In this document: positions 1 to 64,000 of the stretch, piece by piece
Position numbering within the stretch: position 1 is the stretch's first letter
Layout of the letters: every line of letters begins with the position of its first letter
DNA from: Obelidium mucronatum
Taxonomy: Eukaryota > Chytridiomycota > Chytridiomycetes > Chytridiales > Chytriomycetaceae
DNA length: 64,000 bases
Assembly: GCA_025765595.1 (NCBI GenBank)
Contig: JAIVFH010000093.1
Span: 1 to 64,000 of the forward strand
Reading direction: 5' to 3'
Notes under the pieces: model-generated
The model's input: only the letters and a program-made list of their open reading frames with translations
Database searches by the model: none
Told to the model about the DNA's origin: nothing
Made by a program: the position numbers and the translations under genes

Positions 1-110
1 TTCATACAGAATAGTTCTTGTAAACATGGCACTCCCGTTGACCATTTTGGTCAATCGTACACACGTTGCCGTTTTCTATCTTCGTTAATGCGTTGTTCAC
101 CAAATTCAAT

Positions 111-993
111 TTATTGTCCAAAACTCTCATCGTCACGCACAGCGGAATCATCGCAATCTTCATCGTCGGTTGGAGTATTGACTCCGGTGGAAAATTCAGA
201 ATAAATAGACAAATGTGTCATTCGCAGCTTCTTCTTTGCAATTCTTTCTTTGGTTGGAACGCCATCGCTCATTGCGCCTCCGAGTGTGGGAAAGGCTGGA
301 GGTTCCCATTCATCATCAGGAACAGGATATCCAAGAAAGCCAGAATCCCCACCGGAGGAAGTAGTACTCGCTTGACGCGCAACAAAAGTACGAGAGGGAT
401 TTGTTTGTGTAATCTGTTTGGATGGTATTTGTGGGACTATTGCTTGGTCTGGCGTTTCCGGCGAAATGTCAACAACGGCTGTAGACGAATTAGTTGCAAT
501 CCCAGGATTGCTTTGATCCAAAGATGTTTCGCCCAATTTTCCCACACTTGTAGATTCCCCTTTAACTCCGGTGTCTATGAGGTTCAATCTTAGACTGATC
601 GTCTATTACGACCAAAAAGCCATTTTCCATTTCGCTTGTTCCTTCATTTTCCTTCACATCGCCCTTTTTCAAAGAACGCTTACTGCAACGGCGTACCCAG
701 ACAAGGAGACCAATACAAACTCCGACAACAAACAGGGATCCAAAAACTATGCCAATAATAGCTCCAGTAGAAAGAGCTTGGTTGGATGAAGGCGAATCAT
801 TCGCAGAGATTGAATGCACTACAACGGTGGCTGAGGTGGGGGTGATAACAGTTGCGCTGGTTTCAACCAACGATGGAGCAATAGTCGCAGACGACGCAGT
901 TTGTAATAAAATAGATTCCGCAGCTGTAGTTGATCCGGTGGAGCCTGTAGATTCAGGGTTGGCTGTGGGTGACTCGATGCCTTGTGAACTCAT
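111..993 (-). CDS. single-pass membrane protein, array group A
   Basis: Putative surface protein of unknown function. The chosen start is ATG 993 (MSSQGIESP), matching the MSS/MST starts of its paralogues. Residues 1-76 are Ser/Thr-rich with no cysteines and no signal peptide; one membrane helix follows (about 77-100, beginning GAIIGIVFGS), then a basic stop-transfer stretch. The first coding block reads to Gly-Phe-Leu-Val near 607, where paralogues also break, then continues in another frame to the stop at 111. I could not place a phase-matched GT-AG intron, so the join is a small intron or an indel. The tail carries the group A motif K-E-R-I-A-K-K-K then H-L-S-I-Y-S near the C-terminus, followed by an acidic end. 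A role as cell-wall sensor or adhesin is inference from architecture only. Confidence 0.6.
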
Positions 994-1090
994 TAAGAAA
1001 TCTATAAAATAAATATATCGAAAAAAACAAAGAACATCCTTTACTCGAATTCTAAAGGGCGATGCAAAAAAGACGGATAATAAGAGTTTC

Positions 1091-2671
1091 TTAAATTTCA
1101 TCCTCCGAGTCAATACCGCTTCCATTGCCCACACGACTCGACAGCCCAGACACGATGGAATTTACATCAGAAACATCCGTACGGTGAGATCGCATTGTGC
1201 CAGTTTTTTCAGAGTCCTCACTGTAGATACTCATACGACTCATTATTACCTGCTTCTTACTACGAATTCGTTCAGCCGTGCTTAACCGCAACTCCGCTTC
1301 AGCTTCCAACGGAACCGATAATAATCCAGAATATTGTGCCTGTGCTTCCTCTGGTACTCGTTTTTCCTCCTCCGCCCTTTCAATTACAATACCCTGACTG
1401 GCACCGGCACGGCCACCCACGCCACCAATACTAGCACCAGCCGCCAAAAACCGCTTCGCAACCCTCGATGAAATAGATTCACTCAATGCCGTTGGCGGCA
1501 TCACTGGAGAATACGCAGCCTGCGCCGAGCCGCTGGTAGATCGGTGCTGAATCTGCAGTGCAGGCCCAGACACCTGAGGAGGAGAACCACGGCTTACCAA
1601 AGACTGTTCATATGCAATATTCGCCAAAGTCGTGTCTCCTTCAAACCACATTGGCTTGTCTGATTCCGATGGAGTGTAGGCAGCACCTCCAAGGCCATCT
1701 TGATCCAATGGATTCCAAGTGCTCCTTCGCTTTGGATTCCCCCTTGGACCCTTTTCCGTAAATAGAGCGCGTTCGTCTTAATGAAAATAACACACGTGCA
1801 GTGAGGTTGGTAAAATTCCTTCTGAAAAAAAAAGAGAGAAAAAAAACCTGCAATCAAGAATGGATCTTCAACCACGCCTCCATCACCTCCATGTGCTAAA
1901 GATAATTGCGCTGAAACTTGTCCCCTTTCTTTGTCCGAGTGCTCTAAAAATTGACGCCGCTTCCGAGAATAAAATACAGCAAATCCAGCAATGGCAGCAA
2001 TTACTAGAAACCCCGCGATTCCTCCAAACACAGGTCCCCACAACCGATGTTGTAGAACTGCTGCTTTCGTTTAAGTTTGGGAATGATGTGGGGGTAGTTA
2101 TTGGGGCAGGTGGTTGAGGTGGCTGTGGCAGTGATTGAATTACAACTGATCCACCATTCGCCCCACTACCAGCGACAGCTGGCAGTGTTTTCTTGGGAGC
2201 AATTACAATCAAGGGGCAATACCGAAGAGATGGTCGATACTGTCTCTGTTGTCGTTGAATGCAAACTGACGCTCCAACTTGTGCTCGTTTCGATACTAGA
2301 TGTGGCAGTCATTGCCTCCGAGGTACTCGAACTTGACAGATTCGTATTGGTTGAGGCGGTTTGAGTCCTTTCCAAAGTGCTGGTCTGATCACCAATATCT
2401 GGAGATCTTGATGCTGGAACGGGATCAGTTATCACCGTTGTTTTCACTGAGTCGGCAGTCGTAGCAGGATCGATTATGGGCGAGGGAGATGGCGAAGGCG
2501 AAAGTGGAGGTGGAGGCGAAGGTAAGGCGACGGTCTTGGTGCATTTGTTGGCACAACCACTGCTGTAGTCCTGGTAGCTCTCACCGTTGTTGCTGGTAGC
2601 ATTGTGGTTGGGCGGATTGGTTCGCCCGGTCCACCATCAAGGTCACCTAAAATAGCGGTTGGCAACGACAT
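1091..2671 (-). CDS. group A membrane protein, frame-disrupted
   Basis: Start ATG 2671 (MSLPTAILGDLDGG), close to the N-terminus of the next gene (MSGPTAILGG), so the two are recent paralogues. The product has a Pro/Ser/Thr-rich ectodomain, one membrane helix near 1975-2040 (GGIAGFLVIAAIAGF) and a basic anchor. A likely intron follows Asp-Pro-Phe-Leu-Ile-Ala near 1850. The last exon (stop 1091) has the paralogue signature W-N-P-L-D and ends with E-R-I-R-S-K-K then R-M-S-I-Y-S. Reading the ectodomain needs frame changes near 2540, 2212 and 2045, too close together for introns. These are either sequence indels or real decay, so the gene may be a pseudogene. Function unknown. Confidence 0.5.
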
Positions 2672-2913
2672 TTTCGGTTCAGTTCTCCTGAACTGATTTT
2701 TGATTTTTTTTTTTTTGACTTTTCTTTATTGGTCCTGCCGCCTTGGCGCCGAAAATAAAATGATATGCAAGAAAGAGTTCAATAAGCTCCGAAGACTGAG
2801 TTCTCAGATTTCTGAATCCGAACGAAAGCTAATATCTGACGATGATCGCGATGCCGCTCGTAGATAGAGCCATTCCAGACCTCCAACTGGCACCTCGATC
2901 TGACATGCCTACA

Positions 2914-4220
2914 CTACCACTCCTTCCACTCTCTACCGTGTAAATACTCATAGCGATTCAAATATGCTTGCTTTTTCCTCAAAATCCGTTCCATCGTCTC
3001 CTGATTCATTCCGGTCACTCCCAGACTCCTTTGCTCTTGATACGAAGCGGAGACCAGCTTATGCTGCACCCCATGGCCAGAAAATGCACCAACTCCTACC
3101 ACTGCCATTACTATCCCCACCATCTCCAAATCCTATCGCAATTGCTTTCGCAAATGTCTCTTGAGACTCGACCGTTCCCAGCAAGCTTGACGCATGATGC
3201 TGAGTAATACCGGAATCAAAGACTAATCAAAGTTTGCAATTCACTTTCAAATTGTGATTCAGGGTGCACGATGCGTGTACTAGGGATTCCCAAATACGCA
3301 GAGAGTCGCTTGTTCCAAGGAACCGGCGCAGTACTAGCTATTACTAAGCTGGTACCCACCATTCATGCTTGACACCAACTGTAACTGATGCGCTTCGCTA
3401 TTAGAATCACCTGCCTTGCTCAAACGCCAAATCCCTCAAACTCTTGTCTCGAGAAGATTTTTCAAACCAATATGGGGATCCGTGAGACTGTGTGGAACTT
3501 TTTGGATACGCATCATCATCACGATCAAGTGGATTCCATGAACTATTGCTAGATTGGCTTCGATCTAGTTGCGAAAACCGTGGAGGTCCTAGTTTTTTTT
3601 TTTTTTTAACTTGCAGAAAAGAATAAGGGGGTGTAACTCTTACGTTTTGAAACAATAAAGCCTTGATCCAACAGTTCGTCATCTTTTCTTTCCTCATTGA
3701 TGGTCCACCCTGGCAACGCTTTACTCTTGTTTTTCTTGCTGCAAAACCAAATTCCGCCCAACACGAGCAACAGAAGGAATCCCACAACACCGCCAACAAC
3801 GGGCCCAACAATCGATGCGCCGCTAGATTCAGAAGCTGTGGAAGCAGCGACCAAGGTAGAAGACGGCAAAGGTGCCGCCGTCTGAAAAGCAATAGTAGTG
3901 GCGGTGGCAGAAGTAGGGCCAGGCTTGACTTGGGGTTGCACAAAAGTTTCGATTGCTACCACTCCGGTAGTGCTAGGCATCAGAACGTCCAGAGATGAAG
4001 TTTCAGTGCTAGTGGTGGTGGTGGTGGATATTTCCTGAAACAGAGACGGCAATGACGAAGCAGGCGTTGAACTTGTGGTGGTTTGAATTTGGTCTTGCAT
4101 ACCACTGCTCGCACTGCTGGCAGTAGTAACCACGACCTTTTCCAAAGAGAGAGAGGTGATGGAACTAGGCAAGGCGTGTACCTCATCAAGGCCCCCAAGT
4201 ATCGCAGTCGGACCAGACAT
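2914..4220 (-). CDS. group A membrane protein
   Basis: Start ATG 4220 (MSGPTAILGG). The ectodomain is about 135 residues, Ser/Thr-rich and cysteine-free. The membrane helix is about 136-160 (GPVVGGVVGFLLLLVLGG), followed by K-K-N-K-S-K. Exon 1 ends near 3655 in Phe-Ile-Val-Ser-Lys at a GTAAGA donor. Exon 2 (to about 3410) has W-N-P-L-D and the sequence Tyr-Trp-Phe-Glu shared with the neighbour. A second donor (AG|GTGATT) precedes a stop at 3407, so a third exon probably supplies the C-terminus E-R-I-L-R-K-K-Q-A-Y-L-N-R-Y-E-Y, a divergent form of the S-I-Y-S motif. Splice ends are approximate. Function unknown. Confidence 0.5.
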
Positions 4221-4349
4221 TTTTTTTCTGTTTAAACTCAAAACAACAAGTTCGGTGAAAAAGTGCCGACAATTGGAACTTTTCTCGTTTACTGAAACCA
4301 ACCTAAAACACAAACCCAAAAATGAAAGCTCCCACTTTAAACATCCCCA

Positions 4350-6787
4350 TTACACAACCCCGGACGACACAACGCTATTCCTAACACTACTACCCACATC
4401 ATCATCACTACTCGCCAACATCGAGCTCCCTTCCCCGCCCAACCCATCATCATCACTACTATAAATGCTCAACCGCGTCATATTCTTTTTCTTAATTGCG
4501 ATCCGCTCCGCTGTCGTGTTACTAACATTGCTCGGGTCCACGTCGTTTTCAAAGATGCTTGTGAAACCGCTCTTGTACCGCGATTTTATCGTGCCCATGT
4601 TGTTTGGGACGTCGTTTATCGATGAATCAACGCTCTTGATTGTGCTTCGTCGATGCCAGTCTTTGGAAATCGATTCCGCGAAAGTTGATTCCTTGGTGGC
4701 CGCTATGGTTACAGCAGGGGCGGCTGTAATCGGCGGGGTTGTGGTCATTGTTGTTGCTGCAGAAGGCGATGGGACAGACTGGTCAACAGATGGGACAAAA
4801 GCCGCCTGGTTTGAGAGTGGTGCCGGTTGTTGAGAGGACTGTACCCATTGCTCTGCCGCATGTTGTTGGGACACAGATGGTTGTCGGATTCCATGCAGCT
4901 GTTGCTGTTGAGCCTGGTATACCCATTCGTTTCCAGGGACACTCATGTATCCACCGAAACTTGGCTGCGGATGCTGCTGGTACATTGCTTCTGATGAAGG
5001 TCCATACACACCCGAGTAACTATAATCGTAGCCGGGTTGTTGAACCGCAATTACAGGTACCATATGTGCCGCATGACCGTATGGATGTTGTGGTTGAACC
5101 ATCATTACAGGATACTGCTGCATAGGTGGTTGTTGCGGTTGAATCGGAATGGTGGGCTGTCTTTGCGAAATCGCGGATTCTGTTGAAGCTGGTCCGGCAG
5201 AAACCGGACTAAACAGACCCCTGGAGCTTGGCTCCCGCGATGCGGATGTTGGCGCTGAAGTATTCAGCTTCTCTGTTACTTTTTTAAACAATCCAGTGAA
5301 CGCCACTTTGGCTTTATCCAGAGCACTCAAATCCTCTTCCGGCTCTTTAAAATGACATTAAGAACATCATTATTTGGCGTAACGACATACAAATACTCCA
5401 AACAAACCTTGATATAGTAACCCCTTGTCAGAAATCAGAAAGGGCTTAGCTCCAGACATACTACTTCCCGGTGCAGAGCTAATTTTCGTGGCAGAACGAT
5501 GGACATCATCACCACCAGCACCAGCATCACCACCGTTGACTCCATCCGCGGCAAGAATCAATGTGCTTCCTCGTTTCAAATTTCTCTCCTTCTTTGCTTT
5601 TGCTTCTCCGGTACGCTTTTTGTACCAAACCACAAACGCAATAATCAACAAAAGAGCAACAAAACCTGCAATACCCCCTAAAACAGATGCAGCAACACCG
5701 CCACTACTAGTAGTACCACTACTATTGCTGTTATTGCTAGAATCCGTGGATCCTCCAACCTGAGTCGGCAAGATGTTGTTGTTTCCGTTGTTATTGTTGT
5801 TGTTATTGTTGTTGGTGGATCCTTTCGTAGTTATACCAACTTGTCCGCCGTTTTGATTCACATTGTTGCCGTTATTGTTGCCGCCGGTATTGCTGTTGTT
5901 GGCGTTATTGGTGTTACCAGTGTTGCTGTTGTTGGAGTTACTGTTCCCAGAACTGTTTCCAGAACTGCTACCAGAAGACCCACTGCCGGCTGTACTCGGA
6001 ACCGTTGCCGAAGAGCCTAATATTGATTCTATAACTATATCAAGACCAAAAAAATTCAAAGATAAGAAAAGCAGGAAGTGATCAAGGGGATAATTTAAAA
6101 AAGAAAAAGAAAGAAACAGACAGAGAAGGTGAAAAAAAAACAAAGGTTGTGTGTGTGGAAGGCCACAGCACCATTAGATCCAGCAGGCAGTCCATTGGAA
6201 GCCGAGTTTGCATTCACATTTGAATTAGATGCATTGGTATCATTACTAGCTTGTGGTGGAGCCAATGGAGCCAGTGGAGCCAGAGGTGGTTGTGGTGGTT
6301 GTGGCAGTGCAGACGGCAGTGGAGATGGAGCATTACCAGAGTTGTTGTTGTTGTTGTTGTTGTTATTTGCTGTGGGATCGGCAGTGGCAGGCGGCTGTGT
6401 ATTCTGCTGCGGCTGCTGAGTTTGCTGCTGATCGGCAGTTGTCGTTCGCTGCGGCGGCGGCGGTGGCGGCGGCGGCGACACGACGGGCAGATCGGTTGTC
6501 ACTGGTGGCGGCGGGGGCGGCGGCGCCGGTGAGGGCGCAGGCGCGGGCGGCGGCGGCGGCGGCGGACTCGGACTCGGGCTCGGCGCCGGCGCGGGCGGCG
6601 GCGGCTGCGGCGACGGCGCCGGCGCATCCGTCGTCACGACAGCAACCGGCGACGGCGACGGCGGCGGCGGCGGCGGTGGCAGTGGCGACGGCGAGGGCGG
6701 CGGCACGGGCGCCTGCGTCGTTACCACGACAGCGGGCGACGGCGACGCCTCGACAGTTGCTGGCGGAGCGGTCGCCTGCGTGCTCAT
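4350..6787 (-). CDS. large group A membrane protein, Pro-rich ectodomain
   Basis: Start ATG 6787 (MSTQATAPP). It appears to have three exons. Exon 1 (to about 6165) encodes long Pro/Ser-Pro repeats and a run of asparagines. Exon 2 (about 6020-5400) encodes Asn/Ser/Gly repeats and the membrane helix (GGIAGFVALLLIIAFVV), followed by K-K-R-T-G-E-A and Lys/Arg-rich sequence, ending in Phe-Leu-Ile-Ser. Exon 3 (about 5345-4350) is a Gln/Pro-rich tail ending with E-R-I-A-I-K-K-K then R-L-S-I-Y-S and an Asp/Ser-rich tip. The helix is almost identical to that of the gene at 6961, marking a close pair. Splice sites are approximate. It is probably a heavily O-glycosylated cell-surface protein. Confidence 0.6.
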
Positions 6788-6960
6788 GAATTTTTCAAAG
6801 GAAAGCAAAAAAGTGAAAACACTTTGATTAATTCTCGGCGACAGTTGCTCAAAAAAGGCATCAATCATGTTTTTATTCCCACTAAAAAGTGTCAACAACC
6901 ACTAACGCAAAATTAAAAGGAAGTAACAAAAGTCAAGGAAAGCTTCAGAAACAATCGAAA

Positions 6961-8634
6961 TCAGATACTATCTTCACTCAAAACAGACCGCCCCAAGCTC
7001 ACGTCTCGATCATCGAGACTATCATGGTCTCCCTTTCCCATCGTTGACATGCTATAGATGCTTAATCGTCCATAAGTCGCCTTCTTGGCTGCTACACGCT
7101 CCTTTGTCGACGCCATATCTCGAGCTCTTTCCAGTGTTGATGGAAACTCTGCCGTTGTAATTGTAGTAGTACTTGCTCTGTTTAATCCTCCTTGGTCATC
7201 CACTTGTAAGTGTTGTTGTTGCTGCTGTGGCTGCTGTTTTGGTTGGTGATAATTATCAGCATCATCATGCTGAAGAGGTTGATATGCGTGAGGAGAAGAA
7301 GACACAAGAGGAAGGATCGGCGAATTATCAGTGAAAGCAATCGACTTTTTCTTCCATGCGTTCGAAACTGCACTCATTAACATGTATTGTCTTGGAGTTT
7401 CTTGTTCTTGAATAGCAGGTGATTTGAACATTTGCTGTTGTTGCTGTTCTTGTTGACTTGGTGGTCCTGGTGGAGGAGGCGGTTGAGCGCCATTGTTGTA
7501 GTAATTATTCTGTTGTTGTTGTTGTTGTTGCCATTCTTGATGTTGCTGATGGTTGTACATTGCATACTGCTGTTGTTGCTGATAATAATCGTATTGAATT
7601 TGCTGCTGTTGTTGTTGGTTGTAGTATTGGTCATATTGTTCTTGCTGGTGTTGTTGGGGAACTTGTTGGTACTGTGCAGTAGTACCGGCAGCACCCGCAG
7701 CTGCTGCCATTGGAGCCACCATTCCTCTCGCATAATCGTAGGCTTTGAACCACGAGTTTCTGACTTGACCGTTTGATACATTCTTTGGAGTGTGTGAATT
7801 GTTTCCAGCACCACGAGCTTGCAAGAAGGCCCCCGCCTCCTCTCCATGAACAGCTTGTTGATTCAAAGGCTTATCGTGTTTCTTAACGAGACCACTCGAT
7901 CCATTCCCAGCAATTGGTGCAGGACCAGTACGACTGTTCAACTCATTCAACCCGAAGCTATTCTTCGTTTCCCTTCTTCTTCTTCTCGATGCATCGCCTG
8001 TTCTCTTTCTGAACCAAACAACAAACGCAATAATTAAGAGAAGTGCAACGAAACCGGCAACTCCCCCAACAATCGGAGCAGTCATGCTCGAACTTGTTGG
8101 AGAAGAGCTTGTGTCCGAGGTGGATGAGGAAGTGTTCCCATCAATGGAGACACCGTTTCCGCCTACACCTGGGACCGCTCTGATGGTGGTTGTGGCCGCC
8201 AGTTGTCTGGTTGTTGTTCTGGTTGTTGTTCTGGTGGTTGAAGGTCTCGTTGTGGATGTTCTCTGAGTGTTCGTGGATTGAACCGCCGCAGTGGATGCAT
8301 TGTCGGTTTGCGGCAGAGACGCTGTTGTCTCTTGCGGCACCGCCGACGTGGCGCCATCCGAGTTTGCGGTACTCTGGCGCGGGGGTTCGTCGACCGGACT
8401 TGGCGCTGCGCTCGGACTTGGCGCCGGACTTGGCGCGGGAATAGGCGCCGGACTCGGACTCGGACTCGGACTCGGCGCCGGACTTGGCGCCGGCGCGGGC
8501 GACTGCAGTGGCGACGGGCTGGCGACGGGAAGAACGGCGCTCGGGCTTTCCGCGGCGCTGGGGCTCGGCACTGCGCTTTGGGCGGCGGTTTCCGCGGCGC
8601 TGGTGGCGGGCGCTTCGGTCTGCGTCGATGACAT
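6961..8634 (-). CDS. group A membrane protein, intact 557 aa
   Basis: A single uninterrupted 557-residue frame from ATG 8634 (MSSTQTEAP), the cleanest reference for group A. Residues 1-186 are Ala/Ser/Pro repeats (about 40-85) and Thr-Arg repeats (about 124-143), cysteine-free and without a signal peptide. The helix is 187-208, followed by R-K-R-T-G and five arginines, which predicts the C-terminus inside. The tail has long polyglutamine/tyrosine tracts and a poly-proline stretch. The C-terminal 47 residues hold K-E-R-V-A-A-K-K then R-L-S-I-Y-S (about 511-528) and an Asp/Ser-rich end. Function unknown. The conserved tail motif suggests a shared cytoplasmic partner or kinase. Confidence 0.8.
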   Translation of the reverse strand: MSSTQTEAPATSAAETAAQSAVPSPSAAESPSAVLPVASPSPLQSPAPAPSPAPSPSPSPSPAPIPAPSPAPSPSAAPSPVDEPPRQSTANSDGATSAVPQETTASLPQTDNASTAAVQSTNTQRTSTTRPSTTRTTTRTTTRQLAATTTIRAVPGVGGNGVSIDGNTSSSTSDTSSSPTSSSMTAPIVGGVAGFVALLLIIAFVVWFRKRTGDASRRRRRETKNSFGLNELNSRTGPAPIAGNGSSGLVKKHDKPLNQQAVHGEEAGAFLQARGAGNNSHTPKNVSNGQVRNSWFKAYDYARGMVAPMAAAAGAAGTTAQYQQVPQQHQQEQYDQYYNQQQQQQIQYDYYQQQQQYAMYNHQQHQEWQQQQQQQNNYYNNGAQPPPPPGPPSQQEQQQQQMFKSPAIQEQETPRQYMLMSAVSNAWKKKSIAFTDNSPILPLVSSSPHAYQPLQHDDADNYHQPKQQPQQQQQHLQVDDQGGLNRASTTTITTAEFPSTLERARDMASTKERVAAKKATYGRLSIYSMSTMGKGDHDSLDDRDVSLGRSVLSEDSI

Positions 8635-8946
8635 GTTTTGCTGTGAAATGTTTGTGAGGAAAAAAAGCGGCAAAGAGGAAAAAAAAAGGAAGGAGCCGAA
8701 AATGACTGACCACTCTATTCTCGTTGACACTGTGTCTGCATACTTATCCCCTCCTACAGTAATCAAATTGAATATTCGATATTCGCAAGGTATATCTGGA
8801 CATAGCACAGCAACCGGCGCCGACGAAAAAAAAGCGATGGATTGGGAATAACCTGCTTGAGTGTCATCTACTCACTTTGTTTTTGTTTTTTATTCAGAAA
8901 TGAATTATTCAGAAATGAAGTGGCTTGAACGAATATACTGCATTCT
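8635..8946. other. gene-poor spacer
   Basis: About 310 bp between the start of the gene at 8634 and the probable stop of the upstream gene at 8947. It holds the 5' flank of one gene and the 3' flank of the other. I see no other coding or repeat signal. Confidence 0.5.
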
Positions 8947-11900
8947 TTATTTGCGCTTCTTGGCGCTCTTTTTACTCTTTTTCTTCTTGCTCTTTGCCTC
9001 AGCGGCACCAACTTCAACCTCAACTTCGAGATCAGTGCTTTCGGCGGAAGAGTCGGGCGGTGTTTCTGTCTCAAGGGCAACTATCTTGGATGGTTTTCGG
9101 ACCTTTTGGTTAAAGGTAAAGCAGAGTCAGTACGGAAACACACTTGAAAACACCAATCATTCATTTACGAACCAATGTGCTTTCAGTACTTTGAGACTCG
9201 TTAACATTGGAATTCAAGACCCCAACCTGCACAACTTCGCTACTTTTGCTCAATAGCAAGCTGGCGTCTGATTCCAGAGTGGCAACAATCAAAGAGGAAT
9301 CTTCACCACTTTCCGGAGTCGTCGAACCATGTTCTTCAACATCCGTCCGTTCGTTTAACTGCAAGTTGGCGTTGGCACTGGCGCCGAAACTTGAATCGAC
9401 ATCAGTCGCTGTAAATTCCTCCGTCTTGCCGTAGAATGGCTTAACGTGGTACATTTGCCCCACCACGTCTGGATACGTGACACTTTCGGGTTTCAATGGC
9501 TGCGCTTCATACATCCCAGTAGTCAAAGATTCTACCGGCGCAACCTCCACAATTTCACAAGATTCTTCAACAACGTTCAACGAAGAAGACTCTTGATCCA
9601 CCGGAAATTCCACCACATCATCCACTGCGGAGAAAGAAACCGTTTTGAATGACCTCGGAATAGATACAACGACAGGAGGAGTGACAACAGAAGTCAGTAC
9701 TACAACAGGAGGGATCTCCTCCACTTCTTCATCAGCAGAAGAACTAAACGTTTGCTGATCCGCCCACACTTTCAAAACTTCTTCTTCCATACGTGTGCTA
9801 TCCATTCTTTCCAACTCCAAGAAACTCGCAGTGGTTGTTGCAGTTATAACAGATTCGACAGACCCAGCGTCATCGTCTTCCCGATCTCCCTTTCCAACGA
9901 CAGAATCTTTAGCCTCCCATCTCTCCTCAAGGTCCTCCAACTTGACTCCACTGCCACCATTGACTCTGGGCAATGACAAGGTACCGCCGCTAGCCTTTCT
10001 CGACAACCCGCTTGCCCCAGAAGTAATCGAACCCGCCGCCCTCTTTGTGTTGTTTTTCGCTTCTTGGATTTTGACTGCAGCTTCTCCACTCGTAAACAAC
10101 AAATCCCTAGCAGTCACCTCCTCTTTTTCTTGAATCATGGATTTATATCCGTGCTTCCGCCAACGATGGGTCACGTACGAATAGATCATGCCACCAGAGG
10201 TCGACTTGTTGCTGTTGTTCCTCCTCTTGTTCGGTTACAGGTGCAACAGCAGCCACGGTTCTTTGATGAAACGTTCGTGATAGACTTGCTTGGATGTATG
10301 GTGACGGGGAGCTAGGACTTATGATGGTGGAGTCTGTCGCATTTGTACTGCTGTTCATGGTTCCACTGCTGTTGCTGCCAACGCCATTGTTGTGGCCGAG
10401 AGTACTCATTGAAGCGATTGACGCAACTCGGGATAATCGTGGATCGCTAACATAGAGGGAGTGCAATTGAAAGAGTGCAGCTGGATTCGCAGAAGGAAGG
10501 CCAGGAGGAGTTGGTTGTTGTTGGGATACAGCAACTGTTTTTTGCGTTGGCAGTATGGGTTCAGCTTGATTTAGCTGCCAAGACTGGCCTGCGGCTGTTA
10601 CCCCGACTGATTCTGTTGCTGAAACACCGCTGCTGGCACCACTGGTATCAGTGTCCTGCAATCGATCTTGGAATCGTACCCACTCCTGGTGTTTCAAAAT
10701 CCGCCGCCAAGTCAGAAGGATCTGTACCGCTTGGGGGAGTACACATTGATCAAACTATTTCGGTACGCCAATTCCGCCTTCTCTGGTGCCCGAGCGTAAT
10801 AATTCTGCCACCATAGATCCTACTTCATGTTGACTCAATCGCTTCAACTTTTGAGAAATCCGCGCCATACTTGCTTTCACATATGGAGATGCAGAATTAG
10901 TTTCACTCTCAGCAACTGGATGCGCAAGCATGGAATCGCGTGGATTCGTGGTTGCATACAAGAGGTTATGTGCAAACAGAGCTGCAGGGTGATTGGAAGG
11001 TAATCCAGGTGGCTTTACGTCATCATCAAGGGTATCAGTATTACCGCCCGCATTTTCATCTGCTGCTGATGGGGCTGCTGGAGAGACGGCAGAATAAATG
11101 GATTGACTCACCATCGCCCGCTCCCTCGTGATTGTCGTATTACTCTTTATACTCAAATTACGACGAACAGTCACAGTAGGAGGAGACGATATGGTATTTG
11201 CCGGAGACCTTCCACCAGACTCGATTGTTTGCAAAAGATACGAATCCTCCGCTAAGCAGCCGTATTATTAGCCCCTGTAGTCCGAGACTCCTCGGGATAC
11301 CAAAAACTTCGCTCTGTCTTCGCAAGCCCTTCTCGCCAATTATCGCTGTCAGACCTCGCGTTCAACCCAGTCCCATCGTCACCACCACCACCAGCGTTAT
11401 TATTTTGCAACAAAACTCCGCTTTCCAATTCGGCATCAATCAGCTCCCGCTTCTTGGCAACTTTCCCGGCTGCATAATCCGTCCGGTTCCTTCCCCCCTC
11501 GCTGGTGCTTGAAGCACAAAAATAGACACAGGGCGACAAGCCCAACTGAAAACAACGACGGATGAAATCACGATCCCGGCAATAGCTCCTGTGCTTAAAC
11601 CGTCGGAGGACGCAGACGATAAAGAAGGATTTGTTGACGCTGAGAGGTCTGTTGGAGGGGAAGTGATCACTGGAGCGACTGGGGCAACGGCATTAGGCCT
11701 TCGCGTTGTTGAAGTTGTTGTAGAGGTTGCTGCCGCCCGGGTAGTAGTAGTGGTAGTAGTAGTGGTAGTAGTAATTGTGGCAGAAGTAGTAGTAGTAGCA
11801 GTTAGAATTGGCACTACCTCAGTCGTTGTAGTTGTAGTTGCCACTGCGCTTGCCGTTGATATCGTTGATATCGTTGATGTCGATGTCGATGTTGACGTTC

Positions 11901-12130
11901 CCGCGTCAGCAAGACTCAGTTCCGATGCAGGACTCGGCGCAGCCGCAGCGGCTGCCACGGCGGCGGACGAAAGCGGCGCCGTCGCGGCCAGCGACGCGGT
12001 GTCCTGGCGCTGCGGGCGCCGTCTCCTGCGCCGCCGCCGTCGCCGTGGCCGTCGCCGGCGCGGGCTCGGCGGGCAGCGTGGCGGCGATTGGAACGCCGAA
12101 GATGGCCGGCGGCACTGATGTCGTCGACAT
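8947..12130 (-). CDS. large group A protein with repeated tail, frame-disrupted
   Basis: I read this as one gene from ATG 12130 (MSTTSVPPAIFGVP) to a stop at 8947, though two genes are possible. An Ala/Pro/Thr-rich ectodomain leads to a membrane helix near 11525-11600. The tail holds a group A variant (R-E-R-A-M-V-S-Q-S-I-Y-S), then two copies of P-P-G-L-P-S-x-x-P-A-A-L-F (near 11020 and 10500) and an acidic stretch. The last exon (about 9115-8947), after an acceptor at CCAAAAG, ends in a Lys-rich terminus (K-S-K-K-K-K-S-K-K). Frame changes are needed near 12030, 11560, 11500 (a G6 run), 11250 and 10160, plus a probable intron near 10700-10760. It is either a pseudogene or affected by sequence indels. 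Confidence 0.4.
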
Positions 12131-12247
12131 TTTTCGCTTTTTCTTCTTTTTCACCCGATGCGATTAAAAAATAAGCGGTGAGTCACGGCCGGTGGGCGCC
12201 GAAACGGTTCTTCTCTTTTTCTCACTGTTTTTAATTTCTTTCACACT

Positions 12248-13457
12248 TCAACCCGCTATTTGGGCGTTGGTTGTTCCGTCCCCTTCCCCTTCGTGTGATT
12301 CTCCTTCAGCGGCACTTGCAGCTGCAAACGGATCACGTCCAGTCATTGCATAGTACTGGGCGTATGCTGCCTGTGGATTGTATTGAAAGAATGCTTGCCA
12401 CCAGGCGTTCACTTAAGTAAAGAAGAATGTTAAACCAAAAACGGGCCTCCATAATGACTAGATTTAGCATACCAAACCCCTGCGACACTGGTCTGGCCTG
12501 GGCAGCTGCTTTTTGCTGTTTATATACGTGATATGCGAGTTTCTGTTGCTGCGCTTGCTCTTCAGGTGTCAGGTTCTGCGGTTGTGGGTATGTATGCATT
12601 TGCTGTAATGGCGATCTGGATGAAATAGGTCCGACAGAATACTCAGTGTATGCATTCACAAGCTTTTGCCCTCCCGTGAACTGCTGTTGTTGTTGCTGCT
12701 GCTGTTGATACTGAAACTGCATCTTTTGTAGTTTTTGGTATTGCTGAAACTGTTGTGCATAATGGTCTCTGAAGCTTGATGTTGTACTGAAGGAAGAATA
12801 ATCTGAAAAGGCGTATGATCCAGCATCTTTATCGCCACTCCCGCTTGGAGCGTACCCACTGGCAACATCCGAGTCGGTGCCAGCAACCCTGACTGCATCA
12901 TTGCCCCCATCCGCATCATCCTCATCATCGTCGTCATCATCATCATCATCCGATAGAAAAATACTTGCTCGTTTCAGCTGTTTCATTGCCGGTTTTGTGG
13001 GTGTTCGTTTGCGATGGGGACTCAAATGAGGTTCATTATCACAACCAATTTCCTTGACATCACCACCCTTTCGAAGTCGTGAGCTGAAGGTAACTCCCCG
13101 CAATGGACCTCGCTTTCCAACCCCTTTCAAATCCTGATCTCGATCATCCGTGGTTTCCTTGTCCCTGTTCGCTTTCGTAACTTGAGCTGGTGTGATATCA
13201 GACTTCTCTTTCCGTCCCTTCCGCCTCACCCTCTCCTCTTCCGTCTGATTCGAAGTCATAAAACCGGGAGAATCGACAGCAGTATCTTCAGTGTCCTTGG
13301 AATTGAGCGACTCTGTTGGACCAAGACCATGTCGGCGCTGAGTCTTGATGAACCAAACGACAACAAGGACAATAATTCCCACTACAACGACTGAACCGGC
13401 TATTATTCCAGCTACTGCTGCATCGCCAAGTTGTGCCGAGGTCTCGGGTGACGACAT
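12248..13457 (-). CDS. group A/B hybrid membrane protein
   Basis: Start ATG 13457 (MSSPETSAQ). The ectodomain is very short (about 12 residues), then a helix (about 14-36, GIIAGSVVVVGIIVLVVV) and a basic anchor. The tail has a degenerate group A motif, L-K-R-A-S-I-F-L-S, followed by a nine-aspartate run, then a glutamine-rich region. A clean 61-bp intron (12412-12472, donor GTATGC, acceptor TTAAG) leads to an exon encoding W-W-Q-A-F-F-Q-Y-N-P-Q-A-A-Y-A-Q-Y-Y, the group B C-terminal motif, with the stop at 12248. It thus links the two tail types. Function unknown. Confidence 0.75.
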
Positions 13458-13626
13458 TTGGTTAAACCAAAAAGAAGAAAAAGGGATACCAAAGAGTAAT
13501 GTTTAAATATCAGTTACTAAAAGATCTAGGCCTTGAATGAGGTTTGTCAAAAGTCGTATTAGTCATGCTCCAAAAGATATGCAAACCGTTTAATTGCTTA
13601 CGACAAGCATGCATTACTTTATTCAA

Positions 13627-13628
<2 letters not shown>

Positions 13629-13657
<29 letters not shown>
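13629..13657. repeat. poly-C tract (29 nt)
   Basis: An uninterrupted run of 29 cytosines on the plus strand, just 3' of the stop of the Cys-rich fragment. Such runs are unstable and hard to sequence, so the true length is uncertain. Confidence 0.9.
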
Positions 13658-13658
<1 letters not shown>

Positions 13659-14035
13659 TACAATAATTCCTCATCTCGAATAAAAAGTTCTAGTTTATTA
13701 TATTTACAATTCGCTTCGAGAAGCGGACGCGGCTTAACGTGATGTGCCGGCCATGTTGGATCACACTGTTTCAGTTGTGCGCAGTTAAAACCAAAAACCC
13801 TGAAACACCGGGAATATCTGCCGACCTCTAGTCGATGTTTACAACTGGTCTTGCAGACAGTTTGAATGTCTGACCCATGGAATACTTTCCGAACAGTCAT
13901 TCTACAGCCACAGATGTATTTCATTACTAAAAAATACACGCGTTAATAGTTACAGATAATTACCTATAATTACATACTTGACCTGTCACGTTTCCACCAC
14001 AGCTTCGCCGATTCATTGGCTCACATCGTTATAAA
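13658..14035 (-). CDS. Cys-rich coding fragment, unidentified
   Basis: The minus strand reads M-N-R-R-S-C-G-G-N-V-T, then a plausible GT-AG intron (donor GTCAAG near 13983, acceptor TTTTTTAG near 13927), then about 90 residues to a stop at 13658. The joined reading has eight or more cysteines, including C-G-C and C-K-T-S-C pairs. An in-frame stop lies just upstream, so this is the 3' part of a gene or a relic. I do not recognise the family. Confidence 0.3.
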
Positions 14036-15262
14036 GAATTTGGCCCGAAGTGGTGTGGTTTCGACCGTGACCAGTGGGGATGCTTCGTCCATAATGTTAA
14101 GAAGTGTTACGGATTCTTGTATTGCTCGAGGGTGATAATTGTTTTCTGCATGTAGTAGTTGAGGGTAGATCCTTACGAGCTCGCTATTCAGGTATTCCTC
14201 CTTTTCTTTCGCCTTCTTTGCTGGTATTTTCTTCCTCTGAATGGTTTATTCAAATCGTTTTGGATGTATAGAATGACGGAAGTATGGACACAAAATCGAG
14301 AGTCAAATAGGTCTTCGCAGCTATAGTTCCGCATACAGTCGCTGCACCTATCATAGTTTGGTCATTGGAAACTGCCGGTTAAATTCATTCCCAGATGTCA
14401 ACAGAGATCTTTTTCCAAGCCTCTTCCGCGTCTCGGAGTCTTTAGAGACCGTCTTCTTGCTCGCAGCTTCAATGCGGAAACGTTTACGATTTCAGTCATA
14501 CTCCGTGGTCTCACTCAACTGCAACGAAAAACCAAAGCACTGTAATATGTGAATTGGGGCCAATAGTCATCTGGATTGAAACGGCAAGAAACAAAATAGA
14601 CCTTACTGTAATGTGCTGTTTGGCTGATTCAACACCAACATTCAAATTCAGATCCAGATACTCAGAAACCTCATCATCACATTGATCACTCTCGTTAAAT
14701 ACAATTGTTGTATGCGTCCTACGGTTTAAGCCGGTTTTGAAGAAGACTCCTAAACCCCCTCCAGTCTGGTCAGTCGACCTATCCAGTTTGAGTTGAAAGG
14801 ATGTGCATTTAAGAGTTTAACCTAGGGCTCAAAAGGTCTTGTCGGGCTGAGCCAACTATCCAGCACTTCCAAACGTAAGCTGTAGTTGAACCTTTATTCG
14901 ATCTAAAAAAAATTGTCTTTTCAAAATCGAACTCAAGATGAGATATCGAAATACAAACTTGCCAAATTGTTCACCAAACACCATTCTTCTAGTAAAAACC
15001 TCGTAAAAGCAAATGACAATAAAGAAGCTCGCGAACTGACTAGAATTAGACCTGAATTGGATGTTCTTTTGGAATGAACTGGGCCAGCTGACTGCATATC
15101 AGCTGATTAAAAACGCGAAAAATCAGGAAAAAAGTAGGGTTTTTTGTTGAATTTTTTGCACCACAACAGACTCCTTGTTGGAACTGGTTAGATTCTATAA
15201 AATCACACAGCGCTAACAAACTGTGGCAAAAATACCCAATAAACCCCAACAATCAATTCAAA

Positions 15263-15895
15263 ATGCCGAACTTAATGGACCCCACCGATCACCAAGTTCA
15301 TAAACTCAATGGCATTGGATGCAAGTTGTTTGCCTATTTGAAGTGCGCTGCTGCCATTGCCGCCACCTTCATCGACACCGCCTTTGCCACGAACCTGTAC
15401 ATATTTCTCAAGAAGGGAGAGTTAGGATACGCTGTCGTTGGAGCATTCGGCGTTGCAATGGCCTGGGACCGCCTTCTTTCCATCATCATCTTGTGGCGCA
15501 ACGACGCAACCGTTTTGAGCGGAGAAAAGCAAGTCGGTGTATATCCTTACCTTATTCCGTTCTTTTTGGGTTCTGCCAGTTTCGACTGCACGCTGGGACG
15601 CATTAACAAGTTCAAGGCCACGTTACAACGTAACGTTGGATTTGCTGAAGTTGTTCTGGTGGTGTTTAAAGGGTTTGTTTCGGTGGTAGCATTTATCAAA
15701 TATGAACCCACTAGCACGAAGGGGGAACAACTTGACGATAAGTTCGCGTTGAAGATTTGGCTCTATTTAGGGGCCACATGTGTGTTGCTCTTGCTATGGG
15801 TGGTGGAGACCGTTGAGAGTTGTTGCCACAATTGCATGGAAGATGAGGAGAACATACTCAATCACATCGACGGCTTTGCAATAGCCCATAAATAA
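15263..15895 (+). CDS. multi-pass membrane protein, 210 aa, unknown
   Basis: Intact single-exon frame from ATG 15263 (MPNLMDPTDHQVHKLNG). Four or five hydrophobic segments are visible, at about 28-50, 56-77, 92-110, 124-146 and 166-184. There is no signal peptide, and a conserved-looking loop W-D-R-L-L-S-I-I-I-L-W lies in the second segment. The C-terminus has a Cys pair (S-C-C-H-N-C) and an acidic patch. I do not recognise the family. It runs opposite to the surrounding array and has a frameshifted duplicate at 17059, so this copy is probably the functional one. Confidence 0.7.
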   Translation: MPNLMDPTDHQVHKLNGIGCKLFAYLKCAAAIAATFIDTAFATNLYIFLKKGELGYAVVGAFGVAMAWDRLLSIIILWRNDATVLSGEKQVGVYPYLIPFFLGSASFDCTLGRINKFKATLQRNVGFAEVVLVVFKGFVSVVAFIKYEPTSTKGEQLDDKFALKIWLYLGATCVLLLLWVVETVESCCHNCMEDEENILNHIDGFAIAHK

Positions 15896-15984
15896 ATATT
15901 TTTCTTCTTCAGTCACTTTAATAACCTGTGTTTTCTTTGTTTCTTTTTCTTGTATTTTTTACTATGTCTCATTTGGCAGGACTA

Positions 15985-16409
15985 CTAAAGATCATTTCCG
16001 TTTCGGGAAGTGCCATAGGCAGGATCGCGTAGTGTTGAATAGTCTGAGGATAATACCCGCGGGGATGATGCCAGCTCTATCGAAATCGATGGGTTTATTA
16101 ACTGGGGTTGGGTTTGAACCTGTGATGAGGTTGGTTCAACTGTCGTCAAGGTTGTGGGAACTGCGGGAGCCAATGTCGTCAAAAAACCAGTTGTTGTATC
16201 GGGCACTGGCCGCAGCGGCACCGCGGTAGTCGTTGTAAGATATTGGTAATGAGCTGTGTCTGTGTTGGACTGATGGGGTATATAAATGATGGAGAGGGAA
16301 TCGGGAGTGCAGAAGAGGATCCAAGAGTCGTATGATCAAATGTAGTACTTGTTATTGTTGTGACTGCGGTAGTTGTATTGGTTTGTGCCAGCGAGATGGA
16401 TTGCGACAT
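15985..16409 (-). pseudogene. deleted copy of the group B gene at 17843
   Basis: It begins with the same codons as the gene at 17843-19293 (M-S-Q-S-I-S-L-A-Q-T-N), covers its Ser/Thr-rich N-terminus, then jumps within about 20 bp to that gene's extreme C-terminus (ending N-G-N-D-L versus E-T-E-N-D-L). The membrane helix and most of the tail are missing. At least one frame change lies between the first block and the stop at 15985. A product would be a short soluble Ser/Thr-rich peptide, so I treat it as a pseudogene. Confidence 0.7.
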
Positions 16410-17058
16410 GTTCGCTATTTTTTTTTGTCGCAGACACCAGCCAAAACGAATATAAAAATGGCGAATTAACTCTGAAGATAATATCATAAAAAGAAATAAC
16501 CATAATCCAAATCTAGTACACGTGCTTTTACTGTTGATAATATGCATCGTGATTTTGGGAGAGTCTTGCGGATTTCTTTAATAAAAGGGAAACTCCAGTC
16601 GACCTATCCAGTTTGAGTTGAAAGGATGTGCAAAGGTCTTGTCAGGGGCTGAGCCAGGGGCTACCAACGGTCCAGCACTTAAGCTGTAGTTGGACCTTTA
16701 TTCGATGAAAAAAAAATTGTCCCTTCAAAATCGAACTCAGTTTTGATGAGAGATCGAAATACAAACTTGCCAAATTGTTCACCAAGCACCATTCTTCAAG
16801 TAAAAACCTCGTAAAAGCAAATAACAATAAAGAAGCTCGCGAACTGACTAGAATTAGACCTGAATTGGATGTTCTTTTGGAATGACCTGGGCCAGCTGAC
16901 TGCATTTCAGTTGATTAAAAACGCGAAAAATAGGTTTTTTGTTGAAATTTTTGCACCACAACAGACTCCTTGTTGGAACTGGTTAGATTCTATAAAATCA
17001 CACAGCGTTAACAAAACTTTGGCAAAAATATCCATTAAACCCCAACAATCAATTCAAA

Positions 17059-17703
17059 ATGCTGAACTTGATGGCCGTCACCGATCGCCAAGTCCATAAA
17101 CTCAATGGCATTGGATGCAAATTGCTTGCCTACTTGAAGTGTGGTGCTGGCATTGTCGCCACCGCCATCGACGTCGTCTTTGCCATGAACCTGTACAGGA
17201 TTCTCAGGAAGGGAGAGTTGGGATACGCTGTCGTTGGAGCATTCGCCTTGGGATTTGCCTGGGACCGCCTTCTTTCCATCATCATCTTGTGGCGCAACGG
17301 CGCAACCGTTTCGAGCGGAGAAAAGCAAGTCGGCAGTGTATCCTTACCTTATTACGCTCTTTTTGGGTTCTGTCAGTTTCGACTGCACGCTGGGACGCAG
17401 TTAACAAGTTCAAGGCCACGTTAAGACGTAAAGTTGTATTTGCTAAAGTTGTTCTGATGGTGTTTAAAGGGTTTGTTTCGGCGGAAGCAATGGTTACCAA
17501 TATGAGGCCCAATAGCACGAAGGGGCAACAACTTGTGGATAAGTTCGCGTTCAATTGCTTTGCTCTATTTAGGGGCTTCATGTTTGTTGCTCTTGCTGTT
17601 GGTGGGCGAGATTCGTTGAGAGTTGTTGCCACAATTGCAAGGAAATGAGGAAGATGAGGAGAACGATACTCAATCACATCGGCAGCTTTGCAATAGCCCA
17701 TAA
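17059..17703 (+). pseudogene. frameshifted copy of the multi-pass membrane gene
   Basis: Residues 1-95 align with the 15263 gene (for example V-H-K-L-N-G-I-G-C-K-L and W-D-R-L-L-S-I-I-I-L-W). An indel near 17330 then shifts the frame, giving a premature stop at 17402-17404. Further small differences prevent recovery of a single frame, although nucleotide similarity continues to the aligned stop at 17703. Probably non-functional. Confidence 0.75.
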
Positions 17704-17842
17704 ATGAATATTTTTCTTCTTCTGTCCCTTTAATAAACTGTGTTTTCTTTGTTTCTTTTTCTTGTATTTTATTACTATGTCTCATTTTTCACTCAAATCT
17801 TAGGCACAATCTTCCCGAACCGTCGAAACTCCATCAGGACTA

Positions 17843-19293
17843 CTAAAGATCATTTTCCGTTTCGGGAACTGCCATAGGCAGGATCGCGTAGTGTTGAATA
17901 GTCTGAGGATAACACCCCATCGTCGGATAGTAAGTATCACCATTGTAAAAACCCAACCGCGAAATATCCGGTGGCGGCGGCGGCGGACGTTTCGCAACAT
18001 GTGGAACTCTCCCACAGATACCCAATGGAGGCAAAACGCCAGCACCACCACCGCCACCACCAACATCACCTGCGTCCACCTCAACCCGCACCGGAACATA
18101 CAATTCTCGATCCACAGCATGTCGCGCAATAACTTCCCGAAAATCTCTTTCCCTTCTCAAAGACTTGGCCACAGAGTCACCGTCACTAACGAGGAATCCT
18201 TCGGTCAACAAGGGTCCATCCATCCCAAGAGTCGAACTTGACCTCGACGAAGACCCAGATCCAACAACTTGCACCTCAGTACCATCTACACCACCAAGAC
18301 TTCTTTGACTATCCGTCTTTCTCAAGCGTTTCAGCGAACTGGTACCAACCACAGCTCTCGTACTACCAACTCTACCGACCCCGGCTCCATCACCACCACT
18401 ACCTATTTCAAACAACCCCGGAATAATTGTTCTCTTTTTCTCGCGTTGAATGGCTCGTTCTCGACAACAAAGCACCACAACCCCGCATACAGCAACACTC
18501 AGAATCACTGCAACAACCCACCCAACAATGGCACCGACCGGAGTTTGACCCATCTCATTGAAAAGAGGTTCAGTTATATTCCCGACCTGCCAATCCTGTA
18601 GGTGACGTCTTTAAGACGGTAACGCTGGAGGTAGCAGTAGCAGCAGCAGTATCAGAAGCAGTAGAGATGATGACATTTGTAGCGCCTTGAGCGACAGCAG
18701 GAATAACCACAGGGGATCCACCAACTTCAAAAGCCTCTTTGATTTGAGGAGACGCAAAAGAGTCTTCAACATGTATTTGCGCCTTCTGGTTCAATTCACC
18801 CGTAGTTCTTTGTGGATTCAAGTCATTCGCGTTGACAAACGATTGTATAGTCGGTTTGCTTGACTGGACCCGCCACAGTAGTAGCAGCAGCAGCGTTATT
18901 TATAGGCTGGATTTGAGGTTCTTGGGTTGGCTGAGGCCGCGGGGATGATTCCAGTTCTGTCGAAATCGATGGGTTTATTAACTGGGGTTGGGGTTGAACC
19001 TGTGATGAGGTTGGGTCAACTGTCGTCAAGCTTGTGGGAACTGCGGGAGCCAATGTCGTCAAAAAACCAGTTGTTGTATCGGGTACTGGCCGCAGAGGCA
19101 CCGCGGTAGTCGTTGTTAAGATATTGGTAATGAGCTGTGTCTGTGTTAGGACTGATGGGGTATATAAATGATTGTAGAGGGAATCGAGAGTGCAGCAGAG
19201 GATCCCAGAGTCGTATGATCAAATGTAGTACTTGTTATTGTTGTGACTGCGGTAGCCTGGATTGGTTTGTGCCAGCGAGATGGATTGCGACAT
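17843..19293 (-). CDS. group B membrane protein, frame-disrupted
   Basis: Start ATG 19293 (MSQSISLAQTN). A Ser/Thr/Pro-rich ectodomain leads to a membrane helix near 18480-18545 (beginning GAIVGWVVAVILSVAVC) and a C-C-R-E-R anchor. The tail contains Gly-Phe-Leu-Val-Ser-Asp, as at the exon ends of group A, and a poly-proline stretch (K-R-P-P-P-P-P-P). The stop is at 17843. Frame changes are needed near 19255, 18860 (a G3 run) and 18590. It has a heavily deleted duplicate at 15985. Either a pseudogene or a gene with sequence indels; function unknown. Confidence 0.45.
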
Positions 19294-19417
19294 GTTCGCT
19301 ATTTTTTTTCGTCGCAGACACTGCAGCCAAAACGATATAAAAAATGGCGAATTTACTCTGAAGATAATATCATAAAAAAAAGAAATAACCAGTAATCCAA
19401 ATCTAGTACACGTGCTT

Positions 19418-21702
19418 TTACTGTTGATAATATGCATCGTATTGACCATTTTGTGCCATTTGAACTTCTTGCTGATGTGGTTGTTGTGGCTGCTGCTTGC
19501 TGCTGCTTGCTGCTGCTGTTGAGCCATAAGCGCGTAATAATGCGCATACGCGGCTTGTGGATTCTGTTCAAAGTAATGTTGCCACCACATATTGACATAT
19601 GTTTGAGAGACAGGCCGAGGCTGAGATCCGACAAATACTTCCTGTTGTTGAGGCTCTTGAGATGTACCACTCTTGCTGCTGTTGATACTGCTGCTGTGAG
19701 TATTGTTGATATTGCGCTTGGTCTTGTGTCAAGACATACGGCATTTGTTGTACTGGCGCCTACTGGAGGCATTGCACCTGGGTAACCCGCTTGATTATTC
19801 AGACCAGAGTATGTTTGCCTTCGATACTCTTGATACGCCTTTGAAATGGGCATATTCGATGTTCGGAAAGTACTGCTGGTCGTTGATGACGTATCAGCTT
19901 GCTCCTGATTCACTTCTAGCTTTTCGCGGAATTGATGGCCTCACTTTTTGTTGATGCTTTCCGTTTTGGCGCTTTTGATGTTGTGGTCTTTCTCACTGAC
20001 GGAGAGACTGCGGGCAAGTGAGCTTTTGACTACTGGCGGAGCCAAAAACTGTGGCAATAATGGGTCAGGAGTGAGACGCAGAAGATGGCAATTCATCTAG
20101 AATTTGCGCGCTGACAGGTGAAGGAGGGCTTGATGAAGCTTTCTTCTTCTTCCCAAAACCCAGAAAGGCACCAACAAAAGACAATGATGACTCTGGCTGA
20201 ATGATGCTATCTTCATTGATAGTAACACTCTTTTGTCATCGATGGAACCGTCGACGAAATCACTGCGACTCCGTCCATATTGACTGGCATGAACGCCATC
20301 TTGATTGACAGCAAAAAGACCACCGTCGACACTTTTTCTGCTTTTTCATGGCGCTCTTTAACGGCTTTCCAAGAGTATTGAGGCTGGTGGCACTACCCAA
20401 TGTCCCATGAGAACGAGGAACAGTTGAAGTGGGGGACTTTTGCTGCTCTTCGGACAACGGTTCCCAAGGCGCGACCAAAAGAAGGTTCAGTGAAAGAGCC
20501 GGCAGTAGGCAGCTGTTGAACTCATACTTATATGCGCCGGAGTTGAAAGCTTCGCAGCATCTGATATTGCATCGGGCATTGGCAACAGATTCCATAACTA
20601 CATTCTGATGCTCTAAATGCTCGGACAAGACCCGTGGCGGTTCCAAAGTGTCACGCGTAAGAGAATTCGAAGAGGATCCAGGAGGTGACGCAAAAACGTT
20701 CATGGTATTCCAGTCTTGATAGTATTGCTGTTGAGGTGGAGGCTGAACACCAACTTCTCCGTGATTCGTCATACCACTTCCCAGAGTCCTCAAGTCTTCA
20801 TGCCCCAACGACAACGTACTATGTGAAGCAGCCACTAAAAAGTCTCGTTCGCCCGCTTCATTATCAGTGACCAGCCAGCCTACCAGGCCAGAATGAAAAG
20901 CCCCATTTCCAGGAACACGTTCATAGCCTCGATGGTTAAAGTCCGTCAGTTTCACATGGTGTTGATCCCTCGCATTACTTGGAACTGTTGACTTTCTTCG
21001 TCGCCACCAAAACACAAAGGCAAGACCCAAAGCAAACAGGAATAGAATTCCACCGACAGAACCTCCCGCAATTGCACCCGGGCTTGGACCATTCGATGTA
21101 TCAGACCCAACAAGGTCTGAGCCAGTACCAGATCCAGATCCAGACACAACTGATGGAATGCGGGAAGTTGTCTTTGGTGCGGCTGGCGAGGGCACTGCCA
21201 CCGTCGATTGCTGTTGAGGTTGTTGAGGTTGTTGTTGCTGTTGTTGAGGTTGTTGTTGCTGTGGTTGTTGTGGTTGTTGTTGTGGTTGTTGTTGAGGCTG
21301 CTGCTGCTCGCTTGGCTGCACAGCCGCCAGAGTCTGCTGCGCCGTGGGCACTGCGGCCGTCGCTTGCGCCGCGGACACAGCAGGCGGCGGCGACGGCGGC
21401 GCCGGGCTTTGCGGCTTCGGGCTGCCAGCGCTGGCGCCGGCGTCGCCGGTGTTTGCCGTCGCCGGCGCCGCGACGACCACCGACGCCGGCGCTGCGGGCG
21501 GCGATGGCGCTGCCGACGGCAATGGCGATGGCGATGGCGCCGGGACTGGAGACGGCGATGGAGATGGAGATGGCGCCGGTGATGGCGCAGGAGAAGCCGC
21601 AGGCGCCGGCGCTTGCGTCGCCACGGGCCCGCCGGGAAGTCCGCCCGGCGCCGCGGGATTCACCGTTATGATCTGAAAGCCGGGTACAAATACGTCCGCC
21701 AT
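19418..21702 (-). CDS. group B membrane protein, Pro/Gln-rich ectodomain
   Basis: Start ATG 21702 (MADVFVPGFQ). The ectodomain is Ala/Pro/Ser repeats followed by a long Gln/Pro tract, then a membrane helix near 20990-21070 (GGSVGGILFLFALGLAF) and W-W-R-R-R-K. The frame stays open to 20260 and then needs several one-base changes (near 20330, 20230, 19740, 19650 and 19480, mostly in CAG/CAA repeats) to recover the expected end: W-W-Q-H-Y-F-E-Q-N-P-Q-A-A-Y-A-H-Y-Y, then a Gln-rich end and a stop at 19418. That C-terminus is the group B signature shared with the genes at 12248 and 23895. The N-terminal half is secure, the tail only tentative. Confidence 0.5.
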
Positions 21703-21936
21703 CACTGCCAATCAATCACCCACAGGTTTGCGCTGCTTGAATTCAATTTAAGAAAAAGAGAAATCGGCAAACTCGCCCATTTCCCCGCTCTGACTGAGTC
21801 ATCTTTTTGCCATCACTAATTATCATCTTCGTGAACTGAACGATGTATTGCTCTTTAATGCTGGTTTGAAGTACACTCAAATAATGATAATAAACGCATA
21901 ACGCTTCAAATAAGGATAGTGTTAGGACTGCAGCCA

Positions 21937-23486
21937 TCAGTTATGCTGTGACCCTTGACGTCGATGCATCTTGAAAAACTGCGCATACTCCCATGCACCT
22001 GGATACAAGGCATAAAACTCTCTCCACTCTTCTGAAAAGGTTAAAGCCCCTGGGTTGTCCTCAAAAAACCTATTCCAGTGTTCACTATAATCAACCTCCT
22101 CCTCCACAATCGCTGACTCAATGACAGGAGATGAATATCCATTCAACGAAGAGCTATATATCACAGGTGATGAGTACACGTATTGGGCCCTTGCTGCGCT
22201 CTCGCTTCTTGCTCCCATCTGTTGCAAATTGGTTGCACTTCTAACTCGCCCCACAGAGCTCTGCCTTCTTCCAAACGATTCATTTTCCTCCATTGTATCA
22301 GATCCATTCAAAGACCGCTGTCCTGCCGACCCTGTGTCCGAGCCATTTCCACCACCAGAATACCGATGGTAAAAAGTTTTTGCGTATCCATTGGCCCCAG
22401 TCTGCTGCAGCCCCCGCACCTGCCTTTTGAGCTCGATTGAGAAGTGGCACTAAGTCTTCGACTTTCGAGAACATCTGGATGCACCACAGCCGCTGCAAAA
22501 TGTGCAGTGTTAATTTTTCGTCCCAAAGACCAATCGCGTTCCATTGTTTGTCGTTGTTGGGAATCAGGGGACCCATCTCGTGTCGAAGAAGGAGACAGAG
22601 ACAAAGAAGAACCCCCTGCAAGAACCTCAATTTTGGAATCATGTTCAAAGGCACTTGATGTTCTTCCGACAGGCGTCACGCAATCCTCAGGTGGGGCTGG
22701 TAGAGAATCCAAGAAGGGCGAATGCACATTTGACGAGACAAGAACAACAGATTCTGCCAAGGGGTAGCCTGGAGGCGGACTACTGCCGGGACTCGAAAAA
22801 GTACTATTCCCAGCATCAAGAATCCTGGTTCCATGACAAATCAAGAAAAGATTCGAATCCGCTGGCGATTCAGTCCGTGGTGGTGGGAGACTCCTTGTTC
22901 TGGATAATGTCGACCTTGTCATGCCTCTATTGACAGCAACGCTCCCAACACCACCAACGTCAAAGATTCCATCGAAACCAGCAGCTTCCTTGCTTCTCTT
23001 CTTTTTCTGTTTCTTGCATACACAACACGCAATCAGTGTAAACAGTAGAACCCCAGCAACGCCTCCAGCTATCCCGCCAACCATTGCTACGCTAGGACCG
23101 TCGCCGTTCACAACACTCGATGCAGGCACAATCGTCGATTCGATGCTCGTCAGCGGGAAATTTGATGCCGGAATTATGACGGCAACTGACGATGTGGTAG
23201 TTGTACTTGATCGTACAAGAACTGTTGTAGTGGTTGTTGGAACGGCAGCCGATGCTTCTGTTCGAGGATTTCCTGCATTGACTAATGGCATCGTTGTGGA
23301 GGTAATAGCTGCCGGGGGAGCCGGCGGTGGCGGTGGTGATAGTAACGCTGCGGTTGTTGTTGTTCGAATGGGTTGAGGATTGGTGGTGATGGGAACAGGT
23401 GGATTGACCACAGGAGGATTTGTGGTTACCACCACAGCAGGTTCACTTGTTACTGGTATGCCAGGAAACCCTGGTATAAGCGACAT
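21937..23486 (-). CDS. group B membrane protein
   Basis: Start ATG 23486 (MSLIPGFPG). The ectodomain (1-132) is Thr/Pro/Val-rich. The helix is 133-157, followed by C-C-V-C-K-K-Q-K-K-K. The tail includes Ser-rich segments. One base change near 22425 moves to the frame ending at 21937. The C-terminus holds two copies of the aromatic motif, H-W-N-R-F-F-E-D-N-P and E-W-R-E-F-Y-A-L-Y-P, then E-Y-A-Q-F-F. The single break could be a sequence indel in a G-rich stretch. Function unknown. Confidence 0.6.
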
Positions 23487-23894
23487 CTACAAATGGCGGG
23501 AATCTTTCTTTTTGTTTCAGGAATGCGTGGGGAATTTTATTTTCTTCTCAGGTTGAAACGTTCCCCCTTGCCTAAAAAATTTAGGTTTAAACTTTTAAAT
23601 ACAGTATATAAGAGAGCGAGTAAATGAGTTGGTCATTCGATTAGATGTTTGATATTCATGGGTTCATGTTCGTAATGATATTCCGTACAAAGTGTCGAGG
23701 GGCTTGAAACCAGGCAAGAAGATTTTTACATCACATACACAGACACGTCAGCCATTGAATAACACAAATTTCGTCATTTCTCATTTTATATCAGGTTTCG
23801 GGCTTATCAGACGGTAATGCAAAATAGAAAACGGTACAAAGAAAAGAGGTAAAATGGGGCGACTACACCCCCAATTAAGAAAACAAAAGAATAT
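23487..23894. other. spacer, nothing recognised
   Basis: About 400 AT-rich bases between two group B genes. They carry the upstream flank of one and the 3' flank of the other. No ORF, repeat or RNA signal stands out. Confidence 0.5.
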
Positions 23895-24854
23895 CTAGTG
23901 TCCACCATGAGCTGCTCCTCCTCCATTGGCAGCCAGATATTGCGCATAAGCTTCAGGGTTTCTAGCAAAGTATTCTTGCCATTCTTGAGTGTAATCTCGC
24001 GGCTGCTCCAAACCACCACCACCAATCAAGGCAGTATTTTCTCGTTGCGGCGGCGATGGACTTCGAATACCACCAACATAGTTCTGTGGTGATGAACTAC
24101 GCCCCTGCTCTCCCAAAACAACTCCATACGGCTGCTGGTACTGCTGCGGCTGCTGCTGCTGAGGATACGGCGGATACCTCACACTTCCACCACCATACCC
24201 TTCCACCTGATTCAAAGACCCAACACTCTTTGGCCGATCTTTAGGTCTCCCACTCACCAAGAAACTAGGCGCATCCACTTCCCTCCTCAACACAGTCCCC
24301 GACACACTCGCAGTACTACTACCGCCGGCGCCGGCGCCACCAGATCTCACATTCCCTGAAACAGGCGCTTGACTAACCCGTTCAAACTCTTGGAACCTCT
24401 CTGCTTGTGCTCTCTTTCGCGTCTTGTAAGAATTTCTGAAAAACAGGACGATGGCAATTAGGACCAAGAACGAGAATCCACCGACAATCGAGCCAAATAC
24501 AACTCCGATTGAGGTTCCACCTGAATCTGATGGGGGCGGCGGGTTTGGTGGAAGTACGGTTGGTGATGGCGATGGGGAGGGGATGACGATAGGTGACGGT
24601 GATTCGGCTGGTCCCGTTGGTTGGATTGGTGGATCAACTGGGGATTCAGCATTCCCCGATGGCGATGTTGCTGGTGGCTGTGTTGGTGGCGGAGACGTGA
24701 CAGGGTTTGTTGGCGATGGTGGCGGAGAAGGAACAACGACTGTAGTTGTTGTTGGAACTACAACAGCTTTCGTTGTTGTTGTTGTAGTTGTTGTTGTTAC
24801 TGGTGCGGCAGTGGTTGTCGGTGGGACCGCCGGTGATGGTGACGCTGAACTCAT
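23895..24854 (-). CDS. group B membrane protein, intact 319 aa
   Basis: An intact frame and the best reference for group B. I chose ATG 24854 (MSSASPSPAV) because the frame further upstream lacks an ATG. Residues 1-114 are Thr/Pro/Ser-rich and cysteine-free, with no signal peptide. The helix is 116-139, followed by R-N-S-Y-K-T-R-K-R. The tail has Gly/Ser and Pro/Gln stretches and ends Q-E-W-Q-E-Y-F-A-R-N-P-E-A-Y-A-Q-Y-L before a Gly/His tip. Probably a cell-surface protein of unknown role. Confidence 0.8.
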   Translation of the reverse strand: MSSASPSPAVPPTTTAAPVTTTTTTTTTKAVVVPTTTTVVVPSPPPSPTNPVTSPPPTQPPATSPSGNAESPVDPPIQPTGPAESPSPIVIPSPSPSPTVLPPNPPPPSDSGGTSIGVVFGSIVGGFSFLVLIAIVLFFRNSYKTRKRAQAERFQEFERVSQAPVSGNVRSGGAGAGGSSTASVSGTVLRREVDAPSFLVSGRPKDRPKSVGSLNQVEGYGGGSVRYPPYPQQQQPQQYQQPYGVVLGEQGRSSSPQNYVGGIRSPSPPQRENTALIGGGGLEQPRDYTQEWQEYFARNPEAYAQYLAANGGGAAHGGH

Positions 24855-24976
24855 GTATGGATTCAAAGAAAGAAAAGAAACTTTCGAACCTCTTTTTTTA
24901 TTTCCTCGGCAGCGTCGAAAAAAAGTACGAGTCTCGAGAATTAATACAACATTGAATCTGTCATTTTTATTTATAA

Positions 24977-26283
24977 TTATTTACTGGACATCATTTGAAT
25001 CCACTGCTGGTTCTCATGATCGAAATATACTAAAGGTTGTTGCTGCTGATACTGTTGTTCCTGCTGTCCGTCAAACTGGATTGTTGATGTAACAGTCAAC
25101 GGCAATTCATTAGAAGCTGCAATGTATGGTTGCTCTTGCGAAGGATGCCATACCATTGGTGGTGGCTGAATCTCTCTAACTTCAAACCGTCCTCGCTCCA
25201 TATACCGCTCATTCGATTGATTCAAGAATTGATATTCAGGTTCTGGTGAAATCGCACCCGGCGGATAGTTGACGCGACTTAGAGAAGTCGGCGGTGTCAC
25301 TCCAGGTGGGAATACTCCATTCTGAGAATACCATTGTTGCACCCACGCCTGGTACTGTTCATTTGACATTCCCTGGGTATTGCCGCCCCTAGAACTATCA
25401 GTCACCACACCTTGAGCTTGAACATCAACAACATACGGGGCAGACGCATATACCCCAGTAAAAAACTGCTTCCAGACCCATCAGAAACCGGGCTCGAAAT
25501 TCCATTGCCACCACTCCACTTTTTTGCACTCCTTGCACTTCCATTCTCGCTTCGATCTCCATTCCTCAAAACCAACTCTCTTTCCGAACTTGTCAAACCC
25601 CCATATGGTCTCTTCACACCACCTCCCATGACACCATCAGAACCAGGTTTTTTGTACAATCGCTTCAATGTTCCGACACCCGTCAATCCCTTTTTCTTGC
25701 TCTTCCTTCGCATTACCCATACAGCCAATGCAATGATAGCAATCACTAGAATCAATGCGCTTGATACACCGGCTATTATTTTCACCATGTTTCCAGACTC
25801 GGACGTTTCTGCATCAGTTGTTAATTTGTTGTTTGCTCCGCTTTGTAGCGGTGGTGGTGGTGGCGGTGCGATGCCAGTTGGTTTCACAGTTCCGAAACCA
25901 AACGATGGGTCTAGTGACGGAGCGACCGGGAAATTGCTGGAATCTGACTTTTGGGAGATCTGCTGCTGCTCTTGTTGTTGGGGTTTGGAGTTGTCCGAAG
26001 GAACAGTGACGGTGACGATTTGTTGTTCCAAAACAGTGACAATAACAATGTTAGATGGTTGCGCTGATGCCACTGGAAGGTTTGGAGCTGCATTAATTTG
26101 GGTTTCTGATGGTATATCTTGTTGAAGTGGTCGCACTGCCACTGTTGATAGCGGTGAAGTGGGAGCTGAATCTTGCGGTGCTGGTGCGGGGGCTGGATGG
26201 CTTGGGATTACAGGTGGCACAGCCGTTGCAGCCATTTCCGCAACCGCTGACACAGTAGTCGGTTGTACGGCACGGGAGGCCAT
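24977..26283 (-). CDS. group B membrane protein
   Basis: Start ATG 26283 (MASRAVQPTT). The ectodomain (1-166) is Ala/Pro/Gln-rich. The helix is 167-190 and is followed by M-R-R-K-S-K-K-K-G. A one-base change at a G4 run near 25450 joins the first frame to the frame ending at 24977. The tail has W-V-Q-Q-W-Y-S-Q-N and ends Y-F-D-H-E-N-Q-Q-W-I. The latter resembles the next gene's end (Y-D-H-G-L-Q-K-W-V), defining a second C-terminal signature. The homopolymer position makes a sequence error plausible. Confidence 0.65.
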
Positions 26284-26605
26284 GATTTGATGGTTTTAGA
26301 ATGGAAAATGCAATCGTAGTGCTCTTTTGGTGAAACAGAATTTTACCCCGAAAAAGCTCATTCGAGATGTGGGGTGGTGAACTTGAATGTAATGAAAAAT
26401 CGCAACATCTCTTTCTTGCAAAAAATATTGACTGTGAAAGGTGTGTGATCACGTGGAAGAGACGTGACATGCCGGCCTGGCGCCCCCTGCGTAAGTCACT
26501 CACATCGTCAGTTCTGACTTACTTATTTGTAAGCAGTTAGTTTCCTCATAAATGAAACAAATTTGAAACGATTCTTCTTGTACTTAATAGTAATGATGTC
26601 GTGGT
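26284..26605. other. spacer, nothing recognised
   Basis: About 320 bp between convergently arranged gene ends of the array. No feature seen beyond the flanks of the two genes. Confidence 0.45.
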
Positions 26606-27332
26606 TTATTCTTCAACAACCCATTTTTGTAAACCATGATCATATTTCCATCTTTGACGCTCTTTACTCAAAAGACTGGTTGAACCATCATTGTCGGGTA
26701 TTCTGCCTTGCAAATTCCCAACCTGTTCAACCGCCAGCAATTTGTCAGATCCTATTTTATCGCCTCGAGCTGCAATACTATTCCTCCTTGCTGAGATATC
26801 AATCAAGCACTCAAGCGACTTCTCACCACCAACACTATTTCGAACCTTGGCCACCAGATTCAGAATTCGAGTCGTTCACCCCGTTTTCACTACAAGTATC
26901 ATTTCTTTCAAAGTTTTTTGAGTCTGGCCGCCCTTGATTCCAATGATTCTTTTCGAGCTCATCCAGTGTAAGCGGTTTTGATCTTCCATCCCACCGAGTT
27001 TTATACAGCCAGAATCCAAATACGAGTAGAATAATAAAGACAACTGAACCACCCGCGGCAGAAGCAATAATCAATGTCTTTTGTGATATCCGTTTTTTCG
27101 CAGTGGTCGGAGATGTGGCTGATGTGTAGTATGTCGTGGTGGTGGACTCAGCGGTTGTGATTGGATTCATTGGAATTAATGTTGTGGTTGCTGATGTGAG
27201 CGTAGCTGGGATTGGTATGCTGATGATCGACCGTATTTCGTCTGGCTCAGAAACGCTGACTGTTATTGTGGGAAATCTGGGGATATCAAGAAACGTTGAA
27301 GGCAGGACAGTTACTGCAAGCTCAGAGGACAT
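26606..27332 (-). CDS. small group B membrane protein
   Basis: Start ATG 27332 (MSSELAVTVL). The ectodomain is about 85 residues and Thr/Ser-rich. The helix is 86-109, followed by K-T-R-W-D-G-R-S-K. The first frame ends at 26835; a shift or short intron near 26845 leads into a frame ending at 26606 with K-Y-D-H-G-L-Q-K-W-V-V-E-E, similar to the gene at 24977. The whole protein would be about 240 residues, one of the shortest in the array. Function unknown. Confidence 0.55.
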
Positions 27333-27503
27333 GTTCTTGAATTCACTGTAAACAGAGAGGGGGCCTTGGTGAAAATCGCAAGAAAAACAGAGTTTAAGTA
27401 ATGAAAGGGTTCAAAAATATCAATCCAAACGTTTCACATATTGAACTCTTAAATTAAAAAACACAGACGACAAATACACTCAAAAATGTTATAAATTCTT
27501 TAA

Positions 27504-28448
27504 CTAAGATGATTCTTCATGATTCTTTGGTGGCGGTCCTGGTGGTGGAGGGGGTTTTGTACCTGAATTCGAAGTCGACTCTGAAATAGTGTGATGTTCG
27601 ACTGACGGAATTACGCGTATCTCCGAAGTTCCCAAAACTGGAAGCGGTGATAATGTATATGAATATTGCGGTTGTAGATGCTGTTGTTGTGGGTATTGAG
27701 CTGGATAGTTAAGGAATGACAGTGGTAGGGAAAGGGGTTGGAATTGGATTGGGGAAACCAGTGAGGTCTGCTGATGGTTCTGAAGATACAGTTGATGATC
27801 GTAAATTTGTCGCCTATCATATTGAAATTGCATTGGAACATTGTTGGGAAATTCAGGTGCATAGTTATTCTATTGGTATTGATGTTGCTGTTTTCGTAGC
27901 AGCAGCTGCTGCTGGTACAAGAGAAACAGCTGCTGTTGTTCGTGCTCCAACTGTTTCAGTTGTTGAAGCTGTTGGTGATTGACATCCAAGTCCGGCCCAT
28001 TCGTCCTTTGAATTGCTGAAATCAGGAACGAAGTAGACACGTCGTCGACTTTATCCACAGCTGCTCTGTGATTTGTGCCGGAGTTCAGCGTCGCAATGCT
28101 TGGCAGAATAGTGTCACGTGACCGTGAGTTTTCAACTTCTCCCGCCGGCGCGCGTCCTCCGCCCATTCCCCTCTGGAGGGTGTCTAGCCCGATCGGCTTC
28201 GGTTTCCTGCGGCTTATCATGACTCGAATACCCAACGCCAATAAGCTCAAGAACAGAATCGACCCACAAACGGCCCCAGTAATGATGAGAATGTCTCGCG
28301 TATTACTAGTTGAAGTATCTGTGATTGGTTGTGTTTCCGCTGTGGCTGTAACCATGGTAGCAGCGCTTGTTTCGAAAAACACAGATAACTCATCAGTGGC
28401 TCCCATTTCGCCGTCACGAATACGAGAACGGCGATTATTTTCAGTCAT
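27504..28448 (-). CDS. group B membrane protein with poly-Pro C-terminus
   Basis: Start ATG 28448 (MTENNRRSRI). The ectodomain is only about 50 residues. The helix is 53-77, followed by S-R-R-K-P-K-P. The tail contains Phe-Leu-Ile-Ser and a Gln/Leu-rich, coiled-coil-like stretch. A frame change near 27870 leads to the frame ending at 27504, whose terminus is P-P-P-P-P-G-P-P-P-K. The next gene also ends in P-P-P-P-P-A-G-P-P-P. Such ends are typical ligands for SH3, WW or EVH1 domains, which would suggest cytoskeletal coupling (inference). Confidence 0.55.
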
Positions 28449-28616
28449 CAGAGTCAACCAGAGTCTTGATAAATATTCTTTGTTCCGTTTCTAATTATTG
28501 GAGCTTGGTTCTTCAAATCCAATGAATTATTCTCATATATTTTTGAATCACAACATAGAATGTATTTAGATTAAAAGTCAAGAGAACTAAAAATGGAATT
28601 AGATGATATCTTTTAG

Positions 28617-29878
28617 TTAATGTGCGCCAGGGGGTGGTCCTGCAGGCGGTGGTGGAGGTCGCGCGTCAACAAACTGATTATCATGTTGACGTGCCGAGTA
28701 ACCAGAAGAAGGGACCCACTGCTCTTGATGAGGCTGATTCTGAGATTGGTAAGGCTGTTGCTGCTGCTGCTGCGGCCAATGTTGCTGTTGGTTTGGGTCA
28801 TAACCATAACCATGTTGCTCGTTGCCACCTTGATACGCTTGAGGATTCTGCTGATGCCACTGATACCATTGCTGATATTGCTGCTGTTGCCATTCAGAAT
28901 ACTGTTGCTGCTGTTCCGGTGTCCATTCGTGCTGCGCGGGATCTATTTGGTGGGTTTCGTGACCGTGAGGTTGGTATCCATAATGATGCATTTGATTCGA
29001 TGAAGGAGCTCCCGCCACTAGATATCCAGATCCTGGATTTTCATACGCTCCATATTCACCATAGCCTCCCGTTGCTCCGGCCGCCACAGCAGCAGCAGTT
29101 CCGCCAGCCAGAGCATCACCATTAAAATCTTTCAATGAAGGATTTGAAATTGGTTGTTGAGAAGGTAGCAAACTCTGATTACTCGGTTTCGTGCTCAGAC
29201 TGCTGATTTCAAGCCTCCTCACGGAACTCACATCCCCACCTGTCCTTCCACCACCACCACCTAAATTGCTTCCCGACGCACCATGAGCCAGAGTATTTAA
29301 TGTCTGGCGCGAGGCCTTCGACTTTCTTTGTTTAACCATCCAGAATCCTATCGCTGCAAGTGCAATCAGGGCAATACTTCCGCCAACCGCTCCTGCTATA
29401 ATTACAGTCGTATTTGAACCACCCCCTCCTTTTCCGCTGTTGCTACTGTTACCCCCAGTCGATGGTGGAATACTTGCCATTGCATCTTCGGTGGTAGATG
29501 TTGATTGACCTGGAATAATATTTGGACGACTTGTGGCAGTAGCGGTAGTTATTACCCGCGTATTAGATGTTTGTTGCGATTGCTGAGGAGAAGGGCTTGG
29601 TTGCACGCCGGAGCTAGGCGGCGGAGATGGAACCATTGGGGATTGAATTGGCGATGGGGATGGAGCCACAGGAGGAATTGGACTAGGAATTGGACTAGGA
29701 ATTGGACTAGGAATTGGACTTTGAACAACAGGAGGAGCTGCGGGACTTGGGCTCGGGAGTGCTGCGGCAGCAGTCGTTGTTGTAACTACTACTGGAGTAC
29801 CATTGAAGCGCCAGGAAGACCTGATATTGGTACTACTGTAGTCTGTACGACTGGTGGAGCTGGTGACGCGTTTGACAT
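28617..29878 (-). CDS. group B membrane protein, Gln-rich tail
   Basis: Likely start ATG 29878 (MSNASPAPPVVQ), with a one-base frame change near 29805 into the long frame that ends at 28617. The ectodomain has P-S-P-I repeats. The membrane helix lies near 29340-29410 (beginning TVIIAGAVGGSIALIALAA), followed by K-Q-R-K-S-K-A-S-R. The tail is Gly-rich then Gln/Tyr-rich, with Q-W-Y-Q-W-H-Q-Q-N-P-Q-A-Y (the group B motif), and ends P-P-P-P-P-A-G-P-P-P. The long frame itself is open far upstream, but its N-terminus has no matching start. Function unknown. Confidence 0.6.
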
Positions 29879-29994
29879 TTCTTTGGTGTTTTTTTTTTGT
29901 CACTTTGCTTGTTTTCTGGAATTTCGTGCTTGATTGCCCAATCACAAAAACCATCAGCCACCAAAACAAACAAAAATAGATTTATCTTTTTAAT

Positions 29995-31043
29995 TTAATT
30001 TACACTCTCCAAATCCAATGAGAGAATCGTATCCGCATCATCCGTGTCGTTCATTGAATGAGCAGATATTGTGCTGGCATAGAAATCGCTCATTCTAACC
30101 GTGTATCTTGGATCCAATGTCATCTCATCCATACTGGAAGCTGTAGAAATAGCGGTGTTTCGGTTTTCAAGAGAGATTTGCTGAAGGGGCTTGCCATCCA
30201 CTGCATTGATTCTGAAAGGGTCAAAGAACTGTTTTTCTTCCAAATCCAACTCCACCCTTGGTGCTGGGGACGCAATCGTGGATTCCGCAACCCTGAAGCG
30301 GTCGAATAATACGAAGCAAAGTTCTGTTCCTGAATGTGATAATCAACCAACTCTTCGCGTGGTGCATGAGACAAAGACTTGTTGTATGATTCCAACGACG
30401 CAAGATGCGAGGGAAGTGTATCCAGATTCAAGATGATTGATTTAAACTATGCTGCTTTCGTCTCCTCATACGTGCAACAACGAACCCTACAGCCAGCAGT
30501 GCCACAACCAAACCACCCAAAACGCCTCCAATAACAGCAACCAGAGGAGAACCATTATCCACAGGTACAGACGCATTCAAGTTGCTATTGTTGGAAGGAT
30601 TTGCATTTGGTTGAATAGCATTCGGTACAAAGGCTGCCTGTGGTGGAAGAAGGGGCAGAAGTGATTTGACAGGTGATGCGACAGGCTGTACCAGATGCTG
30701 AAGCTGGCTGGAATGAGCTATCGAAAGCAGGTCGATGTGAATCCGCAGTTGGAGCGAACATCTTGTTGTGGAGCTGCTTCTGATTGGGCAGTGGTTCTTG
30801 CGGTGAATTTGTGGGTATAGGTACGGGTGCAACTTCGGCAGTCTCAGACTGTTCCACAGCTGGCAACGGACTGCTTGTCGTTACCATTGGCGAGATATCA
30901 TCGGAGCGAGTCTCGCCTGTGGGTGCTGGTGACGTGGAAGTTGTTATTGCAGATACAGAGGCTGAAGGCTGAAGGGGCACCACCCCAAGTTCGGGAATAT
31001 GCGTTGTTGAAGGCAAAGGTGATGCGGTTTGAGACTCTGTCAT
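29995..31043 (-). CDS. group B-like membrane protein, frame-disrupted
   Basis: Start ATG 31043 (MTESQTASPL). A Ser/Thr/Pro-rich ectodomain leads to a membrane helix near 30465-30535 (GGVLGGLVVALLAVGFVV), followed by R-M-R-R-R-K-Q. Frame changes near 30720, 30440 and 30260 are needed to reach the stop at 29995. The tail contains F-A-S-Y-Y-S and ends with a Ser/Asp-rich stretch. None of the usual A, B or C motifs is clear. Pseudogene or indel-affected gene. Confidence 0.45.
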
Positions 31044-31831
31044 GATTGGGATATATACACTGATGCTGTTTGATGCTGGATACAGGATTTCAGGTGGTTT
31101 TTTGATTATTGGCGGAGTTTTTGTTCAAAGACACTTTTTTTAAAGGGAAAGGACAAGACGAAATTTTTTGTGACCTGAAGCCTTCAAGAAATCTCATCAT
31201 GAACGCTTGGAGCAGAGCAAGAAGCGGTGGGATGAAATTTCAATACACACCGTCAATGTTTCACATTCAAATGTCAAAAAAGATGGGTGGCAGAGAAGTG
31301 GAAGCCTGAAACACGTCAGTCTGAAAGTGGTGGCGGAACTTGAGAATACTCTTTGGCACATTCAAGACCCGATCAATCATAATAAACCATTTTCATCTCT
31401 GTCGTGTCTGAAAAGGTCAAGCCTTCGATTAAACTTCAATAATGAAGAGGCAGTTTCACTAAAATCAGTCAAGAGTGTCCAACATGAGTCAAATAGAAGG
31501 AAGGTTCAAGACTCCACGAACTCTATTCAATGAATGCAAAGGCAGAGTTGGCGCCCCACGGAGTTCAAAACTGAAGTGAACCTCCCTTGCCAGCGAATAA
31601 CAGAAAGAAATGATAAACTTTATTTTACTTTTTCTTGGGATGGGGGATAATGCATATTGATGGTTTGCTGGGAGACGCTTCTCTCTCCTTTTGAATCTCT
31701 TTCTCGTGACCCTACTATTTTCTATTCAACGTATAAGCAGTCTGTGTGGTTAATCCACTATCGACTTTCATTGTATTCATATTGCTTGATTGTGTCAGAC
31801 ATCCTTGATTGTATCCGCGTTTCCAAACTCT
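31044..31831. other. gene-poor spacer
   Basis: About 790 bp. Short open frames exist on the plus strand (for example 31109-31309) but have no recognisable composition or motif. Nothing I can support as a gene. Confidence 0.45.
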
Positions 31832-32265
31832 TCACAATACATAGTGACTCCCGCGTTGTACATTTGGATAAAACCCCAGATTTGAATTCAAAGCATTGCT
31901 GTTAACAGAAATTTGACTGACAGCCGGTGGTTCTTCATTTGAATCTTTCCGAATCGTGACTGACGTGAATGGAGAATTCATTCGATGAATCATCATTTCG
32001 GGTTCATAAGGAGACCTTCGATTGATTGTTGCAATCAAGCGCTCCAATGAAGCTTTGGATTCCTAGACGGGGTTGTTGCTGTAAGTTGCTGCTCCTTGTC
32101 ACTTCAGTGGTTTGGCGTTGATGGTATGTTATGCCAACAACCAGGAGAGCGGCAATAATGAGGGCTGAGCAGAATATGGCGATTCCAATCGCAATATTGT
32201 TGCTGAAGCCAGACTGTTGTATAGTAGGTAGTGGCTGATGCTGCAGCTGTGGTGGTAGTACTCAT
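31832..32265 (-). pseudogene. short membrane protein relic
   Basis: From ATG 32265 (MSTTTTAAASATT) a Thr-rich start runs into a membrane helix (IAIGIAIFCSALIIAALLVV) only after a one-base shift near 32215. A second shift near 32045 is needed to reach the frame ending at 31832. The tail has no group A, B or C motif. It looks like a shortened array member. If the indels are sequence errors it would encode about 140 residues. Confidence 0.35.
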
Positions 32266-32576
32266 AGAATTGACTTATATCCTTTGATAACTATAGGTGG
32301 CAGTGATAAATACAGGCGGTGCAGAAGAGACAGACTTTCAACTCGATTTTTTAGTCGCTTGTTCTCGCTTTTCGTTGTTTGGAATGGCATGCAGGAAGTA
32401 AACTTGTAACCGAAATGAGATTGCGCTCAAATGACACTCAAAATGGTGCGAAAAGACAACCAAATGAAAGGTAAATTACACAAGCCGCAATCTGTCTTGC
32501 CGCTTTTAAAAAAAGTTGAGAGAGTTATTTATTATAACACACCGTCGGATAGTCCTTTTCATTGTATAGAGCGTCT

Positions 32577-33159
32577 TTACTTTTTGGAATACCCCAATCC
32601 CAACTCAGGATATTGCAACGGGTAAGTATCCAATACAGGTGGTTGCAATGCTTCAACAAACAAAGGCGCCTGTGGACCCATGAACGCAATTCGATCCGTG
32701 TGATCCAGCAACTTGTTCTTTGGAGAGGGGATGGATCATGACAGTCACATCGACAGGTCTCACTTGAGAAATCCAGCCGTAAAACTACAGTTTCATTGCA
32801 GTTTAATTCGTGCCTTCAATGTCCTGGAATGAAGGATTGCACTCAACTCTTCCAAAAAACTCAATCGGAACCCAAACTTCACAGGAGCTCATTGGATGCG
32901 GCTGTTTCCAAAAAAAAAAAAAAAGAAGAGAACCATGAGCTCCTTTGCAAGGCTAAACCAATAGGACACGAGACTCAACTCCTACAGGTCCTTCGTTGAT
33001 ACGTAATGGTTTAGCAACAAAGTATCCATCCTTATTCCGAGCTTCAATCTGCGCCAGCAATTTCTCTACATTTGCTCTGGCTTGTTTCGACTGCGTCAAC
33101 CAGTACAAATGGAAATGGAACTCTTTGATTTCATCAGGTGTAGCGCGATTGTCTGTCAT
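32577..33159 (-). CDS. DOPA 4,5-dioxygenase-like protein (three exons, one frameshift)
   Basis: Matches the DOPA 4,5-dioxygenase family (PF08883 type), Fe(II) extradiol enzymes that cleave the catechol ring of DOPA. Exon 1 (32986-33159) starts M-T-D-N-R-A and has the family start E-F-H-F-H-L-Y-W, whose histidines are likely metal ligands. Exon 2 (32848-32901) gives P-H-P-M-S-S-C-E-V-W-V-P. Exon 3 (32577-32784) gives R-P-V-D-V-T-V-M-I-H-P-L-S-K and later D-H-T-D-R-I-A-F-M-G. Introns are 84 bp (32902-32985) and 63 bp (32785-32847), both GT-AG and in phase. One extra base near 32709 breaks exon 3 between I-H-P-L-S-K and D-H-T-D-R: a sequencing error or recent inactivation. It is the only clear metabolic gene inside the array. 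Confidence 0.75.
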
Positions 33160-33642
33160 TTCAATTTTTTATTTTATTTTGAGGGTGGCTTGCATTTGAT
33201 TGGTTATCAGTGATTCCGAGACGAATATTCGTTTTTATTAGGGATATAGATGAGGGGAATAAATGAAGGAAGGGGGAGATATGAGGTTCTTGGTCAGCGG
33301 CAATTGGCTTCACGATTTAAAAAGCGGATGAGGCGAGTAAGATTGAGTACGAAAAAAGAAAAAAGTAACAATATAGTTCCTTATGCGCCATCGGCCGAAA
33401 CAGGGCTTTCATGCCTTGGAATTCACTCCATTCGCGTTTATATTGCTAAAGAATAAAAGGGAGGAGAAGTTAATAAGTGATGATTGGCAGGAGTGTGAGT
33501 AGTTTACAAGCTTTGTCCCAATATCCAGAAACAAGCATGCTCACAAAACAATGACTATATACAAGCCATTGGCAGCGGGCCGGAGATCCAACCACGGTTA
33601 CACAAGAGTGCATGGGGGGGCGCGGGAGCTAATTTACAAACC
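33160..33642. other. spacer, nothing recognised
   Basis: About 480 bp between the start of the dioxygenase-like gene and the stop of the first group C gene. No supported feature. Confidence 0.5.
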
Positions 33643-34389
33643 TCAAGCATCTGCTGCTTGCATAGGATTCAACTCAAGCTTCCCTTGATGCTTCATAATA
33701 ACCTTGTGTAAATTCTCCAGCTCCAGTCGATTCCGTTCTTGCATAGACAGTGAATCCTCGTCGTCATTTGTATTTGAGTCATTGTTGTTTACAACCACAA
33801 GAAATGAGTCCTCATTATGACGCCTGAGAGTCTCTGCGCGTCCAAACTCTGCAATATCTGCGACAGGGATGGACTGAAAGAGTGGTTGATCGTCGTCGAA
33901 ATCGTCCTTGTAGAAGAAGGCGGGTGTTCTATCAAGGGCAGGGAGGGACCGCATGGATGGCTTTTGGTTCAAGAAATGCGCAGGGTCTGAAGGGGCGGGC
34001 AGAATGTCGTCTGTTTGTACGAGAGTTGTTGGCTCCTTCTTTCGCCTGTTGCTTAGGGCAATGAGGCCAGTCACAGCCAGGACTGCAACGATCGCCAGAG
34101 TAATGATTGATGCAATTGCTGAATTCGATGCAAATGAAGACGCGCTGTTGTTTGAGGGTGATAATGGGGTCTGCGTTGGGAAAGGCACAGGCGGCTGGAT
34201 GATGGGTGGGATGGATTGGGTAACAACAGGCAGCACTGCTGGTTCACATCCAACAGGGTCCACTAGAGCTTCGCACGTCCAGCCAAGCGATGCAAACCCG
34301 CAAGCGTCTCCTGCTTCGGCTGTTTCGGCGCATTCAAGCTGGCCGCAGGGAACTGTAATTGCTCCCACAGGGGAACAATAGAGTCCCAT
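33643..34389 (-). CDS. group C six-Cys membrane protein, 248 aa
   Basis: First group C gene. ATG 34389 (MGLYCSPVGA) was chosen because it sits just before the Cys domain, as in paralogues. Six ectodomain cysteines at 5, 15, 20, 30, 39 and 48 keep the C-x4-C step of the family. A Pro/Ser linker leads to a helix (about 104-126, ASIITLAIVAVLAVTGLIAL) and R-R-K-K. The tail has a variant of the group motif, Y-K-D-D-F-D-D-D. It ends in a helical, charged stretch (E-R-N-R-L-E-L-E-N-L-H). The frame is intact. Function unknown; a surface receptor or adhesin is possible. Confidence 0.8.
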   Translation of the reverse strand: MGLYCSPVGAITVPCGQLECAETAEAGDACGFASLGWTCEALVDPVGCEPAVLPVVTQSIPPIIQPPVPFPTQTPLSPSNNSASSFASNSAIASIITLAIVAVLAVTGLIALSNRRKKEPTTLVQTDDILPAPSDPAHFLNQKPSMRSLPALDRTPAFFYKDDFDDDQPLFQSIPVADIAEFGRAETLRRHNEDSFLVVVNNNDSNTNDDEDSLSMQERNRLELENLHKVIMKHQGKLELNPMQAADA

Positions 34390-34547
34390 TTGTTCGAAAA
34401 AAAAATATGCCGAATCAATAATAATACCCAATTTTGAATATGTACTCTGATGCGATGAGGCCATTACAAGCATTATTCATAGCTAAATTCTTGATATTTT
34501 ATTACAGGGTGTTTTTCGTTTCTACTTTTCATCATCGGCAGCAGCAT

Positions 34548-34551
34548 TTAG
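34548..34551. repeat. target-site duplication TTAG (left)
   Basis: The four bases TTAG immediately before the 5' LTR. The same four bases follow the 3' LTR at 43744-43747. Confidence 0.8.
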
Positions 34552-34736
34552 TGTTACTCGCACTTGGGTTTCTCGTCAAATATTTCTTCAATGATTTTCG
34601 AGATTTCCGCGGAACGGCCGACGCTGCTTCAAAACCAACACCAAGAATTCTCCTAGAGCGATCGCCCAGTTCTTTGTGGCTGATCGTCTCGGACTTTTTA
34701 TTATCATTGTTATTTTTCTTATTGTTTTGCTTTTCC

Positions 34737-34744
34737 TATATAAA
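34737..34744 (+). promoter_or_regulatory. possible TATA box in LTR
   Basis: TATATAAA about 185 bp into the LTR. It is a candidate core promoter for the genomic transcript; the same site recurs in the 3' LTR at 42922. A second ACTATATAAAC lies near the LTR end (35521). Confidence 0.4.
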
Positions 34745-34889
34745 CTTGAAGTTCTTCTCCACTTATTATTCTTTATTCGGATTTTTGTGGTTTTAATCTC
34801 CTGTATTCTTCTTTTACGCATTTGAAGGTTTTTATTCTTTCTTTATCTCCTTTTTTTTATTACTGATGGAGGGATTTCTTTGTGATCAA

Positions 34890-35431
34890 GGTTTTTATCC
34901 GCTTTTATTGCTATTGCCTATTTCTTTGGACGCGTTGGAACTGATTGAACGCGTGTTAAAGGTTTGAAGGAAGGAGTGTTATGGGATATGTTAACAATGG
35001 TTGGGGAACTCTAGGTATATTGCATTGGAGCGATTGATTGGGATTTACCACATAAGTTAACGTATCTGAATTATTGCGAAGGTACAAACAAATAAATATT
35101 CGGATTTTTGTGGTTTTAATCTCCTGTATTCTTCTTTTACGCATTTGAAGGTTTTTATCCGCTTTTATTGCTATTGCCTATTTCTTTGGACGCGTTGGAA
35201 CTGATTGAACGCGTGTTAAAGGTATATTGCATTGGAGCGATTGATTGGGATTTACCACATAAGTTAACGTATCTGAATTATTGCGAAGGTTTTTATCCGC
35301 TTTTATTGCTATTGCCTATTTCTTTGGACGCGTTGGAACTGATTGAACGCGTGTTAAAGGTTTTTATCCGCTTTTATTGCTATTGCCTATTTCTTTGGAC
35401 GCGTTGGAACTGATTGAACGCGTGTTAAAGG
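34890..35431 (+). repeat. internal modular repeats of the LTR
   Basis: A roughly 70-bp module beginning GTTTTTATCCGC and ending GCGTGTTAAAGG occurs four times (about 34890, 35150, 35289, 35360). A second module (TATATTGCATTGG...) occurs twice (about 35016 and 35222). A third (ATTCGGATTTTTGTGG...) also occurs twice, at about 34776 and 35097. The same arrangement is repeated in the 3' LTR. Confidence 0.85.
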
Positions 35432-35559
35432 TTAACTGGTATTATTCTACTGTGCCACATTGACGCCAACAATTTCAAGTCTTCGAACTTAATTGCTGGA
35501 TACTATCACACGAACCAAAAACTATATAAACAAACAAGAATTTATTGTACTTGTAACAG

Positions 35560-35572
35560 TGGCGAGCGTACC
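35560..35572 (+). other. candidate primer-binding site
   Basis: TGGCGAGCGTACC starts two bases after the 5' LTR. It has the TGG expected for pairing to a tRNA 3'-CCA end. I cannot name the tRNA without the host tRNA set. Confidence 0.55.
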
Positions 35573-35603
35573 ATTTTAAAATCTATTGTGGTAGTCAGTC
35601 AAT

Positions 35604-38570
35604 ATGGGCAAGAAGAAAGATTATTTCAAAACACATCAATTTCGAGGACCGAAAGTCACGGAATTTATTTATTATATTCTTCAACAAGTTGGGAAAAAGG
35701 GTCTGGATAGTGACTCAAAACAAATCAATTATTTATTGGCTATGGTCTCTCAAGCAGTCAATAAGGAATACGCGGTTTGGGCGGCTGGACAAACTAAAAT
35801 CATCAACTTCAAAGAATTGACAAATTGGTTTGCAACCAATTATAAAGATCAGGATATCATTTACAGTCTTGCGGATTTGGACAAAATGGCAAGAAAGCAA
35901 CGGTCGCGTGGAATTTTTGTTAGTGACGCGGAATATTTGGGAGAATATAACTCGGTCTTAACTGCAATGGACGACAACGCGAAGCCAGGAGATGCAGTTG
36001 CGGTTAAAACTTTCCTTCGAGAAGTTCGAGCTATTCTGGATAAAATTATTGGAGCGGATAATGTTCAGAACAATGATTGGAAAAATTTCTGCAAAGTTGT
36101 TACTACCTTGGATAAGTTGGAAAGATCTACAAAAGCTGTGTCTAAAGGTTCCCGTCGCAAGAAGCGGTCCGATAGCTCTAGCGATGAGAGTTCTAGTGAT
36201 ACTGAGACTGAATCTAGTTCGGAATCTTCGAGCAGCGAGTCTTCAAGCTCTAGCAGTTCCGAAAGTGAGAAAGTCAGCAAAAAGAAAAGAAAGTCAAAGA
36301 AAGTGAAGAAACCTGATCCGCCTAAAGAGGTTGTGGGCAATACCTCTGTGGATGAATTGGCGAAACAATTGGCGGAAATGCAGTTAAACCACGCGAAGGC
36401 ACAAGAAGCCATCTTCGCGGCTATTTCAAAAATTAGTACTCAACCAGCGTCAGCAGCAGCAGGAACAACTGGTGGGCAGCGGCCGGATTTTCTTTGCGCA
36501 TATTGCGGTACCAGTGAAAAGACACATGCTGTGTCGCGCGATCCATCTAAGTGTGAACAGTTTATTCAAGATGTGAAAAATGGTTGGCCTGTTACTTACG
36601 TTGAGACGAAGTTTGGGAAGCATGAGTTCCAATTCCAGGGAGAAAAAGTCCCTCTCAGCAATCTAAGAAATGGTGGAGTTAGGGCTTTAATCGAGAAAGA
36701 AAAGAGTAAAACAGCAGTAGCGTCTTCAAAAACCTTCAAAGCTGTACCCATTTGGAACACCGCGGACTATGAGTCTGAAGATTCGGACTTTGACGATAAT
36801 TATTACTCTGTTCTTGCGTGTTCTCAGAATTGTACACTGAAGAATGAGCCGTGGATTCCTTCTACTATTCCTAAATCAGAAGTCAAAAACGAAAAATGGT
36901 CAGAATTAAGGGGAACGGCGCATGCGATTAATGTCTCAGTACTTACCGCAAATATAATCTATGAGCCAATGTCGATTCCTGATTTTCATGGTGGCGCTAT
37001 GTTGCTGGACGATCCAAAGGGGCAAACTTTCCTTGCGGTTGATGTCTTCAAAGTCATGTGTGGCGTTGATGTTACTGAAGAGGAGTTAAACGAGACACAT
37101 AATTCTATGGTTAGTCGCAATGTTGGAAACGGCGGTCCTTACACTGTTGATCAAGTGGCCGCTGAGTTGTTGGAAATCCGCAGTCATGTCAAACGCCGAG
37201 CCGATGAAGAAGCCGAAGGCGACGCTGATCGTCGAAAGACTCGTTCGATGGGTCGTGAGGAAGCTCTGAAGCCGTTGGCTAAGTTCCAGGATGTTCCTAA
37301 CCCGACGTCAATTCCTGCGGTGCCTGCGGTTCCACCTCCGATTTTAAAGCCGATTTTTTCTAAGAAGCCTATAGAAGATAAGTCTGAGACTCCGCAAAAG
37401 AAAACTGTCGAATTTCAAGCGCAATCACCTCCAGCTCAGAAGCGTCCTTATAAGTTGGTTCGAAAGGGTCCAGTTGGCGACGGCAATCCTGAAGAAGTCG
37501 CGAAGAAACTAGTAGCTCAAACCCAACTAAACATTTCGTTGGAAGAGCTTTTAATTGTTAGTGAGCCTGTCAGGAAAGTTCTGAACACTTACACGGGTCT
37601 GACGCGCGAGTACTCTGATGCTAAGAATTCCAGTCCTGGCACTCCAATGCAGTTGCATTCTGTGGTTTCGCAATACGACTCGGGGAATACAGACTCTTCT
37701 GCGCAATATTTCGTAAATTCGGCGCTGTCGGAGGATAGTCCAGTTTCAAGTCCGCCGCCGATGTTGGATCTAAAGCTGAATGAGGAAATTTCAAGACACC
37801 TCACATCACAGTACCTGTCGAATCCTAGAAATCCTAGCGAAGTTCCAACTTCAATGCTCAACATCTTCATTCGTAATTTTGAATCAATCGCACAGACTGG
37901 TGAGTATGCGTCATTCATCAAAGATAAGGACGTCGCTCTGTCGAAGATGTCGTCTAGCCGATTCTATGATGCAAAAGATCCCTATTTGTCTTGTCATTTC
38001 TCGTCTGTTGATGTGCCTAAGTCGGATTTAGCCCGTCTAGCCGATCCTAATACTCAGCTAGCCTTGTATCCAGCTCCAGCTATACGCAATGTCCTCTTTC
38101 AAGATCTTGTTTTGTTGCCGAATTGTCCACTTGATGAGGGCGCCGAGTCGGTTTTTGCTCAAATGGAGTTAGCGTCTAAATGTCATTCTGTAAATGAGTT
38201 AGTAACAGACGTCAAATTATTCATGGTTTCCGCAAATAGCGCTCGAACGGAGATCTTTGGATTAATTCGAAACGCGTCAATAGTCGCTGGTGGGATTCAA
38301 ACGTTTAATCAAGTCTGGATTTTACCTAAGTTGCCGCCAAATGTGAAACCTTCGTTCCAACTACTTCTTGGTATGCCTTGGAAAAAGACTACGCGATGTG
38401 TCACTGGCTGGGATGATTATGGTAATGTTTGGGCTAAATTACACTCACCCGATGGCAAGAAAACAGTTCAGATGCAAGTCACCAATATTAATGATCCTCG
38501 CGTTGTCATTGACTATGATTCGCCGTCGCAACGAAAGCTTGAACGTTCCGAGACTGCGGGTTTTCAGTGA
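35604..38570 (+). CDS. retrotransposon Gag-like ORF1, 988 aa
   Basis: Structural polyprotein, intact. The N-terminal ~190 residues are probably capsid-like. A basic/Ser-acidic low-complexity tract spans about 183-232. A zinc-knuckle-like motif follows at C298-x2-C301-x6-H308-x8-C317, with longer spacing than a classical CCHC. The last ~150 residues resemble the second half of fungal retropepsins: Asp-Glu-Gly at 844-846 sits where D-[ST]-G is expected, and L-L-L-G-M-P-W lies near 920-926. A separate protease is not visible in pol, so this may be the protease region, though the missing Ser/Thr is odd. The stop TGA (38568-38570) lies four bases after a slippery heptamer, so a fraction of ribosomes should continue into pol. 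Confidence 0.85.
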   Translation: MGKKKDYFKTHQFRGPKVTEFIYYILQQVGKKGLDSDSKQINYLLAMVSQAVNKEYAVWAAGQTKIINFKELTNWFATNYKDQDIIYSLADLDKMARKQRSRGIFVSDAEYLGEYNSVLTAMDDNAKPGDAVAVKTFLREVRAILDKIIGADNVQNNDWKNFCKVVTTLDKLERSTKAVSKGSRRKKRSDSSSDESSSDTETESSSESSSSESSSSSSSESEKVSKKKRKSKKVKKPDPPKEVVGNTSVDELAKQLAEMQLNHAKAQEAIFAAISKISTQPASAAAGTTGGQRPDFLCAYCGTSEKTHAVSRDPSKCEQFIQDVKNGWPVTYVETKFGKHEFQFQGEKVPLSNLRNGGVRALIEKEKSKTAVASSKTFKAVPIWNTADYESEDSDFDDNYYSVLACSQNCTLKNEPWIPSTIPKSEVKNEKWSELRGTAHAINVSVLTANIIYEPMSIPDFHGGAMLLDDPKGQTFLAVDVFKVMCGVDVTEEELNETHNSMVSRNVGNGGPYTVDQVAAELLEIRSHVKRRADEEAEGDADRRKTRSMGREEALKPLAKFQDVPNPTSIPAVPAVPPPILKPIFSKKPIEDKSETPQKKTVEFQAQSPPAQKRPYKLVRKGPVGDGNPEEVAKKLVAQTQLNISLEELLIVSEPVRKVLNTYTGLTREYSDAKNSSPGTPMQLHSVVSQYDSGNTDSSAQYFVNSALSEDSPVSSPPPMLDLKLNEEISRHLTSQYLSNPRNPSEVPTSMLNIFIRNFESIAQTGEYASFIKDKDVALSKMSSSRFYDAKDPYLSCHFSSVDVPKSDLARLADPNTQLALYPAPAIRNVLFQDLVLLPNCPLDEGAESVFAQMELASKCHSVNELVTDVKLFMVSANSARTEIFGLIRNASIVAGGIQTFNQVWILPKLPPNVKPSFQLLLGMPWKKTTRCVTGWDDYGNVWAKLHSPDGKKTVQMQVTNINDPRVVIDYDSPSQRKLERSETAGFQ

Positions 38571-38590
38571 AGGCTGGAATGCTACCGGCC
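38558..38590 (+). promoter_or_regulatory. -1 programmed ribosomal frameshift signal
   Basis: GGGTTTT at 38558-38564 is read as G GGT TTT in the gag frame, a canonical X-XXY-YYZ heptamer. The gag stop follows at 38568. After a 7-nt spacer, GGCTGG (38572-38577) can pair with CCGGCC (38585-38590) around a 7-nt loop, a GC-rich hairpin at the usual distance. Slipping by -1 enters the pol frame, which is open from 38543. Confidence 0.8.
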
Positions 38591-41500
38591 GTTAAATACA
38601 AAATGCTAGGGAATATTACTACCTGTCAGTCTGGATTGGTGCAAGGACAGAGTTCAAGAATTTCAATTATTTCTTGGAACGTCAATTCAGTTAGAAATGC
38701 TGTCAAAATCATGAGTCAGGAGAATAAAGAGGAATTGCTGTCTTACGATGTCGTGTTGATTCAAGAATCTAAAGTCTCTCAAGATATCTTGTCTAAGTTT
38801 TCGACACTTGATTTAAGCGGATTCCATGTCTTCCACTCTGAATTTCCTCATGAGGAACTCGGTTTTGGAAAATGTCGAAATGGTGTCTTGACGCTGCTGA
38901 AAAAGAACAAGTTCTCCTTTCCAACGCGCGTTATCTGTTGTCCTCCTTCTATGACTGTCGCTGAATCCGAGGGACGCTATTTAGAAGTCTGTCTTGGTTC
39001 AATTGTTATTCTCAACGCGTATTGTCCAAATGCAAGTCGCGGAAACACTCATCGACTGCCATACAAAGAAAAGTTCAACAACGCACTTTTATTCAGAATT
39101 CGTCAATTAAAAAGTATGGGATTCTCAGTAATTTTGGGAGCCGATGTCAATGTTGCCCAAGAAGTATTAGATATTCATCCGCGTATTGTTCCTTGGATTA
39201 CCTCGGGATTCCAGGATTCTGAGCGGCAATGGCTTCGTGAATTAGCGGGCGAATTGCTTGATAGTTTTCGCGTCCTCCATCCCAATGATTCAGCATTTAC
39301 GACTTGGTATTACTTTTCGCGAAAGGATAATCTTGGAATGCGTTTTGACGTCGTACTGGTTTCAAAGGACATTTCTGCTAGGACGTGTATTCATGGCCAT
39401 CATATGTTGGGATCTGACCACATACCTGTTATCTGCGTCGTCGATTTGCCTATTACCGCTATCTCCAATAAGGCAAAGAAAGTTGCCGATAAGATTCGTC
39501 CAATTGCTGCCGAAATTCCTGGTGGAAGTCCGTCTTTTATTCTTCCGTCGGTTCCAGTTGACTTGATTCCTGCTCCGCGTTTAACTGAAGAAAGATTGGA
39601 TAAAATGTTTGCCAAATCAAGGAAAGAAAATCCCGGTTACCTTCGCGACGCTGAATATGAATTCCTCAAAGAGTCGGTTCGCAAGTATCCCACGGCGTTC
39701 TCTTTTAAGCTCGCAGAATTAGGTCGCGTCAAGCCTGAGTATAGTCCTCCTGCGGTTATCCATACTATTCCTCACAAGCCTTGGAATCATAAGGTCCGTC
39801 CAGTTCCTCCTGCCATTTTCGATGCCGTTACTGCCTTTTATAAGGAGCGGATTGATGCGGGTCTTCATGAATTGTGCAGCAGTCCATACGCTAATCGATG
39901 GTGGGCACTGGTTAAGAAGGACGGTAAATTTAGACCTATAATGGATGGGCAAGATATGAATTCGGTTACCATTCGCGATGCTGGTGGTCTCCCCTTGATT
40001 GAAGACATGACCGAGCGCATTGCTGGAAAGAAACTGGTCTCGGCGTTTGACATGATGTCCGCGTTTGACCAGATTCCTCTTGCTGTTCAAAGTCGAGATA
40101 TGACGGCAATTAATACCCCGATTGGTCAAATACGAAATACTGGCTTACCTCAAGGTGGTTGCAATTCGATGGCAATCACTCAAAGAGTCACTACATCGGT
40201 CTTTGTAACTCCTGGGACTGGTAATACCTCCGCGTATGCTGATGATCTGTCTGCTGCATCTGGAAGCGGTCCTGTTCGCGATGATGAGCCTGAAATTGAT
40301 GGTATTAGAGACTTTGTTAGAGAACATGCGGTCGTCATTGAGTGGATGTGTCAACAAGCAGTCAATTCGGGTCTTACCTTCAGTGGTGCAAAAGTCAATT
40401 TGGCGTTGATGAAGACTCTGGTCACTGGCGTCATTTGTGGTCCTGAAGGCCGCGAGATTAATCCTGTGAAGTTGGATGCGATGGTGCGGTTTCCAAGTCC
40501 TAACTCACTTGAAAAGCTACGATCCTTCTTGTATCTTTGTTCCTTCTTTCGGCAGTGGATTCATCGGTTTTCTTTACTCTCGGCTCCGCTGTTTCGTCTC
40601 ACTCGCAAAGGGATTGGTTGGAGCTGGAGTGATAGCGAATTTGTCGCTTTTGAAAATTTGAAAAATGCAATGTTGCATGCACCTGTCCGATGCACTCTGG
40701 ATTATGCCGCTTTTGTAAGTCGTCCACCATATCTTTACTTTGACGCTGCAAAAGAAGCGGAAGCGCAAGCGTTGGGGCAGAAAGACGATCAAGGTCGTTT
40801 AAGGGTATCGCATTTCTTCAGCGGTTTATTTTCCTCGGGTGAACTTGAATGGCATATTGTCAAAAAGGAGCTGCGTTCGTTGTCTCTGGGTCTTAAGCGA
40901 GCTGAAAGTCATATTCGATTGGCGCCGTGTGTCAAGGTTGTCGGCGATGCACTCTACTTGAAAGGCATGATCAACGATCCATCAAACTCGGATATGGCTA
41001 TGCGCCGCTGGATCTCCTATATTCTGACATTTCCGATTGAGTTCGAGGTGGTGGCTTCAAAGGATAATATAGTCGACGCTTTCACTCGAATGTATGACGA
41101 AAAGGACAAGTCTGATGATCTATACGACGGCAATGAACTTGACGATTCTATTGATCGAATGTTGAATTCTGTGTCTGTCTGCCGTTTCGCTGGATCACGC
41201 GCATATGCGCTTCAAGAGGATTATTCTGCGGACGAAGAATTGAGTCAAGTCGCATATTATCTGGATACTCTTGGATTTTCGGAAAGCCTAACGGAGAAAA
41301 AGAAGTCTTTTATTCGGCGGAAGGCAACTGGATTCTATTTGCGCGATGGAATCTTATTTAAACGCTCAAAAGATAGTATTCCTAAACGGGTTGTGGTCAA
41401 GCGGGATATTCAGTTCCAATTAATCAAAGAAGCACACGCGGGTGTTGGCGGCGGTCATGCGGCGTTTGAAGCTACTTATCTGACTCTGCGTCTACGGTAT

Positions 41501-42841
41501 TACTGGAGAGCTTTGCGAACTGATGTCAAGGAATTTTGTGAGCGGTGCGATGACTGTCAGCGGATGGCCTTTCAACGTCAGAAGGAAGCGGTGCGGCCAT
41601 CAAAAACTCCTACAACATTATTCTTGGTTTGGTATGGCGATTGGTGCGAATTTCCGGAAACTGGGAACGGCTTTCGGCAATTATGGCACTTGACTGAAGG
41701 GATCTCTGGACTCAATGAAGCAAAAGCCTTCAAGCGTCAAACTTGGGAAGCTGCTATGAAATGGACTATTCAGGATGTGTTACATCGTTACGGGTATGCG
41801 GCACTATTTTGTTTCGATGCGAGCTCTATGTCTTCAAAGGATGCAAGGGCGATTTATGACCTATACAAGATTGAAATCCGTCTCATTGCTCCTCACAATC
41901 ATAAGGGTCTTGGTCCTGGCGAACGGCGACATACTCCATTAGTGGGCGCGATCGCAAGGTCTTGTCGAAGCGATCCAAAGAAGTGGGCGGAACGCGTCTC
42001 TAATGCCTGTCTTGCTACAAATATTCACACAAACTATCGCGGATATTCAGCATATGAGATTGTTTATTATCAGCAGCCGTTTATGCATCTGGATATTGTT
42101 CAAGAATCGTTCTCTATCATCAACTTTCGCGAAGGAATGTCTTTGGTTGACTTGTTGGCTGGCAGAATGCGCGTCTTGGAGCGTCGTGTTTCGGATCTTG
42201 AACATGTGAAACGTCAAATTGAGGAGAATCGAAAGAAAGGCGCGGATTACTACAACAAAAAACACAAGAAACAACTGCGGTCTGAGCGCTTGAATATTGG
42301 CGATGCGGTTCTTATCTTCGACTCAAACTTGCACGATCATTTTCATCGCAAATTGAAAGATGTCTGGTACGGTCCATTTATTATTCACGACGTTCGTGAT
42401 GGAACCTATGTCTTGAAGGAACTAGACGGAAGAAAACGCAAGCGTCCTGTTTCTGGTGATCATCTCAAGCTCTGGTATCCTCCGATGGCTTATAGTTCTA
42501 TGTCGCTGTTTTGGGACGAAGTTGAAGTTTCCGACTCTGATGTCCACCCGTTGATTTCTGCTATTTTATCCTGTACTATCATTGATCCATTTGAAGATCT
42601 TGACGAATTGTCTGAGCTTGTTTCGCTTGAAGAAGTATCTGATGCTGTCTCTGTTGGGAATTCTTTCCATGTGGCTCAAGTTTCTGTTTTCTCTGCGTCA
42701 AGGGACGACGCATTGCTACCGCTGGGTTCAAAGGACTGTTACTCGCACTTGGGTTTCTCGTCAAATATTTCTTCAATGATTTTCGAGATTTCCGCGGAAC
42801 GGCCGACGCTGCTTCAAAACCAACACCAAGAATTCTCCTAG
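38567..42841 (+). CDS. retrotransposon Pol: EEP endonuclease-RT-RNaseH-integrase
   Basis: Pol polyprotein of 1,425 codons, probably made as a Gag-Pol fusion by -1 frameshifting; the first ATG in frame is 38579. Numbering is from the codon at 38567. Residues ~31-300 form an exonuclease-endonuclease-phosphatase (ExoIII/AP endonuclease) domain with all expected catalytic positions: N38, E67, Y152, D193/N195, D261, D284/H285. RT follows, with Y-A-D-D at 557-560. RNase H begins near Y-F-D-A (~724) and ends near N-I-V-D-A-F. The integrase has an H957/H964 and C-x2-C zinc domain, core D1025, D1084 and E1119 (34 residues between the last two) and a W-Y-G-P-F module near 1268. No chromodomain or retropepsin is seen in this ORF. 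The last 35 codons lie inside the 3' LTR. Confidence 0.93.
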   Translation: MKAGMLPAVKYKMLGNITTCQSGLVQGQSSRISIISWNVNSVRNAVKIMSQENKEELLSYDVVLIQESKVSQDILSKFSTLDLSGFHVFHSEFPHEELGFGKCRNGVLTLLKKNKFSFPTRVICCPPSMTVAESEGRYLEVCLGSIVILNAYCPNASRGNTHRLPYKEKFNNALLFRIRQLKSMGFSVILGADVNVAQEVLDIHPRIVPWITSGFQDSERQWLRELAGELLDSFRVLHPNDSAFTTWYYFSRKDNLGMRFDVVLVSKDISARTCIHGHHMLGSDHIPVICVVDLPITAISNKAKKVADKIRPIAAEIPGGSPSFILPSVPVDLIPAPRLTEERLDKMFAKSRKENPGYLRDAEYEFLKESVRKYPTAFSFKLAELGRVKPEYSPPAVIHTIPHKPWNHKVRPVPPAIFDAVTAFYKERIDAGLHELCSSPYANRWWALVKKDGKFRPIMDGQDMNSVTIRDAGGLPLIEDMTERIAGKKLVSAFDMMSAFDQIPLAVQSRDMTAINTPIGQIRNTGLPQGGCNSMAITQRVTTSVFVTPGTGNTSAYADDLSAASGSGPVRDDEPEIDGIRDFVREHAVVIEWMCQQAVNSGLTFSGAKVNLALMKTLVTGVICGPEGREINPVKLDAMVRFPSPNSLEKLRSFLYLCSFFRQWIHRFSLLSAPLFRLTRKGIGWSWSDSEFVAFENLKNAMLHAPVRCTLDYAAFVSRPPYLYFDAAKEAEAQALGQKDDQGRLRVSHFFSGLFSSGELEWHIVKKELRSLSLGLKRAESHIRLAPCVKVVGDALYLKGMINDPSNSDMAMRRWISYILTFPIEFEVVASKDNIVDAFTRMYDEKDKSDDLYDGNELDDSIDRMLNSVSVCRFAGSRAYALQEDYSADEELSQVAYYLDTLGFSESLTEKKKSFIRRKATGFYLRDGILFKRSKDSIPKRVVVKRDIQFQLIKEAHAGVGGGHAAFEATYLTLRLRYYWRALRTDVKEFCERCDDCQRMAFQRQKEAVRPSKTPTTLFLVWYGDWCEFPETGNGFRQLWHLTEGISGLNEAKAFKRQTWEAAMKWTIQDVLHRYGYAALFCFDASSMSSKDARAIYDLYKIEIRLIAPHNHKGLGPGERRHTPLVGAIARSCRSDPKKWAERVSNACLATNIHTNYRGYSAYEIVYYQQPFMHLDIVQESFSIINFREGMSLVDLLAGRMRVLERRVSDLEHVKRQIEENRKKGADYYNKKHKKQLRSERLNIGDAVLIFDSNLHDHFHRKLKDVWYGPFIIHDVRDGTYVLKELDGRKRKRPVSGDHLKLWYPPMAYSSMSLFWDEVEVSDSDVHPLISAILSCTIIDPFEDLDELSELVSLEEVSDAVSVGNSFHVAQVSVFSASRDDALLPLGSKDCYSHLGFSSNISSMIFEISAERPTLLQNQHQEFS

Positions 42842-43743
42842 AGCGATCGCCCAGTTCTTTGTGGCTGATCGTCTCGGACTTTTTATTATCATTGTTATTT
42901 TTCTTATTGTTTTGCTTTTCCTATATAAACTTGAAGTTCTTCTCCACTTATTATTCTTTATTCGGATTTTTGTGGTTTTAATCTCCTGTATTCTTCTTTT
43001 ACGCATTTGAAGGTTTTTATTCTTTCTTTATCTCCTTTTTTTTATTACTGATGGAGGGATTTCTTTGTGATCAAGGTTTTTATCCGCTTTTATTGCTATT
43101 GCCTATTTCTTTGGACGCGTTGGAACTGATTGAACGCGTGTTAAAGGTTTGAAGGAAGGAGTGTTATGGGATATGTTAACAATGGTTGGGGAACTCTAGG
43201 TATATTGCATTGGAGCGATTGATTGGGATTTACCACATAAGTTAACGTATCTGAATTATTGCGAAGGTACAAACAAATAAATATTCGGATTTTTGTGGTT
43301 TTAATCTCCTGTATTCTTCTTTTACGCATTTGAAGGTTTTTATCCGCTTTTATTGCTATTGCCTATTTCTTTGGACGCGTTGGAACTGATTGAACGCGTG
43401 TTAAAGGTATATTGCATTGGAGCGATTGATTGGGATTTACCACATAAGTTAACGTATCTGAATTATTGCGAAGGTTTTTATCCGCTTTTATTGCTATTGC
43501 CTATTTCTTTGGACGCGTTGGAACTGATTGAACGCGTGTTAAAGGTTTTTATCCGCTTTTATTGCTATTGCCTATTTCTTTGGACGCGTTGGAACTGATT
43601 GAACGCGTGTTAAAGGTTAACTGGTATTATTCTACTGTGCCACATTGACGCCAACAATTTCAAGTCTTCGAACTTAATTGCTGGATACTATCACACGAAC
43701 CAAAAACTATATAAACAAACAAGAATTTATTGTACTTGTAACA
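42737..43743 (+). repeat. 3' LTR (1,007 bp)
   Basis: Same length and boundaries as the 5' LTR, and apparently identical to it. Its first 105 bp encode the end of pol. Its last 17 bp provide the final codons and stop for the host gene at 43727 on the other strand. Confidence 0.95.
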
Positions 43744-44857
43744 TTAGTTCTTGGATAACGCGCTCATTTTCTGCACGGGCACGCTGCAGTTGAACCACAG
43801 CATGTAATCGCTTCAGCTCCTGCTCCTTCATCTCCTCGGTATACACCACATCTTGAATCATATCCTCACTCCCCTTCTCAGCATCGTCTCCAACAACAAC
43901 CTGATCGACAACACTAACTGACAAATGAGTACTGGCAATCGTCCGACTTCTCCCACTCCCACTTCCAGTTCGAACTGAATCGTCATCAAAAAAGTCATCC
44001 CGGTGCCAGAACGCTGGAAGAGAAGGCGCGCGGTGAATCCAACTCATCACAGCCGGTATTTTTGGTGGAACCGCTGCGGCGGCGGCTGTTGTTGCGTCTT
44101 TGGCCCCTTCTTCAGTATCGATAGCTACACTTCTTTTGCGTCTCAATGCCGTAAACAACCCAATCACAAACACCCCAGCAACAATCCCAAACGCTGCACC
44201 AACCGCAGACATCCAAATCATGGGATTCATTCCCACAGTCGCCTGATCACTACCAACACCACCAACTGACGCACCACCTGACGCACCACCTGGCTGATGA
44301 GCCCCACCGCCGGGGTTATTAAAAACAGGAACGATTCCTTGCGGCTGCGAGGCGGGAGCTTGCGTTATAACGATTGGTTCGCCATTGGGAGCATTCTGCG
44401 GCGCTGAGTTGTGATTAATTGCATTACTCACTTCGTCCTTCACTACACCAGGATTAATGATCCCCCCTCCTCCTCCTCCTCCTCCATTCGCCGCATCTTG
44501 CGTTGGTGCGACATTGTTGGCTGGATTTGTTGGACCTGGATGGATGGACGAATGCGGATCCGCCACAACCAAATCGATTGGTTTGGTTGTTGTGGCAGGT
44601 TGTGGACCGACAGGATTCATAGATCTAATGTAGTCTAGAAGGCCACCTCCCCCAGATCGAATGAAGGGAGAGAAGGGACTGCATTGGAGAGAAGTGGATA
44701 GAGACAGCTCCACACAGTCTTGGTAAGGGTCAGAGCAATAAAAGTCCGGCTCCCCGCATAGAGGCGTGTAGCAAGAGAACTTGGTTTCACCCCAGTACCC
44801 GCAACCGGCTGTCCAGACTACGGATAGTGGTTTTGCTTGTCGCTTGGACAATGTCAT
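43727..44857 (-). CDS. group C six-Cys membrane protein, C-terminus altered by LTR
   Basis: Start ATG 44857 (MTLSKRQAKP). Ectodomain cysteines are at 19, 29, 34, 41, 48 and 59 (C-x9-C-x4-C-x6-C-x6-C-x10-C). A long Gly/Pro/Asn linker follows, then a membrane helix (near 44130-44210, beginning MIWMSAVGAAFGIVAG) and R-R-K-R. The tail carries H-R-D-D-F-F-D-D-D-S then S-T-H-L-S-V. The retrotransposon landed in the last codons: after V-I-Q-E-L the reading frame enters the LTR and stops at 43727 with five LTR-coded residues. Across the empty site (34551 joined to 43748) the frame would run eight codons further to TAG. The gene is otherwise intact. Confidence 0.8.
   Translation of the reverse strand: MTLSKRQAKPLSVVWTAGCGYWGETKFSCYTPLCGEPDFYCSDPYQDCVELSLSTSLQCSPFSPFIRSGGGGLLDYIRSMNPVGPQPATTTKPIDLVVADPHSSIHPGPTNPANNVAPTQDAANGGGGGGGGIINPGVVKDEVSNAINHNSAPQNAPNGEPIVITQAPASQPQGIVPVFNNPGGGAHQPGGASGGASVGGVGSDQATVGMNPMIWMSAVGAAFGIVAGVFVIGLFTALRRKRSVAIDTEEGAKDATTAAAAAVPPKIPAVMSWIHRAPSLPAFWHRDDFFDDDSVRTGSGSGRSRTIASTHLSVSVVDQVVVGDDAEKGSEDMIQDVVYTEEMKEQELKRLHAVVQLQRARAENERVIQELMLQVQ
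43744..43747. repeat. target-site duplication TTAG (right)
   Basis: Second copy of the 4-bp target duplication, directly after the 3' LTR and inside the coding end of the group C gene. Confidence 0.8.
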
Positions 44858-45014
44858 TTGAACCAATGGTGTGTGGTGATGGCAATACAAGCCTGATTTC
44901 CAAGAAAATTGATTAGAAAAGAAAATAAAACAGGCGAGCGTCTTTCACACGCGAGTAATCTATATAATTATAAAACAAGAAACAACAACAACTAAAATAG
45001 CGGACACCAACATA

Positions 45015-46364
45015 TTACAAGTCCACAATTTCAGCTGTTCCACTGCCCGGCAGTGCGACGTCAACAACATTCACGTTTCTGGCAACACCGACAGAATCGA
45101 GTCTCACTAATCCACCTTCAATAGACGTAGCAACTCCTTCGTCTTGTCCTTCTTCCAAGATTTTCAAGTTTGCTCCAAACTGCCGAAAATCGTGAACGCC
45201 GCTTCGAGTTGCCAAACCCTTCTTTTCTCCAAAACCACTACTTGTACTTTGCTTTGGTGGCATCGCTCTTCGCAGGCCAAGACCAACAGAATTAGAAGCT
45301 CCACCCTGTTTTTCACTTGATCCACTATTCCTACTACTCTTGATACTTGCTTCCAAATCCCCAGTCTCATCTACAAAAAACAGTCCCTCAATCGCACTAA
45401 CAACTCTCACATCTTCTGCATATATACTGCTTCCTTCTGAAAGAGCAGGAGACATTGGAGTAGTATTTCCACCACCACCAGACACCGAGTCATCGTCAAA
45501 GAAATCATCTGCATAAGTTACAGGAGCGGAAAACCCGGGAATCGGCGCGATCGCAATATGGCTTGAAGGAAGAGGTGGGAGTGGAGACATGGGTGCTAGT
45601 TTCGAGATCCTTGCCGTTCGCGGAAGACTTTTCAAACCCGGAAGTGAGGAAAGATCGGAATCTCTTGGCGTCGTTGTAGTTGCTGTTGCGTTTCCTTGTT
45701 TTGCTGCAATACGCGCTTCGAATTCCGTCATGAGCAAGTCTCTCCGCCGCTTCGATTCTCGCGATACCAATAGTGCAATTGCCAACACGGCCACGACGGC
45801 AGCGCCCACGATTCCAAGCACATATACGAGACTGCTGTTTGCCGCTATCCCCGCGTTGTTGTTTGTGCTTGTGTTTGAGTTGCTGTTTGTGGCGCCAGCC
45901 GTTGGTGCCGCTGTGTGTATTCCAACTGCGCCGACTCCAGCGGCTGAATCGGTAAAGTTCAAATTTCCTGCGCCGGCAGTTGCAACCAGCGGCGCAGCCT
46001 CGATGACCGGCGGCAGCCCGGCGTTGGCGGCGTTTGCGGCGCTGAACGCATCGACGGGTGGCTCGCGATGGCCGGCGCCGGCGTCGTCGCCGTGGCGGTC
46101 GTCGCCGTGCGGCGGCAGCGGCGCCGGAAACGGCGGCGGCGGAAAAGGCGGCGGCGGAAACGCGGCAAAGAACGGCGCCCACGGACTCGCGGCGTCGAAG
46201 CACGGCGGCTGCGGCGGCCTCGTCGCCTGGCACGCGCTGCCCGCCGGACACTCCGATCCGGCGCCGGCACAAGGCGCGTCGGTGCATTCGGCGCGGGTCA
46301 GTCCTGCTCGGAGGCAAGCGTACACGGGCGGCGGGGGTGGTCCGAATCCTGGAGGCGGCGGCAT
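45015..46364 (-). CDS. group C six-Cys membrane protein, 449 aa
   Basis: Intact frame from ATG 46364 (MPPPPGFGPP). Cysteines at 17, 27, 32, 39, 45 and 55 give C-x9-C-x4-C-x6-C-x5-C-x9-C. A Pro/Phe-rich stretch and Asn/Ser-rich linker follow, then a helix near 45770-45840 (VYVLGIVGAAVVAVLAIALL) and S-K-R-R-R. The tail has Y-A-D-D-F-F-D-D-D-S and is longer than in neighbours. There is no signal peptide, so N-out insertion by a reverse signal anchor is inferred. High GC in the Cys region. Ligand unknown. Confidence 0.82.
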   Translation of the reverse strand: MPPPPGFGPPPPPVYACLRAGLTRAECTDAPCAGAGSECPAGSACQATRPPQPPCFDAASPWAPFFAAFPPPPFPPPPFPAPLPPHGDDRHGDDAGAGHREPPVDAFSAANAANAGLPPVIEAAPLVATAGAGNLNFTDSAAGVGAVGIHTAAPTAGATNSNSNTSTNNNAGIAANSSLVYVLGIVGAAVVAVLAIALLVSRESKRRRDLLMTEFEARIAAKQGNATATTTTPRDSDLSSLPGLKSLPRTARISKLAPMSPLPPLPSSHIAIAPIPGFSAPVTYADDFFDDDSVSGGGGNTTPMSPALSEGSSIYAEDVRVVSAIEGLFFVDETGDLEASIKSSRNSGSSEKQGGASNSVGLGLRRAMPPKQSTSSGFGEKKGLATRSGVHDFRQFGANLKILEEGQDEGVATSIEGGLVRLDSVGVARNVNVVDVALPGSGTAEIVDL

Positions 46365-46611
46365 GTTAAGGATGGGTGATGGAAATTGGGTTTTCTTTCA
46401 AATTAAATATGGATACAAGCCAAACAACCAGACACAAGCAATTTACCTCAAAACGTTAACAATTTGTTCAAGAATCAGACACGTATTCCTGTTCACGGAA
46501 GAGTGATGATGAACGCTTTTTTTCGTTGGTGACCTCACAGATGGCCATTTTGTCGTGGTTATATAGAAGAATGTATCTTTATGTAGAATACGATTATACA
46601 ACACAATTCAA

Positions 46612-47787
46612 TCATTCTGGCAGGTTCTCCCGTCCATGGTGGGCATTCACTGCCATTCGAAGGTCATCTATCCCTCTTCCAGCAGGCCTCACCCTCCCAC
46701 CTCCAACAACTGCCGCTGAAGGCAACCCTTGCAATCCATTATTTGCACCGCCAACAGCAACAAACTCATCCATCCGAAACTGTCGAAACTCGGCTGGATC
46801 CACACTAATATGTGTACTCATACCAACAGAAACACCCCCAATCGATGAAGTATCGTCAAAAAAGTCGTCCTTGAACCCACGTTGAATCCTTCCAGTCTCA
46901 ATACCACTACTACTTCCTTGACGCCCTCCTGCTGTTGTTGCTACTGCCGACCGAGCTTGCAGCAACACAATCGGCTCCGTCATTTCCACCGCTTCTCCAT
47001 CCCCTTCGTCATCTTCATCATCATCACCTCCTCCACCCCTCCGACTACTTACAACACGAACACCAGTTGCACTCTGCTTCGACGCAAACATTGTTTGTGA
47101 ACTCGTATCAGCATTATCAATCCCATGATGACTCCCACTCAATCGTTCTCGTTCTCGTCCACCACGACCACCACCCCCCTTCTTTCGATTCTTGACAACA
47201 ATAGAGTATGCCACAAACGCTCCAGCAAGGAAACAAACTGCACCAATAGCCCCACCAATCAATGCGATATTCGAATTCCCATTACTGTTGTTGTTGCTGC
47301 TGCTGCTGGTTCCAGTAGTTGAGTCCAAGGCTTGTTGCGAGGCAACCGATGACGTTATTAGAGGCGCCACTGTCGCCGCCGCCGAAGCACGAGGAGACGG
47401 CGCCTTGACTTTCACAAACACGAATCCAGGCAACATATCCAATGGAACATCTGTCGGATCATCTCCTTCGCCAATAAAGGATCCGTTGGAAAGAGATGCT
47501 CTGATTGGCAGGAACTGCATCATCATTCCTGGATCCTGACAGCCTGGGAACGGTGGTGGTGGGAGCACTTGGGTGCATTCGGAGTAGGTGTCTTTACAGA
47601 GGAGGCGGGAGGCCCAGCATGGTTGGTCGTCGCAGGAGGCTTGAGTTGTTGAGTTTGTGCAACTCCAGACTGCTTGAGGTGGAGGCAGTGGTGGTCTTCC
47701 GCCAGGTCCTCCTCCAGGTGGTCCAGGAGGTAGCGGAAAGGGAGGTGGAAAGGGTGGAGGAGGCGGCGGTGGAGGTGGTTGTTGCAT
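46612..47787 (-). CDS. group C six-Cys membrane protein, 391 aa
   Basis: Intact frame from ATG 47787, starting with a poly-proline run. Cysteines are at 43, 52, 57, 64, 71 and 83, with the block W-S-C-T-N and D-Q-P-C-W-A-S shared with the next two genes. The helix is 174-198, followed by K-N-R-K-K. The tail has T-D-T/A-D-T-S-S-Q-T, then F-K-D-D-F-F-D-D-T-S (306-315), S-T-H-I-S-V (324-329) and a C-terminal G-R-G-I-D-D-L segment. It forms a recent paralogue pair with the gene at 48073. Confidence 0.85.
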   Translation of the reverse strand: MQQPPPPPPPPPFPPPFPLPPGPPGGGPGGRPPLPPPQAVWSCTNSTTQASCDDQPCWASRLLCKDTYSECTQVLPPPPFPGCQDPGMMMQFLPIRASLSNGSFIGEGDDPTDVPLDMLPGFVFVKVKAPSPRASAAATVAPLITSSVASQQALDSTTGTSSSSNNNSNGNSNIALIGGAIGAVCFLAGAFVAYSIVVKNRKKGGGGRGGRERERLSGSHHGIDNADTSSQTMFASKQSATGVRVVSSRRGGGGDDDEDDEGDGEAVEMTEPIVLLQARSAVATTAGGRQGSSSGIETGRIQRGFKDDFFDDTSSIGGVSVGMSTHISVDPAEFRQFRMDEFVAVGGANNGLQGLPSAAVVGGGRVRPAGRGIDDLRMAVNAHHGRENLPE

Positions 47788-48072
47788 AGAGGATTATTTG
47801 ATTAATATTGGTAAACTTGTTATTGGTTGTAATCTGCACACACACACACACTTTTTTTTGTTGATCGGTCCTTTTGTGTCTCTCTCGCATCGACAATCAA
47901 ATCAATATTTTTTGTTTACAGTGTGCCAGTGGTTTAGAAAAAAGCAGACAAAGCATCTATAGAAAATTGAAAGAAGAACAAAGAGAAAACGAAGAGGTAT
48001 AAACAGAAAGAGAGACTGAGAGAGAACGTAAAGAAAATAATAAAAAGAGAGACCCGATCCTTGTGGAAAAAA

Positions 48073-49095
48073 TCACTCCTGTGGGTCACGTGAATTGTGA
48101 GTCTTGACAACAGTCCTGAGATCATCGATTCCACGACCGACCGGTCGAACTCTCGCGCCACCAATTGCTTGCGACGTAGGCAAACCAGCAGCCATTCTTT
48201 GCCCTCCCGCTGCATTACCGCCTGCTATAAATTCATCCATTTGAAATGGTCGAAACTCGGCAGGATCAACACTGATATGCGTACTAACACCCACAGACAC
48301 GCCCCCAATCGACGACGTATCATCAAAAAAGTCATCTTTGAATCCCCGAGGAACAGGCTCAAGCAGTCCACCATCAGGACCCCTCCGCTGCAAGTGTGCC
48401 TGCAGACCACCACCACCACCACTAGTGCCAACAGCACCACCACCGCTATTTCCAACACCCCCAGTAGAGCTCTTTCCCTGCATTTCGATATCCTGAGTTC
48501 CATCTGAATCTCCACCACGGACTCCCGTTTCACTCCGCTTTGATGCAAAATTTGTTTGTGAGCTTGTATCCGTGTTATCAAAGTCCCCAGTTCTAGAGGA
48601 CCCACTTTTCTTTCGCTTGATCACAGCTACATAGGCCACAAAGATGCCCGATAGAAAACATACTGCGCCAATGGCGCCGCCAATGAGTGCCAAATTGGGG
48701 CCTGTCGACGTCTCGATTGTAATGACAGCAGGCACAGCAGCAGTGGTAGAAGAAACAGAAGATGTAGCAACAGCAGCGAAAGCTATAGAAGCAGTAGACG
48801 TCCTTATTGGAGGAGGAACCTTGAGAAACAGTTCATCAGGGAGAAGTGATAGTGACACATTGGTTGGATCTCGTTGTCCTCCAATGACACCTCCGTTGAG
48901 AAGCCTCGTAAGAGTTGGTTTGAATGGTCCGCCTGGGCAACCGCCGGCCGGGGGCAGCACTTCCTGGCATGAGGGAAGGTCTCCTTGGCAGAGCAAGAGA
49001 GACGCCCAACAGGGTTGATCGTTGCAGGTTGCTTGAGTGGCGTTTGTGCAACTCCAAACTGTTTGGTTTGGTGGAACGGCTGTTGTTTCGGCCAT
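48073..49095 (-). CDS. group C six-Cys membrane protein, 340 aa
   Basis: Intact frame from ATG 49095 (MAETTAVPPN). Cysteines at 16, 24, 29, 36, 43 and 53 give C-x7-C-x4-C-x6-C-x6-C-x9-C. The helix is about 134-159, followed by K-R-K-K-S. The tail matches the 46612 gene closely: N-T-D-T-S-S-Q-T, F-K-D-D-F-F-D-D-T-S, S-T-H-I-S-V, E-F-R-P-F and G-R-G-I-D-D-L-R. It is the cleanest reference for group C. No enzymatic domain is visible. Confidence 0.85.
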   Translation of the reverse strand: MAETTAVPPNQTVWSCTNATQATCNDQPCWASLLLCQGDLPSCQEVLPPAGGCPGGPFKPTLTRLLNGGVIGGQRDPTNVSLSLLPDELFLKVPPPIRTSTASIAFAAVATSSVSSTTAAVPAVITIETSTGPNLALIGGAIGAVCFLSGIFVAYVAVIKRKKSGSSRTGDFDNTDTSSQTNFASKRSETGVRGGDSDGTQDIEMQGKSSTGGVGNSGGGAVGTSGGGGGLQAHLQRRGPDGGLLEPVPRGFKDDFFDDTSSIGGVSVGVSTHISVDPAEFRPFQMDEFIAGGNAAGGQRMAAGLPTSQAIGGARVRPVGRGIDDLRTVVKTHNSRDPQE

Positions 49096-49275
49096 CTATG
49101 AAAAACAGATGTGGGTCTCGTTTTTTTTTCTAAGTCAATCTCAAGAAAAATTGTGGAGATTGTTATTGTATTAACAACGATATGAGTCAAGAGTCGCAAA
49201 AAAAAAGATCGTTTTATATCTTTATTTGTCATAGACTGTCAAAAGGTTTTGGTGGTATCAAGGAAAAAAAAAACA

Positions 49276-50261
49276 TCATGATTCGGCATTACGATGTTTA
49301 TCAACAACGCCTTGTAAATCGTCAATACCACCACGACCGGTTGTACGCATTCGCGTAGCAGGAAGAACTGGAGACGGGATCCCCTCCGGATATAATTCTC
49401 CAGCTTGACCTGGCCTTGAATGCATCCTTCTGGAAAGGCCGTAGCTCTGTCACATCCACACTGATATGCGTGCTTATCCCAATGGATGAAGAATCATCGA
49501 AAAAGTCATCCCTGAAACCACGATGCGGGTGGTATAGTTGTTGTGGATCCAAGTAATTAAGATCCCGACGCTGCAGTTGTGGATGTAACCTGTCGCCGTC
49601 CAATAGATTTGGTTGAGTAATTGGAGTTCCCCTGGGGCTGCTGCTGTCGCTGCAGCTCGTCAGATCCAGTGGAAACGCCAACCTTGTCGTACTTTGACGA
49701 TGAGCTTCCGCCGACTGCGGCATATGATGAGGTAGAAACTGGCGGTACTTCTTGTTCTGTCTTTCGCTTTCTCCCGAACAAGGCATATGCTGCAATTACG
49801 CCCAGTAGGAAACAGATGCCGCCAATGGCACCGCCAAATATCATGCCTGAGGAGCCGCCTACAGTCACCATCGCAATAGGAGCTGCGCCTTGCAGAGGGG
49901 TGGCAGTGGCAGTGGTGGTAGTGGTAGTGGCAGTGGTAGTGGCAGTGGAAGTGGTAGCAGCGCCAGCTACTGTTGCTGCAGCTGTGGCTTGAGTTGGCTT
50001 CGTCGCCAAGAAAAACAGGCGCAGCGGCAGGACTGCCAGCGGCCGGTCGGCGGGTCCGCCCGGGCCCGGCGCAAACGGCGACACGCCGCCGTTCGCGTTC
50101 GCGTACGCAAAGCGGCCGTCGCACGGCGCCGGCGGCTGCGCGACGCGCTTGCACGGCGCCGGCAGTCCGTCGCACAGCCGCAGCGACGCCCAGCACGGCT
50201 GCTCGCTGCAGCCCGCCACGTCGGCGGCGGTGCAGCTCCAGAACTCAAATGCAGCGGCCAT
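49276..50261 (-). CDS. group C six-Cys membrane protein, one or two frame breaks
   Basis: Start ATG 50261 (MAAAFEFWSC). Cysteines are at 10, 18, 23, 30, 37 and 47. A Thr-rich linker, a helix near 49790-49860 (GGAIGGICFLLGVIAAY) and G-R-K-R-K follow. After about 49580 the frame must change to read R-G-F-R-D-D-F-F-D-D-S-S, S-T-H-I-S-V and E-L-R-P-F. A second change near 49390 gives G-R-G-G-I-D-D-L and the stop at 49276. The preserved motifs on both sides suggest sequence indels or very recent damage. Confidence 0.65.
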
Positions 50262-50415
50262 CGTTGATCTGTGTGTTGGTGGTGGTGTGAGGGAAAATTT
50301 GCATTCAATCAATGAAATGATTTGTGACTCGTGATAACAGATCTGCTGATCTATACACCAAAAAACTCAACGCATGGAAAGCCATAAAAAGGCAAGTGTT
50401 TTTATCAATATTGTT

Positions 50416-51401
50416 TTATAGCTTTTTGGTTGGGTCAAACGCTTTTGGTGGTTGTGAAATGCTATTTTGTCCACCAACTACAAGATCTTGGTATTCTTTG
50501 GGTACTTGAAACTCCCTGATTTCATCCACACCAATACTAATATGCGTACTCTGACCAATTGACGACGTTTCATCGAAAAAGTCATCGCGAAATCCTCTTG
50601 GCGCCGGTTGCCTTGGATCATTATTGGAGTCCCACCGTCTACGTTGTGTATAAGCCTGCAATGTCCGTCCTCGATTCTCACCATCTTTATCCAAAGGTCC
50701 CGTTGGCGACAGCTGCATCTCAACTTCCTCACCATCATCATTGTCCTTCACCACCTTCTGCATCCCGTGATGATGCAAATCGAGTTCGTGAACTGGTATC
50801 TGTGTAATCAACCTCGCCTCTTTCCCCACTTCTTATTCGACTATTTCGCCTTCTTCCAAACAACAGCAAACGCAATCAAAATCCCAAACACGAACATCAC
50901 AGCGCCAACAATAGATGATATCACGGCAATACTCATTGGCGCCGTTTCCGATGACACATTTTGTGCTGCGACTGGAATCGGGACTGCATTTAAGCTGCTA
51001 CTAGTAGTAGCCTGCGACACCCATGGAACATTAAAAAGCAAGCCAGTAGAGTTGAAATCAGACAAGGAAACGTTTATCGGTGGTATAACTGTTCCAGGTG
51101 GTATCATATAGCGCTTATCGAGGCAAAAAGAGTTGACTTGTGCAACTCTACAAGTCGTTTGAGGATCTTGACAGAGAAGCGTCGACCTCCAGCAAGGCTG
51201 ATCATTGCAGTCAACACTGAATAACGGTGTAACTGCCGATGATTTGGGAACACAGGCATAGACTTCAGTTGGACCTTTTGGTAGTTGTAGTCCACCTCCC
51301 TTTGGTCCTTCCTTTCCTGGCCCATGTCCACCACCACTGCCTCCTTCACGGCCTTTAGTCATTGTGCCAGTTGCTTGAGGTGCAGCATTTGATGTTTCCA
51401 T
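50416..51401 (-). CDS. group C six-Cys membrane protein, frame-disrupted after helix
   Basis: The likely start is ATG 51401 (METSNAAPQATG); ATG 51362 is an alternative. The Cys domain has the order C-x14-C-x4-C-x6-C-x6-C-x8-C, including D-Q-P-C-W. The helix lies near 50850-50920 (SIVGAVMFVFGILIAFAVV). Directly after W-K-K the frame breaks. A second frame supplies Y-T-D-T-S-S (the paralogous segment), and a third supplies R-G-F-R-D-D-F-F-D-E-T-S and S-T-H-I-S-I to the stop at 50416. Two indels or a small intron plus an indel. Confidence 0.55.
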
Positions 51402-51650
51402 GGATGGAATGTTTTCCAAATCTTTCTTTTCGTTGGCAGGCTTGTTCCGGTTGGTCCAGTTCCAGTCGGTGAAAATAATGCATCAAAGTGAAAATTTTCT
51501 CAATTTGAGGTGTGATTAAATCGCCGCACGCTGACAACAGTGAAAATGAAAAAAAAACCCAAAATACAGTTGGAGTTTATTAGGAATGTCTATACAACGG
51601 TCAAAAGAAGAAGAAAAAGGAATAAACAACTACAGAATTTCATTTTGTTT

Positions 51651-52741
51651 TTATACTGCTTTCTTAACTTCAACTTGACCTTCACTTTGATGGGCTTGTA
51701 CAATCTGATGCAACTCATGGATTCCTTGCGCCTTTCTTAGTCCAACCGCAAAATCATCATCTTCGGACGGTGATATTGCAGGAAGTCGGGTATTTCGATC
51801 AAGGTTGTTGATGATGCTGTTGTCAATTGGGCTTGCGATGCGATTTTCAGCACTCTTTGGGTCAAACGGTCGAATCTCGTTCTCCTTGACGCTAATATAC
51901 GTCGAGTTTACATCAATCGAAACAGATTCATCGTCAAAGTAATCGTCGCGGTAGTACTTTCGTGAAGTTGGTACTAGGATGACATTAGCCACTGGAGTAT
52001 TAAGACCTCCAGCCACAGGAGCTGGACCGGCGCCATCCCGTGTCAGAGATTGAGGCTCCACGAATCCACTACGGTCTCTTTGTGTACTGCTTTCTGCTGC
52101 AGTGCTGGTGGCAAGCGAGCTGACTTGAACGACGTTAGATGTTTTGTTGTTGTTGCATATTTTGACGAAGAGGAATGCAGCAATAAGAAGGGCGATAAGA
52201 GATCCGACTACGGCGATTACAATTATAAGAGCAGAACTTGCGGAGGAGGAGTCTTGCTGTTGCTGCTGTTGCTGAAGCCCGATAGTTGAAGATTGGGTCA
52301 AAGTAGACCCTGAACTTATAGATGATACGCCAGTTACAAATACAGTGTGGACAACGGTACCACCATCTGCCAGGACTATAACAGTCGCCGGAACTTGCGT
52401 TGGGGCGGCTGGTTGCGGGGGGTTGGGGATATCAGGAACAAGCTGGAATGGTTGTCGGTGGTGGAACTACAGCCGTGGCGGCCGATGTCTTTGGTTTATC
52501 TTGACCCTCTCCTCCCCCGTCTCCTGATTTAGACCAAGGCCCGCTGGAACAAGGAGGATTTGATGGGGCTTTCAGAAGGAAGACAGTATAGCTCAGAAGA
52601 TCCCGGGCACAGCTTATTTCTACTTGTGCGGCGGTCGCAGATGGGAGTATCGCATGCTGCAAACTGGTTTCTCAAGGGTGCACAACCCCATTTGGACCCT
52701 TCGTTTTCATCGTCATCTCGATTGTGCCATGTTGGAGACAT
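51651..52741 (-). CDS. group C membrane protein, frame-disrupted ectodomain
   Basis: Start ATG 52741 (MSPTWHNRDD). Five cysteines (20, 30, 35, 45, 53) of the Cys domain are in the first frame; the sixth, in P-C-S-S-G-P-W, lies in the next frame after a shift near 52565. Another change near 52430-52310 leads to the frame with the helix (about 52185-52250, IIVIAVVGSLIALLIAAF). The tail has Y-R-D-D-Y-F-D-D-E-S, N-S-T-Y-I-S-V and E-I-R-P-F, and the stop is at 51651. It is a close paralogue of the intact gene at 52894, which shows how the frames should join. Confidence 0.55.
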
Positions 52742-52893
52742 TTTTTTTCTTTCAATTCCGTGCAGTTCCGTGCTTTTTTTGAAGATTAAATAAAAAATGA
52801 TCAAGCCATTGATTCATTGAGTTGTGTCTGATGCCTTCTTCATGAGAATAGATTCAATTCGTTCCATATATATACATTCTAATTCTAATACAT

Positions 52894-53829
52894 TTATTCC
52901 CTCTGTTGTTCGTAGGTTTCCTCCTTATCTGTTGGAGAAATAATCGGGAGAGGAACAAACGGGGTATCAATTGGGCTCGCCAATCCAGTAGGATCAAACG
53001 GCCGAATCTCATTCTCCTTTACACTGATATACGTAGAATTCACGTCCACAGAAGTGACATCGTCGTCAAAGTAGTCATCCCGGTATAACCGCTTGTTCAT
53101 TGGGACCATTATTATGTCACCATTCGAAAGAGTCTGAGGACGGGCTTCCACATAGGCCGCACGTTCGTTATTAGACTCGTCGATTTCGATATAGCCCTGG
53201 TTGCCGCTGTGTTTGCTGTTTTCCGTTCGGGTCACTAGGGAACTGACTTGAATGACTTGAGGTGGTTTTTGCCGTAACTTGACAAACAAGAATCCGGCAA
53301 GCAGTAGTGCGATTATAGAGCCAATCACAATCGCGGCGATGACGAGGGTCCCAAGGCTGCCGTGGTTGTCTGTTGTGGAGGAGGGATCTTGCTGTTGTTG
53401 AACTTGGCCGACACCTTGAGTTGGTGATGACAAAGCCCCATTTGTTGGAACCATCCCGCTGGCTGATACGGCAGCAGGGATAACTGATACAGCGCCATTT
53501 ACCAACACCGTCACTGTTAATGCTGGTTGCTGCACATTAGCATCAGGTGGGTTCTCATTACTGCCACCACCGCCAGAGGCTGTCACCGGCACAACAGCGG
53601 TTGGAACAACCACAGGAAGACTCGTAGCTGTCGGCAAATCGTTGAAAGCCGCCCATGGACCGCTTGAACAAGCGGGTTTCGGCAATTTCAGATGTACGCA
53701 GAACATATTGGGCATTCCAGGACATGGAAGACCTCCTTCACCCTTCTTGTCGCACATTGGAGTATCGCACAACGCTAGAACCGCTGTGAGGCTGGCACAT
53801 CCCCATTTGGCAGGAAGGTCAGCAGACAT
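52894..53829 (-). CDS. group C six-Cys membrane protein, 311 aa
   Basis: Intact frame from ATG 53829 (MSADLPAKWG). Cysteines at 11, 21, 26, 36, 44 and 54 give C-x9-C-x4-C-x9-C-x7-C-x9-C, with W-G-C before and C-S-S-G-P-W after. The Val/Pro/Gly linker is followed by the helix at 159-183 and K-L-R-Q-K. The tail has Y-R-D-D-Y-F-D-D, N-S-T-Y-I-S-V, then E-I-R-P-F. It is shorter at the C-terminus than the 46-49 kb genes and lacks the G-R-G-I-D-D-L segment. Function unknown. Confidence 0.83.
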   Translation of the reverse strand: MSADLPAKWGCASLTAVLALCDTPMCDKKGEGGLPCPGMPNMFCVHLKLPKPACSSGPWAAFNDLPTATSLPVVVPTAVVPVTASGGGGSNENPPDANVQQPALTVTVLVNGAVSVIPAAVSASGMVPTNGALSSPTQGVGQVQQQQDPSSTTDNHGSLGTLVIAAIVIGSIIALLLAGFLFVKLRQKPPQVIQVSSLVTRTENSKHSGNQGYIEIDESNNERAAYVEARPQTLSNGDIIMVPMNKRLYRDDYFDDDVTSVDVNSTYISVKENEIRPFDPTGLASPIDTPFVPLPIISPTDKEETYEQQRE

Positions 53830-54077
53830 CAGTTGAGATTTTCTCTTTTTTTTAATTTTGACACTGATGCAAGCCCAAACACATTTTGTGTCTGTATTAT
53901 CGTAACGGCATAAGTGGGCACCACGTAATAATGGAAAAGCATGTGAAATGTATGACTCAAAGGATTATTGAAGGCAGAAGAGGATTTCCTTTCGTCGATT
54001 TGTCAATACTGCCAGTTCAAAACCCATCAAACACCAATCATCATTTATATTTAGCAAAGAAATAACAACTTCTTTTT

Positions 54078-54831
54078 CTACGGAAGTGGCGGCTTCTCTG
54101 CCTCTGCCAATTCAGGTAGAAAGGCGTCCCCTTGAAAAGGCCTGAGTTCACTTGCAGCAACGCTAATTCGCGTAGATTCACCAATAGAAGTATCATCAAA
54201 GAAATCGTCTCGTTCAGCAAATGTGGGAACATCTCGTCGAGGAGGGTCCACGCGCCGCAATTGCTGAGCTGCTTGCTGGAGAATCTTGGTCCTTGCCGCC
54301 ACTTTCTTTTCCAGATCTGGAACGGGTCGCGCTATGATTCGTTTCAACTACTACTTTGACGCCGAATTTGCGGACAATCATGTAGATTGCAACGGCAATC
54401 ACAACAGCAACACCCACGGATATCGCAACGATGGCTCCAACACTAACTCCTGAGTTTGAAGTGTCAACATTATTTGTGGCTGGTATCTTTGACACTGCAG
54501 CAGTACTAGCAGCACTCGTTGTAGTGGTTGTACTTGATAGTGGTCGAACTGCCAGACTAGTTTTGAGTCTCTCCAGCTGCTGCTGAACCTCGATGCTTTG
54601 CTGAAGATCAAAATAAACCATCCAAGGACCAGTGTCACACTTTGGTTGCGGAAGATCAACCAAGTTACAACTAGAGCCCAACGGACACACAGAGTCTCCA
54701 CTACCGGAACACAGAGGATCCGTACAGAATGCTCGGGCACGTGGATTCGCTTGCGCTAATTGGGCAGGAGTCACACAGCCCCATTGGGGATCTGGGCGAG
54801 GGCGGGGTGATGTTGATGGCGACAGACTCAT
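54078..54831 (-). CDS. group C six-Cys membrane protein, one frame break
   Basis: Start ATG 54831 (MSLSPSTSPR). Cysteines are at 19, 36, 41, 49, 55 and 65, with W-G-C before and C-D-T-G-P-W after. The helix lies near 54375-54445 (GAIVAISVGVAVVIAVAI). A one-base change near 54340 moves to the frame holding E-R-D-D-F-F-D-D-T-S, S-T-R-I-S-V and E-L-R-P-F, with the stop at 54078. The gap is too short for an intron, so an indel is likely. The Cys domain shows the longest first spacing in the family (x16). Confidence 0.65.
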
Positions 54832-55030
54832 GGGGAAAAAAATCTATCTTTTCCTTGTTGAGATGCACAAGCCTCTCAGGGTCTAACCAATCTCGTATCA
54901 CACAATGTTTAGATTTCATATTTCCTCTTTTTCTTTTACTATATCTAGTTAAAGTAAAGTAACACAGTAGGTTAGCTGGCAGACTACTACATGATACTAC
55001 AAGTACTGATGCTCCATTTAATGAAAGTAT

Positions 55031-55736
55031 TTATTCGTTTACTGTCAGTCCCGCTTGTATATGCAGCCATTCCACCGCGTCGGAAAGCTCCAAGATGCCT
55101 TCTTTGACTCGTTTGCTTGCGATATCATCTGCTTTTGGATTCTGCAAATAAACTGTACGTTTTCTACTGCTCTCAAAGACATCATCTTCAACATCGTAAT
55201 ATTGAAACGGGCTGGGTCTCGTATCATCTGAGCCCACGTCCAGTCCTCCAAAATGCACGAAGTTCCACAGTATTGATGCTGATGATGCTGCTTTCCACGT
55301 CTGGTTCGGCAATTTTTCCTTTTTGCTTTTCATTCCATGCCCAGGAGATGGTTCTTTGTGATGATGAGTGTAGAAAATGTGGCAGTGATGTTGATCTGGA
55401 ATGTGGCTGGTTTGGCGGCCTTTGAATGTGAAAGACATGAAATAATGTACTTTTTAGAAGATGCCAGATATTAAGTTTTGTTTCATTATTCGGTTTTGTA
55501 GCTGTATGGTTAAAAGATGCTGCTGTGCTTGTTGAGGTGGTAGTAACTGCATGCTGCGGACTGTTGCCATTGATGTTGGTTTGCACCGTGGATTGAAAGT
55601 CACTCTCCTCCTCTATTTCCCCAGGCTCTTCCATGATAGGTTTCGTTTTGACCAGATGAAATACTGCGACTGCACTACAGAGAACTGCCGCTGATCCGGC
55701 TGTAATAACCACCATGTGAGCATCTGTCGGCGTCAT
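55031..55736 (-). CDS. group C-like membrane protein lacking the Cys domain
   Basis: The likely start is ATG 55736 (MTPTDAHMVV). A membrane helix starts almost at once (about residues 8-28) and is followed by K-T-K-P, so there is no ectodomain. The first frame runs on to about 55230; the second, ending at 55031, carries Y-Y-D-V-E-D-D-V-F-E-S-S, a weakened R-D-D-F-F-D-D motif, and a charged helical C-terminus like other group C members. They probably join through an intron between about 55440 and 55390. It could be a truncated gene or a decoy-like form. A transposon lies about 150 bp upstream of its start but does not explain the missing domain. Confidence 0.45.
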
Positions 55737-55876
55737 ATGCTCCCTCAAAGTAATTGAGGGTTCCAGATCTTATCGATGCGAAAGGACAGAGCAAAATCTG
55801 GCTCGAATGCAACCAGAAAGCAAGAAAAGTGTTCTTGATTGCCGATATATTTAAGACGTAAAAACTTAAAAATCGA

Positions 55877-55885
55877 TAACTCTAT
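55877..55885. repeat. target-site duplication TAACTCTAT (left)
   Basis: Nine bases directly before the DNA transposon. They recur at 60651-60659 directly after it. Confidence 0.85.
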
Positions 55886-55924
55886 TAGGCTCGAATCCAG
55901 CTCTCCTTTTTTCTTTAATTTTTC

Positions 55925-56197
55925 TGGCGGAGAGGCTGGTCCAGAATGTACTAGAAAAAAAATCCTCACTACTACCGAGCCAACGTCTTTTCTCACGACC
56001 CACCCAAGCGATTTGTCCCAAACTTGGCGAAGACATGGGTAAGTATAATTTATTGGCCTGAACGAAGCGGCATCCGAATCGGATTGGCCGATCTTGTCCA
56101 ACTTGCCTGTTTCTGACTCCCGCTCACGCAGATCCCACCTTAAACCCACAACCAACCCCCGCCAATATGTCTGATGAAGTCGAAATGACCGAAATAC
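55925..56197 (+). repeat. long terminal inverted repeat, left inner part (273 bp)
   Basis: Matches the reverse complement of 60327-60599 over its full length. It includes a probable 5' untranslated region with a candidate intron (GGTAAGTATAATT donor at about 56037, acceptor CACGCAG near 56130). It ends with the first ten codons of the helicase gene. Confidence 0.9.
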
Positions 56198-57723
56198 TCA
56201 AATCCGAGACTCGGCGGCTTGTGCATCACTCCTGTCGACCGTATCAGATTGAAGGTGTCATTGCTGCCTTGAAAGGGTACGATGTCATTGCTATTCAGCC
56301 AACTGGATCTGGCAAGACCTGGATGTTCTCGATTACAGCAATACTCCATCGCACTCACAATAGCCACAGGCTTGTGAAGATTAAAGGTGCCAAAGTGGCA
56401 GTTGTTGTGAGCCCTCTTACAGCCCTAATCCACCAGCAAGTTGCATACTTCAACAGTCTTTCTGCGGATTATTGCGCTGCAGCTCTTGGGAGTGAAGACA
56501 AGGACAAAGATGCTTTGATGCTGGTCAAAAATCGAGAAGTTATTCTTGTCTGGATGACTCCTGAATACCTTGAATATGTTTATTCCTCTCGGCCTGGAGC
56601 AGCAGTGGCATACAAGATAATAAAGGAATCAGTTTGGCTGTGGATTTTGGATGAAGTTCATTTGTTCATTGATGCAGGGGATACTTGGCGACTCTCCTAC
56701 AAGCAGTTGTCTTCTCTGCGTGATTCCTTTCCAGCCCCTATAATGGCTCTCTCTGCTAGCATTCCTCATGAGATGATTAATAATCTAAAATCGGAACTCA
56801 ATATTCAGAATGCCAATCTATGTGAGCTTGTTGGGAGGGTTGATCGCCCAAATGTCTGCTATGAAGTTCGGAAACGAACGTCCCCATCAGTTGACTTTCA
56901 ATTCCTTATAGAAATGCTTTCTGCCAAGAGCCATCCTCCTGAAATGTTTCCATGCATAATTTATTGTAATAACAAACAAATATTGCTCAAAGTTGCTGGA
57001 GTTTTGGCTCAAGCATGTGGAAATGATGAACGTCTCGTTGTATTTACAGCTGATTCTTCCAAGACAGAAAAGGAGGCAATCATTTCCAACATTTCTTCAA
57101 CTGACCATAAACACCTTGTCATTCTTGCGACAACAGCACTTGGTGTTGGAATGAATCCACATGGAATTCGACTGGTCATTCACTATATATGCCCTTTATC
57201 ATTTTGCGACATTTTTCAGGAATCTGGGAGGGCAGGGAGAGATGGGAGTGCAAGTGACCATATTCTATTTTTCAAAGATGGGGATATTAAGGATGGATCC
57301 CGTGACGAAAGAATATTCAAGATGTATGTGACAGATGAATGCCCCTGTCGGCGGTCAATCATCAATTCCTATTTTGTTGGAGGATTATCCTGGGACAAGA
57401 ACAATCGTTGTTGTGATAAGTGTCTAAAAATCAATTTCACAGTTGTGAAACGGGAACAATTATCAAAAGACAGGAGCAAGTCTCATAGTGCCCGGCGAAT
57501 GAAGCTCACTGAGCGCATTCAATTGACAAATTCACTTATGTTGCTGCGTGCACGCTTACTTCCAATGCCAGAAGTTGCACGAATAGCCATATTTCCCCAC
57601 TCTCTTGTTGATGAACTTGTCAAGAACAAGAACACTGTCTTGAACAAAAGCTTTATTTGGCCCTCAAATCCAAAACTCACAAAAGAGATGAAAGAAGAAG
57701 TAGAGAATCTTTTTTCTAAATAA
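56167..57723 (+). CDS. RecQ-like DNA helicase, 518 aa
   Basis: An ATP-dependent 3'-5' type DNA helicase by homology, presumably used in transposition. Motifs in order: Walker A P-T-G-S-G-K-T (45-51), Ia V-S-P-L-T-A-L, Walker B D-E-V-H (162-165), S-A-S (196-198), I-I-Y-C-N-N, A-T-T-A-L-G-V-G-M-N (321-330) and motif VI Q-E-S-G-R-A-G-R-D-G (351-360). A RecQ zinc region follows with C392, C394, C416 and C419. No HRDC domain is seen, and the protein is shorter than cellular RecQ helicases. The start codon lies in the left inverted repeat, so the first ten residues are shared with the opposite gene. DEVH instead of DEAH and SAS instead of SAT are mild deviations. Confidence 0.9.
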   Translation: MSDEVEMTEILKSETRRLVHHSCRPYQIEGVIAALKGYDVIAIQPTGSGKTWMFSITAILHRTHNSHRLVKIKGAKVAVVVSPLTALIHQQVAYFNSLSADYCAAALGSEDKDKDALMLVKNREVILVWMTPEYLEYVYSSRPGAAVAYKIIKESVWLWILDEVHLFIDAGDTWRLSYKQLSSLRDSFPAPIMALSASIPHEMINNLKSELNIQNANLCELVGRVDRPNVCYEVRKRTSPSVDFQFLIEMLSAKSHPPEMFPCIIYCNNKQILLKVAGVLAQACGNDERLVVFTADSSKTEKEAIISNISSTDHKHLVILATTALGVGMNPHGIRLVIHYICPLSFCDIFQESGRAGRDGSASDHILFFKDGDIKDGSRDERIFKMYVTDECPCRRSIINSYFVGGLSWDKNNRCCDKCLKINFTVVKREQLSKDRSKSHSARRMKLTERIQLTNSLMLLRARLLPMPEVARIAIFPHSLVDELVKNKNTVLNKSFIWPSNPKLTKEMKEEVENLFSK

Positions 57724-57739
57724 AATTTTTGGTTGTTTG

Positions 57740-60357
57740 TTATTCAATTGTTCCTTCAAAATCACTCTCAGCAGACTCGTCTTCCATCACATCACTTCTC
57801 TTTCTTGCTTCAATCAATGCCGTTAGGTACCCATTTGACAACATTTCTGCTGATTCTTCCTCACAATCCAGCTCAAATTCAGTTGGGTTATCAGTGTGTC
57901 CTTCCTGCAATAACTCACGAACTGTTGATTTAAAAATTTCTCGCTCATTCCCACTGTTCACATCTCGGTGATAGGTATTTCTTGATAACCCCAAATCACT
58001 GAAAAGCTTGTCAGAGAGCTCTCTGAGGTATGGCGCAACAAGCGAAACACGCTTAGTGTGTTCCCAGTTTTGGTTTGTTCCTGCCCGTCCTTCCATTGCC
58101 TTGAAATCTCGAACGTAGTGCTCAAACCCCAAGTCAACTGGATAATTTGATGCTGGTTTTCCTGTACTATTCAAGAATCGGTTGTCTGAAATCAGTTTGC
58201 TGTCATGTTCCGAGAATATAGAGGCATGATCAATCAACTCATTTGCACCTCCGTTGCAGTATTTCACGCAGTTCTTCTTGAAAAAAGGCAGCAATAAGCG
58301 TACAAGTATAAGGATTCCTTCGCCATCCCCACGTTTGATGCAGTTTACATAAACTTTGTAACGGGAATAGTGAGAAACAAATTGAACAACATAGTTCTTG
58401 TATGCGTGTTCAATGGCGGGCTTGAAAACATGTTTCATGGTTTTGTATGTTGGCCCTTGATGTTCGTATGTATGGCGTGAATAACTTGATTGTTCAAAGA
58501 GCATCTTCACTGTCTGCATTGCAATGGCATCACAATACTCTTGAATCTTTTCCTCCGAGGCACCCACTAGTGCTTCTTTGTCAATCAGCATTGCAAGAAG
58601 CTCCTCCAAGTAGCACTCAAACACTCCATTTAATGCTGACTCCATCTCATAGAAAGCAAACTTTTTAAAATTCAAAACCTTGTTCTGAAGCTTTGCAAAG
58701 TGGGAAGCAGAGCCTTTAGCTTTGGTCTTTCCAAACTTTCGAGCTGTACCACTGATTATTGACATTTGCCGGTGAAAGTCACCAGGAACTCGTTGAGGAT
58801 GCTTGAACTGTTCAACATCTGAAGAATAGTGCTCAAACTTTCTTATGGCTTGTGCTGAGCCAACATTTTGAAGTGTTGCATGATCGCCATGTACTGGAAC
58901 ACCAACGCCTTGATTAGAAGGGAACTGAAATTCAGCATTGAACTTTTCCCAGATTTTAACAGTTCCAGATCTGGTGGTTTCTTGCTCATCAACTATGGGA
59001 AGTGGAATAATGCTTGTTCGACATGAACGACCAACTGAAACATTCTCACTTTGTGCAGGCACATTCTTGAAAACAGGAAATGACTTAATTAGAAAGTTGC
59101 GAACCAGCAACAACACATGATTTTGAAGCCAACTGAAATCCGATTCACTCGGCATCAAATTTTCCCAACACAAGATATTCAATGGAATCCTAGGATATTT
59201 GGATAAGGAGTTCTCAACTCCCGTTAGGAAATAGCCCCGCAAAGTCTGGGACTTGAACTGGTGCTGGTGGTCTTGGTTATGCTGGAAAACTCGAAATTGC
59301 CGTTCGCAATTATCATACACAAGGTGTAGCTTGGAGCAAGAATATTTTGGAACTACGGCCATAATATGCGATGCTATGATTTGTATTTTTTGGTATAGCG
59401 TTGATGTAGAGACACAGAGCCCACATTTGTTCAAGAAATCAATACACATGCTTGAAGCTCCTTTGCAATACAGTACCAGAGTAATTGCACACTGTATTTC
59501 GTTATTTTTCTGTGTCTGAGAGTTGATGATGATGAGAAATATTGCCATTACACGATGGTGTAGGCCTTGACACAGTTGTTCGAACAAAGCACCCAGAAAA
59601 GGGGCTCTCCTCTTCCATTCTTCCAATGTATCATTGATTTCCATCAAGCTTGGATAGGATAACTCTGAGGCGTGGATTCGTGTTACTTTGGTGAGTTCAG
59701 ATTTGGATATAGCTGCCGCCAGGGTTCCGGCCACAGCAACTTTATTGGAAGAGGAAAGTTGCTCAAATAATAACTGAATAAGTTCCAATCTCTCACTATC
59801 GCCAACATGTTGAAGACAGTTGAGGATTGTCTCCATTTGCTTCTTTCGATTTTTGTCTGCAGCCTCAAATGCTTCACGCTGAAGGTCCTGTTCCTTTTCT
59901 TTTGCAGCTCGATTTTGTTCGTGATGTTGAAGAAGTCGTTCTGGAGCAGAGTCGGAGAAGATTTGAAACTTGTCAGCCCTTGCAATAGGCTCAATTCCAA
60001 CACCAAAGTTAGCTGGACTATTCCAGGCACTGTAGCCATAAACGGAAGGTTGATCGGGGTTCAATGAATAGAGTTGGGTCCGATGTCGTTTTGGAGCTGG
60101 AGTTAATGGAGTTAAATGAGGCTGCTCAGTGACAGGTTGTGCTGACGGCTCATCCTCTGAAAGCCCATCAGTATCACAAGTATTGGCATAAAACAAAACA
60201 TACCAAAGCTTGGTGATTTGAGGGCACCTTTCAGGAAGTTCAAAGTCTTGGCCTTCACAATCTTCTTCTTCGATGCTAGTTTCGCCATTCGGACTTCTCT
60301 AGCGCTTGCCAAGCCAGTAGCAGTAGGTATTTCGGTCATTTCGACTTCATCAGACAT
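57740..60357 (-). CDS. DUF6589-type protein, candidate transposase (856 aa)
   Basis: Two exons: 60204-60357 (51 codons plus one base, starting M-S-D-E-V-E-M-T-E-I in the right inverted repeat) and 57740-60156. The 47-bp intron 60157-60203 has donor GTATGT, TACTGAT and acceptor TTTCAG, and joins in phase. The core resembles DUF6589, common as multicopy genes in fungi: V-Y-D-N (D333), V-H-G-D (D476) and P-G-D-F-H (D511/H513), then a long helical region. An N-terminal helical charged stretch precedes it. Alternating acids after hydrophobic strands would fit an RNase H-like fold, but catalysis is inferred. Since it is the only non-helicase gene of a target-duplicating element, it is the best transposase candidate. 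Confidence 0.8.
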
Positions 60358-60599
60358 ATTGGCGGGGGTTGGTTGTGGGTTTAAGGTGGGATCTGCGTGA
60401 GCGGGAGTCAGAAACAGGCAAGTTGGACAAGATCGGCCAATCCGATTCGGATGCCGCTTCGTTCAGGCCAATAAATTATACTTACCCATGTCTTCGCCAA
60501 GTTTGGGACAAATCGCTTGGGTGGGTCGTGAGAAAAGACGTTGGCTCGGTAGTAGTGAGGATTTTTTTTCTAGTACATTCTGGACCAGCCTCTCCGCCA
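60327..60599 (-). repeat. long terminal inverted repeat, right inner part (273 bp)
   Basis: Inverted copy of 55925-56197. It holds the putative promoter, leader and first ten codons of the DUF6589 gene. Confidence 0.9.
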
Positions 60600-60650
60600 A
60601 AGAAATTGGCACAATGAAAATACAAAAAGGAGAGGCTGGATTCGAGCCTA

Positions 60651-60659
60651 TAACTCTAT
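60651..60659. repeat. target-site duplication TAACTCTAT (right)
   Basis: Second copy of the 9-bp direct repeat flanking the transposon. Confidence 0.85.
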
Positions 60660-60690
60660 CGCTTATCAACAAAAATCATTCCACACCCGT

Positions 60691-62471
60691 CTATTGCACT
60701 TCGCTTTTTCTTCTCAAAATTGGGTCTCCCTTTGGAGTCACGTATCCAGTATCTTCCATGCCATCCGCAATGGACACTCCGTAAGTCTCTGCCCGATAAT
60801 CCCTTGTTTGGTGCTTCTTCACAGCAACTTGGAGCTCATTGATCCCGCGATCAACGTCAGGGCTCACGTGTTCTTGAGAGTGTATTCTCACAAGTAAAGG
60901 AAACGAAGATCGAGAAACAGGTGGCGGCTTGTATTTGAACGCACTGTTACTTAAAGCACTGTCTTTCGAGCTTGCCAAGCTGACTTCATCGTCATCAAAG
61001 AAAGAATCTCGGAATCCAAGGGAGGGCGCAGGTGGGTGCAGATAAGGCGGCAAAGACGTAATGTTCATTGGCTCTTGATATTCTGTGATCATTTGCTGGA
61101 TTTTAGTCTCGCTTGAAGCTGCTTTACGTCTCTTGTTGGCCACAAACAGTGCAATGTACGGTGGTTAGTATGCTCTTACGAATTTTCAGCTTAAAGCACC
61201 CAGGTGTAACGACAAAAGCACCCCAGTGTAACGACTAAAGCACCCCGGTGTAACGACAAAAGCACCCCCATCATGTTCATGCAACAAAAACATTAACAAA
61301 CTAACAATTAGAGAATCAAAGCCCTCTTTATTAAAAAAAAAAAAGATAGACTTTCTTGCTGCAATCGACAGGAGAGCCGCATAAGAACCTGGCAGCTTAA
61401 GTTGATGGCAGTCTTGAAGTGGGAAAACGCAGCAGCAAGAAGAACTCGCGAAGACAGTCAAAGCCTGACAATAACATCCGATAGCATCAATCAATGCCTC
61501 AATTGACGTCTTGAGGCTGATATTCTGTATTGGGGTATGATGGTCCGTCGGTTGATGTGGAACGGCAACATGGTTGGAGGATCCATGATTTGAACACTTG
61601 AGCTGCGAACGTTGCATCCATTCCAATTCGCCTCACAAAAGCGTGTGTTCATGAGATGGTTTGTGATGGTTGTCTTTGTTGAGGAGGTTAGTTGAAGTTC
61701 GAAGTAATAAATGACCCTTACCATTGGCGTTGTGATTCGTTAAAAGTAACTCACAGAGAGAGAGCAGTAAGAGCAATTGTTGATGGGGGGATTTCGATGG
61801 CCTTGTTGTGATGTCGCTGTTGCTGCATCCTGAAAAGAGAAAAGAGTGCTAAACCCTATGAGCTCGCAAACCCATCTGTATCAATGTTCGTGACTACTTA
61901 CTTATTCATAGATGTAGCTGCAGCAGGATTACGGAGGTTGGCAGTAGTTGCTGGCAGTGAGTCATAAGGGCGGTGCTTCAACGGATTTCCTAATTTTGTT
62001 TTCAAAAAACTTGAAAATTCGTGAGAGCATATTAACCACCGTAGCAATGGCCATCACTGAAATTACACCAATTGACACAATGAAACCAATAATTGGACCC
62101 AATGAATCTGCATTAGAGCCAAGTGATGCTGGGCTCTGAAAGTTAATTGCCGGTCCACCGACCGCTGTTGGCACAGCAGATGGACTGGCTTGCGTTTCAG
62201 CCACAGCCGGCAACGGGGAAGGTGGAGGTTTATCCCAGCTGCCGGAGCTGCCCTTGCGATCATCGAAGCGTTCTTTTTCAGTCATTTTCACAGGCGGCGG
62301 CGGGAGAAACTTCCTGTCTGGGCAGAACTCTCTTGGCGGAGGCACCCACTGGCACTGCAGCCCGCTTGAGGCGTCGCAGCTGCCAGGCAGCCAGCAGGCA
62401 TTCAAGGCGCAGTTCGCCTCAGTCAAGCCAGGCAGACCGCAGGCGGGCACTTTTCCTCGCAGTTGCGCCAT
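60691..62471 (-). CDS. group C six-Cys membrane protein split by a transposon
   Basis: Start ATG 62471 (MAQLRGKVPA). Cysteines are at 11, 21, 26, 32, 40 and 50 (C-x9-C-x4-C-x5-C-x7-C-x9-C). The ectodomain leads into a membrane helix beginning L-G-P-I-I-G-F-I-V-S. The reading frame is interrupted in that helix at 62044 by an 887-bp inverted-repeat element. The frame resumes exactly in phase after the element at 61156, completing the helix and continuing A-N-K-R-R-K. The tail has F-R-D-S-F-F-D-D-D-E and a C-terminal R-G-I-N-E-L-Q-V-A-V-K segment, with the stop at 60691. Without excision the product would be truncated shortly after the helix starts, so this allele is probably broken. Confidence 0.75.
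61157..62043. mobile_element. 887-bp non-autonomous inverted-repeat element
   Basis: Terminal inverted repeats of about 33 bp begin TACGGTGGTTA and extend through ATTTTCA (61157-61189 versus 62011-62043), with a few mismatches. The 6-bp sequence GCAATG flanks both sides (61151-61156 and 62044-62049). It has no substantial ORF of its own, so it must be mobilised in trans. It does not share ends with the 4.8-kb transposon nearby. Superfamily unknown. Confidence 0.8.
61193..61269. repeat. 22-bp tandem repeat, about 3.5 copies
   Basis: Units of the form AAAGCACCCC[AG]GTGTAACGAC lie just inside the left inverted repeat of the 887-bp element. They may be subterminal protein-binding sites or a simple expansion. 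Confidence 0.8.
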
Positions 62472-62697
62472 TTGCTTTGATTTGAAATTTGGCCGTTCGC
62501 TCACAAAAAATTCGGTTGCTCTGGCTTGTGAATAACAACGCTGAAATCGCAAAATTTGCAGTTTTAATTAAAACCCGTGACCTGCATCTATTATTGGCAG
62601 ATAGTTGCTCTTGTTTTCGCGTTGGTGGCAAAGACGCGTTTATACATTGCGAAAATCTGTGTCAATCTCCCCCGCGTGACCTCAACATATATAATCG
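62472..62697. promoter_or_regulatory. divergent intergenic region
   Basis: The only head-to-head spacer at this end of the window: 226 bp between the start of a group C gene (-) and the start of the plus-strand gene at 62698. It must hold promoters for both. CATATATAATC lies directly before the plus-strand ATG. Confidence 0.4.
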
Positions 62698-64000
62698 ATG
62701 GCCAGTCCCAAACAGGACCCAACATCACACGCGCTGCTCTTGGCAGAAACATTGGAGCTCCAGCAGACCCTAGTGGGAGTCCATGCTCAGCTGCAGGCGA
62801 ACGTGGTCATCCTGTCCAAGCAAGTCCAGAGTGGTTTAGGTGCTGTGGCTCGCGTTCTTGATATTCTCGCGAAGGAAAAAGGCGCAGTTGGTTCAGGCCC
62901 GGAAGTCAGAGATAAGGAAAGGGAAAAGGTTGAGAATGAAGTGATACTTGCAAAGGGAAGGGCCGCGGCCGCGATTGCTGCAGCGGCTGCAGTCAAAGCT
63001 ATGACCAGCACTTCTCCTTCAACTGCGCCCGCTTTTGATTTCACATCTGGTTTGAAAAACACGTCTCGATCCATCAGCTTTGGCGAGCAAGCCCCACATT
63101 CTCAGCCTGACAGATATCAATACCACAACGATTTGCTTGATCTTATAAGAGATCCTTTGAGTCCACCAAAGAAAAATTCTTCCGCCCTGAGTCCCAGTGG
63201 TGGGATGCCTCTGTCACCAATTCCCAGTTACAATAACCAGCAAATGACTTTTCAATCTGTGCCTCCTCAACCCATTACCAAACAATCTTCATCCAGTGCA
63301 AAAATATCCATGAGTGATCATTCATCAGCCGGGGTCCAAAGCGACACTCATTTGTCGATGGGGCTCAAATGGGAAAGTACGGACTATGTGATGGCGTCGA
63401 AACTGGAAGCAAGAAACCAGCAATTGAGTAAAAATTCATCCGTATTCAGCGATTCTTCCTTGGGAAACCCCGAGTATTCAAAGCGAAGCGGTCGCGTCTG
63501 CAACTGTCACTCGATCAAACACACAAGCACAACGAAGGAAAAGTGGTGGATTACAGCACCCACCAGTACAATCCAATACAGCCATTCTTATCAACTTCAA
63601 ACCTGAGAAACTGGCTTAGTAGGACATTTTCATCCCAAAACCAAGTGCCGACAAGATACAGCTCTGACGATTTGCCTCAGTACACAAACGAACAGCTAAA
63701 CAAAATTTGGAATAATCCAGAAATTCAGCAAAAGCCTAAAAATAGGTTGCTCACCAAGTTGATGGATGATAAAGCTCATACAGCAATTCCTATTCAACCA
63801 CCGTCATCATACCAATTCAGTAAAGAAGGTCGCAGCCCTCCGAAAGTGAGACAATAAGTACTACTGCAGCAGTTATTGCGCCGACCATAAAAGTGGAAGC
63901 TGCAGCAAAAAAATGGGAGCAACTGCGTAATGATGCCATTCGGAAATCATCCGTCGCTCATATGGATCCTGGTTTTTCCAACGTGGTTACGGCGGTATTT
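62698..64000 (+). CDS. unidentified protein with N-terminal helical region, partial
   Basis: Start ATG 62698 (MASPKQDPTS). The first ~110 residues are helical and charged, rich in Leu/Ala/Glu/Lys (L-E-L-Q-Q-T-L and an alanine run), plausibly a coiled coil. A Ser/Pro-rich region follows. The first frame ends at 63606. Similar composition continues in a second frame from about 63540 (V-V-D-Y-S-T-H-Q-Y-N-P) and a third from about 63850 to the window edge (K-W-E-Q-L-R-N-D-A-I-R-K-S-S). These joins may be introns or indels. The gene continues beyond the window. No domain is recognised. It is transcribed opposite to the array and does not look like an array member. Confidence 0.45.

Follow-up and report, generated by a model that had tools for sequence, protein, structure and literature searches.

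LTR retrotransposons and retroviruses are built round a protease, a reverse transcriptase (RT), an RNase H and an integrase. Of the domain names that bear on the comparison, we take Transposase_22 and DUF1725 to be LINE-1 marks. Both are found alongside Exo_endo_phos_2 in the LTR retrotransposon section of a camel table, which counts the latter domain there (PMC8605555). Work on the Kuafuorterviruses describes Exo_endo_phos as "only present sporadically" and possibly host-derived; compared by description only, the domain is sporadic there, whereas it is regular across families in the elements reported here (PMC11673190). Retrotransposons with an acquired DNA methyltransferase are a precedent for the capture of a DNA-acting enzyme, but the enzyme is a different one, and Exo_endo_phos is there only named among Symbiodinium LINE and DIRS domains (PMC5890265). 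Complex fungal elements gained extra domains through multiple insertions (PMC3248453). Among the titles and abstract openings listed by searches of the open PMC literature, none describes an EEP nuclease in a Ty3/gypsy pol, or an LTR element that combines an ExoIII-type nuclease with a DDE integrase, the combination that the sequence-only reading of this locus had proposed as new.

Here we describe such an element from the chytrid Obelidium mucronatum. Our preferred reading, to which we assign a probability of roughly 0.55, is that an ExoIII/APE1-type nuclease with its full catalytic set has become a stable part of a Ty3/gypsy pol and would act on the element's own cDNA, with insertion left to the integrase.

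A Ty3/gypsy element with a nuclease at the start of pol

The window, which is the whole 64,000-nt stretch of O. mucronatum contig JAIVFH010000093.1 in which all positions are given, contains a Ty3/gypsy-type LTR retrotransposon at 34552-43743. Its features are:

34548..34551, flank sequence: target-site duplication TTAG, left copy
34552..35558, + strand: 5' LTR, 1007 nt, TGTTAC...GTAACA, with internal 71- and 83-nt repeats
35560..35573, + strand: primer binding site TGGCGAGCGTACCA, 14-nt complement of the tRNA-Arg(ACG) 3' end including the added CCA
35604..38570, + strand: ORF1, 988 aa, Gag by position, with a Ser/Asp-rich stretch and a putative retropepsin near the C-terminus
38558..38564, + strand: GGGTTTT heptamer in the -1 ribosomal slippery frame, immediately before the ORF1 stop
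38567..42841, + strand: ORF2 (pol), 1424 aa in one open frame, EEP-RT-RNase H-integrase, terminating within the 3' LTR
38663..39442, + strand: ExoIII/APE1-type EEP nuclease domain (profile match)
39914..40405, + strand: RT core with YADD (RVT_1, residues 450-613)
40625..41026, + strand: RNase H region (Pfam RT_RNaseH_2 and RT_RNaseH, residues 687-820)
41399..41566, + strand: integrase zinc-binding domain (Integrase_H2C2, residues 945-1000)
41633..41923, + strand: integrase core stretch holding D, D, E (residues 1023-1119, by alignment with relatives)
42737..43743, + strand: 3' LTR, 1007 nt, without difference from the 5' LTR
43744..43747, flank sequence: target-site duplication TTAG, right copy

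We read the element as an LTR retrotransposon of Ty3/gypsy type that was active recently. It shares with Ty3/gypsy (Metaviridae) the LTRs with TG...CA ends, the tRNA primer site, the RT-RNase H-integrase order and short duplications of fixed length, and Ty3 RT is the top of 12 PDB matches to its RT (E 4.8e-21). Together with the second group of elements described below, it departs from them in the addition of an ExoIII-type nuclease, which either opens pol or follows RNase H and precedes the integrase. It may also depart from them in its putative protease, where the candidate motif is D-x-G without Ser/Thr. The identical LTRs, target duplication and DDE integrase of the sequence-only reading were all borne out: the two 1007-nt LTRs do not differ, TTAG stands on both sides, and D1025, D1084 and E1119 occupy the D, D, E positions that are conserved in the alignment with relatives. 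The triad is conserved in all rows that reach it (window, C493, C26, C10b, P0001, P0002 and C579) and is present by motif in C601 and C33; Pfam rve gave no match in the window copy at E<=1.

The primer binding site begins 1 nt past the 5' LTR. The T-arm-to-acceptor string of the tRNA-Arg has an exact match at 18 genomic places, and ARAGORN, run on two of these, called a tRNA at one and left the other uncalled. The tRNA-Arg sequence begins GGGCGTA. In ORF1, neither a Gag family nor a protease was matched in Pfam, and the putative retropepsin is recognized by motif alone (D-E-G at residues 844-846 and LLGMPW at 921-926); across five aligned rows the first motif reads D, then E/D/K/I, then G, with Ser/Thr absent. 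ORF1 and ORF2 share four overlapping bases. The GGGTTTT heptamer is kept in all four near-full copies of the family and absent from the relative C493, and in the relative C26 a gap separates the two ORF frames.

Identity of the nuclease domain

Pfam Exo_endo_phos matches pol residues 35-285 with E 2.6e-11, covering the whole profile (1-225 of 225), and the NCBIfam xth model TIGR00633 matches residues 33-292 with 132.4 bits against a curated cut-off of 99.05; three ExoIII models of narrower scope (TIGR00195, NF010489 and NF008733) are also matched, each with a score below its cut-off. The match at 38663-39442 falls within the 38567..39470 span first suggested for the nuclease, and the catalytic positions said to be kept there are indeed in the translation: N38, E67, Y152, D193, N195, D261, D284 and H285 align with N68, E96, Y171, D210, N212, D283, D308 and H309 of APE1 chain 7cd6, each of which we take to have a catalytic role. 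Across 22 LTR-element rows, which are non-independent and include some near copies, the positions of Y171, N212, D283, D308 and H309 (APE1 numbering) are kept in every row, and D210 in 21, the exception being one second-group copy with Asn. N68 is kept in 18 of the 22 and E96 in 21, the remainder being gaps in shortened rows.

The residues that line the abasic-site pocket of APE1, F266 and W280, are a different matter. The F266 position is Thr in 22/22 rows, the window copy included, and the W280 position is Met in 13 (again including the window copy), Trp in eight and Phe in one; E. coli XthA also departs from APE1 at these positions (W, L). Because the APE1 pocket residues are altered, AP-site specificity of the EEP is doubtful, and we regard it as uncertain.

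The best PDB relatives of the window EEP are an ExoIII (5j8n, E 1.5e-28) and, after it, chains of APE1 (the best at 2.5e-22); its matches at E<=0.01 comprise 56 distinct PDB sequences, and a LINE endonuclease is not one of them. Another domain of this genome, of LINE type, gives the opposite ranking: its best match is 2v0r ("LTX", 4.3e-11), with LINE-1 EN at 2.7e-8 and ExoIII far lower at 8.3e-4. By score the window EEP is closer to cellular ExoIII/APE1 than to LINE endonucleases. It resembles the Xth enzymes in being full-length, in exceeding the TIGR00633 cut-off and in keeping the catalytic and metal residues; it differs from them in sitting within a retrotransposon polyprotein and in its altered abasic pocket. 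With the APE-type LINEs the element has in common an EEP-fold nuclease joined to RT, but it has LTRs, RNase H, a DDE integrase and duplications of fixed length, and its EEP outscores the genome's LINE-type domain as an ExoIII (132 versus 87 bits on TIGR00633). An APE-type LINE, which would have neither LTRs nor an integrase and would insert by target priming, does not describe this element. A tblastn comparison of the EEP with phage records returned 13 records, all with identity below 60%.

Recurrence, position and origin of the EEP

The host assembly (48.3 Mb, 694 contigs) contains at least 46 matches of the window pol, of which four are near-full, stop-free copies (C93, C151, C295 and C10) that are 96-100% identical and differ by dS up to 0.45. 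The EEP is under purifying selection in the window family: dN/dS is 0.07-0.14 in all six pairs of near-full copies. This constraint is looser than that on RT-RNase H (0.02-0.04); the linker gives 0.03-0.05, and the integrase 0.03-0.06 in five pairs and 0.31 in one pair with four changes only. The selection result applies to the window family and does not extend to the second group introduced below.

Elements whose pol opens with the EEP, like the one in the window, we call A. Other A families in the genome include C493, C26, C10:274640, C196 and C85, so that the N-terminal fusion recurs, and EEP-bearing families are 38-55% identical in pol. Close EEP pairs of these other families give dN/dS of 0.04 (C26-C196, dS 1.26) and 0.23 (C493-C225, 20 changes). 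A second Ty3/gypsy group of the same genome, B, has the EEP between RNase H and integrase in a single frame: the frame fetched for C601 has RT_RNaseH at 110-216, EEP at 371-640, Integrase_H2C2 at 766-823 and rve at 841-936, and C33 is organized likewise. B-group close EEP pairs give dN/dS of 0.31, 0.03 and 0.81 on 24, 9 and 8 changes, and one pair has zero synonymous changes; the close pairs are too few and too alike to reveal selection and the wider ones are saturated. A third set, A2, consists of C579, with RT-RNase H-EEP in one frame and the integrase zinc finger in the next, and C21, with the same order in broken frames.

TIGR00633 has 91 matches in the genome, 20 of them above the cut-off, and 19 of these 20 adjoin a same-strand RT or RT-RNase H match; at the twentieth, C53, the EEP resembles that of A2. 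The EEP is a recurring part of these elements. It was not found in the stretches searched upstream of RT in the decayed copies C96, C595 and C400, and contigs with other gypsy-type RT (for example, C143, C18 and C49) had no EEP among the best candidates listed.

Beyond this genome, the A order of EEP, RT, RNase H and integrase zinc finger is found in two ENA proteins, P0001 and P0007, and in P0008 of Chytriomyces confervae, the nearest named relative, which is 54% identical to the window element in the RT region. The EEP of P0007 scores 23.3 bits, slightly below the Pfam cut-off of 24.5, and the P0008 protein record is without the beginning of the domain. P0002 (ENA) has 67% identity to P0001 over its length. 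P0011 (ENA) has an EEP followed by a highly divergent RT, and P0006 (ENA) has RT, RNase H and EEP in the B-group order, the protein stopping before any integrase match. No relatives were found in IMG/VR with six peptide patterns.

Two EEP trees were built. The first, of 33 rows, omits the near copies C151, C295 and C10, the copy L037 and the broken rows C225 and C305, as well as LINE-type places L046, L048, L050, L058 and L060, among others; for the second, of 31 rows, five near copies of the first were dropped and three proteins added. The LINE sampling is thin, at five and four rows. A and A2 form one set (100/98) and B another (100/100); neither tree supports a particular arrangement of A/A2, B, the LINE domains and cellular ExoIII/APE1. 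Six groupings were put to the second tree: A with P0011 is supported (98/100), and the AU test leaves the five others standing (p 0.16 to 0.53).

In the RT tree, A and A2 are again one set (100/100), separate from B, from Ty3 and from the other gypsies of the genome. Since the RT and EEP of A2 (C579 in the trees, C21 being placed by likeness to it) both group with A, the EEP has moved to another place within one lineage. Constraining the A2 and B RTs together is rejected (p-AU 1.9e-10), and a single EEP-bearing RT clade survives the AU test in two RT trees (p-AU 0.29 and 0.22). The domain may have arrived by one capture with relocation or by two captures.

Proposed role and mode of insertion

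The fusion, its conservation, the selection in the window family, the second position of the EEP and the integrase-like insertion ends are read from the sequence, and the role we propose goes a step further. The nuclease would be produced together with the other pol products, inside the particle, and because the ExoIII catalytic set would then sit within a reverse-transcribing particle, cDNA would be the simplest substrate. Acting on the element's own cDNA, it may cleave abasic sites and could strip blocked or extended 3' ends, and the cleaned ends would allow second-strand synthesis and integrase joining to proceed, the insertion step presumably being made by the integrase rather than by the nuclease. 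More tentatively, at somewhat under even odds, chytrid Ty3/gypsy elements can be seen as a class of integrating retroelements with an extra ExoIII-type nuclease that repairs cDNA or processes its ends. Capture or relocation would have placed it at two or more sites in pol (ahead of RT, and at the RNase H/integrase junction), by a logic like that of the retroviral dUTPase but working through excision repair. If true, the presence of a selected DNA-repair type of enzyme at two positions and in several lineages would imply that such elements can bring along the means to repair their cDNA or process its ends. The limits on the integrity of cDNA in integrating retroelements would become open to testing, and an EEP nuclease would no longer be so clear a mark of a LINE.

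We consider it unlikely that the EEP serves specifically to prepare 3' ends for integration, with a 3'-to-5' exonuclease activity that trims extra cDNA 3' nucleotides or primer remnants to give the CA ends used by integrase. The single nucleotide between LTR end and primer site suits this idea, as does the B-group EEP lying directly before the integrase zinc finger, and enzymes of the ExoIII class act as 3' exonucleases and as RNase H; yet window-type elements hold the EEP at the opposite end of pol and, to our knowledge, end processing in other Ty3/gypsy elements needs no domain of this kind. It seems improbable that the EEP is kept as a structural spacer or to bind or cleave RNA, roles to which DNA nuclease activity would be irrelevant: the altered abasic pocket and a constraint below that of RT-RNase H would be in keeping with it, but the metal and catalytic residues are kept across families as divergent as those above.

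The nature of the insertions bears on a further reading, in which the EEP nicks or selects target DNA, as LINEs employ their EEP nucleases, or offers a LINE-like target-primed route alongside integrase. Nine LTR places of the window family had flanks, among further LTR matches in the genome. Five insertions were read at both ends, and all five have 4-bp duplications (TTAG, ACGT, TGGG, CCCA and ACCT); four LTR places (C526, C13, C12 and C52) were read at one end, the left flank of C526 being the same as that of C295. The flanks of the window copy have no match in the genome other than themselves, so that no empty site was found there. In the B group, C33 has mutually identical LTRs of 971 nt and the duplication ACAG, and contig C161 is the empty site of this insertion, carrying a single ACAG, the pair thus recording a clean insertion. 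In sum, 6/6 insertions read at both ends (five of the window family and one of B) have complete LTR termini and 4-bp duplications without shared sequence. Because of the complete ends and the duplications, these six look like integrase events rather than target-primed, LINE-like insertions, and they lend no support to the route without integrase that the sequence-only reading had entertained. The duplications likewise disfavour the EEP as the insertion enzyme and, with no LINE endonuclease among the PDB matches of the window EEP at the threshold given above, we rate target nicking as highly improbable.

That the EEP is a functionless one-off chimera, or came from a LINE or a host gene that inserted into the element, can be dismissed: LINE-type EEP domains do exist in the genome, but the EEP lies in a continuous, unbroken frame in four near-full copies, recurs in further families and in relatives from other records, is under purifying selection and has a profile score above that of the genome's LINE-type domain.

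Apparently mosaic copies of the window family

The pol genes of C93 and C151 (L001, L002), two of the four near-full copies of the window element's family, are nearly identical in the integrase part, with only 4 changes, while dS is 0.27 for the N-terminal EEP nuclease domain and 0.14 for RT-RNase H. With these upstream parts more divergent than the integrase, the two copies look mosaic. LTR length ranges from 536 to 1101 nt, varying within as well as between copies, and the LTRs of the window element contain internal repeats:
34774-35433 and 42959-43618, LTR-internal 71- and 83-nt repeats

At the end of ORF1, a retropepsin-like stretch (38091-38381; residues 830-926) and relatives at L031, L035, L039 and L045 have D-E-G, D-D-G, D-K-G or D-I-G at the D-S/T-G position.

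The B element on C33 and a separate ExoIII-RT fusion

One EEP-bearing insertion of the second Ty3/gypsy group, B, may be polymorphic, since it is present on contig C33 but missing at the matching site of C161 (L113, L114, L115). Its 5' LTR is followed by GGGGGGCCCAACC (L116, C33:138266 onward), a sequence in which no TGG-type tRNA primer site was found.

A group-II-intron-like RT fused to an N-terminal ExoIII (P0003, P0004, P0005, with L112) is a fusion separate from that of the LTR elements. P0003 scores 255 bits with the ExoIII profile TIGR00633 and also contains RVT_N, RVT_1 and GIIM; the domain composition of P0004 and P0005 was taken from precomputed Pfam. One match, restricted to residues 3-189, was detected in an uncultured Oscillospiraceae contig.

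ORFs beside the window element

43727-50312 (minus strand) and 54192-54209, series of similar ORFs combining a membrane-like segment with a stretch rich in cysteine

The minus strand carries the motif DDFFDD six times.
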